DNA from: Candidatus Anaerostipes avistercoris | GTDB lineage: Bacteria > Bacillota > Clostridia > Lachnospirales > Lachnospiraceae | Reading direction: 5' to 3' | NCBI GenBank assembly: GCA_019119895.1 | Contig: DWWD01000007.1 | Span: 1-46,742, forward strand | Length of the DNA: 46,742 bases | Shown: piece by piece, positions 1-46,742 of the stretch | How positions within the stretch are numbered: position 1 is the first letter of the stretch | Layout of the letters: every line of letters starts with the position of its first letter | Notes under the pieces: generated by a model | The model's database searches: none | Told to the model about the DNA's origin: nothing | Seen by the model: only the letters and a program-made list of their open reading frames with translations | Made by a program: the position numbers and the translations under genes

Positions 1-24
1 CATAGATAGAGTAACCTTTCTCAT
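1..24 (-). CDS. start of a divergent gene (first 8 codons only)
   Basis: On the minus strand an ATG at 24 opens a frame reading MRKVTLSM before the window ends. An AGGAGA ribosome binding site lies 7 nt upstream (about 33-38) and a TATACT -10 candidate lies at 61-66 on the minus strand. The product cannot be identified from eight residues. The basic start could be that of a secreted protein, but this is only a possibility. Confidence 0.4.
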
Positions 25-62
25 AATGTAATCTCCTCATAATAAAAAATCATGAGGGAAAG

Positions 63-104
63 TATACCACAAAAATCCGGTGGGACATAATCACGTGTGG
101 TATA
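63..104. promoter_or_regulatory. inverted repeat between divergent genes
   Basis: TATACCACA (63-71) and TGTGGTATA (96-104) form a perfect 9-bp inverted repeat with a 24-nt spacer. The left arm overlaps the -10 candidate of the divergent gene, so it may be an operator. No regulator for it is visible. Confidence 0.35.
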
Positions 105-159
105 TAAGGACATTATCATAAATGAATCAGAGACGTTTTGTATTTTTTTAAAAAACCGG

Positions 160-188
160 TTGACCTTCAAAAGAAAACGTGATATGCT
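160..188 (+). promoter_or_regulatory. promoter of rpmG-secE-nusG
   Basis: TTGACC (160-165), a 17-nt spacer, then TATGCT (183-188) preceded by TG, giving an extended -10. Transcription should begin near 195, about 80 nt before rpmG. Confidence 0.75.
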
Positions 189-192
189 TATC

Positions 193-229
193 ACGCTAGA
201 CTTTAGCGTTGGAAGAAGGTCTTTTTTTT
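193..229 (+). promoter_or_regulatory. two alternative hairpins in the rpmG leader (possible attenuator)
   Basis: ACGCTA (193-198) pairs with TAGCGT (204-209). The overlapping AGACTTT (198-204) pairs with AAGGTCT (216-222), allowing one G-U pair, and is followed by eight T. The two stems share bases 198-204 and exclude each other. The second resembles an intrinsic terminator. Because transcription should start near 195, only part of the first stem may be transcribed. Confidence 0.4.
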
Positions 230-275
230 ATGCCTTATTTTAATTTAATTTAGAATCATAATGGAGGTGGAAGTT

Positions 276-425
276 GTGCGCACAAGAGTAACATTAGAAT
301 GTACAGAATGTAAACAGCGTAATTACAACATGACAAAGGATAAGAAAACTCATCCGGAACGCATGGAAACAAAGAAATACTGCAAATTCTGTAAGAAACA
401 TACACTGCACAAAGAAACAAAATAA
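276..425 (+). CDS. rpmG: 50S ribosomal protein L33
   Basis: A 49-residue protein of the large ribosomal subunit. It has the L33 pattern: [11 protein letters not shown] near the N-terminus and YCKFCKKH near the C-terminus, giving the two CxxC pairs of the zinc-binding form. I chose the GTG at 276 because GGAGG (263-267) lies 8 nt upstream. An in-frame ATG at 261 overlaps that site and is unlikely. It heads the rpmG-secE-nusG operon, the usual Firmicute order. Confidence 0.93.
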
Positions 426-461
426 TGTTTCCGACGTGGCCCAAGCTTAAGGAAGTGGAGT

Positions 462-668
462 ATGGAAAAGAAGGACAAGAAAAAGAAAGCAAAAAAGACA
501 AACTGGTTTAAGCAGATGAAAGCTGAATTCGGAAGAATTATCTGGCCGACCAAAGGAAGAATTGCAAAGGAAACAGCAGTTGTAGTTATCTGTGCCGTAA
601 TTATCGGTATTATAGTCGCTGTCCTGGACATGGGACTTCAGTACGGAATACAGGCACTGGTAGGATAG
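462..668 (+). CDS. secE: preprotein translocase subunit SecE
   Basis: A 68-residue, single-span SecE of the SecYEG channel. The N-terminal 20 residues are very lysine-rich, followed by the amphipathic stretch NWFKQMKAEFGRIIWPTK typical of short SecE proteins. One hydrophobic membrane span covers about residues 39-57. It lies between rpmG and nusG, its usual place, and ends 15 nt before nusG, so the three are probably co-transcribed. Confidence 0.95.
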   Translation: MEKKDKKKKAKKTNWFKQMKAEFGRIIWPTKGRIAKETAVVVICAVIIGIIVAVLDMGLQYGIQALVG

Positions 669-683
669 AGGTAAGGAGAATTT

Positions 684-1232
684 ATGGCAGAAGCAAATTG
701 GTATGTCGTTCACACTTATTCCGGCTATGAGAATAAGGTAAAAGCAAATCTTGAGAAGACCATTGAGAACCGCAAGCTTCAGGATGAGATACTGGAAGTG
801 AAAGTACCATTGGAAGATGTTGTGGAACTTAAGAATGGTGTGAAGAAAAAAGTTTCAAAGAAAATGTTTCCGGGATATGTATTGATCCACATGGTAATGA
901 ATGATGACACATGGTATGTTGTAAGGAATACCAGAGGAGTCACAGGATTTGTCGGTCCCGGGTCAAAACCTGTTCCCCTTACTCCTGCTGAAATGAAGCC
1001 GTTAGGAATACAGCTGGGTGGAGGAACCAAAGATGAAGCGTCAAAACAGGAGAAGATCGAGTTTGACGCCGAAGTCGGAGACATGATTGTTGTGACTTCT
1101 GGTGCTTGGGAAGGAACGACAAGTGCGATTACTGCAATCAATGAACACAAGCAGACAGTAACCATTGAAGTAGAGATGTTTGGAAGAGCTACTTCTGTGG
1201 AGATTAATTTCTTGGATATCAAGAAAGCGTAG
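684..1232 (+). CDS. nusG: transcription termination/antitermination factor NusG
   Basis: 182 residues. The N-terminal NGN domain begins WYVVHTYSGYENKVK and contains PGYVLI and RNTRGVTGFVG, which contact RNA polymerase. A C-terminal KOW domain (about residues 125-180) carries GDMIVVTSGAWEGTTS and VEINF. Length and domain order are normal. It couples transcription with translation and modulates pausing. An AAGGAG site precedes the ATG. It is the last gene before the rplK leader. Confidence 0.95.
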   Translation: MAEANWYVVHTYSGYENKVKANLEKTIENRKLQDEILEVKVPLEDVVELKNGVKKKVSKKMFPGYVLIHMVMNDDTWYVVRNTRGVTGFVGPGSKPVPLTPAEMKPLGIQLGGGTKDEASKQEKIEFDAEVGDMIVVTSGAWEGTTSAITAINEHKQTVTIEVEMFGRATSVEINFLDIKKA

Positions 1233-1266
1233 CAAAATAAGGAAGAAGATCCTTATTTGAGACAAA

Positions 1267-1293
1267 GTGGGAGGGCTATCCCGTAATTACCAC
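1267..1293 (+). promoter_or_regulatory. L1-binding-like RNA element upstream of rplK
   Basis: GTGG (1267-1270) pairs with CCAC (1290-1293) and GGG with CCC inside, separated by asymmetric purine-rich bulges. This resembles the mRNA mimic of the 23S rRNA L1 site used for autogenous control of rplKA. It ends 22 nt before rplK. A second copy lies at 1779-1808. Confidence 0.6.
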
Positions 1294-1315
1294 AATAATC
1301 AGGAGGTTAACGATT

Positions 1316-1741
1316 ATGGCAAAGAAAGTAGAAGGTTATATCAAACTTCAGATTCCAGCAGGAAAGGCAACACCTGCACCACCAGTTGGACCAGCTCTTG
1401 GTCAGCATGGTGTAAACATTGTACAGTTTACAAAAGAATTTAACGCAAGAACAGCAGATCAGGGAGATGTAGTCATTCCTGTAGTTATCACAGTATATCA
1501 GGACAGAAGCTTCAGCTTCGTAACAAAAACTCCACCAGCTGCAGTTTTATTAAAGAAAGCATGTAATATTCAGTCTGGATCAGGTGAGCCAAACAGAAAG
1601 AAAGTTGCGACGATCTCTAAAGCAGAAATCCAGAAGATCGCTGAGACAAAGATGCCAGACTTAAACGCAGGATCCCTTGAAGCAGCAATGAGCATGATCG
1701 AAGGAACTGCAAGAAGTATGGGAATCACTGTAGAAGACTAA
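1316..1741 (+). CDS. rplK: 50S ribosomal protein L11
   Basis: 141 residues, normal length. The N-terminal half has [25 protein letters not shown] and the C-terminal RNA-binding half has [22 protein letters not shown] and GTARSMGI, all diagnostic of L11, the GTPase-centre protein of the 50S subunit. An AGGAGG site at about 1301-1306 supports the ATG. Translation is probably repressed with rplA through the L1-like hairpin just upstream. Confidence 0.96.
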
Positions 1742-1778
1742 GACACACATGAGCTGTTTTAAAATCAAGAATTAAGAA

Positions 1779-1808
1779 GTGGGAGGGTTGGCTTCCCGAT
1801 ATTACCAC
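1779..1808 (+). promoter_or_regulatory. second L1-binding-like RNA element, between rplK and rplA
   Basis: GTGG (1779-1782) and CCAC (1805-1808) enclose GGGAGGGTTGGCTTCCC, closely matching the element at 1267-1293, including the ATTACCAC 3' side. It ends 15 nt before the rplA start and adjoins its ribosome binding site. Confidence 0.6.
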
Positions 1809-1823
1809 AGGAGGTATTTTAGA

Positions 1824-2516
1824 ATGAAAAAAGGAAAGAGATATGCAGAACTTGCGAAATTAGTAGACAGAACAACTACTTACGAAGCAAAGGATGCAGT
1901 ATCATTAGTAAAAAAATTAGCAAATGCAAAATTTGACGAAACAATCGAAGCTCACATTCGTCTTGGAGTAGACGGACGTCAGGCAGACCAGCAGATCCGT
2001 GGAGCAGTTGTACTGCCAAACGGAACAGGAAAAGAAGTAAAAGTTCTTGTATTCGCAAAGGACGCTAAAGCAGAGGAAGCAAAAGCTGCAGGAGCAGAAT
2101 ATGTCGGAGCAGAAGAATTAGTACCAAAAATCCAGAAAGAAAACTGGTTTGACTTCGATGTTGTAGTAGCTACACCAGACATGATGGGAATCGTTGGACG
2201 TTTAGGTCGTGACCTTGGACCAAAAGGTTTAATGCCTAACCCGAAAGCCGGAACTGTAACTATGGACGTTGCAAACGCGATCAAAGAGATCAAAGCAGGT
2301 AAGATCGAGTATAGATTAGACAAGTCTAATATTATTCATGTGCCAGTAGGAAAAGCTTCCTTTACGGAAGAACAGTTAGTGGACAACTTCCAAACGTTAA
2401 TCGATGCAATTGTAAAAGCAAAACCTGCTGCAGCAAAAGGTCAGTATTTCAGAAATGTAACAATTTCTTCTACAATGGGACCTGGAGTGAAAGTTGATAC
2501 AACAAAATTTGCTTAA
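1824..2516 (+). CDS. rplA: 50S ribosomal protein L1
   Basis: 230 residues. [14 protein letters not shown] at the start and [21 protein letters not shown] in the middle identify L1, the stalk protein and translational repressor of rplKA. The frame is open from a GTG at 1779, but that codon lies inside the L1-like hairpin. The ATG at 1824 follows AGGAGG (1809-1814) and gives the family start MKKGKRY. A terminator follows, closing the operon. Confidence 0.96.
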
Positions 2517-2530
2517 GTCTTAACGATAAT

Positions 2531-2565
2531 CCCCTCTGTGAGTTATTACGGAGGGGAATTTTTTT
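2531..2565 (+). terminator. terminator after rplA
   Basis: CCCCTC (2531-2536) pairs with GAGGGG (2551-2556) and is followed by a T-rich run (2559-2565). Confidence 0.85.
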
Positions 2566-2583
2566 GAAAATGTAAAAAAATAT

Positions 2584-2612
2584 TTGACAATCATAGAGAA
2601 TTATGATATTGT
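2584..2612 (+). promoter_or_regulatory. promoter of rplJ-rplL
   Basis: TTGACA (2584-2589), 17-nt spacer, TATTGT (2607-2612) with an upstream TG. It lies just before the L10 leader. Confidence 0.75.
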
Positions 2613-2620
2613 TATAGAGT

Positions 2621-2737
2621 ATTACTGCCGAAGACAGTAGGTGCCGCATGGCGTAACGTAAAACTACCTACCGAGGAGAATCATTAGTATGAGCTAATTA
2701 TGCCCTTTGTCTTTGGAGACAGAGGGCTTTTCTTTTT
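2621..2737 (+). ncRNA. L10-type ribosomal protein leader with terminator
   Basis: A structured leader fills the space between the promoter and rplJ. Its parts are CTGCC..GGTGCCGCATGGCG, ACTACCTACCGAGGAG, and a final hairpin in which GCCCTTTGTCT (2702-2712) pairs with AGACAGAGGGC (2717-2727), followed by TTTTCTTTTT. This matches the Firmicute L10 leader, where L10(L12)4 binding controls rplJL expression. Confidence 0.7.
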
Positions 2738-2785
2738 AGAGGTGCGGCGGTACACGAAAAATAAATCAAGGAGGTGCACCATTTC

Positions 2786-3298
2786 ATGGCAAAAGTTGAA
2801 TTAAAACAACCGATTGTAGACGAAATCAAAGAATTACTTGCAGATGCTCAGTCAGCAGTGCTTGTTTCTTACCGTGGAATTACAGTAGAACAAGATACAG
2901 CAATGCGTAAGGAATTAAGAGAAGCAGGTGTTGATTACAAAGTATACAAGAATACAATGCTTCGTTTTGCAGTGAAGGATACAGATTTTGATTCTTTATC
3001 CGGAGATTTGACAGGACCTACAGCAATCGCTGTTTCTAAGACAGACGCGACAGCTCCTGCGCGTATCATTGCAAAATACGCAAAAGATGTGGAATCTTTA
3101 GAGATGAAGTCTGGAGTTGTAGAAGGAACATTCTATGACAAAGATGGAATCAAAGTTATCGCAAGTATCCCATCAAGAGACGAACTGCTTGCAAAATTCC
3201 TTGGAAGCATCCAGTCTCCAATTACAAACTTTGCTCGTGTTATTAACCAGATCGCTGAAAAAGGCGGAGCAGGGGAAGCAGCAGAAGCTGCAGAATAA
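2786..3298 (+). CDS. rplJ: 50S ribosomal protein L10
   Basis: 170 residues. MAKVELKQPIVDEIKELL, VSYRGITVEQDTAMRKELREAGVDYKVYKNT and the FARVINQIAEK end are the L10 pattern. L10 anchors the L12 dimers and, in complex with L12, represses its own mRNA. The ATG at 2786 follows AAGGAGGTG (2768-2775). An in-frame upstream GTG overlaps that site and is rejected. rplL follows after a 42-nt gap. Confidence 0.95.
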   Translation: MAKVELKQPIVDEIKELLADAQSAVLVSYRGITVEQDTAMRKELREAGVDYKVYKNTMLRFAVKDTDFDSLSGDLTGPTAIAVSKTDATAPARIIAKYAKDVESLEMKSGVVEGTFYDKDGIKVIASIPSRDELLAKFLGSIQSPITNFARVINQIAEKGGAGEAAEAAE

Positions 3299-3340
3299 TT
3301 TTTAGCAAAATATTAAATTTGAATTAGGAGGAAAATCATA

Positions 3341-3703
3341 ATGACAACTCAGGAAATTATTGAAGTTATCAAAGGTTTATCAGTTTTAGAATTAAATGAA
3401 TTAGTAAAAGCTTGTGAAGAAGAATTCGGTGTATCTGCAGCAGCAGGTGTTGTAGTAGCAGCTGGTGGAGCTGAAGGCGGAGCAGAAGAAAAAGACGAAT
3501 TCGATGTAGAATTAACAGAAATCGGATCTGCTAAGGTTAAAGTTATCAAAGCTGTTCGTGAAATCACAGGACTTGGATTAAAAGAAGCAAAAGAATTAGT
3601 TGACGGTGCTCCTAAAGTTGTGAAAGAAGGCGTATCTAAAGCAGAAGCTGAAGAGTACAAAGCTAAACTTGAAGAGCAGGGAGCTAAAGTTACTCTTAAA
3701 TAA
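3341..3703 (+). CDS. rplL: 50S ribosomal protein L7/L12
   Basis: 120 residues. N-terminal dimerization helices ([17 protein letters not shown]) are followed by an Ala/Gly hinge and a globular domain with [28 protein letters not shown]. It is the mobile stalk that recruits translation GTPases. In most bacteria rpoB follows directly. Here a terminator follows and about 21 kb of metabolic genes intervene. Confidence 0.96.
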
Positions 3704-3740
3704 TTTAAGAGAACGCTCTTTAAATAAATATGTGAATGAA

Positions 3741-3781
3741 AACTGCCGGACTGACAGAGATGTCAGGATGGCAGTTTTTTT
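3741..3781 (+). terminator. terminator after rplL
   Basis: Outer stem AACTGCC (3741-3747) with GGCAGTT (3770-3776), inner stem CTGACA with TGTCAG around a GAGA loop, then a run of T. Confidence 0.9.
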
Positions 3782-3829
3782 ATTTCATATTCGCAGGAAT
3801 TTGATTGCTATCGAGCTTTTACAGAAAAC

Positions 3830-3877
3830 ACAGCCAATATTACAAGTGGTAATATTACCACTTGTAATATTGGCTGT
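3830..3877. promoter_or_regulatory. 48-bp perfect palindrome: two fused 15-bp operators
   Basis: Bases 3830-3853 are the exact reverse complement of 3854-3877. The core holds two abutting copies of the island operator, ATTACAAGTGGTAAT (3839-3853) and ATTACCACTTGTAAT (3854-3868). The right half covers the -35 of the EIIA promoter. Binding here would block transcription. As RNA from upstream it would also fold into a 24-bp hairpin. Confidence 0.8.
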
Positions 3878-3890
3878 AATATAGTATAAT
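3862..3890 (+). promoter_or_regulatory. promoter of the first EIIA gene
   Basis: TTGTAA (3862-3867), 17-nt spacer, TATAAT (3885-3890). The -35 lies within the palindromic double operator. Confidence 0.7.
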
Positions 3891-3927
3891 GAGGGGGAAA
3901 AATAGTTTCTGGATAAGGAGGATATGT

Positions 3928-4359
3928 ATGGTCGGAATTTTAATCGTTTCCCATGGGGATTTTGCCGCAGGCTTATTAAATGCGGTAGAATTAATTGCAG
4001 GCAGACAGGAAAAAGTAACAACGATAGGACTTCATCATGAAGATGGTGTGGAGGAGTTTGAATCAAAAGTAAATCAGGCACTGAAAGAGCTGGATGAAGG
4101 AGATGGTGTGTTGGCTTTTGTTGATATCCTTGGAGGAACGCCGTCAAATGTTATTTTTCGCAGTCTGGCGAAGAAAAAATTTAAGGCAATCGCAGGAATG
4201 AATATGGCAATGGTTGTTCAGGCAGTCATGATGAGAGATTCCATGGAGGAAGAAGAACTTTACGAGAGCGTTTTGGAAGTGGCGAAACAGCCACCGATTC
4301 TGCTCCATGAAATGTATCAGGATATGATTTTCGAGGAAGCGGAAGAAGACGACATATAA
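3928..4359 (+). CDS. PTS EIIA component, mannose family
   Basis: 143 residues. The N-terminus MVGILIVSHGDFAAGLL carries the phospho-accepting histidine (His9), and VDILGGTPSNV is the second family signature. It accepts phosphate from HPr and passes it to EIIB. The ATG at 3928 follows AAGGAGGATATGT; an earlier in-frame ATG has no such site. It is a single-gene unit, separated from its likely partners EIIB-C-D (6316-8515) by two genes on the other strand, but shares their operator. A bidirectional terminator follows. Confidence 0.9.
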   Translation: MVGILIVSHGDFAAGLLNAVELIAGRQEKVTTIGLHHEDGVEEFESKVNQALKELDEGDGVLAFVDILGGTPSNVIFRSLAKKKFKAIAGMNMAMVVQAVMMRDSMEEEELYESVLEVAKQPPILLHEMYQDMIFEEAEEDDI

Positions 4360-4360
4360 A

Positions 4361-4397
4361 GAAAACGGCAGGTTCAAAATGACCTGCCGTTTTCTTA
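4361..4397. terminator. bidirectional terminator between convergent EIIA and aldolase genes
   Basis: GAAAACGGCAGGT (4361-4373) pairs perfectly with ACCTGCCGTTTTC (4382-4394). A and T runs on the two sides let it serve both strands. Confidence 0.85.
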
Positions 4398-4431
4398 TAT
4401 GTGAGGAATAGCTATGAACTATTGTGGGAGG

Positions 4432-5313
4432 TTATAAGATGGAATCAGCAAAAACTGTCATAGCGGCTCTGACATCTTCTTTTACCCCTTCTTTTCCGGC
4501 GGCAATGATGTCGTGAAGGAAAATTTCTCCTTCTCCGGCGCTTTTCACATATTCGCGAATTTTGTTTCCGCCCGCCATGGCTCCGTAAGTATAGTAATTG
4601 ATTTTTGTAATTCCATTTTTAATGGCAGTTTTAAAATCTTCGTCAGATACTCCGGATCCGCCGTGCATAACAAATGGAATATCAATCTGCTGCTTAATTT
4701 CCGTGATTCGGTTTAAATCAAGTTTTGGTTCTGTCAGGTATACGCCATGGGTTGTTCCAAAGGATATTGCCAGCGCATCCACATGAGTTTCTTCTACGAA
4801 ATTTTTTGCTGTGGCAGGATCTGTATAGCAGTCATCCAGGGAATCAAAATCTTCTGCGCCAACAGCGCCGCGGCCTTCTCCGCCGCCTACAGAAGAAGTA
4901 AAGATATGACCGAGTTCGGCTTCTACAGATACGCCGGCTGCATGTGCGATTTTAACGATTTCTTTTGTCTCTTCCAAATTCTCTTCATAACTTTTCGCGG
5001 AAGCGTCATACATAATAGAAGTAAACCCAAGGCGGATTGCCTGGATGCATAAATCAAAGGAAGCACCATGATCTAAATGGACGCAGACAGGAACAGAGGC
5101 TCTTCTTGCGTAGTCCAGCATAATCGGACCGATTTCCTGCATGGAAATAAGATTTTCGTGGACTTCTGCGTGCTGCAGGATGACAGGAACCTTCAGCTCC
5201 TCCGCGGCGGCAATGACTGCCTGGACAGATTCGAGGTTCGGGACATTAAAGGCTCCTACCGCATATTTTCTATTTTTTGCATCTTCTAATATTTCTTTCA
5301 TTGTCACTAACAT
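4432..5313 (-). CDS. class II (zinc) ketose-bisphosphate aldolase, Fba/GatY/KbaY family
   Basis: 293 residues. Family signatures in order: KYAVGAFNVPNLES, VHLDHGASF (zinc ligand histidine and catalytic Asp), AELGHI, SFGTTHGVY and VMHGGSGV. It should cleave a ketose phosphate to dihydroxyacetone phosphate plus an aldehyde. Whether the substrate is fructose-, tagatose- or another ketose-bisphosphate cannot be read from sequence. The ATG at 5313 follows GGAGG on the minus strand; an upstream in-frame start lies in the promoter. It has its own promoter inside the end of the epimerase gene and two flanking operators. Confidence 0.88.
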   Translation of the reverse strand: MLVTMKEILEDAKNRKYAVGAFNVPNLESVQAVIAAAEELKVPVILQHAEVHENLISMQEIGPIMLDYARRASVPVCVHLDHGASFDLCIQAIRLGFTSIMYDASAKSYEENLEETKEIVKIAHAAGVSVEAELGHIFTSSVGGGEGRGAVGAEDFDSLDDCYTDPATAKNFVEETHVDALAISFGTTHGVYLTEPKLDLNRITEIKQQIDIPFVMHGGSGVSDEDFKTAIKNGITKINYYTYGAMAGGNKIREYVKSAGEGEIFLHDIIAAGKEGVKEDVRAAMTVFADSIL

Positions 5314-5356
5314 ATTGTATACCTCCATTGATCTGAGTAAGTTGCTGCTTAACTGG

Positions 5357-5405
5357 ATTATAACCTGTGGTAATAATAATGTCAATAATTATTACCAATG
5401 GTATT
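5357..5405 (-). promoter_or_regulatory. aldolase promoter with two operators
   Basis: On the minus strand TTGACA (5380-5385), 17-nt spacer and TATAAT (5357-5362) form a perfect consensus promoter. Operator ATAACCTGTGGTAAT (5360-5374) overlaps the -10, and ATTACCAATGGTATT (5391-5405) lies just upstream of the -35. The TGA stop of the epimerase gene is contained in the TTGACA. Confidence 0.8.
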
Positions 5406-6089
5406 TAAATTTGCAATTCTTAACAATTTGGATACATTTTCTTTTAAAGGTGAATTTTTTAAAAATAATCCGGATGAACCGCCCGTAAATATGTCTGCCC
5501 CGGCGGAAGCCAAAAGAGGCACCGTAGAAGCATTTACGTTTCCGTCTGCCTGAATCGGTGTAGACAAACCTGCTTCAGACAAGAGAAGACGCATAGTTTT
5601 TATATGCTCAATCGCCTGTGTCTGGATCTGCTGACCGGAAAATCCAGGCTGGACGGTTAATTTCAGGATCCAGGCTGTTTCTTTAGCCAGAGAAAGAAAA
5701 TCCGGACCGGGAGCAGTAACTGATTTGTAGCAGAGAACCGGCTCTGCATCGTATTTACGGATCAGGTCGAAGATGGCAGGCGGGTTGGCCATAGCTTCGT
5801 ATTGGACGGCGATATAGTCTGCGCCAAGCTTTGCGAATCGTTCGATATAAGTTTCCGGTTCATATACTGCTAAATGAACTTCGATTGGAAGATCTGTTGA
5901 GACAGCGAGAGCTTCCAGGAGAGAATCTCCGAGGATGAAGCATTGATTGAATCTTCCATCGACAACATCATAATGAAAAAAAGAAATGCCTGCTTTTTCA
6001 CATTCCTCTGTCTGTGATTGAAGATTCATTAAATCCATACAAGAGACAGAAGCAGAGATAGAAGGCAGTGTAAAAGAAACATGTTTCAT
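5382..6089 (-). CDS. ribulose-phosphate 3-epimerase-like protein
   Basis: 235 residues with the RPE TIM-barrel signatures: PSISAS, HYDVVDGRF (metal-binding His and Asp), PIEVHLAVYEPE (second His), TVQPGFSGQQ and QADGNVN (catalytic Asp). Usual TVEPGFGGQ and EVDGGI are changed, so it may act on a ketohexose or other phosphate like AlsE rather than ribulose-5-phosphate. It precedes the aldolase on the minus strand and probably feeds it. Upstream lies an operator copy (6135-6149), indicating control by the same repressor. Confidence 0.85.
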   Translation of the reverse strand: MKHVSFTLPSISASVSCMDLMNLQSQTEECEKAGISFFHYDVVDGRFNQCFILGDSLLEALAVSTDLPIEVHLAVYEPETYIERFAKLGADYIAVQYEAMANPPAIFDLIRKYDAEPVLCYKSVTAPGPDFLSLAKETAWILKLTVQPGFSGQQIQTQAIEHIKTMRLLLSEAGLSTPIQADGNVNASTVPLLASAGADIFTGGSSGLFLKNSPLKENVSKLLRIANLNTIGNNY

Positions 6090-6134
6090 ATTATTAAATC
6101 CTTTCTGTTATGTAACATCAGCCTACACAAATAT

Positions 6135-6149
6135 ATTACCACAGGTAAT
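6135..6149. promoter_or_regulatory. operator copy upstream of the epimerase gene
   Basis: ATTACCACAGGTAAT is the most symmetric copy of the island operator: arms ATTACC and GGTAAT around ACA. It lies 46 bp before the epimerase start, in the divergent region. Confidence 0.7.
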
Positions 6150-6227
6150 GAAAATTGTGTAATTTTATGAAAAACAAAATAAAAAATCAGCAATTTTCAC
6201 AAAAATACTGAGAAAAAGAGAAAAATA

Positions 6228-6276
6228 TTGACAAAATAACTACAGGTGGTATTATTTAAATATAACCAATGGTAAT
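6228..6276 (+). promoter_or_regulatory. promoter and two operators of the EIIB-EIIC-EIID operon
   Basis: TTGACA (6228-6233) and TATTAT (6250-6255, 16-nt spacer) form the promoter. Operator ACTACAGGTGGTATT (6239-6253) covers the spacer and -10, and ATAACCAATGGTAAT (6262-6276) covers the start of transcription. Confidence 0.75.
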
Positions 6277-6315
6277 AAAAGCAATTTTGAATGGTCAACT
6301 GAAAGGAGAGATAGT

Positions 6316-6795
6316 ATGAACATCGAAGGAATCGTACTGGTGCGGATCGATGACAGGCTGATTCATGGACAGGTCATGACATCGTGGCTGAATTACACGG
6401 GTGCAAACAAAATTATGATTATTGATGATGGAGTCGCGGCGGATCCATTTATGAAAAGCGTATTGAAGACCTGTGTCCCTGCCAATGTAAGACTGGCGAC
6501 ATTTAATGTAGAAAAGGCGGCAGTCCGGTTAAAAAAAGGATTTGCGGGAGATAAATGTATCGTGCTGGTAAAATACCCTGAAACCCTTTACCGTTTAATG
6601 AAAAAAGGCATTGTTTTTTCAGAAATAAATATAGGGGGAATGGGCGTAAGCGGAGATCGAAAAAAATTCTTCCGGAATATATCTGCTTCAGAAGAAGAGA
6701 AACGAATGATGAAGGAGCTGATTGAGGCGGGAGCTCATATTACGGTAAGAATTATTGCTGAGGACAGTGAAACAGATATTTCGAAAATGCTGTAG
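6316..6795 (+). CDS. PTS EIIB component, mannose family
   Basis: 159 residues. IVLVRIDDRLIHGQVMTSW contains the phospho-accepting His17 of mannose/fructose/sorbose EIIB proteins; NIGGMGVSGDRKKF is the second signature. It takes phosphate from EIIA and transfers it to the incoming sugar at the EIIC/EIID complex. AAAGGAG (6302-6308) precedes the ATG. First gene of an operon running through EIIC, EIID, dehydrogenase, AraM-like and HAD genes. Confidence 0.93.
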   Translation: MNIEGIVLVRIDDRLIHGQVMTSWLNYTGANKIMIIDDGVAADPFMKSVLKTCVPANVRLATFNVEKAAVRLKKGFAGDKCIVLVKYPETLYRLMKKGIVFSEINIGGMGVSGDRKKFFRNISASEEEKRMMKELIEAGAHITVRIIAEDSETDISKML

Positions 6796-6858
6796 AAAGA
6801 TGGAAGTCAGCAAATATATGAGAAACAATAACCATAGATTCCAAAAAGGAGGGAACAA

Positions 6859-7683
6859 ATGCACATATCATTATTTCAGGCGATTTTAATTGGAATCGTA
6901 TATTATCTGGGTAATATAGGAACTCCATGGCTGTCTCTTTTGGGCAGTATCTCTGTAGTTTACAAGCCCCTGGTAGCAGGTACATTGGTAGGATTTATTT
7001 TGGGAGATCCGGTTCAGGGCTGTATCATAGGAGCAGCAATTAATCTTCCGTATGTGGCCTTTATTTCTGCCGGTGGAACAGCGCCGCAGGATCCGGGCCT
7101 TGCGGGAACCGTTGGAACAGCCTGGGCGCTGGCGGCCGGGGTAGATCCTTCAGCGGCAGTTACGATTGCTCTTCCGCTCGGTTTGCTGGGAACGATGATC
7201 TGGGTAGCTCATATGACTCTGGACGTAACATTTGTTCATATGGCAGATAAAGCGGCAGAAGATGGCGACATTGATAAAATCTGTTTCTGGCATGTAGTTC
7301 CGCCGCAGATTCTGATGTTTTGTCTCTGTGTAATACCGGCAACGATCGCGACTTACTTTGGATCAACGGCGGTGCAGGGATTGATCGAACAGCTGACAGG
7401 AAGACCACTGACAGTGCTTCAGGTAATTGGAGGTCTGCTCCCGGCACTGGGTATTGCAATGAATCTGCGGGCTATTTCAAGACCGGGAACGCTGTTATTT
7501 TATATGATAGGCTTCATTCTTGTGCAGTATATGGAACTTCCGGTTATTGCCGTGGCAGTTCTTGGACTTGTGATCGGATACTTCTATACGATGCTGCTGA
7601 ACAACAATCAGACACATCAGCCCGCAACTCCGGATGGAACCCCGTCTGTAACTATGGATGATGACGATGAGGAGGATTTCTGA
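6859..7683 (+). CDS. PTS EIIC component, mannose family
   Basis: 274 residues, an integral membrane subunit with several hydrophobic spans. IGAAINLPYVAFISAGG, LGLLGTMIW and LPALGIAMNLRAI are EIIC signatures. It forms part of the sugar channel with EIID. The C-terminus is a hydrophilic tail ending MDDDDEEDF. The stop codon is separated by one base from the EIID start, so the two are translationally coupled. Confidence 0.93.
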   Translation: MHISLFQAILIGIVYYLGNIGTPWLSLLGSISVVYKPLVAGTLVGFILGDPVQGCIIGAAINLPYVAFISAGGTAPQDPGLAGTVGTAWALAAGVDPSAAVTIALPLGLLGTMIWVAHMTLDVTFVHMADKAAEDGDIDKICFWHVVPPQILMFCLCVIPATIATYFGSTAVQGLIEQLTGRPLTVLQVIGGLLPALGIAMNLRAISRPGTLLFYMIGFILVQYMELPVIAVAVLGLVIGYFYTMLLNNNQTHQPATPDGTPSVTMDDDDEEDF

Positions 7684-7684
7684 T

Positions 7685-8515
7685 ATGGCAGAGAAAAAGT
7701 TAAGCAAAAAAGATGTAGTAAAAGCGTTTTGGAGATGGACTTTCTTTTCTCATGCGAACTATAATTATGAGAGATTGGAAGCAACCGGTCTGGTACATGC
7801 GTTTAAACATGTTATAAAGAAACTATATGGTGATGACGAAGAAGAATATAAAGCCTGTATTAAACGCCATATGCAGTTCTTTAATACAGAGCCTCATATC
7901 GGAGGCGTGATTCCGGGCATTGTTCTGGCTATGGAAGAAGAAAGGGCGAACGGAGCTCCGATTACAGACGATGCCATCAACGGTGTTAAAACAGGATTGA
8001 TGGGACCGTTTGCGGGAATTGGAGATACATTATGGCAGGGAACTTTGACGCCGATTCTTCTGGCGTTTGGTATCTCTCTCGGATCTCAGGGAAATCTTCT
8101 GGGGCCGTTGATCTATACGCTGTTAATGTTCGGAATTATGTGGCCGGTCGCTTATTTCTGCTGGATGAAAGGATACGAATTGGGAAAAGAAGGAATCGAA
8201 AAGATTCTGGGAGGAAATCAGCTGCAGATGCTGATCACAGGTGCTTCGGCTATGGGAGCAATTGTTCTTGGAGCTTTATCCAGTCAGTTCGTGACAGTTC
8301 ATTGTTCCGCGATCATCAAAATCGGTTCCATGGAAATGAATGTTCAGGAAACAGTATTTGATGCGTTATTTTTAGGAATTCTGCCGCTGGCTGTAACACT
8401 TTTGACCCTTTATCTGTTAAAGAACCGAAAGATGAAGGCAACAACGGTTATGGTAATTCTGATTTTGATTGGTTTGATCGGCGGAGGGCTTGGATTCCTT
8501 GGAGCTGCATCATAA
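7685..8515 (+). CDS. PTS EIID component, mannose family
   Basis: 276 residues. FWRWTFFSHANYNYERLEATG, FFNTEPHIGG and KTGLMGPFAGIGDTLWQGT are EIID hallmarks, followed by membrane spans in the C-terminal third. It completes the membrane complex with EIIC. The ATG at 7685 lies one base after the EIIC stop, with GAGGAGG in the EIIC end as its ribosome binding site. An earlier in-frame ATG at 7658 lies inside EIIC. Confidence 0.93.
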   Translation: MAEKKLSKKDVVKAFWRWTFFSHANYNYERLEATGLVHAFKHVIKKLYGDDEEEYKACIKRHMQFFNTEPHIGGVIPGIVLAMEEERANGAPITDDAINGVKTGLMGPFAGIGDTLWQGTLTPILLAFGISLGSQGNLLGPLIYTLLMFGIMWPVAYFCWMKGYELGKEGIEKILGGNQLQMLITGASAMGAIVLGALSSQFVTVHCSAIIKIGSMEMNVQETVFDALFLGILPLAVTLLTLYLLKNRKMKATTVMVILILIGLIGGGLGFLGAAS

Positions 8516-8546
8516 AATAAGAATAGAAGATGGAGGTAGACTTATT

Positions 8547-9593
8547 ATGGATGGGATGGCAAAGACGCTGGTATTCACCGGCGAACGACAGATTGAACTC
8601 CGGGAATATCCGATTCCGGAAGTGAGCGACGATAAAGTTCTGGTCAAAGTAGATGCGTGTGCGATCTGCACGTGGGAGCAGAGGGTATATACAGGAGTGA
8701 AAAAAGTAGAATATCCGTTTATCGGCGGACATGAGATGGTGGGAAAGATCATCGGGATGGGGAAAAATGTCGACAGGCGGCAGTGGAGCGAGGGTGATTT
8801 TGTTGCAGTGGGCGTGACGCTTCCGTGTAAAAACTGCTATCAGTGCAAGAGCGGAAATGAGCAGAACTGTGAGAACTTCGATCACAGCAAACAGCAGGAG
8901 GGACTTCCGGAAAAAGGAATGGGCGGAATGAGTTCCCATCTGCTGGTAAGTCCGGATAATCTATTCCACATTGACCATGTTTCGCCGGAAGAAGCAACGA
9001 TTACCGAGCCTTTGTCATGTGTGCTCCACAGTGTGGAGACAGCGCAGATCGAATTCGGAGATACAGTTGTCGTCATTGGCTGCGGCATTATGGGTCTGCT
9101 CCATACATTATTATCCATAAGGAGAGGGGCATGCGTGATCGTATCGGACACAAATGAAGAAAGAACGAAACTGGCTCTGGAACTGGGTGCATCCTATGCG
9201 GTGAATCCGTCAAAAGAGGATTTGGAAGAGAAAGTAAAGGAAATCACGGGAGGTATAAAAGCGCAGGTCGTATTTGATACAACGCCGATTTCGGCAGTTG
9301 CGGAGGATGCGGTAAAATCGGTAGCCAACAATGGACGGCTGGTACTTTACAGTTCTTTCTATCCGGATACACCGATTTCTATCAGTCCAGACTGGCTTCA
9401 CAAGAGTGCGGCGAAGCTTCTGGGGACCGCCAATTCCAACACAGTGGATTTCACCAGAGCAACCAGGCTTTTGTCCCAGGGAATCATAGATGTAAAACCA
9501 TTTGTCAGTGAAGTCTACGAATTGGAAGAATATAAGCAGGCTTTTGAATCTGCAATCAAGGGAGATAAATTCCGCGTTGTGATCAAGTTTTAA
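8547..9593 (+). CDS. zinc-dependent medium-chain alcohol/polyol dehydrogenase
   Basis: 348 residues of the MDR superfamily. CAICTWEQRVYTG supplies the catalytic-zinc Cys and GHEMVG the second ligand. CKNCYQCKSGNEQNC is the structural zinc loop. VVVIGCGIMG followed by an acidic residue (SDTNEE) is an NAD-type Rossmann motif. In this operon it probably oxidizes the phosphorylated polyol to a ketose phosphate, or reduces the reverse. The ATG at 8547 follows GGAGG (8532-8536); the frame is open further upstream into the EIID end. Confidence 0.88.
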   Translation: MDGMAKTLVFTGERQIELREYPIPEVSDDKVLVKVDACAICTWEQRVYTGVKKVEYPFIGGHEMVGKIIGMGKNVDRRQWSEGDFVAVGVTLPCKNCYQCKSGNEQNCENFDHSKQQEGLPEKGMGGMSSHLLVSPDNLFHIDHVSPEEATITEPLSCVLHSVETAQIEFGDTVVVIGCGIMGLLHTLLSIRRGACVIVSDTNEERTKLALELGASYAVNPSKEDLEEKVKEITGGIKAQVVFDTTPISAVAEDAVKSVANNGRLVLYSSFYPDTPISISPDWLHKSAAKLLGTANSNTVDFTRATRLLSQGIIDVKPFVSEVYELEEYKQAFESAIKGDKFRVVIKF

Positions 9594-9599
9594 AAGCGG

Positions 9600-9629
9600 G
9601 CAGTCAGACCACATTTGAGGCCTGGCTGC
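9600..9629 (+). promoter_or_regulatory. intergenic hairpin inside the operon
   Basis: GCAGTCAG (9600-9607) pairs with CTGGCTGC (9622-9629) with one G-U pair, two further pairs inside and no T run after it. It may stabilise or separate the upstream and downstream mRNA segments. Confidence 0.3.
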
Positions 9630-9684
9630 TGCTTTGCGTACAAACCAGGAGCCCTGCAGCCTGTGTAAAATCAGTGAGGAGGAT

Positions 9685-10908
9685 ATGAGATATCAGCAGG
9701 AAATATCTCAGAGTAATGTAATGAACGAAATATTAAATATGCAGATCAACGATATGGCGAAGGTAACTTTTGACTGCAGCTGTGGAAGGAAACATTTTCT
9801 GGATATCGACAAAATTGTAATGGGGCAGGGCGTGATCAGCCGCCTGCCGGAAGTTCTGTCAGATTGTGCGGGAGAAAATGTTTACATTTTGTGTGATCAG
9901 AATACATATCAGGCAGCAGGAAAAAAAGTAAAAGAAACTCTGGAAGGTTCCGATTTCCAGGTGAAATGCACTGTGCTTGATTCCGGAGACCAGATTCTGA
10001 TCCCGGATGAAAAAGCAGTGGGAAAGATGTTTATGGAACTGGAAGCAGATACCGCGATGATCGTGGCGGTGGGTTCCGGTACTTTAAATGATATGGCGAA
10101 ATATATGTCATCCAAAACGAAAATTCCGTATACGATCGTCTGTACAGCGCCGTCCATGGATGGATATGCTTCTTCCGGAGCGCCGCTTATGAATGGAGGA
10201 CGGAAGATCTCTTATACGGCAACACTGCCATATGCGATCGTAGGCGATACAGATGTTATGAAAGACGCGCCGATGCGCATGATCCATGCGGGATACGGGG
10301 ATATTATCGGCAAACTGACCTGCCTTGCGGACTGGAGATTGTCTCATGAACTGACAGGAGAATATTACTGTGAAACCATTGTGAAATTAGTGCAGAAAGC
10401 CATCAAAAAAGTAGTGGATCACCGGAAAGGACTGGAGCAGAGACAGGAAGAAGCCATTTTGTATCTGATAGAGGCTCTGACTCTTACGGGGGTTGCCATG
10501 GGTCTGGTGGGAAATTCCCGGCCGGCGTCCGGCGCGGAACATATGCTGAGCCATTATTGGGAAATGGAGGTTATAGCAAAAGGAGAGAATCCGGAACTGC
10601 ACGGCATTAAAGTGGGAGTGGCAACTCCAGTAATCGCTGAAGTTTTTGATGCTATGCGGGATGTTCTGCCGGAATCTGTTAAAGAAATGGCACCTTCCGC
10701 TCAGGAAATTAAGACTTTGATGAAAGAAGCGGGGGCTCCGATTCATCCGCAGGAGGCAGGCCTTGACAGAGATTTGTTCTATCGGGGAATCCTGGAGGGC
10801 AATACAGTCAGAGAGCGGTTCAGCATTCTGGATCTGGCAGTACAGGAAAAGAGAATTCAGACCATAGCAGAAAAGATAACCAGAGAATATTATCCGAAAG
10901 AGGCATAG
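9685..10908 (+). CDS. glycerol-1-phosphate dehydrogenase-like protein (AraM family)
   Basis: 407 residues. FDCSCGRKH, VAVGSGTLNDMAKYMS (nucleotide-binding GSGT), APSMDGYASSGAPL and the metal ligands in GYGDIIGK, ASGAEHMLSHYWE and LHGIKVG match AraM/G1P dehydrogenase of the glycerol dehydrogenase superfamily. It would reduce dihydroxyacetone phosphate to sn-glycerol-1-phosphate with NAD(P)H. The start is uncertain: ATG 9685 follows a GTGAGGAGG stretch closely, the frame opens at a TTG (9634), and ATG 9721 is also possible. It is followed 12 nt later by an AraL-like gene, as in the B. subtilis ara operon. Confidence 0.82.
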   Translation: MRYQQEISQSNVMNEILNMQINDMAKVTFDCSCGRKHFLDIDKIVMGQGVISRLPEVLSDCAGENVYILCDQNTYQAAGKKVKETLEGSDFQVKCTVLDSGDQILIPDEKAVGKMFMELEADTAMIVAVGSGTLNDMAKYMSSKTKIPYTIVCTAPSMDGYASSGAPLMNGGRKISYTATLPYAIVGDTDVMKDAPMRMIHAGYGDIIGKLTCLADWRLSHELTGEYYCETIVKLVQKAIKKVVDHRKGLEQRQEEAILYLIEALTLTGVAMGLVGNSRPASGAEHMLSHYWEMEVIAKGENPELHGIKVGVATPVIAEVFDAMRDVLPESVKEMAPSAQEIKTLMKEAGAPIHPQEAGLDRDLFYRGILEGNTVRERFSILDLAVQEKRIQTIAEKITREYYPKEA

Positions 10909-10920
10909 GGAGGAATACCA

Positions 10921-11697
10921 ATGGGGAAAATGGATCAGATCCGATGTTTTGTTCTGGATATGGATGGAACGATTTATCTGGAAGGAGAACTGTTTGATTT
11001 CACGAAAGATTTCCTGAGACGAGTGGAGGAAAAAGGAAAGAAATACTATTTCTTTACCAACAATTCTTCCAGGAGTCAGCAGGAATATATTGACCGGCTG
11101 ACGGGGCTGGGTATCATGATCGAGCCGTCACAGATGATGATTTCTACCCATGTGGCAATCCGATATCTGAAGAAACATTACCCGGATCACTCTATTTATA
11201 TAGTAGGAACACCGTCTCTGATCCGGGAATTTGAGACGGCGGACATGAAGCTGGTTCAGGAAAATCCGGATATCGTGCTGCTGGGATTTGATACAACATT
11301 GACTTATGAAAAAATGGCGAAAGCCTGCCATTATATAAGGAACGGATGTATCTACTACGGAGTGAATCCTGACTGGAACTGTCCGATGAAAGGCGGAAAT
11401 TTTATTCCTGACTGCGGCTCCATGGCAAAAATGATCGAAGCATCCACCGGACGGTTCCCGGAGTTTTTTGGAAAACCATCCATACATACATTGGAATATA
11501 TCATTGATATAACAGGATGCCGGTCAGAAGAAATCGCCGTCGTAGGGGATCGGCTTTACACGGATATCGCAGTGGCAGCCGGAAGTGACGTCACTTCCAT
11601 TCTGGTGCTGAGCGGTGAAAGTACTATGAAGGACGTGGAAAGAAGTGATGTAAAACCGGATTTTATATACCGGGATTTAAGCGAAATTCCGGTATAA
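10921..11697 (+). CDS. HAD-IIA sugar phosphatase, NagD/AraL-like
   Basis: 258 residues. Motif I CFVLDMDGTIYLEGELF, motif II FFTNNSSRSQ, FGKPS with the motif III Lys, and motif IV VGDRLYTDIAVAAG define a class IIA haloacid dehalogenase phosphatase. These dephosphorylate small sugar or polyol phosphates in the cytosol. Next to an AraM homologue it may remove phosphate from glycerol-1-phosphate or from toxic overflow phosphates. GGAGG precedes the ATG. Last structural gene before the repressor. Confidence 0.88.
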   Translation: MGKMDQIRCFVLDMDGTIYLEGELFDFTKDFLRRVEEKGKKYYFFTNNSSRSQQEYIDRLTGLGIMIEPSQMMISTHVAIRYLKKHYPDHSIYIVGTPSLIREFETADMKLVQENPDIVLLGFDTTLTYEKMAKACHYIRNGCIYYGVNPDWNCPMKGGNFIPDCGSMAKMIEASTGRFPEFFGKPSIHTLEYIIDITGCRSEEIAVVGDRLYTDIAVAAGSDVTSILVLSGESTMKDVERSDVKPDFIYRDLSEIPV

Positions 11698-11738
11698 AAT
11701 TTAGAACAAAATACCAGCTGTTTTTATAAAGAGAAACC

Positions 11739-11770
11739 TTGAAAGAGAAACACGGAAATGGTATGATTAC
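11739..11770 (+). promoter_or_regulatory. promoter of the GntR gene with an inverted repeat
   Basis: TTGAAA (11739-11744), 17-nt spacer, TATGAT (11762-11767). GGTA-TGAT-TACC covers the -10. It resembles the island operator arms in inverted order and could mediate autoregulation. Confidence 0.55.
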
Positions 11771-11854
11771 CTTATGGATACATAAACTGATATATCTCAT
11801 CATATTGCAGTGAGGATACCGGAGTATTTCAAAAAAGGAAAAGGCGGAAACAAT

Positions 11855-12619
11855 ATGGCGGAGACGAAGAAAAAGAAACTTCTGTATATGCGCCTTCGGG
11901 ATCATATTCTGAAGGACTATGAAGAGAAACCATATTATTCTCCACTGCCTGGAGAGCGTGAATTGTGTGACATCTATAAGGTAAGCAGACCGACCGTAAG
12001 GAAAGCTCTGGAGGTGCTGGAGGATGAAGGATGCATTGCCAGATTCCCTGGCAAAGGCGCTTTCTATATCGGGAACAGAGAAAGTCACAATAACAAATTT
12101 TCAACCAATATAGCTTTTTATAATCAGGTAAGACTGCGGGGAGATTATACGAGAAGTAAAGTCCTGGCTCAGCGCATTGAACTGGCGGAGGAAGAAGTGG
12201 CACAGGCACTGGGAATCAGAGAGGGAGATAAGATTTTCCATCTGGAGAGACTGCGTTATATTAATGAACAGCTGTGGTCTCTGGCCGATGCATATGTGTC
12301 ATATTCTCTGTGTCCGGAATTGATCCAATACGACTTTACGGAGAGATCTTTACATAATACGCTGTCCAATTACGGACATATTCCTGCAAGAGCAAGACGT
12401 CGTATTACCGCAAGACAGGCGGATGAATATGAAGCCTTTAATTTAGGACTGCAAAAAGGAGATCCAGTGTGTGTTGCAAAAACTTTGACCTGTGATGATG
12501 CAGGAAACCCTTTGGAGTATTCAATCAGCAGAAGTAATGTGTATAACATGTCGATTGAACTGACATTGCAGAATAAGACGAATATCAGCGAAGGAGACAG
12601 TTATTCCAATATGCTGTAA
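11855..12619 (+). CDS. GntR-family (HutC subfamily) transcriptional regulator
   Basis: 254 residues. An N-terminal winged helix (about 10-75: YMRLRDHILKDY, LPGERELCDIYKVSRPTVRKALEVLEDEGCI, PGKGAFYI) is followed by a UTRA ligand-binding domain (about 95-245). This subfamily senses sugar phosphates or related effectors. It is the obvious candidate for the 15-bp operators at 3839-3868, 5360-5405 and 6135-6276. The ATG at 11855 is chosen over an in-frame ATG at 11810 because the protein start then matches the family and a purine-rich site (AAAGGCGG) precedes it. Confidence 0.9.
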   Translation: MAETKKKKLLYMRLRDHILKDYEEKPYYSPLPGERELCDIYKVSRPTVRKALEVLEDEGCIARFPGKGAFYIGNRESHNNKFSTNIAFYNQVRLRGDYTRSKVLAQRIELAEEEVAQALGIREGDKIFHLERLRYINEQLWSLADAYVSYSLCPELIQYDFTERSLHNTLSNYGHIPARARRRITARQADEYEAFNLGLQKGDPVCVAKTLTCDDAGNPLEYSISRSNVYNMSIELTLQNKTNISEGDSYSNML

Positions 12620-12628
12620 CACAAGAAT

Positions 12629-12648
12629 ATCCTGAAAGGGATTTTTTT
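12629..12648 (+). terminator. weak terminator after the GntR gene
   Basis: ATCCT-GAAA-GGGAT, a 5-bp stem with a GNRA loop, followed by seven T. Confidence 0.5.
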
Positions 12649-12692
12649 AGGCAGCAATGTTAAAAAATTAACAAATAAAAGGAGGAAGAACG

Positions 12693-14141
12693 ATGCACGC
12701 AGATGAAAGCTTATTGGAGATAAAGCATGCAGTGCTGTATGAGGTTGCAAAGCTTGCTTTTGAGGGAGAGCTGGAGGAAAAGAGGGATGATATAGCAAAG
12801 AAGCTGATCCCTGGTCCAAGAGCAAATTTCCGCTGTTGTATTTACAAAGAACGTGAGATTATCCGTCAGAGAGTACGTCTGGCAGAGGGGAAAGGAGTAG
12901 AGGCAGAAAATGATGATAACATCATGCAGGTTATTTATTCAGCCTGTGCAGACTGTCCGATCTCAAGCTACACGGTAACAGAGAACTGTCAGAATTGTCT
13001 TGGAAAAGCATGTATTAATTCATGCAGATTCGGAGCGATTGAGGCGGGGCGCCACCGTTCTCATATTGACCCTGGAAAATGTAAAGAATGCGGACAGTGC
13101 GCAAAAGCCTGTCCATACAATGCCATCGCACATCTGCAGAGACCATGTAAATTCAGTTGTCCGGTCGATGCGATTACATACGATGAAGAAGGAATCTGTA
13201 AGATTGATTCAGAAAAATGTATCCGCTGCGGACAGTGTATGCATGCCTGTCCATTCGGAGCGATCGGAACAAAATCTTACATCACTCATGTCATTGAGGC
13301 ACTGAAATCTGACAAGAAAGTCTATGCCATGGCAGCGCCGGCAACGGAAGGACAGTTTGGCAAAGATATTACCATGAACAGCTGGAAGAAAGCAATGAAA
13401 GAAGTTGGATTCGATGACTTCATCGAAGTAGGACTCGGCGGAGACATGACCGCTGCTTATGAGGCAGAGGAATGGGCAGAGGCATACAAGGAAGGAAAGA
13501 AAATGACAACATCCTGCTGTCCTGCATTTGTTAATATGATCGACAAACATTTTCCGGAATTGAAGGATAATGTTTCAACGACCGTTTCACCAATGTGCGC
13601 AGTATCAAGATGGATCAAATCACAGAATCCGGATGCAGTCACTGTATTTATCGGACCTTGCGTCGCAAAGAAATCAGAAGCTATGGAACACGGCATTGAA
13701 GGAAATGCAGATTTCGTACTGTCTTACAGCGAAATTGAAGCAATCATGAAAGCAAAAGACGTTGAACTCCAGCCGGAAGAAAACACCTATCAGGAAGCTT
13801 CTATTTACGGTAAGAAATTCGCAGGCTCAGGCGGAGTTACGGCAGCAGTGCTTCAGAGCCTGAAAGAATCTGAGGATGAAATTGATGCAACAGTATGCCG
13901 GGCAGACGGAGCAGCTGAATGTAAGAAAGCGCTTCTGTTCATGAAGGCAGGAAGACTGAAAGAAGACTTCATCGAAGGTATGGCGTGTGAAGGCGGATGC
14001 GTCAACGGACCAAGCAGCAATCAGAAGCCGAATGTTGCAAGAAAGAACCGCAATGCAATGCTTGCAGAAGCTGATAAACGTGATATTCACGAGAACTTAA
14101 AGAACTATGATATGGATGCATTCTCCATGCACAGATCATAA
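12693..14141 (+). CDS. [FeFe] hydrogenase-like protein, group B type
   Basis: 482 residues, cytosolic. The N-terminal part has several 4Fe-4S motifs, including CADCPISSY..CQNC, CKECGQCAKACP and CIRCGQCMHACPFGAI. The catalytic H-domain has TSCCPAF (Cys275/276), GPCVAKKSE (Cys323) and MACEGGCVNGPS, the H-cluster ligand motifs in the form seen in group B enzymes (the group A end GGGQP is absent). It may evolve or sense H2 with ferredoxin. GGAGG precedes the ATG. It is a one-gene unit with its own terminator and no maturase nearby. Confidence 0.85.
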   Translation: MHADESLLEIKHAVLYEVAKLAFEGELEEKRDDIAKKLIPGPRANFRCCIYKEREIIRQRVRLAEGKGVEAENDDNIMQVIYSACADCPISSYTVTENCQNCLGKACINSCRFGAIEAGRHRSHIDPGKCKECGQCAKACPYNAIAHLQRPCKFSCPVDAITYDEEGICKIDSEKCIRCGQCMHACPFGAIGTKSYITHVIEALKSDKKVYAMAAPATEGQFGKDITMNSWKKAMKEVGFDDFIEVGLGGDMTAAYEAEEWAEAYKEGKKMTTSCCPAFVNMIDKHFPELKDNVSTTVSPMCAVSRWIKSQNPDAVTVFIGPCVAKKSEAMEHGIEGNADFVLSYSEIEAIMKAKDVELQPEENTYQEASIYGKKFAGSGGVTAAVLQSLKESEDEIDATVCRADGAAECKKALLFMKAGRLKEDFIEGMACEGGCVNGPSSNQKPNVARKNRNAMLAEADKRDIHENLKNYDMDAFSMHRS

Positions 14142-14152
14142 ATCAAAAGATA

Positions 14153-14187
14153 AAAAGTACCAGTCAGAAATGGCTGGTACTTTTGAC
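14153..14187 (+). terminator. terminator after the hydrogenase gene
   Basis: AAAAGTACCAG (14153-14163) pairs perfectly with CTGGTACTTTT (14174-14184). Confidence 0.85.
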
Positions 14188-14278
14188 ATTACAGGGGATC
14201 TTCTCTGTATCTGATTTTGTACCGGATGATGGAAGAAGGATATATGGCTTTGTAGTTTCAGAATAAAATGAGGGCAGA

Positions 14279-14307
14279 AAGAAAAGACGCTGAGTAAAAT
14301 CAACGCC
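14279..14307 (-). terminator. terminator after pgi (minus strand)
   Basis: On the minus strand GGCGTTGA (14307-14300) pairs with TCAGCGTC (14293-14286), using two G-U pairs, around a 6-nt loop, then TTTTC. The G-U pairs become mismatches on the plus strand, so it acts mainly for pgi. Confidence 0.65.
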
Positions 14308-14345
14308 TTTTTCTTTTGTCATAAGATAATATCTTTGTAATCTGA

Positions 14346-15929
14346 TTAGATTTCCAGCAGATCACTGAAGGATTTCAATGCTCCGTCAGTGTCATGAGCA
14401 AGAACGCGTGTTGCAAGGATCTTACCAAGCTGTACGCCTTCCTGGTCGAAACTGTTTACGTTCCACAGGAATCCCTGGAACATGATCTTGTTTTCGAAAT
14501 GAGCAAGCAGAGCGCCCAATGATTCTGGCGTTACCTGGTCTCCGATGATGATGCTGGAAGGACGTCCTCCTGCGAATCTCTTGTTTGGATTCTCATCATC
14601 TTTACCGCAGGCGAATGCGATGATCTGAGCAGCTACGTTAGCGCACAGTTTCTGCTGGCTTGTTGTTCCCTGGATTTCCACGTCTACGCCTAACTGATTC
14701 TTTTTGTATCCGACAAACTGTAATGGAACGATATCAGTTCCCTGATGTAATAACTGATAGAAAGAATGCTGTCCGTTTGTGCCAGGCTCACCGAAGATGA
14801 TCGGTCCTGTCGGGTAGTTAACAGGCTCTCCGTCGCGGTTTACGCTCTTACCGTTGGATTCCATGTCACACTGCTGTAAGTGTGCAGGGAAACGATTCAG
14901 TGCCTGAGAATATGGAAGAACAGCTGTTGTAGGATATCCCTGTACGTTGCGCTCGTAAACGCCGATCAGGGCATCTAACATGTCAGGGTTCTTCAGAATA
15001 TCTTTATTCTTGGCAAGTTCGTCTTCGTCTGCAGCGCCGTTAAGGATTCTTGCATATATATCTGGTCCGAATGCCAGAGAAAGAACAACACCGCCGACAA
15101 CGGAAGAAGAAGAATAACGTCCTCCGATAAAGTCATCCATGAAGAATGATTCAAGATAATCATCGCCCTGAGCCAGAGGAGAAGTCTCGCTTGTGGCAGC
15201 AAGCATGTGATTCTTTGGATCTAATCCGGCCTTCACTAAAGCGTCTTTTACGAAGGCTTCATTTGTAAGTGTCTCTAACGTAGTTCCTGATTTGGAAACT
15301 ACGATGAACAGAGAACGGGATACATCAATAGAATTGAGAACGGCAGCAGCATCATCCGGATCAACGTTACTGATGAATTTTGCTTCCATCTTTAAGGTAT
15401 CGTTTGCTTTTGCCCAGTTCTCAAGAGCGATATACAGAGCGCGAGGCCCTAAGTCGCTTCCGCCGATACCGATCTGAACAACTGTTGTAAATGTTTCTCC
15501 TGCAGCGTTTGTAATTTCTCCTGCATGAACTTTGTTTGCGAATTCAGCGGCTTTTTCCTGCTGGGAAACATAAAATTCACGTTTGTCAACACCGTCAACG
15601 ATGACAGCGTCGCCCTGCTGTCTGCGGGCTAAGTGATGAAGAACGCGGCGTTTTTCTCCGGTATTAATGATTGCGCCATTGTACAATTCTTCGTATTTTT
15701 CAACCAGCTGCTGCTCTTCAGCTAAATCAGCGAGAGCTTCCAGGACTGTGTCGTCCACTTCTTTTGCAGCATAGTTGTAGCTGAGACCAGCTGCCATTGG
15801 CGCGCTGTACTTAGCTACACGTTCAGCGCCGCTGTCTCCGGACATTGCTTCTACAATGTTTACGCGGCCTTTTAATTCGGCAAGCTTGTCAAAGGATGCC
15901 AAAGTGTCGAGATTTTTCCATGTTGCCAT
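14346..15929 (-). CDS. pgi: glucose-6-phosphate isomerase
   Basis: 527 residues. QIGIGGSDLGPRALYIAL, VVSKSGTTLETLTNEAF, GGRYSSSSVVGG and EPGTNGQHSFYQLLHQGT are PGI signatures with the SIS phosphosugar fold. It interconverts glucose-6-phosphate and fructose-6-phosphate. It is a single-gene unit with its own promoter and terminator, pointing against both sugar loci. Position alone does not show that it belongs to either. Confidence 0.95.
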   Translation of the reverse strand: MATWKNLDTLASFDKLAELKGRVNIVEAMSGDSGAERVAKYSAPMAAGLSYNYAAKEVDDTVLEALADLAEEQQLVEKYEELYNGAIINTGEKRRVLHHLARRQQGDAVIVDGVDKREFYVSQQEKAAEFANKVHAGEITNAAGETFTTVVQIGIGGSDLGPRALYIALENWAKANDTLKMEAKFISNVDPDDAAAVLNSIDVSRSLFIVVSKSGTTLETLTNEAFVKDALVKAGLDPKNHMLAATSETSPLAQGDDYLESFFMDDFIGGRYSSSSVVGGVVLSLAFGPDIYARILNGAADEDELAKNKDILKNPDMLDALIGVYERNVQGYPTTAVLPYSQALNRFPAHLQQCDMESNGKSVNRDGEPVNYPTGPIIFGEPGTNGQHSFYQLLHQGTDIVPLQFVGYKKNQLGVDVEIQGTTSQQKLCANVAAQIIAFACGKDDENPNKRFAGGRPSSIIIGDQVTPESLGALLAHFENKIMFQGFLWNVNSFDQEGVQLGKILATRVLAHDTDGALKSFSDLLEI

Positions 15930-16016
15930 AAGTTATTCCTCCTTAATATGGGCATTGATTAATTAGATGTCACACATGCAAATACAAAAGATGTTCTGCA
16001 AACCTAATTTGTCTTA

Positions 16017-16045
16017 ATTATACTAAAAAATCTTTTCTATTTCAA
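16017..16045 (-). promoter_or_regulatory. promoter of pgi
   Basis: On the minus strand TTGAAA (16045-16040), 17-nt spacer, TATAAT (16022-16017). About 90 nt of leader precede the pgi start. The rest of the 300-base gap between pgi and the glycyl radical enzyme holds the divergent promoter and operator. Confidence 0.75.
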
Positions 16046-16142
16046 TGGATTGTACTGTATGAGATAGAAATTTAGTTTGAATTTGCTGAAAAATTCACAA
16101 AATAGCTGAGCGCTTTAGCGTGACAGAGTGAAAAGTTTCAGT

Positions 16143-16197
16143 TTGACAAGTGAGAGGAATGATATTATATTAAAGTTACAAAAGAACATTATAGTGT
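16143..16197 (+). promoter_or_regulatory. promoter and operator of the glycyl radical enzyme operon
   Basis: TTGACA (16143-16148), 17-nt spacer, TATATT (16166-16171). The operator-like palindrome ACATTATAGTGT (16186-16197) lies just past the expected start of transcription. It matches CACTATAGTG copies before the second PTS operon. Confidence 0.75.
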
Positions 16198-16229
16198 GAA
16201 TATGTGCAAACAGGAAAGGAAGATGTACA

Positions 16230-18635
16230 ATGAGAGAAAGGATCAGAAAGCTGAAAGCTCACATTCAGAAACTGAATGATGCAGGTGTGAGGCGGACGTT
16301 TCTGTATGAATATGTAGCGGAATCGATGAAAGAAACAGAGGGAGAACCGGTGCAGATTCGAAGAGCTAAAGGATTTGCCTGGGTACTTGATCATGTGAAG
16401 CAGGTGGTGCTGCCGTATGAAACCATAACAGGAAGTATGCTGGGAATGTGTCCGATGTATGAGGATGTGATGACAAAAGAAGAACAGGAACGCTTTGCCG
16501 AGAAGGCAATCTGTAAATATCTGGAAAAGAAAAAAGAAGACAAGACATTTGACGGAAGTATTCATTTTGAGGAAGGGCATGCAAAGAGTTTTGAAGATGA
16601 TTTTACCAGTAAGAAGAGCCGCTGGTCTTTGATGTCGAGAGTTCACCATGATGCCAGCGTGGAATATAAGGATCTGCAGGATGTCATTTCCAGGATACAG
16701 GAAAAATTCGCAGATGAAGACATAGAGCCCTATGAAATCGGACGAGAGCTGGAGAGAGCCTTTAAGATTCCTTATGATCCGGAAATAAAAAAGACCTACA
16801 ATGATCTGCCGTGGTTCCTGGGAAATCATATCAATCTGAATTATGAAAAGATGATAGGAAAAGGATTTGACGCTTTGACAGATGAAATCCGGGAATATCT
16901 GGATCAGACGGCAGATCCGGAGAAAAAAGAATATTATGAAGCCGCTCTGATCGCTGCGAAAGCTGCATCCAGATTTATAAAACGGTACGCAAAGACTCTG
17001 CGGGGGTATCCGCAGGAAAGAGGAATCTCTATTAAAAGAAGGGAAGAACTGCTGGAAATGGCGGATATTTGTGAAAAGATTGCCTATAAACCGGCAGATA
17101 CCTTCCGGGAAGCGGTGCAGTTTACGTGGATGCTTCATATAATGGCAAACATCCAGGGAGGTTCAGCCCTGTCCTTTGCGAGAATCGATCAGTATCTCTA
17201 TCCTTATTATAAAAAGGATCTGGATGAAGGACGGACAAGTCCGGAAGAAGCCAAAGAATTGCTGTCATGTTTGTGGCTGAAAGTGAATGAGCCGAAAATG
17301 CGTACCGTACAGAGTGTAACGCTTGGCGGAATTACGCCGGACGGCAGGGACGGCGCCAATGAGCTGACCGGAATCTGTCTGGAAACAGCAGGGGAAGTCG
17401 GAATGCCGTATCCGAATATCGGGCTGAGGATCAATCCGCTGAATCCATCCTGGCTGTATGAAAAGGCGGTGGAAACTGCCAGGGCAGGATGTGGACAGCC
17501 GCAGCTGCTGAACGATGAAGTGTGGATAGTGAATATGAAGAAGCTGGGATACAGTGAAGAAGATGCCAATAATTACTATAACATGGGATGTGTGGAAATT
17601 ATGGTTCCGGGAAAACAGCCAAACTGGGGCGTAACAGAGGCAATCGCATTTCCTGTATTGATCGAGCAGGTCATGAAAGAATGGAAGAAAGGCAGAAAGA
17701 TAGAAACATTCGATGATTTTATGGCGCTGTATTTTGAGGAAATGGATCAGGTGGTTCTGGGAGATTATCAGGAAGCGGTTCAAAAGAAGAAGATTATGAA
17801 GAATCAGTGCTATGACCCGTACAGTTCACTGCTGATCGACGGATGTCTGGAAAATGGACAGGATATGCTCCAGGGAGGAAGCGAATGCCCGATGCACTGG
17901 TCCGTTTATGCTTATGGAATCGGAACAGCCGCGGACTCCCTCTGCGCTGTGAAAAAATTTGTATTTGATGAAAACAGATTCACGATGGAAGAAATGTACA
18001 ATGCCCTGAGTCATAACTTTGAAGGGTATGAAGAACTGCAGTCTGTGATCCGCAGAGAAAGTCCGGCATTCGGAAACGGTATTAATGAAGTGGATGATAT
18101 CGCGGATCAGGTGCTCCGTCATTTTACAAGGAAGGTTATGGATTTGAATCAGGATTCTGAATCAGATAAATTTGTTTCTACTCTGTTTGGATATTTCTTC
18201 CATATTTATCATGGAGAGATTGCGGAGGCGACTCCGGATGGACGAAAGAAAGGAGAACCTTTCAGCGACAGCATGGGACCGAATCAGGGAAGAGATGTGA
18301 AAGGCCCGACCAGATTTCTGAATTCCGCTCTGCATCTGAATGTGGATGAGGTGACAGGCGGATATGCTCTGAATTTTAAGATCAATCCGTCATTCCTGAG
18401 AGAAGAAAAAGGAAAACAGGCGATCATAAAACTTTTGGAGACCTATATAAAGAAAGGCGGACCGCAGGTACAGATGTACACGACCAATACAGAGGATTTG
18501 AAAGATGCCCAGGTTCATCCGGAGAAACATAGAGATTTGATTGTCCGCGTAGGAGGATACTGCGAGTTTTTTGTAAATCTTGACAAAGTACTGCAGACAG
18601 AAATTATCCACCGGACATTGTATGGAGAAGCGTAG
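16230..18635 (+). CDS. glycyl radical enzyme, YbiW/PflD-like (candidate anhydrohexitol-6-phosphate lyase)
   Basis: 801 residues, full length for the family. The catalytic thiyl motif NMGCVE puts the radical Cys at 454 and a Glu at 456. The C-terminal radical loop RVGGYCEFF puts the glycyl radical at Gly776. The text after GCVE (IMVPGKQPNWG) does not continue GCVEP as I recall for diol dehydratases, choline lyase or HPA decarboxylase. The order with an activase and an FSA-like aldolase mirrors E. coli ybiW-ybiY-fsaA. Ring-opening of a PTS-made 1,5-anhydrohexitol-6-phosphate to 1-deoxyfructose-6-phosphate is the best hypothesis. Oxygen-sensitive. The stop directly abuts the activase ATG. Confidence 0.9.
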   Translation: MRERIRKLKAHIQKLNDAGVRRTFLYEYVAESMKETEGEPVQIRRAKGFAWVLDHVKQVVLPYETITGSMLGMCPMYEDVMTKEEQERFAEKAICKYLEKKKEDKTFDGSIHFEEGHAKSFEDDFTSKKSRWSLMSRVHHDASVEYKDLQDVISRIQEKFADEDIEPYEIGRELERAFKIPYDPEIKKTYNDLPWFLGNHINLNYEKMIGKGFDALTDEIREYLDQTADPEKKEYYEAALIAAKAASRFIKRYAKTLRGYPQERGISIKRREELLEMADICEKIAYKPADTFREAVQFTWMLHIMANIQGGSALSFARIDQYLYPYYKKDLDEGRTSPEEAKELLSCLWLKVNEPKMRTVQSVTLGGITPDGRDGANELTGICLETAGEVGMPYPNIGLRINPLNPSWLYEKAVETARAGCGQPQLLNDEVWIVNMKKLGYSEEDANNYYNMGCVEIMVPGKQPNWGVTEAIAFPVLIEQVMKEWKKGRKIETFDDFMALYFEEMDQVVLGDYQEAVQKKKIMKNQCYDPYSSLLIDGCLENGQDMLQGGSECPMHWSVYAYGIGTAADSLCAVKKFVFDENRFTMEEMYNALSHNFEGYEELQSVIRRESPAFGNGINEVDDIADQVLRHFTRKVMDLNQDSESDKFVSTLFGYFFHIYHGEIAEATPDGRKKGEPFSDSMGPNQGRDVKGPTRFLNSALHLNVDEVTGGYALNFKINPSFLREEKGKQAIIKLLETYIKKGGPQVQMYTTNTEDLKDAQVHPEKHRDLIVRVGGYCEFFVNLDKVLQTEIIHRTLYGEA

Positions 18636-19511
18636 ATGGTGAAAAAAGGACTTGTTTTTGGAATCCAGCATTTTTCAATCCATGACGGAGATGGAATCAG
18701 GAGCAATGTATTTTTGAAGGGCTGTCCTCTCCGGTGTGTATGGTGCCATAACCCGGAAGGGTTAAGGAGAGACATTGATCTTCAGTATATAAAAAACAAC
18801 TGCCGGGGATGCGGACGGTGCGGTTTCATTTTCCGGAATATGGAAAAAGTATACGGAGCAGGAAGAGAACAAAAAGAAACATATGCGGCGGCGTGTCCTT
18901 ATGGAGCGCTGGAAGTGGTGGGAGAATGGATGACAGCGCAGGAAGTTGTGGATGAAGTCATGCAGGATATGGCGTTTTTTGAAGAAAGCGGCGGCGGGAT
19001 AACACTCTCCGGCGGCGAACCGATGATGCAGGCGGATTTTGCCGGGGAAGTGCTGAAAACGGCGAAAGAGAAGGGCTTGTCTACCGCTATGGAAACCAGC
19101 GGCTGTGCGCCGCTGGAGAAATATCTGGGACTGATGCCTTATGTAGATGAGTTTTTGTGGGATTACAAGGAGACGGACGAAGAAAAACACAAAACATTTA
19201 CGGGAGTCAGCAACAGAAGGATACTTGAGAATCTGGAGGAAATCCACAGAAGAGGCGCAGGGATCGTTCTGCGCTGTCCCATCATTCCGGGTCTCAATGA
19301 TACAGAAGAACATTTTCGCGGAATTGCCGAAATCAGCCAGAAACTGGAAGGATTAAAAGGCGTGGAGCTTATGCCGTATCATAAATTCGGCGTGGCGAAA
19401 GACCAGAGAATCGGCCGCGGAAAACAGCGGGAATACAGGGTTCCGACGGAAGAACAGAAAAAAGAATGGGAACACCGGATTACGAAACTGGGCGGAAGGA
19501 TTTTTTCATAA
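18636..19511 (+). CDS. glycyl radical enzyme activating enzyme (radical SAM)
   Basis: 291 residues. FLKGCPLRCVWCHNPEG gives the CX3CX2C radical-SAM cluster (Cys30, 34, 37). LSGGEPMMQ is the SAM-binding GGE motif, and RCPIIPGLND and MPYHKFG are activase signatures. An insert carries Cys56, 59, 62 and 87, enough for one extra 4Fe-4S cluster. Many activases of dehydratase-type glycyl radical enzymes have two. It installs the glycyl radical on the upstream enzyme and starts at the base after that gene's stop, implying coupled translation. Confidence 0.93.
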   Translation: MVKKGLVFGIQHFSIHDGDGIRSNVFLKGCPLRCVWCHNPEGLRRDIDLQYIKNNCRGCGRCGFIFRNMEKVYGAGREQKETYAAACPYGALEVVGEWMTAQEVVDEVMQDMAFFEESGGGITLSGGEPMMQADFAGEVLKTAKEKGLSTAMETSGCAPLEKYLGLMPYVDEFLWDYKETDEEKHKTFTGVSNRRILENLEEIHRRGAGIVLRCPIIPGLNDTEEHFRGIAEISQKLEGLKGVELMPYHKFGVAKDQRIGRGKQREYRVPTEEQKKEWEHRITKLGGRIFS

Positions 19512-19549
19512 AGTACCAATAAACAAATGCAGTAGAAAAGGAGAAGAAT

Positions 19550-20230
19550 ATGCTGATTTTAATTGATGATGCAGATGTAACGAAAATTAAGGAATTGTAT
19601 GCAAAGTACCCATATGACGGGGTAACGACCAATCCCACAATTTTAAGCAAAACAGGGAACCCGGATCCTATGGATCAATTAAAGAAAATACAGAGTGTAA
19701 TGCCGAAAGACGCCATGCTCCATGCACAGGTGCTGTCCACGGAAACAGAAGATATGGTGAGAGAAGCGAGACATATGGTGTCTGTACTGGGAGAAAATAC
19801 TTACATTAAGGTGCCGGTGACTGCAAATGGGCTGAAAGCAATCGATATTCTTGCAAAAGAAGGTATTTCTGCCACAGCAACGGCTGTTTACGGCGTTATG
19901 CCGGCATTTATGGCAGCCAAGGCGGGCGCGAAATTTCTGGCGCCGTATGTAAACCGTCTGGATAATCTGGGATATGACGGGGTGCAGACTGCCAAAGACA
20001 TTCATACGATGATCAAGGCTTCCGGTTATGAAACGGAAGTACTGGGCGCGTCTTTCAAGAATTCCCAGCAGGTGCTTGAAATGGGCAAATTTGGAATCGG
20101 AGCCGTAACAGTAAATCCGGATACGCTGAAGAGTCTTGCGCTGAATCAGGTGGCTGAGAAAGCCGTACAGGACTTTATCCGGGATTTTGAGGGATGCTGC
20201 GGAGAAGGAAAAACAATGCTTGATTTTTAA
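19550..20230 (+). CDS. fructose-6-phosphate aldolase-like enzyme (FSA/TalC family)
   Basis: 226 residues, short transaldolase fold. Asp6, GVTTNPT, HAQV with Gln60, YIKVPVT with Schiff-base Lys87, and APYVNRLD with Tyr133 are visible. Gln and Tyr at these two sites are recalled as the FSA pattern (Gln59, Tyr131 in E. coli FsaA), while true transaldolases carry Glu and Phe. This predicts retro-aldol cleavage giving glyceraldehyde-3-phosphate and hydroxyacetone or dihydroxyacetone. Third gene of the glycyl radical operon. GGAGAAG precedes the ATG. Confidence 0.88.
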   Translation: MLILIDDADVTKIKELYAKYPYDGVTTNPTILSKTGNPDPMDQLKKIQSVMPKDAMLHAQVLSTETEDMVREARHMVSVLGENTYIKVPVTANGLKAIDILAKEGISATATAVYGVMPAFMAAKAGAKFLAPYVNRLDNLGYDGVQTAKDIHTMIKASGYETEVLGASFKNSQQVLEMGKFGIGAVTVNPDTLKSLALNQVAEKAVQDFIRDFEGCCGEGKTMLDF

Positions 20231-20248
20231 TTGGAGAAGAAAAAAGAA

Positions 20249-20338
20249 CACTACAGTGAAAAAATGTGCATTTTCTATTGACAGACCGACAGAACGCAAC
20301 TATAATAAAGGCATAAAGAACAGAAGCACACTATAGTG
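20249..20338 (+). promoter_or_regulatory. promoter of the second PTS operon with two flanking operators
   Basis: TTGACA (20278-20283), 17-nt spacer, TATAAT (20301-20306) is a perfect consensus. CACTACAGTG (20249-20258) lies upstream and CACTATAGTG (20329-20338) downstream, centres exactly 80 bp apart. This geometry suits repression by looping. It is the second transcription start in the locus, after the glycyl radical operon. Confidence 0.8.
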
Positions 20339-20382
20339 GAATCATGAACAACCAAAGACACGCACAGAAAGGAAGACGAACA

Positions 20383-20844
20383 GTGAAGTATTACAAACCA
20401 GAGACAGTAAATGAAAATCTGCCGGGGATTATATTACTGAGTCACGGCCCGTTTGCGGTATCGCTTCTGGATACAGCGAAAATGCTTTTTGGAGATGCTG
20501 AGAATCTGGCAGCTTTTTCGTTTGAAGAAGGAGATGACGCGGATCAGTACAGGGAAACTTTTGCGGAGACCATCGAAGCATTTCCGGAAGGAAGCCTGAT
20601 TCTGGTAGATTTATTTGGCGGAACACCATGCAACCAGGTGATGCGGTATGTGCAGGAAAAGGGGCAGCCCCTGGAAGTCGTCGGCGGAATGAATCTGCCG
20701 ATGCTTGTAAATTCCGTGATTGCCAGAGAAGAAAAAAGCGGAAAGGAATTCAGTCTGGACACGGTGGAGAACGGGAAAAACGGAATTTTCCGGGTGGATG
20801 TAGAAGGGTTCCTTCAGGATGATGACGAGGACGAAGACGAATAA
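20383..20844 (+). CDS. PTS EIIA component, mannose family (second system)
   Basis: 153 residues from the GTG at 20383, which follows AAAGGAAG. An in-frame ATG at 20344 lacks a ribosome binding site and sits next to the operator. GIILLSHGPFAVSLL carries the phospho-accepting His21, and VDLFGGTPCNQV is the second EIIA motif. The tail is strongly acidic (DDDEDEDE). It phosphorylates the downstream EIIB. First gene of the second PTS operon. Confidence 0.9.
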   Translation: MKYYKPETVNENLPGIILLSHGPFAVSLLDTAKMLFGDAENLAAFSFEEGDDADQYRETFAETIEAFPEGSLILVDLFGGTPCNQVMRYVQEKGQPLEVVGGMNLPMLVNSVIAREEKSGKEFSLDTVENGKNGIFRVDVEGFLQDDDEDEDE

Positions 20845-20871
20845 GAAGATATTTGTGAAAGGAGATAGCGT

Positions 20872-21372
20872 ATGGCGAAGCAGTTAGCAGTCAGAGTTGA
20901 TGACAGGCTGATCCATGGACAGGTTGTAACACAGTGGGTCAAAGTATTCAAAGCACAGAAGATTGTGGTAATCGATAACAATGTGGCAAAAGATAAGATG
21001 CAGAAAAATATTTTGAAATTTGCCGCTCCGGCAGATATGAAAGTCAGTATTTTTTCTGTGGATAAGGCAGTGGAAGTATGGAATAAAAATCAGTTTGGCA
21101 ATATGAATGTTTTCGTTTTATTTAAAGATGTAAAACAGATTGCCGAGATGAAAGATAAAGGCGTAAAGTTCGATGAAATCACATTGGGAAATATGTCGAT
21201 CACCGGAGACAGAAAACAGATTTATAAATCCACCGGATTTACAAAAGAAGAGGCACAGACATTATTCGACTTAAGGAAAGACGGTGTGAACCTGTTTTTC
21301 CAGACTCAGCCGACAGACCGGAAAGAGTCGATTGATGTTATGAAGAAGGTATTTCCGGATCTTAATGCGTAA
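20872..21372 (+). CDS. PTS EIIB component, mannose family (second system)
   Basis: 166 residues. LAVRVDDRLIHGQVVTQW holds the phospho-accepting His15, and TLGNMSITGDRKQIYKS is the conserved C-terminal half signature. It carries phosphate from EIIA to the substrate. AAAGGAG precedes the ATG, and the gene lies 27 nt after EIIA and 26 nt before the fused EIIC-EIID gene. Confidence 0.93.
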   Translation: MAKQLAVRVDDRLIHGQVVTQWVKVFKAQKIVVIDNNVAKDKMQKNILKFAAPADMKVSIFSVDKAVEVWNKNQFGNMNVFVLFKDVKQIAEMKDKGVKFDEITLGNMSITGDRKQIYKSTGFTKEEAQTLFDLRKDGVNLFFQTQPTDRKESIDVMKKVFPDLNA

Positions 21373-21398
21373 ATATGAAAAACGAAGGAGGATAAAAC

Positions 21399-23042
21399 AT
21401 GACGATCACATTAACGCAGGCTGTTTTGCTGGGACTGTTTTGCGGAATCGCAAAATGCTGTATCCCATACACGCCTGGAGCATTTATGTTTAATACAGTC
21501 ATCTTCAATGCAGTCATCATCGGAGCAGTGCTCGGAGATATGACGCAGGCGATGATCATCGGAGCATCACTGCAGCTGATTTATCTGGGAGTTATTTCAG
21601 CAGGAGGAAACCAGCCGACGGACCCGTGTCTTGCGGCTTACGTGGCAATTCCGGTGGCGATGGCTTCCGGTCTAGATACCAATGCCGCGGTTGCTCTGGC
21701 AGTGCCGGTGGGGCTGCTGGGAGTTCAGATTACGAATATCCTGTATCTGGCAGCAGGATTTTTCGCTCAGAAGGGAGATACCTGTGTAGAGAAGGGAAAT
21801 GCGGCTGGAATGGTAAGATGGTCCATTGTAACCGTTGGAATCATCCGTATGCTCTGCTTTGGAGTGTTGATCGCGGTAGCCTTGTATTTTGGAAGCAGCG
21901 CCCTTCAGGGAGTTCTGGATGATATTCCGGAATTTGTAACAAATGGCCTTTCCGCTATGGGAGCGTGTCTCCCGGCAGTTGGATTTGCGATTATCGCAAA
22001 TCTGATTTCCAAACCGAAATATGTCCCGTTCTTTTTTGCCGGATTTTTCCTGATTCAGTATACGGGCATTGGAACGATTCCGCTGCTGATGATGGGAGCC
22101 TTTATCACATTCCTTTATATTACATTCACAAAGAATGAGTATGCGGGAAATGCGGATTATGAGGGCGAGGACGAAGACGAGGATGAGGATGAAGATGAGG
22201 ACGAAGAAGTCGGCGAAAAGATCCTGACCAGACTGGATGTACTGAAATCTTATGTAATTTACTGGCTTACTGCTGAGGTATGCCACAGCTTCGAAAGAAT
22301 GCAGGCACCGGCTTTCTGTACAGCACTGGTACCGGCTCTTAAGAAATTTTATCCAAATCAGGAAGATAAGCCGAAATATATTGAAGCCCTGAAGAGAAAT
22401 ATGACATTCTTTAATACAGAAGCTCACTGGGGCGGCGGCCCGTGTCTGGGATTGACTCTGGCAATGGAAGAGAAGAAATCAAGAAATTACGAAGCAATCC
22501 CGGGAGAAATGATTTTGAACCTGAAAACAGGTCTTATGGGACCTCTGGCAGGAATTGGTGATACGCTTTCATGGTCTACCTTAATGTATCTGTTTATCGG
22601 ATTGTTCCTGCCGCTGGCACAGAGAGGAAATCCTCTCGGAGGAATCGCTCCGATTGTTTTACTGACAGTTGTATGTTTCGGAGTCGGATATTTCCTGACC
22701 TCCAAATGCTATACGTTCGGTTATTCTTTCGCGGAAAATATGCTGAAATCCGGCCTGGTCAATATGATCATCGCAGCGGCAAGTATTCTGGGATTATTTA
22801 TGATGGGCGGTCTGGCAGCTACCTATGTCACAGTACAGACTCCGCTTAAATTTGCCACAAGTGCTTACAGTACGACACTCCAGTCCATTCTCGATTCTAT
22901 CGCGCCGGGAATTCTTCCGCTGGCAGTTGTTCTTCTTGTATGGGGATATCTGTCAAAAGTAAAACGTAATTATTTCGTGGCAACACTTGGCCTGACGATT
23001 CTCTCTCTGGCTCTGGGATGTCTGGGAGTGATTGGAGGTTAA
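21399..23042 (+). CDS. fused PTS EIIC-EIID membrane protein, mannose family
   Basis: 547 residues. Residues 1 to about 245 are EIIC (SLQLIYLGVISAGGNQP, VGLLGVQI, LPAVGFAI). Residues from about 275 are EIID (VIYWLTAEVCHSFERMQAP, FFNTEAHWGGG, KTGLMGPLAGIGDTLSW, C-terminal spans). Between them, about 254-272, lies a nearly pure Asp/Glu linker. In the first locus the same two proteins are separate genes one base apart, with the EIIC tail also acidic. The frame is continuous through the linker. It should form the whole membrane permease of this system. Confidence 0.92.
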   Translation: MTITLTQAVLLGLFCGIAKCCIPYTPGAFMFNTVIFNAVIIGAVLGDMTQAMIIGASLQLIYLGVISAGGNQPTDPCLAAYVAIPVAMASGLDTNAAVALAVPVGLLGVQITNILYLAAGFFAQKGDTCVEKGNAAGMVRWSIVTVGIIRMLCFGVLIAVALYFGSSALQGVLDDIPEFVTNGLSAMGACLPAVGFAIIANLISKPKYVPFFFAGFFLIQYTGIGTIPLLMMGAFITFLYITFTKNEYAGNADYEGEDEDEDEDEDEDEEVGEKILTRLDVLKSYVIYWLTAEVCHSFERMQAPAFCTALVPALKKFYPNQEDKPKYIEALKRNMTFFNTEAHWGGGPCLGLTLAMEEKKSRNYEAIPGEMILNLKTGLMGPLAGIGDTLSWSTLMYLFIGLFLPLAQRGNPLGGIAPIVLLTVVCFGVGYFLTSKCYTFGYSFAENMLKSGLVNMIIAAASILGLFMMGGLAATYVTVQTPLKFATSAYSTTLQSILDSIAPGILPLAVVLLVWGYLSKVKRNYFVATLGLTILSLALGCLGVIGG

Positions 23043-23046
23043 AATT

Positions 23047-23090
23047 TTGAACGCTTTCAATTGACGGATTCTGTCGGAGTTTTATATACT
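23047..23090 (+). promoter_or_regulatory. promoter of the SorC gene with a cre-like palindrome
   Basis: TTGACG (23061-23066), 18-nt spacer, TATACT (23085-23090). Abutting the -35 is TTGAA-CGCT-TTCAA (23047-23060). Its right half matches the CcpA cre consensus and its left half only in part. Catabolite control or a local operator are both possible. Confidence 0.5.
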
Positions 23091-23128
23091 ATAAGAGAGA
23101 CAATCTGTAGAAGAAAGGCGGAGAAACA

Positions 23129-24100
23129 TTGAGGGAAGAGCGTTTTATTATTAAAGTAGTGGAAATGCACTATAAACAGGGTATGTCGCAGCAGGAGATC
23201 GGGAAAAAGCTGAATGTATCGAGGACGACCATATCCAGGACTCTGGCGCAGGCCAAAAGAGAAGGATATGTGCAGATTAAGATTAATTATCCGGAAGGTT
23301 CTGCGATTAATCTCGAGGAACAGCTTGAAAAGAAGTTTCAGCTGAAAGAAGCAGTAATTGCAAGCGCTCAGGATGACAAAGAACGAAAAGAAGAGATTGC
23401 TTTTTATGCCTCAGATTATCTGCTGAGAACCCTGAAAAACCATATGACAGTGGCGCTGACAAGAGGAGTGACTCTGCAGACGATGGTAGAATATCTGGGA
23501 AAAGATGTAAGACTGAAATTTCTGAAGACAGATGACGTTAATGTAGTGCCGCTGATGGCCGCGACCAATATCTCGATATCGGCTGAAAAAAGTTACCGTA
23601 TGGCATATTCCAATTATCTGATCGAGGAAGTGGCCCGGATCATCAACGGAAACAGCTATCAAATGCTGGCGCCTCAGTATGTGACATCACCGGAAGCAAA
23701 AGAAGTTTTCCTGAAAGAAGAAAGTATTAAGGAAGTGTTCGATCTGGCAAAAAAAGCAGACATCGCTGTCGCCGGAATCGGCACTCTGGATCACAATTCA
23801 GCGCTGATCAATGCGGAACTGATCCCTATGGAAGAGTTTGAGCGTCTCCAGAAAAAAGGGGGAACCGGAGAAATTCTTTCCCATGTAGTGGATAAAGATG
23901 GCAATCTGATCGAAGATGAGTTTGAACAGCATTTGATCAGCCTGGATCTGGAAGATTTGAAGAAGATACCAATCCGCGTGGGAGTGGCATATGGAATGGA
24001 TAAAAAAGATGCGATTCTCGGAGTGCTCCGGGGCGGGTACATCAATGTACTCATAACAGATGAGGATGTAGCAAAATATTTAATAGAAGAAACAGAATAA
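23129..24100 (+). CDS. SorC/DeoR-family sugar-responsive regulator
   Basis: 323 residues from a TTG start preceded by AAGGCGGAG. The N-terminal helix-turn-helix covers about 18-40 (MSQQEIGKKLNVSRTTISRTLAQAKREG). The rest is the SorC sugar-binding domain, with ALTRGVTLQTMVEYL, ADIAVAGIGTLD and GGYINVLITDEDVAKYL. These bind sugar phosphates and often act as tetramers. It probably binds the CACTATAGTG sites before the glycyl radical and second PTS operons. It has its own promoter and a terminator after it. Confidence 0.9.
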   Translation: MREERFIIKVVEMHYKQGMSQQEIGKKLNVSRTTISRTLAQAKREGYVQIKINYPEGSAINLEEQLEKKFQLKEAVIASAQDDKERKEEIAFYASDYLLRTLKNHMTVALTRGVTLQTMVEYLGKDVRLKFLKTDDVNVVPLMAATNISISAEKSYRMAYSNYLIEEVARIINGNSYQMLAPQYVTSPEAKEVFLKEESIKEVFDLAKKADIAVAGIGTLDHNSALINAELIPMEEFERLQKKGGTGEILSHVVDKDGNLIEDEFEQHLISLDLEDLKKIPIRVGVAYGMDKKDAILGVLRGGYINVLITDEDVAKYLIEETE

Positions 24101-24110
24101 AGAACAGAGG

Positions 24111-24143
24111 AATCCCAGAGAAATTACTTCTCTGGGATTTTTC
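24111..24143 (+). terminator. terminator after the SorC gene
   Basis: AATCCCAGAGAA (24111-24122) pairs perfectly with TTCTCTGGGATT (24128-24139), followed by T. Confidence 0.9.
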
Positions 24144-24173
24144 TGTATATGAAATGTAAGAAAGGTACTGCAT

Positions 24174-25190
24174 ATGGAAGTAAAAAGAAAATTAGAAGAG
24201 AACAGGCCCCATGCATTTGACCGAAAAGTATTGCTTCGGGAAATGGGAAAGGGAGAACCGCAGAGAGAACGGTTTTATACAACTGATCAGATTTCGCTGG
24301 AAGATCTGGATCTTGCGGGCTTACGAACAGATATGGGTCTAAAAGGGGAAGATATTACATCCGTTCCTGTGGAGGAAACGAAAAAATTAATTTTAATAGG
24401 AAATCACAGAATACAGGTGACAATATATAAGAAGAAAGAAAAATCTTCCGGCAGCTGCGGGATTTTATTTTTTCACGGAGGAGGTTTTTTTGGCGGCAGC
24501 GTCGAGGGAAAGGCCAGTCAGTGCCGGTATCTTGTCCAGCAGTCCGGAGCGGTCGTCATTTCGCCGGAATACCGTCTGGCGCCGGAAGTTCCATATCCGG
24601 GAGCGGTAGAAGATGCGGTGGGGACCCTGGACTGGATAATAGACCATGCGGAAGCGCTGGAAATCGATCCGGAAAAAATTGCTGTGGCAGGAGAAAGCGC
24701 AGGGGGAAATCTAGCGGTAAATTGCTGTCTTATGGATGCAAAACACAAAATAAAACTTGCCGTCATCATTTACGGAGCGCTGGATCTTCTTACAGCAGAA
24801 GAGACACTGTATCATTGGGATTATAACAAATACGATATGTGCGAAGAACAGAGAGATTATATTATGAACCGGCTGAACCGTTTCCGGGAGCTGGCTGTAT
24901 ATATGAAGGGACTGTATGTTCCATCTCAATATTCTGCCAAAGACGGAAATATTTCTCCGGTGTATGCAAAAGACATTACAAACATGCCAAAGACAATTAT
25001 GATCGAAGCGGAGTTTGATTACTACAGATTATCCAATGAGGTGTTTGTGGAAAGACTGAAACAGGCGGGGAAAGATGTGGAAGTTATATTATATGAAGGT
25101 TTGGATCACGGCTTTTTTGACCGGCTGGGCAGGCTTCCGCAGACGGCTGACTGCATTGAGGAAATTTCCTGGCGTGTGAAAGAAATGTAA
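24174..25190 (+). CDS. alpha/beta hydrolase, hormone-sensitive-lipase family esterase
   Basis: 338 residues. FFHGGGFFGG is the oxyanion-hole HGGG motif, ISPEYRLAPE follows it, and VAGESAGGNLAV holds the nucleophile Ser. EAEFDYYR and GLDHGFFD contain the Asp/Glu and His of the triad. No signal peptide, so cytosolic. It may deacylate an imported conjugate of the second locus, but the substrate is not readable. The ATG at 24174 has an AAGAAAGG site. It lies after a terminator and before the rpoB promoter, with no clear promoter of its own. Confidence 0.88.
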   Translation: MEVKRKLEENRPHAFDRKVLLREMGKGEPQRERFYTTDQISLEDLDLAGLRTDMGLKGEDITSVPVEETKKLILIGNHRIQVTIYKKKEKSSGSCGILFFHGGGFFGGSVEGKASQCRYLVQQSGAVVISPEYRLAPEVPYPGAVEDAVGTLDWIIDHAEALEIDPEKIAVAGESAGGNLAVNCCLMDAKHKIKLAVIIYGALDLLTAEETLYHWDYNKYDMCEEQRDYIMNRLNRFRELAVYMKGLYVPSQYSAKDGNISPVYAKDITNMPKTIMIEAEFDYYRLSNEVFVERLKQAGKDVEVILYEGLDHGFFDRLGRLPQTADCIEEISWRVKEM

Positions 25191-25198
25191 AAAACTTG

Positions 25199-25227
25199 TT
25201 GACATCCGTAAACCTGTGTGATAATAT
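25199..25227 (+). promoter_or_regulatory. promoter of rpoB-rpoC
   Basis: TTGACA (25199-25204), 17-nt spacer, TAATAT (25222-25227) with an upstream TG. rpoBC thus has its own promoter in place of read-through from rplL. Confidence 0.8.
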
Positions 25228-25288
25228 AGGAAAATGCTTTAATGTGGGTATGTGTGCCCATAGTCTATAAAAATTTAAGTTTTAAATC

Positions 25289-25323
25289 GCGGAAAATCTG
25301 TCGAAAGCAGGAGGGTTTTCTGC
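25289..25323 (+). promoter_or_regulatory. hairpin in the rpoB leader
   Basis: GCGGAAAATCT (25289-25299) pairs with AGGGTTTTCTGC (25312-25323), allowing G-U pairs, with no T run. A smaller stem TGGG/CCCA lies near 25244-25260. The 140-nt leader may carry a control element. Confidence 0.4.
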
Positions 25324-25372
25324 GGTATGTAGTATATAAACCAGGTTTAGATCAAGAGGTGAAAAAACGTCC

Positions 25373-28300
25373 ATGGAAAAGAACAGAATACAGCCAATAA
25401 AATCAGGTACCGGAATGCGTATCAGCTATGCCAGGCAGGATGATGTCCTTGAAGTGCCGAATCTGATCGAAATCCAGAAAGATTCTTATAATTGGTTTCT
25501 AGAGGAAGGATTAGCGGAAGTCTTTGAAGACATTTCTCCGATTGAAGACTACAGCGATCAGTTGAGCTTGGAATTTGTTGACTACCAGCTGTGCAGGGAT
25601 GATATCAAGTACTCAATCGAAGAGTGCAAGGAGAGGGATGCGACATATGCGGCACCTTTGAAGGTGAAGGTAAGGCTTTACAATAAGGAAACAGAAGAAA
25701 TCAAACAGCATGATATTTTTATGGGCGACCTTCCTTTGATGACTGAAACTGGAACATTTATTATCAACGGGGCAGAGCGTGTTATCGTCAGCCAGTTAGT
25801 GCGTTCCCCTGGAATCTATTATGGAATTGCTCATGATAAGATTGGAAAGAAACTGTACTCAGCAACTGTGATTCCGAACAGAGGAGCATGGCTGGAGTAC
25901 GAGACGGATTCCAATGACGTATTTAACGTACGTGTGGACCGTACAAGAAAAGTTCCGATCACTGTGCTGATCCGTGCTCTGGGCATCGGAACCAATGCAG
26001 AAATTAAAGAATTATTTGGAGAAGAGCCAAAGATCCTCGCAAGTATTGAAAAGGATCCTTCTGACAATTATGAAGACGGTCTTCTGGAACTGTATAAGAA
26101 GATCCGTCCGGGAGAACCATTGTCTGTTGACAGCGCACAGAGCCTTGTAAACAGCATGTTCTTCGATCCGCGCAGATATGATCTCGCGAAGGTCGGCCGT
26201 TATAAATTTAATAAAAAATTAGCGCTTAAAAACCGTATCGCAGGATTTGCTCTGGCAGAAGATGTTATTGATACATCAACTGGAGAGATCCTGGCAGAGG
26301 CAGGAACAGTTGTAGATAAGGAACTGGCAGATAAGATTCAGAATGCAGCTGTTCAGAGCGTTGTAATCCAGACAGAGACTGGAAATACAAAAGTATTATC
26401 TAATATGACCGTAAATCTTGCGGAATATGTAGATTTTAATCCGGAAGAAATTGGAGTACATGAAAATGTATTCTATCCGGTGCTTGAAAAGATTCTGGAA
26501 GAAGGATATGAAGGAGAAGAATTAAAACAGGTACTGAAAAAGAATGTACATGAGTTAATTCCAAAACACATTACAAAAGAAGATATCCTGGCTTCCATCA
26601 ACTATAACATTCATCTGGAATACGGAGTTGGAAACGATGATGATATTGACCACCTTGGAAACCGTAGAATCCGTGCGGTAGGAGAACTGCTTCAGAATCA
26701 GTACCGTATCGGCCTTTCCAGACTGGAGAGAGTGGTACGTGAGAGAATGACAACACAGGACATTGAGTCCATCACACCGCAGTCCCTGATCAATATCAAG
26801 CCTGTTACAGCATCTGTGAAGGAATTCTTTGGAAGTTCCCAGCTGTCACAGTTCATGGATCATAACAACCCGCTGTCTGAACTGACACATAAGAGACGTC
26901 TGAATGCACTGGGACCGGGAGGTCTGTCCCGTGACCGTGCCGGATTCGAAGTACGAGACGTTCATTATTCTCATTATGGAAGAATGTGTCCGATCGAGAC
27001 GCCGGAAGGTCCGAACATCGGTCTGATCAACTCACTGGCAACTTATGCCCGTATTAACGAATATGGATTTATCGAGGCGCCATACCGCGTTCTGGATAAA
27101 ACTGATCCGGAAGATCCGGTCGTAACCAATAAAGTTGTATATCTGACAGCAGATGAAGAAGACAATTACGTTGTAGCTCAGGCGAACGAACCGCTGGATG
27201 AAGAAGGACATTTCGTTCATGCTCATGTATCCGGACGATTCAGAGAAGAAACATCCGAATTCGACAAGGCGAGACTCGATCTGATGGACGTTTCTCCAAA
27301 GATGGTATTCTCTGTTGCTACATCTATGATTCCATTCCTGGAGAATGACGATGCGAACCGTGCCCTGATGGGATCTAACATGCAGCGTCAGGCAGTGCCG
27401 CTTCTTTCTACAGAAGCGCCGGTTGTCGGAACAGGTATGGAAGCAAAGGCTGCTTATGATTCCGGTGTCTGCATTACGGCGAAAAACAGCGGTGTGGTAG
27501 AAAGATCTACCAGCACAAAGATTGTCGTAAAGAATGATGACGGCGGAAGAGACGAATATAATGTCATCAAATTTGCCCGAAGCAACCAGGGCAACTGTAT
27601 GAACCAGAGACCGATCGTATTTGTGGGAGACCGTGTGGAAAAAGGAGATATCCTTGCAGACGGAGCTTCTACCTGCAACGGAGAAATGGCTCTTGGTAAA
27701 AATCCTCTGATTGGATTCATGACATGGGAAGGTTATAACTACGAGGACGCGGTACTGTTAAGTGAGCGTCTCGTTCAGGAAGACGTATATACATCTGTTC
27801 ATATTGAAGAATATGAGGCAGAAGCCCGGGATACAAAATTAGGACAGGAAGAAATTACAAGAGATCTGGCAGGATTAAGCGAAGACGCGCTGAAAGATCT
27901 GGATGAAAATGGAATCATCCGTATTGGTGCAGAAGTTCGTGCCGGTGATATTCTGGTCGGTAAAGTAACTCCGAAAGGAGAGACAGAACTGACAGCAGAA
28001 GAAAGACTGCTGCGTGCTATCTTTGGTGAAAAAGCAAGGGAAGTAAGGGATACTTCTCTGAGGGTTCCTCACGGCGCTTATGGTGTTGTAATGGATACCA
28101 AAGTGTTTACAAGGGACAATGGAGATGAACTTCCGCCGGGAGTTAACAAGAGTGTTCGTGTCTATATTGCTCAGAAGAGAAAAATCTCTGTAGGTGATAA
28201 GATGGCCGGACGACATGGTAACAAGGGTGTAATTTCCCGTATTCTTCCGGTTGAAGATATGCCGTATCTGCCGAATGGACGTCCGCTGGATATCGTACTG

Positions 28301-29170
28301 AATCCGCTGGGTGTGCCATCTCGAATGAACATCGGACAGGTACTGGAAATCCATCTTTCCCTGGCTGCAAAAGTTCTGGGATTCAACGTTGCGACACCGG
28401 TATTCAACGGAGCGGACGAGAATGATATCGCAGATACTCTGCAGATGGCAAATGACTACGCCAATACAACATGGGAAGAATTTGAAGCAAAATGGAAAGA
28501 TAAAGTCAATGATGATGTAATGAAGTATCTCTATGACAACAGAGATCATAGAAAAGAATGGGAAGGCGTTCCGATTGATACAACAGGAAAAGTAAGGCTG
28601 CGTGACGGACGTACAGGAGAAGAATTTGACAGCCCTGTAACCATTGGATTCATGCATTATCTGAAACTGCATCATTTGGTAGACGATAAGATCCATGCAC
28701 GTTCTACAGGTCCATACTCTCTCGTAACACAGCAGCCGCTGGGTGGAAAAGCTCAGTTCGGCGGACAGCGTTTTGGAGAGATGGAGGTATGGGCTCTGGA
28801 AGCTTATGGCGCAGCTTATACACTGCAGGAAATCCTGACAGTAAAATCCGATGATGTTGTAGGAAGAGTGAAGACTTATGAAGCTATTATCAAGGGCGAC
28901 AATATCCCTGAACCGGGTGTACCGGAATCCTTCAAAGTACTGCTGAAAGAGTTCCAGTCTCTGGCTCTGGATGTTAAAGTACTGGATGAAAATGCTTCAG
29001 AAGTTGAAATTAAAGAAAATGTAGACGGCGGAGATGTAAATCAGGATCTTGCGCCGATGATTGAGGGCGACAGCGTCTTCAATAATTATGAAGAAAGTGA
29101 GTCCGCGCTGGGTGCCCTGGGATATAAACAGGGAGAACTCTCAGAAGGCGAAGACAATACAATCTTATAG
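25373..29170 (+). CDS. rpoB: DNA-directed RNA polymerase subunit beta
   Basis: 1265 residues. Signatures run in order: [23 protein letters not shown] start, [16 protein letters not shown], the rifampicin region [52 protein letters not shown] and [24 protein letters not shown]. It forms the catalytic core with beta prime. The residue matching E. coli Ser531 is Asn511 (codon 26903-26905). AGAGGTG precedes the ATG at 25373. rpoC begins 39 nt later. Confidence 0.98.
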
Positions 29171-29209
29171 AAATGGATAAGCAATAGATAGTAGGAAGGA
29201 GCAGCCTTA

Positions 29210-32200
29210 ATGATAGAATCAAGCAACGAATATTCAAGCAGCAAAATTTCATTTGATGCAATTAAAATCGGGTTGGCTTCTCCGGAAAAGATCCGAGAGT
29301 GGTCAAGAGGAGAAGTAAAAAAGCCTGAGACGATCAACTATCGAACATTAAAGCCTGAAAAAGACGGACTTTTCTGCGAAAAGATTTTCGGACCTACCAA
29401 GGACTGGGAATGTCATTGCGGAAAGTATAAAAAAGTACGTTATAAAGGCGTTGTCTGTGACCGATGCGGAGTTGAGGTAACAAAATCTAATGTCCGCCGT
29501 GAAAGAATGGGTCATATCGAATTGGCAGCACCGGTTTCTCATATCTGGTATTTCAAAGGAATTCCAAGCCGTATGGGATTAATGCTTGACATTTCACCTA
29601 GGACCCTGGAAAAAGTCCTGTATTTTGCCTGCTATATCGTGCTGGATCAGGGAGACACAGATCTTGCATATAAACAGGTTCTGACAGAGAAAGAATACAG
29701 AGAAGCATATGAAAAATACGGAGATACTTTCCGTGTTGGCATGGGAGCTGAGGCGGTCAAAGAACTGCTTCAGGCAATCGATCTGGAAGCAGAAGCAAAA
29801 CAGCTGAAAGACGAATTCAAGACTGCGACAGGGCAGAAGAGAGCAAGAATCATCAAGAGACTTGAAGTTGTGGAAGCTTTCTGCAACTCTGATAATAAAC
29901 CGGAGTGGATGATCCTGGATGCAATCCCGGTCATCCCGCCGGATATTCGTCCGATGGTACAGTTGGACGGAGGAAGATTTGCAACATCAGACTTAAATGA
30001 CCTGTACAGAAGAATCATCAACCGAAACAATCGTTTGAAACGGCTTCTTGAACTTGGAGCACCGGATATTATCGTGCGCAATGAAAAGAGAATGCTTCAG
30101 GAAGCAGTAGACGCCCTGATCGATAACGGACGAAGAGGCCGTCCGGTCACTGGTCCGGGAAATCGTGCATTAAAATCTCTTTCTGATATGCTGAAAGGTA
30201 AGCAGGGACGTTTCCGTCAGAACCTTCTTGGAAAACGTGTTGACTATTCCGGACGTTCTGTAATCGTCGTAGGACCGGAACTGAAGATTTATCAGTGCGG
30301 TCTGCCAAAAGAAATGGCGATTGAGCTGTTTAAGCCGTTCGTAATGAAAGAACTGGTAGAAAGAAAACTTTCTCATAACATAAAGTCAGCTAAGAAGATG
30401 GTAGAAAAACTGCAGCCGGAAGTATGGGATGTGCTGGAAGATGTTATCAAAGAGCATCCGGTTATGCTGAACCGTGCACCGACACTGCACAGACTTGGTA
30501 TCCAGGCATTTGAGCCAATCCTTGTAGAAGGTAAAGCAATCAAGCTTCATCCTCTGGTATGTACAGCGTACAATGCCGACTTCGATGGAGACCAGATGGC
30601 CGTGCATCTTCCGTTGACAGTAGAAGCACAGGCAGAATGCCGTTTCCTTCTGTTATCTCCAAACAACCTGCTGAAACCGTCTGATGGTGGTCCGGTAGCC
30701 GTTCCTTCTCAGGATATGGTACTTGGTATTTACTATCTGACACTGGAAAAAGAAGGAGACAAAGGAGAAGGAAAATACTTCAAATCCGAAAACGAAGCTT
30801 ACCTTGCTTATGAAAATGGGGTTATTACACTTCATGCCCGTATCAAAGTAAGACGTACCGGAGTCGACAAAGATGGAAATCCGATTTCTCAGATTGTAGA
30901 ATGTACACTGGGACGTATCCTGTTTAATGAAATCATTCTTCAGGATCTTGGATTTGTTGACAGAAGCAAACCGGAAAATGCTCTGGCGCTTGAGATTGAC
31001 TTCCATGTAGGAAAGAAACAGTTAAAACAGATTCTTGACCGCTGCATCAATATTCATGGAGCGACAAAATCTGCGGAAGTCCTGGATGACATCAAAGCAA
31101 TCGGATATAAATATTCTACAAAGGGAGCACTGACAGTATCTATTTCCGATATGACAGTGCCGCCTGAGAAACCTCAGATTCTGGAAGATGCTCAGAAACA
31201 GGCAGAGTTTATTTCAGAACAGTATAAGAGAGGTCTTATGACAGAAGAAGAACGTTATAAGGCTGTTGTAAAAACATGGTTTGATGCCGATGAGCAGCTG
31301 ACAGATAAGCTGATCAATGGACTGGATCGTTTGAATAACATCTTTATGATGGCCGATTCCGGAGCCCGTGGTTCTAATCAGCAGATCAAACAGCTGGCTG
31401 GTATGCGTGGATTGATGGCGGATACATCAGGACGTACGATCGAACTGCCGATCAAGTCAAATTTCCGTGAAGGTCTTGACGTTCTGGAGTACTTTATTTC
31501 TGCTCATGGAGCTCGTAAAGGTCTGTCTGATACAGCCCTGCGTACAGCCGATTCCGGATATCTGACCCGTCGTCTGGTTGACGTATCACAGGATCTGATC
31601 GTTCGTGAACAGGACTGCGCAAAAGATGGAGAAATTCCGGGAATGTATGTGGAAGCGTTTATGGACGGACAGGAAGTCATTGAAAGTCTGGAAGAACGTA
31701 TCAGCGGAAGATATGCCGCAGAGGAAGTAAAAGATCCGAATACAGGAGAAATTATCGTAAAAGCAAACCATATGATCACGCCAAAACGCGCGAAAGCAAT
31801 CGTTGACGCAGGATATACAAGAGTGAAGATTCGTACTATGCTTACATGTAAATCCCCAATGGGCGCATGTGCAAAATGCTATGGATCCAACATGGCAACA
31901 GGTCAGGCAGTACAGGTAGGAGAGGCTGTCGGAATCATCGCGGCTCAGTCTATCGGTGAACCTGGTACACAGCTTACCATGCGTACGTTCCATGCCGGCG
32001 GAGTTGCCGGTGATGATATCACCCAGGGTCTTCCTCGTGTCGAAGAGCTGTTTGAAGCCCGTAAGCCGAAAGGACTGGCAATCATCGCAGAATTTGGCGG
32101 AGAAGTCCAGATCAAGGATACGAAGAAGAAACGTGAAGTTATCATCAGCAACCGCGAGACTGGAGATGTTAAGACATATCTGATTCCTTATGGATCCAGA

Positions 32201-32815
32201 TTGAAAGTGCAGGATGGACAGATCCTGGAAACCGGAGACGAGCTGACAGAAGGTTCCATCAACCCTCATGATCTGCTCCGCATCAAAGGAATCCGTGCAG
32301 TTCAGGATTATATGATCCGTGAAGTCCAGAGAGTATACCGTCTCCAGGGTGTAGATATCAACGATAAGCACGTAGAGGTGATCGTTCGCCAGATGCTGAA
32401 GAAAGTCCGCATTGAAGACGGTGGAGATACAAGTTATCTTCCGGGTGCTATGGTTGATGTTCTGGAATATGAAAAGACGAACAAAGAGATGGAAGAGAAA
32501 GGACTTCAGCCTGCGCAGGCTGAACAGATTATGCTTGGTATTACCAAGGCATCTCTGGCAACAGATTCTTTCTTGTCTGCAGCATCATTCCAGGAGACAA
32601 CAAAGGTACTGACAGACGCAGCAATCAAAGGAAAAGTAGATCCATTGGTAGGATTAAAGGAAAATGTAATCCTTGGTAAACTGATTCCGGCAGGTACCGG
32701 AATGAAACGTTACCGCGATGTCAAGATCAGCACAGATGTAGAAGACTTTACAATCGGTGATGAAATTGACTTCGAAGATGAAATTGATTTTGAAGAATCA
32801 GATCTTCAAAAATAA
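29210..32815 (+). CDS. rpoC: DNA-directed RNA polymerase subunit beta prime
   Basis: 1201 residues. An N-terminal zinc site ([20 protein letters not shown]), the catalytic [12 protein letters not shown] with three Mg-binding Asp, the trigger-loop region ([13 protein letters not shown]) and a second zinc site ([13 protein letters not shown]) are all present. The C-terminus ends in a short acidic repeat ([13 protein letters not shown]). GAAGGAG precedes the ATG. A strong terminator follows, so the operon ends here rather than running into rpsL. Confidence 0.98.
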
Positions 32816-32837
32816 TTCATAAAATGAAATGAAGGGG

Positions 32838-32864
32838 AAAGCCGGGATATGTCCTGGCTTTTTT
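32838..32864 (+). terminator. terminator after rpoC
   Basis: AAAGCCGGGA (32838-32847) pairs with TCCTGGCTTT (32852-32861) with one G-U pair and a TATG loop, then T. Confidence 0.9.
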
Positions 32865-32976
32865 CTTTTTGGAAAACAACGAAAAGTTTTTAGCGAACAA
32901 AGCAAAAGAAAATTATGTGTACTGTATTCAGTATATTACGATAGAATATCTTAAGAAATCAGAAAATACTTTTAAC

Positions 32977-33005
32977 TTGACAAATAAATCAGAAATTGAT
33001 ATAAT
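32977..33005 (+). promoter_or_regulatory. consensus promoter inside the rpoC-rpsL gap
   Basis: TTGACA (32977-32982), exactly 17 nt, TATAAT (33000-33005). It is a perfect match to the housekeeping consensus and faces the rpoC-rpsL gap, where no recognisable gene lies. Transcription should start near 33012. Confidence 0.8.
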
Positions 33006-33321
33006 AAAACCATCAAAAGAAAGACAACTTAATAAAGAAAGAAATAGCTTAAAATGCTCCCGAAAGTTCGAAAAGAACTTTCTAAACCGGCAGTCGGTGG
33101 ATGTATTAATTGGAAGAATGAGACTGACTTAACAAGATATTGCGATTCCCGGACGGAATACAGCAAGTCTTTGAACGGAAAGAACGGTAAAGGAGTCAAC
33201 CTCATCAAAAAAGATACAAAGGAAGTAATTTAAGAAGTCAAAGATTTTCAGTACCGGAACAAATCATAAGAATCAACAGCTGGATCATAACAACATCCTG
33301 GGAAGGAAAAGGAAGATTCAG

Positions 33322-33525
33322 ATGTCCGCATGGATTCCAAAGAGAAAAGAAGGTTCAAAGAATTCTTGGGATTCAGAAAATCAGGAAAAGACTTTTAAAA
33401 GGAGTTTCAGAAAGAAACTTCAAAGAGATTTCAAAAGGAGTCTTAATTCTTTAAAGAGAAAGGAAATTCGAAAAGGATTTCAGACAGGAACTCAAAAGAG
33501 ATTCCGCAGAAAGTTTAAAGGATAG
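33322..33525 (+). CDS. hypothetical very basic 67-residue protein (doubtful)
   Basis: The ATG follows GGAAGGAAAAGGAAG at workable spacing. The product is extremely rich in Lys and Arg, with repeated FKRS/FRRKF-like elements and few hydrophobic residues. It matches no family I recognise. The composition may merely reflect the purine-rich DNA of the candidate RNA that contains it. Confidence 0.2.
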   Translation: MSAWIPKRKEGSKNSWDSENQEKTFKRSFRKKLQRDFKRSLNSLKRKEIRKGFQTGTQKRFRRKFKG

Positions 33526-33663
33526 AAAAAGACTTTGAAGAACTCTTAAAACGATAATTTCCGAAAGGAGGAAATTTTAAAAGATACACCGACTGACCGG
33601 TGGGGCGTTTTGATAAAAGGAACTCATTAATCAATTCTCCAGAATATGTTATAAATCGAAAAG

Positions 33664-33687
33664 ATGATGTAAAGAAATCATTTTTTT
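33664..33687 (+). terminator. weak terminator in the rpoC-rpsL gap
   Basis: ATGAT (33664-33668) with ATCAT (33677-33681), then a run of seven T ending at 33687. The stem is only 5 bp. Confidence 0.35.
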
Positions 33688-33725
33688 AAAGAGAAGCAGT
33701 AGGAGATGAGAAGACGGAGATAGCC

Positions 33726-33851
33726 ATGAGAACGAAAAAGCTGCTGCAGGACGAAAGAAGGAATGATGTGACGAGAAAGCATGATTCCGGCAGCTGGAAA
33801 GATGGCGGTGATTTTCCCGATATCCATAAAAGTACTGTAAAAGATTTATAA
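33726..33851 (+). CDS. hypothetical 41-residue polar protein (doubtful)
   Basis: ATG at 33726 with GGAG about 7 nt upstream, stop at 33849-33851. The product (starting MRTKKLLQDERRND, ending STVKDL) is highly charged with no membrane segment and is not recognised. It lies between the weak terminator at 33687 and the rpsL promoter. Confidence 0.2.
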   Translation: MRTKKLLQDERRNDVTRKHDSGSWKDGGDFPDIHKSTVKDL

Positions 33852-33869
33852 TAATTCAGGAGAAAGGTA

Positions 33870-33898
33870 TTGACAAAGACACGCTGGAGTTATATACT
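33870..33898 (+). promoter_or_regulatory. promoter of rpsL-rpsG-fusA
   Basis: TTGACA (33870-33875), 17-nt spacer, TATACT (33893-33898). It sits between the arms of the hairpin described at 33878-33917. Confidence 0.8.
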
Positions 33899-33917
33899 AA
33901 TCTAGCGTGTCTTTTTG
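33878..33917 (+). terminator. terminator hairpin enclosing the rpsL promoter -10
   Basis: AGACACGCT (33878-33886) pairs perfectly with AGCGTGTCT (33904-33912), followed by TTTTT. The left arm lies in the promoter spacer. Only transcripts arriving from upstream contain both arms, so it can stop read-through from the gap RNA without affecting rpsL transcripts. Confidence 0.7.
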
Positions 33918-33992
33918 GGTGCAAAAAAACACGTGAGTCACTAGGTGAAATGAAGTAACCAAAAGTAGAAAACATGTATGGAGGTGAAATCA

Positions 33993-34409
33993 ATGCCAAC
34001 TTTTAACCAATTAGTTAGAAAAGGGAGAAAGACATCTGTAAAGAAGTCTACAGCACCAGCTCTTCAGAGAGGATATAACTCCTTAAAGAAGAAAGCTACA
34101 AATACAAGCTCTCCGCAGAAGAGAGGTGTTTGTACAGCTGTTAAAACTGCAACTCCTAAAAAGCCTAACTCAGCTCTTCGTAAGATTGCCAGAGTTCGTC
34201 TTTCTAACGGAATCGAAGTAACAAGCTATATCCCGGGTGAGGGACATAACTTACAGGAACATAGCGTTGTCCTGATTCGTGGTGGTCGTGTAAGGGACTT
34301 ACCAGGTACTCGTTACCATATCGTTAGAGGTACACTGGATACAGCTGGTGTAGCTAACAGAATGCAGGCTCGTTCTAAATATGGAGCAAAGAGACCGAAG
34401 AAAAAATAG
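33993..34409 (+). CDS. rpsL: 30S ribosomal protein S12
   Basis: 138 residues. [41 protein letters not shown] and [13 protein letters not shown] are S12 signatures of the decoding centre. The TPKKPNS and GEGHNLQ segments carry the usual residues, so no known streptomycin-resistance change is seen. The ATG at 33993 follows ATGGAGGTGA. An in-frame ATG at 33978 is part of that site. First gene of the str operon. Confidence 0.97.
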
Positions 34410-34592
34410 AGTTAAACTAAATTGGTACAAAGCAGCGTAGGAATGAGAAACCTTCGCTACCTTGTATAGTTGTGCCGGAACTTTATTGTTTCCTACAAAC
34501 AGGTTACAGGAGATATATGGGTCCTGCACGAACATACAGAAATAGAAAGTATGAGTACCGATGAATTAATTATTATTAAGGAGGGAAGAACC

Positions 34593-35063
34593 GTGCCGCG
34601 TAAAGGACATGTTGCGAAAAGAGACGTATTAGCAGATCCTATTTACAACAATAAGGTTGTGACAAAATTAATTAACAACATCATGTTGGATGGTAAAAAA
34701 GGAGTTGCTCAGAAAATCGTATACGGAGCATTTGCCCGTGTAGAACAGGAAGCTGGAAAACCAGCTCTTGAAGTCTTCGAAGAAGCTATGAACAACATCA
34801 TGCCAGTTCTTGAAGTTAAGGCAAGACGTATTGGTGGTGCTACTTATCAGGTACCGATCGACGTCAGACCGGACAGAAGACAGGCATTAGCACTTCGCTG
34901 GCTTACAGAATTCTCCAGAAAAAGAGGAGAAAGAACAATGGAAGAGCGTCTTGCAAAAGAAATTCTTGATGCATCCAACAACACAGGTGCATCTGTAAAG
35001 AGAAAAGAAGATATGCACAAAATGGCAGAAGCAAACAAAGCGTTCGCACATTACAGATTCTAA
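34593..35063 (+). CDS. rpsG: 30S ribosomal protein S7
   Basis: 156 residues from a GTG start. [41 protein letters not shown] and [15 protein letters not shown] are S7 signatures. It nucleates assembly of the 30S head. AAGGAGGG (about 34579-34586) lies the right distance from the GTG. The frame stays open upstream to 34470 but lacks homology. The 183-nt gap after rpsL contains a short hairpin (CAGCGTAGG..CCTTCGCTAC) and no T run. Confidence 0.96.
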
Positions 35064-35123
35064 TTTTATTGGAAAATTTATTCTGCGAATGTTTTACGTT
35101 AAAAACAATAGGAGGAAAAAACC

Positions 35124-37235
35124 TTGGCTGGAAGAGAATATCCATTAGAGAGAACCAGAAATATTGGTATCATGGCTCATATCGATGCTGGTAAAACAAC
35201 ATTGACAGAGCGTATCCTTTATTATACTGGTGTTAACTATAAAATTGGTGATACTCATGATGGTACTGCTACCATGGACTGGATGGAACAGGAGCAGGAA
35301 AGAGGTATCACAATTACTTCCGCTGCTACGACATGCCACTGGACTCACCAGAAAGAAAACAAACCGGAGCCGGGCGCTCTGGAGCATCGTATCAACATCA
35401 TTGATACACCAGGCCACGTAGACTTCACAGTAGAAGTAGAGCGTTCCCTGCGTGTACTTGACGGTGCAGTTGGTGTGTTCTGTGCAAAAGGCGGAGTAGA
35501 ACCTCAGTCTGAGAACGTATGGCGTCAGGCTGACACATACAATGTACCAAGAATGGCATTTATCAATAAGATGGATATCTTAGGTGCAAACTTCTACGGA
35601 GCTGTAGACCAGATCAAAGAACGTCTGGGCGCTAATGCGGTTGTACTGCAGCTGCCGATTGGTAAAGAAGATGACTTCCAGGGAATCATCGACCTGTTCG
35701 AGATGAAAGCCTACATCTACAATGATGAAAAAGGTGAGGACATCTCTATTGTTGATATTCCTGAAGATATGCAGGAAGATGCAGAACTTTACCATACAGA
35801 GCTGATCGAAAAGATCTGTGAGTTAGATGATGATCTTATGATGGAATACTTAGAAGGAGATGAGCCATCTGTTGAATCATTAAAAGCAGCCTTAAGAAAA
35901 GGAACATGTGAATGTACAGCTGTTCCAATCTGCTGCGGATCTGCTTACAGAAACAAGGGTGTTCAGAAATTACTGGATGCAATCCTTGACTATATGCCGG
36001 CTCCAACAGACATCCCATCTATCAAAGGTGTAGATGAAGATGGAAATGAAGTCGAGAGACATGCCTCTGATGAAGAGCCATTCTCAGCACTTGCATTTAA
36101 GATCATGACAGACCCATTCGTTGGAAAACTTGCATTCTTCCGTGTATATTCCGGAACATGCAAATCTGGATCTTATGTATTAAATGCTACAAAGAACAAA
36201 AAAGAGCGTGTTGGACGTATCCTTCAGATGCATGCCAACAAGCGTGAAGAATTAGATACTGTATACTCAGGAGATATCGCTGCTGCTGTTGGATTTAAGA
36301 CAACAACAACAGGTGATACAATCTGTGATGAGAAGTATCCGGTTATTCTGGAATCCATGGAATTCCCAGAGCCGGTTATCGACGTAGCGATCGAGCCTAA
36401 AACTAAGGGAGACCAGGGCAAGATGGCAGAAGCACTTGCTAAACTGGCAGAAGAAGATCCTACATTCAGAGCTCATACAGATCAGGAGACAGGACAGACG
36501 ATCATTTCCGGAATGGGAGAACTTCATCTTGAAATTATCGTTGACCGTCTGCTTCGCGAGTTCAAAGTAGAAGCAAACGTAGGTGCTCCTCAGGTAGCAT
36601 ACAAAGAAACATTTACAAAAGCAGTCGATGTTGACAGCAAATATGCAAAACAGTCTGGTGGACGTGGACAGTATGGACACTGTAAAGTACACTTTGAGCC
36701 AATGGATGCCAACGGAGAAGAACTGTTCAAGTTCGAATCTACTGTTGTCGGTGGTGCGATTCCAAAAGAATACATCCCAGCAGTTGGAGAAGGTATCGAA
36801 GAAGCAGCTCAGTCTGGTGTCTTAGGTGGATTCCCAGTACTTGGTGTAAAAGCTACAGTATATGATGGATCTTACCATGATGTCGACTCTAGTGAGATGG
36901 CATTCCACATTGCCGGATCTATGGCATTTAAAGAAGCAATGCAGAAAGCAGATCCAATCCTTCTTGAGCCAATCATGAGGGTTGAGGTTACAATGCCGGA
37001 AGAATACATGGGTGATGTAATTGGTGATATCAATGCACGCCGCGGACGTATCGAAGGTATGGATGACATTGCTGGCGGTAAGATGGTTCGTGCATTCGTT
37101 CCACTTGCAGAAATGTTTGGATATTCTACAGACCTGCGTTCTAGAACACAGGGACGTGGTAACTATTCAATGTTCTTCAGCAGCTATGAGCCAGTGCCGA
37201 AGAATGTACAGGAAAAAGTACTTGCAGATAAGTAA
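35124..37235 (+). CDS. fusA: translation elongation factor G
   Basis: 703 residues from a TTG start with AGGAGG upstream. GTPase motifs are [15 protein letters not shown] (G1), GITITSAA (G2), DTPGHVDF (G3) and INKMD (G4). [13 protein letters not shown] (domain IV) and [16 protein letters not shown] follow. It translocates tRNA and mRNA on the ribosome. The gene lies 60 nt after rpsG in the str operon. No second fusA is seen here. Confidence 0.97.
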
Positions 37236-37263
37236 GAAACACGCTTTTTTCAGGAAAATAGGC

Positions 37264-37292
37264 TTGAAATATTTAGGTAAATGAAATATAAT
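37264..37292 (+). promoter_or_regulatory. promoter of tuf
   Basis: TTGAAA (37264-37269), 17-nt spacer, TATAAT (37287-37292). It gives tuf its own transcript with a leader of about 90 nt. Confidence 0.75.
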
Positions 37293-37299
37293 CAAATTT

Positions 37300-37387
37300 A
37301 GGACAGCCCTTACACGGGCGGCTATGTAGAAGTAGTAAATTTTATTATTTGTAATTGCCCGTTGGGCGAATAAGGAGGACATTTAAA
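37300..37387 (+). promoter_or_regulatory. tuf leader with competing GC stems
   Basis: GCCC (37306-37309) with GGGC (37316-37319), and GCCC (37357-37360) with GGGC (37364-37367) just before AAGGAGG. The CGGGC of the first can instead pair with GCCCG of the second, so two folds compete near the ribosome binding site. Confidence 0.35.
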
Positions 37388-38581
37388 ATGGCTAAAGAAA
37401 AGTTTGAGAGAACCAAACCTCATTGTAACATTGGTACCATTGGACACGTTGACCATGGTAAAACAACTTTAACAGCAGCTATCACAAAAGTTCTGGCTGA
37501 AAGAGTAGAAGGAAACAAAGCTGAGAACTTCGAAGATATCGATAAAGCTCCAGAAGAGAGAGAGCGTGGTATCACAATCTCTACAGCACACGTTGAGTAT
37601 GAAACAGAAAAACGTCATTATGCTCACGTTGACTGCCCAGGCCATGCTGACTATGTAAAGAACATGATCACTGGTGCTGCTCAGATGGACGGTGCTATCC
37701 TTGTTGTTGCTGCAACTGATGGTGTTATGGCTCAGACTAAAGAGCACATCCTGCTTTCTCGTCAGGTAGGTGTTCCTTATATCGTTGTTTTCATGAACAA
37801 ATGTGACATGGTAGACGATGAAGAATTATTAGAATTAGTAGAAATGGAAATTCGTGAATTATTAAGCGAGTACGAATTCCCAGGTGATGATATTCCTGTA
37901 ATCCAGGGATCTGCTTTAAAAGCTCTTGAAGATCCAAGTGGAGAATGGGGAGACAAGATCATGGAACTTATGGATGCTGTTGACAGCTACATTCCAGATC
38001 CACAGCGTGACACAGACAAACCATTCCTTATGCCAGTAGAGGACGTATTCTCTATCACAGGACGTGGTACTGTTGCTACAGGTAGAGTAGAGAGCGGTGT
38101 TCTTCATGTATCTGACGAAGTTGAAATCGTTGGTATCAAAGAAGAAACAAGAAAAGTTGTTGTAACTGGTGTAGAAATGTTCCGTAAACTGTTAGACGAA
38201 GCTCAGGCTGGTGATAACATTGGTGCATTACTTCGTGGTGTTCAGAGAGACGAAATCGAAAGAGGACAGGTTCTCTGCCAGCCAGGATCTATCACATGCC
38301 ATACAAAATTCACAGCTCAGGTTTACGTATTAACAAAAGATGAAGGTGGACGTCATACTCCATTCTTCAACAACTATCGTCCACAGTTCTACTTCAGAAC
38401 AACAGACGTAACAGGTGTTATCGAATTACCAGAAGGAACAGAAATGTGCATGCCTGGTGATAACGTAGAAATGACAATCGAACTGATCCATCCAATCGCT
38501 ATGGCTCAGGGATTATCTTTCGCTATCCGTGAAGGTGGACGTACTGTAGGATCAGGACGTGTTGCTCAGATCATCGAGTAA
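37388..38581 (+). CDS. tuf: translation elongation factor Tu
   Basis: 397 residues. [28 protein letters not shown] (G1), [13 protein letters not shown] (G2), [12 protein letters not shown] (G3) and [21 protein letters not shown] (G4) identify EF-Tu, which delivers aminoacyl-tRNA. Domain 2 and 3 signatures such as [11 protein letters not shown] and [14 protein letters not shown] are present. AAGGAGG precedes the ATG at 37388. The frame stays open upstream to 37355 inside the leader. A strong terminator closes the supercluster. Confidence 0.98.
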
Positions 38582-38617
38582 TCATAATCTGATAACAGAA
38601 TATTAATGTAAATACAG

Positions 38618-38645
38618 CCCCGGAGACTTCGGTTTTCGGGGTTTT
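38618..38645 (+). terminator. terminator after tuf
   Basis: CCCCGGAGAC (38618-38627) pairs with GTTTTCGGGG (38632-38641) around a TTCG tetraloop, then TTTT. Confidence 0.9.
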
Positions 38646-38654
38646 CTTCTCAGA

Positions 38655-38687
38655 TAAAAAAGCCCCGGCAGCTGAAAACTACCGGGA
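38655..38687 (-). terminator. terminator after the YbjQ-family gene (minus strand)
   Basis: On the minus strand GTCCCGGTAG pairs with CTGCCGGGGC, allowing G-U, followed by TTTTTT (38661-38656). Confidence 0.8.
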
Positions 38688-38703
38688 CTTAAATTTCAAT
38701 CAC

Positions 38704-39024
38704 TTATTCAACAATAACAGCGGTTCCGCTTGCAGTTACCATAAGCATACCATTATCGGCTCCAAGAACCTCATAATCAATATCTACTCCGACAACAGCA
38801 TTGGCTCCCAGAGTTTCAGCTCTTTTCTCCATTTCCTCAATTGCATTTTCTCGTGCCTGGATCAGTTCTTTTTCATAACTTTCTGAACGACCTCCGAAGA
38901 AATTGCTGAAAGAAGCTGCAATATCTTTTACAAAATTAACACCGGATATCACTTCTCCGAAGACAATACCCTTATATTCAATGATTCTTTTCCCCTCTAC
39001 GGAAGGTGTAGTTGTAGTAACCAT
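38704..39024 (-). CDS. YbjQ/UPF0145-family protein
   Basis: 106 residues. The start [27 protein letters not shown] and the end [24 protein letters not shown] match the YbjQ family, small oligomeric proteins with a proposed heavy-metal-binding fold and no settled role. Cytosolic, with no signal peptide. AAAGGAGAG precedes the ATG on the minus strand. It is a one-gene unit, convergent with tuf. Confidence 0.88.
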
Positions 39025-39193
39025 AACAATTCTCTCCTTTCGATGTTAGATATGTGACAATAAAAGTATACCATATAAGGAAACTTAAGAAAAATAAGAA
39101 ATTCCTCACATTGTTTAGAATCCTTTTAGAAATGTTTATAAGGAGAATATTGATGGAAGAGAGGATTCTGCTACAATAAAGACATACTTTTTC

Positions 39194-39217
39194 ATATATT
39201 TTTTAATCCTCTCTTTT
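39194..39217 (+). repeat. direct repeat, left copy, flanking the beta-glucoside locus
   Basis: ATATA, six T, AATCCTCTCTTTT. The same sequence with one T fewer occurs at 43569-43591, after the glycosidase gene. The copies bracket rpiR-PTS-glycosidase. Confidence 0.6.
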
Positions 39218-39220
39218 TTG

Positions 39221-39246
39221 AGCCCCGCGAAAGCGGGGCTTTTTTA
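39221..39246 (+). terminator. terminator of the small RNA
   Basis: AGCCCCGC-GAAA-GCGGGGCT, an 8-bp GC-rich stem with a GNRA loop, followed by T. Confidence 0.9.
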
Positions 39247-39348
39247 ATTATCATAAAACTGCATCTCCATAAAATAAAACTGCTTTACGAGGCTCACACT
39301 GCGGCGGATTTGAGAAGCTGGCGTCTTTATGAAATATAAAAAATAAGA

Positions 39349-39374
39349 TATAATCATATCATAAGAATGATATG
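39349..39374 (+). promoter_or_regulatory. rpiR -10 region and 20-bp palindrome
   Basis: TATAAT (39349-39354; the -35 is weak) is followed at once by CATATCAT-AAGA-ATGATATG (39355-39374), a perfect 8-bp inverted repeat that reaches the ribosome binding site. It is a candidate autoregulatory operator. Bases 39250-39348 show nothing else I recognise. Confidence 0.5.
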
Positions 39375-39386
39375 GAGGTATTGAAA

Positions 39387-40139
39387 ATGATTATCAATAA
39401 ATTGAATGTGCTCCTTAACAGCACGCAGATCAATCAGATTGATTACACAATAACGCGCTATATCAAGATTCATATCATGGAGATGGAATCGATTACGATC
39501 AGGGAACTTGCGGATGCCTGTTTTGTCTCGCAAGCGATGATCAGCAAATACTGCAGGAAACTTGGTTATGATAATTTTAAACATTTGAAAGATGAGTGTC
39601 GGGAGTATATCAGGATGCGCCGTTCAAATCATGATTTATTTTTGTTTCAAAATTATTCTCTTGAAGAATGCAGTAAAAAATATGTGGAACAGATATCAGA
39701 ATTATATGGTCAGATTTTAGCACAGCTGGATTTTGCTGCATTGGAGAAACTTGTGGATAATATATTGAAATGTCATTGTCTTTTTCTGTATGGAAAAGAT
39801 TATGACCAGGTACTTTGCAGACATATGCAGTACCGCCTTGATATTTATGGAGTGACAGTGGTCGTCGTGGATGAGAGTATGGTGAAATCCTATGTGATCA
39901 AACCAAACTCCATGGTTTTAATTTTTTACAATTCCGAATTGATGAAAAAACCGCAGCTGGTTTCTAAATTGATAAGAGAAAATCAAAGAGTCTGGTTCGT
40001 CACGGAAGAACCAATTCAGGGGAAAGAAGATGTATCAGTCTTGATTAATGGAACAGGCAGCAGATATGGAAATCAATTGATTGCAGATATCATGCTGAAC
40101 CGCATTGAACAGAAACTAAGAAGCCGGAAAAATTCATAA
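39387..40139 (+). CDS. RpiR/MurR-family transcriptional regulator
   Basis: 250 residues. The N-terminal helix-turn-helix (about 15-75) includes MESITIRELADACFVSQAMISKYCRKLGYDNFKHLKDE. A SIS-type sugar-phosphate domain follows (about 100-240: LFLYGKDYDQVLCRHMQYRL, LIFYNSE). It probably senses a phosphorylated beta-glucoside and controls the PTS and glycosidase genes downstream. The ATG at 39387 follows ATGGAGG by 8 nt; the in-frame ATG at 39372 overlaps that site. Confidence 0.87.
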   Translation: MIINKLNVLLNSTQINQIDYTITRYIKIHIMEMESITIRELADACFVSQAMISKYCRKLGYDNFKHLKDECREYIRMRRSNHDLFLFQNYSLEECSKKYVEQISELYGQILAQLDFAALEKLVDNILKCHCLFLYGKDYDQVLCRHMQYRLDIYGVTVVVVDESMVKSYVIKPNSMVLIFYNSELMKKPQLVSKLIRENQRVWFVTEEPIQGKEDVSVLINGTGSRYGNQLIADIMLNRIEQKLRSRKNS

Positions 40140-40173
40140 AAATTTATAAAATGTGAATTAAATAGATATCATG

Positions 40174-43554
<3,381 letters not shown>

Positions 43555-43568
43555 TCGTTAAGAAAACT

Positions 43569-43591
43569 ATATATTTTTAATCCTCTCTTTT
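43569..43591 (+). repeat. direct repeat, right copy, after the glycosidase gene
   Basis: ATATA, five T, AATCCTCTCTTTT; partner of 39194-39217. Here no complementary GAGAGGATT arm lies nearby. Confidence 0.6.
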
Positions 43592-43624
43592 CAGGGGACT
43601 GCAGGAAAATAGGTAGTCTCTGAC

Positions 43625-43673
43625 AAGGGCAGGTGTGACTTATGTGAGTCACATCTGCCTTTGAAGTTTTTAT
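43625..43673 (+). terminator. terminator after the beta-glucoside operon
   Basis: GGCAGGTGTGACT (43628-43640) pairs with AGTCACATCTGCC (43647-43659) with one G-U pair, then T-rich sequence. Confidence 0.85.
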
Positions 43674-43831
43674 TATAAAATATTTATAGTAAATTATATA
43701 TCACTTTTTTCCTATCTTTTCATATCTTATAAAATGTCCTCAAAGCCTTATTTTATAGGCTCTACGGGCATTTATACTTTCTGTTCACGTTCGCATATCG
43801 GGGCATATCTTCTTATGTTTTCTCTCTCAAA

Positions 43832-43853
43832 CGTGGTAAATTTCGTGGTAAAT
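43832..43853. promoter_or_regulatory. direct repeats resembling Tn916 Int arm-type (DR2) sites
   Basis: CGTGGTAAAT occurs at 43832-43841 and 43844-43853, 12 bp apart, just outside the int stop codon. Tn916 DR2 repeats, bound by the Int N-terminal domain, contain GTGGTAAAT. Confidence 0.65.
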
Positions 43854-43857
43854 ACTT

Positions 43858-45051
43858 CTATGCTATCAGACGCTTTATCTCTGTTTTGGCACTCTCAATA
43901 GAGGAATGTGCATACCAATCCATTGTGATACTGATATTGGAATGACCCATGATATACTGTAAATCTTTCGGGTTTATGTTCCTGTGTGCCATTTTTGTAC
44001 AGAACGTATGCCTTAATATATGCGGTGTGATGTGTGGCAGTGGGTTATCTTTATGGTGCTTGTTGTATTTCTTTACCATACGGACAAATAAAGTGCTGTA
44101 ATCAATCGCTACTTTCGGCTTGCCTTTGTGATTGATAAATACAAAATCGCTGTGTCCGTCTACCTGTGTCGGCTTTGTCTTTGGTCGGCTCTTGATAACC
44201 CTTTGAAATGCCTTGATTGTTTCCTCGCTCAATGGCACTCGCCTTATTCCGCTTTTGGTCTTAGGCGTTTCGATATAATAGCCCTGTTCCTTGCTCTTTA
44301 ATAGCTGGTGGTCGATATGGACTATCTCATTTTTGAAATCAATATCCTTGACCGTCAATCCGCATAGTTCCGAGATACGAAGTCCTGTTTTTAACAGTAT
44401 CAGCACATCATCATAATACTTGTGGTACACGTTATCTATCTTGATGAATGAGAGTAGGGCTTGTTCCTGTCCCTCTGTCAATGCGACTTTCCCTTTGGTA
44501 TCATCTTCTATGACTTCATTCAGCTTGAAATCAAAGGGATTTTTCCTTACATAATCATCTTGTATGGCAATGTAGAATGACGCTTTTAACGAGCGTTTAT
44601 GGTTGTTAATGGTGTTATAGGAAAAGCCTTTCTCTTTCATGCGTAACGCCCATTCTTTAGCGTCAGAGGGTTTTATGGTATCAATGCTCCTAGCACCCAG
44701 CTTGTCCTCTTTTAATAACCGCATGAGCTGTTCTCTCTGTTTCTGTGTGCTTTTCTTTACGTTTGCCCTCTGTGCGTTCTGTTTGGCATAGAGTTGGCAA
44801 AGCGTCATTTTTTTGCCTGTGCTGTCGATACCGTCTAACAGGTCTTTTTTTATCTGTTCCTCTTTTTCCCGTAACGATATATCATGGCGCTTGCCCTTTG
44901 GCGTTACGTCCGTTGGCGTCAATCTCCAAGCATACACATATTTTGTGTTTCCAAATGCGTCCACATATTTATATAAGTATTTTCCGTCTGTTCGTTGGCT
45001 CTCTCCGGTATGCAGGATACGTCCTTTGTTATCCCGTCTTTTTTCTTTCAT
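43858..45051 (-). CDS. int: Tn916-type tyrosine integrase
   Basis: 397 residues. The N-terminal arm-binding part (KEKRRDNKGRILHTGESQ, YLYKYVDAFG) closely resembles Tn916 Int from memory. Catalytic motifs are TGLRISELCG (Arg), HITPHILRHTFC (His-x-x-Arg) and MGHSNISITMDWYAHSS (Tyr nucleophile). It inserts and excises the element. AAAGGAG precedes the ATG on the minus strand. It follows xis after a 79-nt gap, as in Tn916. Confidence 0.95.
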   Translation of the reverse strand: MKEKRRDNKGRILHTGESQRTDGKYLYKYVDAFGNTKYVYAWRLTPTDVTPKGKRHDISLREKEEQIKKDLLDGIDSTGKKMTLCQLYAKQNAQRANVKKSTQKQREQLMRLLKEDKLGARSIDTIKPSDAKEWALRMKEKGFSYNTINNHKRSLKASFYIAIQDDYVRKNPFDFKLNEVIEDDTKGKVALTEGQEQALLSFIKIDNVYHKYYDDVLILLKTGLRISELCGLTVKDIDFKNEIVHIDHQLLKSKEQGYYIETPKTKSGIRRVPLSEETIKAFQRVIKSRPKTKPTQVDGHSDFVFINHKGKPKVAIDYSTLFVRMVKKYNKHHKDNPLPHITPHILRHTFCTKMAHRNINPKDLQYIMGHSNISITMDWYAHSSIESAKTEIKRLIA

Positions 45052-45130
45052 GGTGTCATGCTCCTTTCCTTGTTGGAAAGAGCCTTGATATGACTTGTTT
45101 TCATCTTAACACATACAAGGCTCATTTGCA

Positions 45131-45337
45131 CTAGATAGCGTCCAATTTATCAATGACCTGTTCAAATTGTCGGCGTTTAATCTGTATGCGGTTGCCATTC
45201 ATAATGAGCCAGCCAGCGTCCTTGTTTTCCTCTGCCAAGCGTCTTAACTTGTTTTCTCCGATACGGAAATACTTTGACGCTTCTTCAATGGTAAGGGTAT
45301 ATTTTTCCCATACGGGAATATCCTGTGCATTACTCAT
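45131..45337 (-). CDS. xis: Tn916-type excisionase
   Basis: 68 residues. [19 protein letters not shown] and [17 protein letters not shown] are the winged-helix pattern of Tn916 Xis, nearly identical from memory. It directs Int toward excision. The ATG at 45337 follows GAGGGGG and overlaps the end of the relaxase gene by 8 bases, implying coupled translation. An in-frame start at 45352 would overlap further and has no better site. Confidence 0.92.
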
Positions 45338-46472
45338 AAAACACCCCCTCACTTTCGATTACGTCTGCTATATCCGTACACATCTGTTCCACAATCATTT
45401 CCTGTTTTTCAGAAAGGTGGTTGCATTCATCAATCATTTTCATGTAGTTTGAACCTGTCAGCCTGTCGATTTCCTCTATCATCACGATTGACGGCATGAC
45501 CTGTCTTTCCAGCCATTGCAGAGTGCGTTCCATATTGACGGGTACGGGGTTCATTTCAAACGGTAAGCTGTCATGGGAAGTGAATATCTCCCATAATGGA
45601 TAGTCGGGAAAGTCCACAAAGTCCGTAATGAGATAAAACACCAGACCGTGAGGGTTATAGGTCAGTAACAGTTCTTCAACTGCCTGTACTGCCTTTGTAT
45701 CACGCAGACGAATTTCAAAACGGTTGATAATATCGGTATGTTTCTTTTTTGTTGCCTGTTCCTTTTGTTTTTCATACAGGCAAAAATATTTTGTACTTGC
45801 TTTTGAGCCGATATAAAGGGTGCTTGCTAAATCACGGTTTTTTCCGCTTAATTTTCCACCTTGCACATTTTCATAGTTTTTACAGCGACAATCCGCACCG
45901 CCATTTTTGTATTTTTCAGACAAGGTGGGAATATCCAGCAGACCGCACATATCATTGACCGCCAAATCAAAGCGACGGATAAGACCACCACAGTCAAGAC
46001 AGCGGTTTAAGAATGAATACCAATCCCTGTTCTGTGCCTGTAAGACGTATTCCATGTTGCGTGAGCCTGCCCCTTTTAATTCCAAGAACACGCCCATGTG
46101 TTCATCATCAGATACCATGACTTTGATTTCTCCATAGGTGTAATGCTCCTTATAGCCATAATACCCGTAATCATAATGGATAAAATAATCGGCTTTCATG
46201 CCTAGCACCTTTCTAATGATTGCTAATGCGTCCGTTGTCGGAAAGCGTACAGACAGGTAATCGACTAGCAGATAAAAAGGTTTATCACAGACATAGTAAT
46301 TCAGACAACGCAGGATAATATTTTGTGTTTCCCTGCTAGCGTTGGCTTTTCCGTTCTCAAAGCGGTTGATACTGTATCTTGATAAATGGGTAAGGCTTGC
46401 AAGTTCTCCTTGCGAAAGACCGCTTGCAAGGCGTTTGTTCTTCATTTCAAGTGCAAATTCTAAGTTGTTCAT
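45330..46472 (-). CDS. MobT-type relaxase / Rep_trans initiator (Tn916 Orf20-like)
   Basis: 380 residues. An N-terminal helix-turn-helix (about 10-45: [28 protein letters not shown]) is followed by a Rep_trans-type domain with [39 protein letters not shown] and NRFEIRLRD. Proteins of this layout nick oriT to begin transfer or rolling-circle replication. The start at 46472 follows GGAGG by 6 nt; the frame is open further upstream. In Tn916 the Orf20 gene is followed by transfer genes. Here xis follows at once. Confidence 0.9.
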
Positions 46473-46615
46473 TGTATTCCTCCAATCCCACAACAGCCTT
46501 GAAATACCTGTAAACCTATTTTCAAAAAGTATGATATACACTATCTTCTTAAAACTTCTTATTATTCCTCACAGCTTTGGGATTGTATGGTTTTTGGATA
46601 GTTTCGCTTGTAATA

Positions 46616-46643
46616 GTGCCCCCCTGTTAGATAACGGGGGCAC
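46616..46643. other. oriT: oriT-like stem-loop
   Basis: GTGCCCCC (46616-46623) and GGGGGCAC (46636-46643) form a perfect stem. The minus-strand loop includes GTTATCTAACAG. It resembles the C5-6/G5-6 inverted repeat with CTAACAG at the oriT of Tn916 and ICEBs1. It lies between the relaxase and coupling-protein genes as in Tn916. Confidence 0.75.
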
Positions 46644-46742
46644 AGGTAAGGCTCGCAGGCTCGCCAGCAGACAAAGCATTTCCGTCCTTTGACGGCAGAG
46701 CCGTCATGGCGTTGTCGCTGACGCACGCCAGCAGTCCTGCAA
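46627..46742 (-). CDS. 3' end of an FtsK-like coupling protein gene (Tn916 Orf21/TcpA-like), partial
   Basis: The last 37 codons lie in the window, including SDNAMTALPSKDGN and the end SLTCAPVI, with the stop codon inside the oriT stem-loop. I recall this ending from conjugative-element FtsK/SpoIIIE-type proteins. The position just ahead of oriT and the relaxase agrees. Such proteins bring the relaxase-DNA complex to the transfer channel. The identification rests on a short tail plus context. Confidence 0.6.
   Translation of the reverse strand, partial: AGLLACVSDNAMTALPSKDGNALSAGEPASLTCAPVI

Follow-up and report, generated by a model that had tools for sequence, protein, structure and literature searches.

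A mannose-family EIIC-EIID fusion in Anaerostipes with an acidic linker that resembles the tail of its EIIA

In mannose-family phosphotransferase systems (PTS), EIIB is the partner common to EIIA and EIIC in phosphoryl transfer. The solved structures of Escherichia coli ManYZ (6k1h, 7dyr) show EIIC and EIID as two chains; in the locus reported here they form one. A joined form is already in print as the Clostridium beijerinckii IICD (Cbei 2901/2902/2903), which, as described in Table 2 of PMC3024867, has EIIC and EIID as one unit beside separate IIB and IIA; compared by that description, our locus is alike. The EIIC-EIID fusion itself is therefore not new, and it is recurrent. The locus lies in the window, by which we mean the whole stretch of 46,742 nucleotides of Candidatus Anaerostipes avistercoris that was analysed, and its features are collected in Table 1.

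The fused protein and its operon

The window protein combines EIIC and EIID of the mannose family. A single uninterrupted reading frame encodes it, from an ATG at 21399 to a TAA at 23042, behind a good ribosome site (AAGGAGG, 21385-21391), and the 547 residues proposed for it in the first-pass annotation are confirmed by the frame and by both Pfam domains. The AlphaFold2 model (mean pLDDT 78.9, pTM 0.76, from 23 sequences in the alignment) consists of two folded parts and a disordered segment, residues 250-271, with pLDDT below 50; by Foldseek these are the same two folds as in ManYZ (TMt 0.85 to 6k1h_C and 0.87 to 6k1h_B). With these two domains and an EIIA and an EIIB in the operon, the locus encodes a mannose-family PTS permease, and its one unbroken EIIC-EIID frame places the protein with the known EIICD fusions. 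The linker had been described as about 19 residues, almost all Asp and Glu; it is indeed nearly pure acid, but its core is slightly shorter, at 16 residues.

The operon's EIIA ends in DDDEDEDE, which bears out an earlier remark on its acidic end. DDRLIHGQ is the motif of the EIIB active-site His, and it is present in the EIIB of the operon (VDDRLIHGQVV), aligned to solved EIIBs. Downstream of the EIICD gene lie a sugar-binding regulator and a hydrolase. The glycyl radical enzyme encoded upstream scores 312.8 bits for PflD, 247.7 for YbiW and 347.9 for glycerol dehydratase, below the cut-off of every NCBIfam family listed, and its substrate may therefore differ. Together with the PTS, this enzyme, its activase and the aldolase-like gene fit a predicted anhydrohexitol-type (1,5-AG/1,5-AM) pathway, in which, according to PMC12441222, the PTS step is followed by PflD/YbiW-like cleavage to 1-deoxyfructose-6-phosphate. 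After the operon (25373-32815) stand two adjacent very long frames, of 1265 and 1201 amino acids.

Table 1. Features of the window discussed in the text, with the basis of each assignment or a remark.
Feature	Position	Strand	Basis or remark
First-locus unfused EIIC, tail DDDDEEDF	6859..7683	+	Ends MDDDDEEDF
First-locus unfused EIID	7685..8515	+	Shine-Dalgarno inside EIIC tail
Glycyl radical enzyme, its activase and fructose-6-phosphate-aldolase-like protein, upstream	16230..20230	+	Profile search
EIIA (PF03610), same operon	20344..20844	+	Above Pfam cut-off; later start possible, e.g. GTG near 20383
Acidic EIIA tail DDDEDEDE, matching linker	20818..20841	+	Sequence, tail comparison
EIIB (PF03830), net +6 over domain	20872..21372	+	Above Pfam cut-off; proposed reader of both acidic stretches
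Fused EIIC-EIID, 547 aa	21399..23042	+	Frame, Pfam, AlphaFold2, Foldseek
EIIC (EII-Sor) domain, residues 6-238	21414..22112	+	Pfam 204.7 bits, cut-off 26.3
Acidic linker core, residues 255-270	22161..22208	+	15/16 Asp/Glu, remaining residue Gly
EIID (EIID-AGA) domain, residues 276-544	22224..23030	+	Pfam 271.4 bits, cut-off 25
Sugar-binding (SorC/DeoR-like) regulator	23129..24100	+	Adjoins fusion in most, not all, orthologous loci

Tails of EIIA and EIIC

Among 93 unfused EIICs, tails of about 20 residues or longer were mostly acidic, overlapping the EIID ribosome site or not. We compared the net charge of these tails, and of the linkers of fused proteins, with that of the other subunits. In the 113 systems of the discovery set, EIIC tails or linkers correlated in charge positively with the EIIA tail and negatively with EIIB. 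The held-out set comprised 70 systems from loci fetched later, some of them in already sampled genomes, with profiles made from the discovery loci only; the charge test kept 145 of 202 systems, at less than 85% identity, leaving out incomplete frames and systems with no nearby EIIB.

The relation between EIIC and EIIA was reproduced. Where EIIA is free, its last 15 residues correlated in charge with the EIIC tail or linker, at rho 0.75 for the 54 discovery systems and 0.73 for the 50 held-out ones. Phylogenetic contrasts gave r 0.515 (104 systems, 103 contrasts, 0 of 5000 sign flips) against 0.06 for the EIIA core as control, and independent pairs supported the relation (median p 0.016). Simple charge complementarity with EIIB, strong at first (-0.55 between EIIC tail and EIIB in 75 discovery systems), failed in the 70 held-out systems (rho -0.17, P 0.17) and was intermediate by contrasts (EIIC-EIIB -0.375, P 0.009; EIIA-EIIB -0.24, P 0.077); independent pairs carried no signal for either (median p 0.73 and 0.63), and we rejected it. 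Several systems with acidic tails have neutral or acidic EIIBs. EIIB domain columns 40, 44, 52, 60 and 68 were opposite to the tail in both sets; because effects over all columns replicated weakly (rho 0.17, P 0.10), we claim no docking patch on EIIB.

The two tails also match in their letters, as seen in the 50 unfused systems that have both a free EIIA and an EIIC tail of at least 16 residues. The BLOSUM score of the last eight residues was 8.52 within systems and 1.93 +/- 0.95 when partners were shuffled (0 of 5000), and EIIA and EIIC ended in the same residue at a frequency of 0.52 versus 0.17. Within-system scores in 32 held-out systems averaged 8.47 versus 0.48. The match persisted when charge strata were treated separately and when the set was thinned to 23 systems at 45% identity, and the control comparisons of EIIB with EIIC, EIID with EIIC and EIIA with EIIB ends were not significant. 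Shuffling within genomes (20 systems in nine genomes) gave a weaker result, 504 of 20000 shuffles reaching the observed match and 937 the agreement in last residue.

The last-residue measure was picked after the discovery and held-out tails had been viewed, and only a set of 11 plasmid loci was drawn before. Seven of these have both a long EIIC tail and an EIIA frame, and in six of the seven, close kin among them, the last residue is shared, as in the DDL pair of Enterococcus faecium and the DGI pair of Lacticaseibacillus paracasei; in the seventh the EIIA frame measures only 106 amino acids. The other four comprise two short tails, one locus without EIIA and one fusion.

The resemblance extends to fused proteins. 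In 16 fused systems the linker scored 23.1 against its own EIIA tail and 15.7 +/- 1.6 against shuffled ones (0 of 5000), mainly owing to two clades, the acidic and the basic one (together 7 of the 16); in seven of the other nine, the own EIIA tail matched no better than foreign ones. The EIIA tail of the window reached a local score of 52 with its own linker and a mean of 22.6 with the linkers of the 15 other fused systems. The earlier hint that the acidic stretches of EIIA and EIICD share a role thus gains substance, since their charges co-vary and their C-terminal letters match within systems.

EIIB as candidate reader of the tails

We believe that the acidic linker may be an internal version of the C-terminal tail often borne by unfused EIICs of the family, and that the EIIA tail and the EIIC tail or linker would both be flexible sites at which EIIB docks. 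EIIB would take the phosphoryl group from EIIA and deliver it at EIIC/EIID, and the same weak, fast contact would keep EIIB first by the donor and afterwards by the acceptor. We give this reading, matched docking tails for a shuttling EIIB with the linker as such a tail made internal, a probability of roughly 0.55. From these comparisons we infer three things: EIIB reads the tails, its contact with them is partly electrostatic, and this contact speeds or insulates phosphoryl transfer. Docking sites for EIIB explain the tails best because the tails match each other and because the EIIA tail is absent where EIIB is tied on.

The latter point comes from 11 EIIA-EIIB fusions. The last 25 residues of the segment joining A to B have a median charge of 0, versus -5 for the last 15 residues of free EIIAs (P 2.6e-5), and the segment is mostly neutral or basic (-4 to +6), while the EIIC tails of these systems are still acidic (-4 vs -5, P 0.16). 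Similarly, 38 systems with short-tailed EIICs have neutral EIIA tails, with a median of 0 versus -5 in 50 long-tailed systems (P 2e-10). Among fused EIICDs for which the fetched stretch showed neither EIIA nor EIIB, linker charges are 0, -1, +1 and 0 (L291, L302, L321, L322) and -7 (L330); the EIICD of L040 has a linker of -12 despite having no adjoining EIIA or EIIB.

A charge-reversed version occurs in the same genome as the window. Its second EIICD (L056, G000:C16:46500-51900) is likewise a fusion whose linker resembles the EIIA tail, but here the linker (KKVRRLSVNKK) and the EIIA end (KRRGKLSINKD) are basic and EIIB is at -13, so that all three charges are opposite to those of the window system; related systems in the genus have EIIBs of -9 to -13. 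The same arrangement is found on an Enterococcus raffinosus plasmid (L338), where an EIICD that had been left unannotated has the linker KKVKRLSVNKK, the EIIA tail AKLSINKN and an EIIB of -12.

Among the alternatives, the one that survives best, although we consider it unlikely, is that the linker is an inert acidic spacer that stays soluble and off the membrane, its length altered by slippage in GAN repeats and its match to EIIA a matter of general tail acidity. Among orthologues, linker letters and length do vary freely while acidity stays, with net charges of -11 to -17 within the window's clade, and fusions outside that clade span -7 to +7. A spacer of this kind does not account for a match between unfused EIIA and EIIC that exceeds charge and holds when charge is stratified as well as at the last residue, nor for a basic mirror version with shared letters, nor for A-B fusions devoid of an acidic EIIA tail.

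Somewhat less probable still is a different common reader of the two tails: HPr, a regulator, a protease or a localisation factor, for example, in place of EIIB. The failure of EIIB net charge to track the tails in held-out systems speaks for such a reader; set against it, in the established biochemistry of the PTS it is EIIB with which both EIIA and EIIC interact, and the acidic EIIA tail is gone just where EIIB is fused to EIIA.

It is quite improbable, in our judgement, that the acidic letters are a by-product of selection on DNA, with GA-rich codons carrying the Shine-Dalgarno sequence of the next gene. The Shine-Dalgarno sequence of the first-locus EIID does lie within the EIIC tail, and 36 of the 50 long EIIC tails overlap one under a lenient rule. 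Long EIIC tails stopping 14-20 bases short of EIID are nevertheless equally acidic, and the match holds in the 36 systems in which the EIIA tail is free of such overlap (9.39 versus 2.17, 0 of 5000). Counting against the docking reading, the match was not significant (1111 of 5000) in the seven systems in which neither tail overlaps one. Internal initiation of EIID is possible in two orthologues of the fusion (G002, G007), whose linkers still have an in-frame ATG at their end; the window's own linker contains no in-frame ATG, GTG or TTG. Because acidity persists without overlap in the EIIC tail, and the match without overlap in the EIIA tail, we mostly rejected this origin of the acidity.

Returning to docking by EIIB, the code is not one of charge alone, given that last letters agree as well and that EIIB net charge follows the tails poorly. 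A further step, possible but tentative and based on the tail sequences, is a co-evolving address code in which EIIA and the EIIC tail or EIICD linker would share a short peptide read by their own EIIB; the peptide types would include DDL, DGI, EDI, DF, DDE and the basic RLSVNK type. The window's genome has eight EII-Sor genes, and with several paralogous systems present a soluble EIIB has to pick out the EIIA and the membrane subunits that belong to it. If true, the code would guard paralogous systems in the same cell against cross-phosphorylation; matched tails would offer a simple, testable way for EIIB to pair correctly and a handle for rewiring PTS specificity, for which acidic and charge-reversed systems in one genome provide a ready natural control. 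Nothing on point about matched or docking tails in the PTS was found among the matches listed from the full-text, open-licence literature.

Recurrence and origin of the fusion

A search for the fusion in other genomes, which the first-pass annotation had suggested, found it in relatives within Anaerostipes and in a Hespellia metagenome-assembled genome. Nine fused orthologues from seven other genomes of the genus, 64-91% identical to the window protein, align without a stop, and their carriers include the named isolates A. butyraticus and A. hominis. In Hespellia the frame is likewise open, one fusion having a linker of -19 with an Asp run and a second only -7. Error-prone as GA-rich repeats are, this stop-free set, which includes named isolates, leaves a sequencing or assembly artefact with a practically negligible probability.

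EIIC and EIID had been called normally separate proteins, which holds for most systems, but fusions recur. When 397 genomes were drawn from the family, 13 of 121 EII-Sor matches lay in frames of at least 500 amino acids; for 398 genomes drawn from the phylum the figure was 6 of 82 strong EII-Sor matches. Each count includes two from the window's genome, and no more than six candidates were scored in any genome. A tree of 105 systems (25 fused and 80 unfused, retained from 123 after removal of near-copies) needs at least eight changes of fusion state, and the fused type of A. hominis (L030) is placed among close unfused relatives.

The window's first locus is an unfused system with an acidic EIIC tail and a one-base gap (7684) before the EIID ATG at 7685, just as had been described; its EIIA frame, 3889-4359, ends EEAEEDDI. 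An origin of the fusion from such neighbours, as proposed earlier, fails because the first-locus EIIC sits in a far clade of the tree and because the unfused relative of highest identity found, L331 of Ligilactobacillus acidipiscis (44%, itself absent from the tree), is short-tailed (TFTSDSSKAAKEA), without an acidic run. The fusion may well have arisen by loss of a stop between some other EIIC and EIID neighbours, and the ATG at the linker end in the two orthologues noted above may be a relic of an EIID start. One relative (G010; L041, C1:591000-599000) has three EIICD copies, one of which is broken within EIID, not in the linker, and was left out of the tree.

Follow-up and report, generated by a model that had tools for sequence, protein, structure and literature searches.

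A predicted large structured RNA gene between rpoC and rpsL in Candidatus Anaerostipes avistercoris and its relatives

The spacer between rpoC and rpsL of Candidatus Anaerostipes avistercoris (genome G000) very probably contains a real and apparently undescribed gene for a structured RNA, as judged from sequence comparison. The window analyzed is the whole stretch of 46,742 nucleotides of contig DWWD01000007.1, and the predicted RNA was assigned to positions 33012–33916 of its forward (+) strand by folding and comparison. The length is 905 nt in G000 and 778, 712, 705, and 753 nt in the other four distinct sequences (G001, G003, G008, and G006, respectively). Few bacterial RNAs besides rRNA are known to attain such a size with a conserved fold. 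A fold that is conserved and covaries, together with a noncoding sequence, is the general mark of a large structured noncoding RNA in bacteria, and both were found here. A preliminary description of the window had proposed a long, undescribed structured RNA at this place; the comparative evidence supports the proposal, although some of the arguments brought forward for it turned out to be weak or irrelevant.

The gap between the stop codon of rpoC (32815) and the start of rpsL (33978) measures 1162 nt. It is 63% purine and contains no gene-sized open reading frame (ORF) upon ORF inspection of the window, in agreement with the earlier observation of a purine-rich region without a recognizable gene. 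The intrinsic terminator of rpoC (32838–32870, +) was read directly as AAAGCCGGGA-tat-gTCCtGGCTTT followed by a T run, and lies outside the RNA. The transcript start formerly placed at 32865 falls inside this terminator; a start near 33012, deduced from the −10 box, is expected instead. The promoter region of the RNA (32937–33005, +) comprises an A/T-rich upstream stretch, the −35 box TTGACA (32977–32982), a spacer of 17 nt, a TG motif, and the −10 box TATAAT (33000–33005), and is of the extended −10 kind. It matches the sigma-70-type consensus at 12 of 12 positions, so the perfect TTGACA-N17-TATAAT promoter noticed before is indeed present, with the TG in front of the −10 box in addition. Hexamers, spacing, and TG are identical in all five distinct sequences. 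The exact pattern TTGACA-N17-TATAAT occurs three times in the window, compared to a mean of 0.01 in shuffled sequences; the other two matches are located at 20278–20306 (+) and 5357–5385 (−).

The RNA is predicted to end at an intrinsic terminator (33875–33914, +), from which its 3' end was deduced. The 14-bp stem (33875–33888/33901–33914) is followed by a U run, in line with the terminator-like stem described before, and the transcript end is expected at 33914–33916. This terminator was missing from the pattern scan because its loop exceeds the limit of the scan. A second promoter, for rpsL, was identified at 33870–33898 (+) as TTGACA-N17-TATACT, with TATAAT as the −10 box in the other four sequences. 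Its −35 box abuts the 5' arm of the terminator and its −10 box is located inside the terminator loop; this overlapping geometry is kept in all five distinct sequences. Messages started at the second promoter would hold the 3' arm of the terminator only and would escape termination. The RNA's own promoter and terminator, with a separate promoter of the str operon downstream, point to an independent transcriptional unit.

An architecture common to the five sequences was drawn from minimum free energy (MFE) folds, from RNAalifold, and by eye. The 5' domain (approximately 330–550 nt) is closed by P1 (TGCTCC with GGRGCR) and P3 (ACCGG..CAG with CTG.CCGGT), with P2 between them; P4 follows, then P5b and P6, the 3' domain, and the terminator. 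The 5' strand of P1 (TGCTCC, 33055–33060, +) pairs with 33602–33607, but its six pairs provide no covariation evidence because they vary by G–U changes only. The P2 hairpin occupies 33062–33082 (+). The 5' strand of P3 (33086–33099, +) pairs with 33587–33601 across approximately 490 nt, and the 3' strands of P3 and P1 are adjacent (33587–33607, +; CACCGACTGACCGGT followed by GGGGCG). The most conserved long part is the P4 element of 87 nt (33118–33204, +), in which AC/AC lies between the invariant helices TGAG/CTCA and TGACT/AGTCA, and the inner stem, which covaries, carries an NGGAN loop. It includes a conserved single-stranded joint (33172–33192, +), which reads CGGAWAGAACGGTAAAGG in four of the five aligned sequences and has one A fewer in G008. 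The P5b hairpin (33277–33324, +), capped by a GGGA tetraloop of the GNRA type, was obtained with RNAalifold and in the MFE fold, the alignment of G006 being less sure in this part. An expansion specific to G000 (33395–33565, +, limits approximate) consists of tandem short hairpins with A/G loops, to which nothing in the other four aligned sequences corresponds; G001 contains GATCAAGA repeats, which are situated earlier in the RNA. The 3' domain is closed by P7, whose 5' strand (33635–33657, +) pairs with its 3' strand (33843–33864, +), and ends in P9 to P11 with an invariant block of 17 nt. This block (ATGTGACGAGAAAGCAT, 33766–33782) is part of the P11 hairpin (33760–33788, +), whose loop (GACGAGAAA) might resemble the sarcin–ricin loop of 23S rRNA, a likeness that is not claimed here. 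Not every helix appears in every fold; the outer P4 helices are not formed in the MFE folds of G003 and G008.

The check for covariation proposed in the preliminary description gave a positive result by three routes, within the limits that five distinct sequences set to covariation statistics. In an arm-swap test, the helix arms were defined as segments at set distances from invariant blocks, a design that avoids choosing the arms by their pairing, and the duplex energies of own and swapped arms from the five species were compared over 120 permutations per helix. The own arms ranked among the best 2 of 120 permutations for six of the ten anchored helices. One permutation was as good as the own arms for the P3 extension, the P4 inner stem, and P7, and two were as good for P2, P9, and P11. 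The remaining four helices gave no support (P4' 19, terminator 24, P1 extension 90, P10 90 of 120); the arms of the terminator are nearly identical in four of the five sequences, and two of its stem pairs are changed on both sides in G006. With hand-picked arms (13 helices including P2, P3, and P7; 85 pairs, 425 cells), pairing was kept in 98.8% of the cells, and 33 pairs were changed on both sides (shuffle mean 13.5, slid registers at most 7), among them three successive pairs of P3. The arm-swap test is the fairer one, since choice by hand inflates the count of double changes. RNAalifold recovered P1, P2, P3, P4, P5b, P6, P7a, P11, and the terminator from a simple MAFFT alignment, despite the partial misalignment of G006; 31 of 123 pairs were changed on both sides, and the total covariation term was slightly unfavorable (+0.8 kcal/mol).

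Folding statistics favored the full-length RNA over its local parts. The z-scores of the full-length MFE (60 dinucleotide shuffles each) were −8.35 for G000, −7.65 for G001, −7.23 for G003, −6.06 for G008, and −8.26 for G006. Among 32 stretches of 905 nt, the RNA strand had the lowest z-score (−10.9, 16 shuffles), compared to −3.8 for its complement and 0.3 to −7.1 for 30 controls from the window. The six plus-strand windows of 300 nt in the region ranked between 24 and 291 of 466, which indicates that the fold signal resides in long-range pairing. The region had been called hairpin-dense with several GNRA-like loops; its local hairpin density is ordinary and it is the full-length fold that stands out, and an exact GNRA tetraloop was found in one of the 15 hairpin loops of the G000 fold, that of P5b. 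Unpaired bases are 60–62% A and 4–7% C in all five sequences, compared to 17–55% A in the 30 control stretches, whose overall A content is lower as well.

A search of Rfam 15, one of the checks suggested beforehand, revealed no known RNA family. In the window, no match over the RNA reached the gathering score, nor did any match in loci L131–L134 of four relatives, and the 11 matches between 32700 and 34000 at E-values up to 10 were all far below it. The covariance models of OLE, ROOL, and GOLLD did not assign the RNA to these families either. Elsewhere in the window, an ordinary ribosomal protein L10 leader (RF00557) was detected at 2610–2742 (+) with 83.7 bits. Among the literature matches listed, with subscription papers mostly outside the scope, none described an RNA at this site in the bacteria concerned, and the available main text of a study of 50 bacterial genomes (PMC11109978) has no mention of Anaerostipes, rpsL, or rpoC.

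Homologues fill the rpoC–rpsL gap in six of the 11 genomes of the genus (G000, G005, G001, G003, G006, and G008), with one copy found in each, and amount to five distinct sequences, the whole gap of G005 being identical to that of G000. R1, a model built from the P4 element, detected the same six genomes within the genus (E ≤ 1.7e-19), the best other match having an E-value of 0.38. With so narrow a range, the RNA cannot be generally essential. The length of the gap varies from 926 to 1488 nt among carriers. The gaps of the non-carriers G002 and G007 have other contents, including c-di-GMP-I riboswitches, so that the content of the spacer differs between species. The riboswitches are located at L127:1376–1461 and 1619–1702 (−) and at L130:2882–2965 (+). 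The gap measures 176 nt in G010, and was parsed as 72 nt in G009, which is probably not the true gap. In G004, no rpoC match was found in the 4.2 kb upstream of rpsL (L128, upstream of 4217), and the linkage of the two genes seems to be broken or interrupted. An RpoC tree of 17 rows, from which G004 was left out, is compatible with a single origin of the RNA, though weakly supported (47/88); the tree suggests the family Lachnospiraceae, and the nearest named row to the genus is Candidatus Scybalomonas. Two further observations concern single carriers. G000 and G005 are counted as different species and are nevertheless identical across the 1162-nt spacer (32816–33977 of the window; L135). G006 contains, as seen by eye, a MITE-like insert with long A/T-rich inverted repeats upstream of the RNA promoter (L134, about 2975–3215), and the promoter is intact downstream of it.

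Beyond the genus, the sampled genomes yielded no convincing relative at this search sensitivity. The samples of family, order, and phylum were partial and overlapping, and runs of more than 40 genomes used stricter filters; R1 matched two of 397 genomes in the family sample (both within the genus), two of 392 in the order sample (own genome and one at E 0.067), and five of 398 in the phylum sample (own genome and four at E 0.0046–0.021). E-values of 0.0046–0.067 per genome, as obtained outside the genus, can arise by chance alone. L140 and L142, the two phylum matches whose surroundings were read, are antisense within ORFs, and no Rfam match was present in L139–L142. With blastn, the whole G000 gap matched eight of 61 relatives, namely the six carriers and two genomes with matches of 46–48 bp, and 18 of 397 genomes in the family sample, where all matches were 23–69 bp long apart from those of G000 and G008 at the locus. 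The most divergent copy, that of G006, matched 21 of 285 genomes (the six carriers and 15 genomes with matches of 23–99 bp). In five other loci from clostridia (L017, L018, L019, L023, and L029), the gaps are shorter and showed no likeness by eye, and the longer gaps of L020, L025, and L047 contain open frames of 706, 397, and 500 codons, respectively. A motif scan allowing two mismatches was too noisy for use. No match was found in 50,697 phage records, and the plasmid matches were limited to two Borrelia records with a match of 44 bases, so that a mobile or phage RNA was rejected. Three exact-pattern scans of viral contigs gave one, one, and no match; both matches (L138 and L149) were attributed to chance, since R1 did not match them and the DNA appeared by eye to be coding.

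On the evidence of sequence, the region is probably best read as a free-standing gene whose product, a large and structured noncoding RNA of 705–905 nt, would act in trans as a scaffold. The RNA would be strongly transcribed and would accumulate in the cell. Like OLE, ROOL, or GOLLD, it may bind protein or self-assemble, and the single-stranded parts that are conserved best, namely the joint in P4 and the loop of P11, could serve as its contact sites. The site would suit a product made alongside parts of RNA polymerase and the ribosome. OLE, ROOL, and GOLLD are the closest kinds by size and ornateness. According to the available parts of PMC12286853, ROOL env-120 measures 659 nt and many GOLLD RNAs exceed 800 nt; both have elaborate structures with functions described as unknown, and phages and prophages carry them, in many cases close to tRNA islands. 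The predicted RNA resembles them in large size and elaborate structure, but it has no Rfam match and occupies a core locus of the chromosome; no tRNA was found in the window, and the phage and viral searches gave no real match. OLE is a large ornate RNA that binds proteins and has been proposed, in the same parts of that source, to sequester the ribosomal protein RpsU (PMC12286853); the predicted RNA is likewise large and ornate, but without an Rfam match. Its range within a single genus resembles that of an RNA of 520 nt from L. salivarius, which is confined to one species as far as the available part of the report shows (PMC5643018).

Several points count against a free-standing gene: four of the ten anchored helices gave no support, folding at 300 nt is ordinary, the range is narrow, and the constant position beside rpsL also fits a role in cis. 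The main rival, which we regard as rather unlikely, is a role in cis as leader or attenuator for the str operon (from rpsL on). In the attenuator form, transcription from the upstream promoter would stop at the hairpin in front of rpsL unless a signal or a ribosomal protein permits passage; in the interference form, polymerases ending on the hairpin would occlude the overlapping str promoter. The RNA is located directly 5' of rpsL in all six carriers, and the overlap of its terminator with the str promoter in every distinct sequence suits such a role. There is also a published precedent, since the rpoC–rpsL spacer of Candidatus Pelagibacter ubique contains a clade-restricted structured rpsL motif, described in the available part of PMC2704228 as a 5' UTR element with a three-stem junction in a spacer of 171 nt. 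The predicted RNA shares the spacer and the restriction to one clade with this motif, but differs in being a unit of 0.7–0.9 kb with its own promoter and terminator; its 705–905 nt far exceed the whole Pelagibacter spacer (PMC2704228). A ribosomal-protein leader would share its transcript with the gene that it controls. The RNA of the carriers ends in a terminator, and a further point against a leader is the near-consensus promoter that rpsL has of its own after the RNA. In the four of five non-carriers that were read far enough (G002, G004, G007, and G010, but not G009), a TTGACA..TATAAT promoter stands immediately in front of rpsL, although the RNA is missing.

It is improbable that the RNA serves to regulate or sequester a known factor, with a CsrA-type, 6S-type, or L7Ae/kink-turn-type partner. 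The high purine content, the many hairpin loops, and the one conserved NGGAN loop of P4 would suit such a role. 6S RNA and CsrB-type RNAs are free-standing regulatory RNAs, and the defining feature of the CsrB/RsmZ type is an enrichment in GGA motifs. The observed and expected GGA counts were 31/24.2 in G000, 16/19.9 in G001, 18/16.4 in G003, 16/17.4 in G008, and 13/16.1 in G006; the enrichment is thus not consistent, being clearly above shuffled sequences in G000 only, and a CsrA sponge is not supported by this count. RF00013 did not match at the locus, and a replacement of 6S RNA was rejected because all 11 genomes, whether or not they carry the predicted RNA, have a 6S RNA at another place. 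Regarding L7Ae, the preliminary description was partly right: A gene of this family occupies the same gap in Fictibacillus (L060) and Agathobaculum (L050), the two loci tested, and is missing from the gap here, but a family member is encoded elsewhere in the genome. Such genes occur in all 11 genomes, which leaves a partner available and at the same time does not support the RNA as a substitute for a lost L7Ae gene. Very improbable is an origin as unconstrained A/G-rich spacer DNA that folds by accident and is conserved through recent common descent. The restriction to one clade, the variable gap length, the repeats of G001, the hairpin expansion of G000, and the unremarkable folding at 300 nt would fit such DNA. 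It is already disfavored by the anchored covariation test, in which own arms pair best in six helices, and by invariant blocks of up to 17 nt against a mean column identity of 59% and z-scores of −6 to −8 over the full length in all five sequences. We consider one or more small protein genes to be just as improbable. The ORFs of G000 reach 67 amino acids, and a stretch near P11, matching over 19–38 amino acids, is open in G000, G001, and G003. However, the longest ORFs of G000, G001, G003, G008, and G006 (67, 67, 41, 86, and 77 amino acids) are close to the shuffle means of 63–74 (standard deviation 19–23), none of the ORFs is shared by all five, and many matching frames in the relatives contain stops. 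Codon-level conservation had been named in advance as an argument for proteins, and the ORF comparison of the five sequences did not reveal it.

Beyond the free-standing scaffold RNA outlined above, a bolder reading may be put forward tentatively, although we doubt it: a class of large "ornate" RNA that arose recently and became fixed in a single clade. It would be expressed from its perfect promoter at rates like those of rRNA and would form an RNA machine, self-assembled or as a ribonucleoprotein, that interacts with transcription or translation. With its terminator merged with the str promoter, the output of the RNA could be coupled to the production of S12, S7, EF-G, and EF-Tu. The location of the str promoter within the RNA terminator is in any case a compact arrangement with possible coupling. 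An RNA that is restricted to one clade, keeps its place on the chromosome, and is missing from close relatives would make its birth and function accessible to simple comparison, and the fold is already outlined by five sequences, so that deletion, probing, and pull-down experiments can be designed. The 5' UTR of rpsL itself (33930–33977 of the window) is partly conserved in the carrier clade and is a candidate for a separate leader; its conserved pieces, AGGTGAAnTnAAGTAACC and AGTAGAAAACATGT, are present in most carrier sequences.
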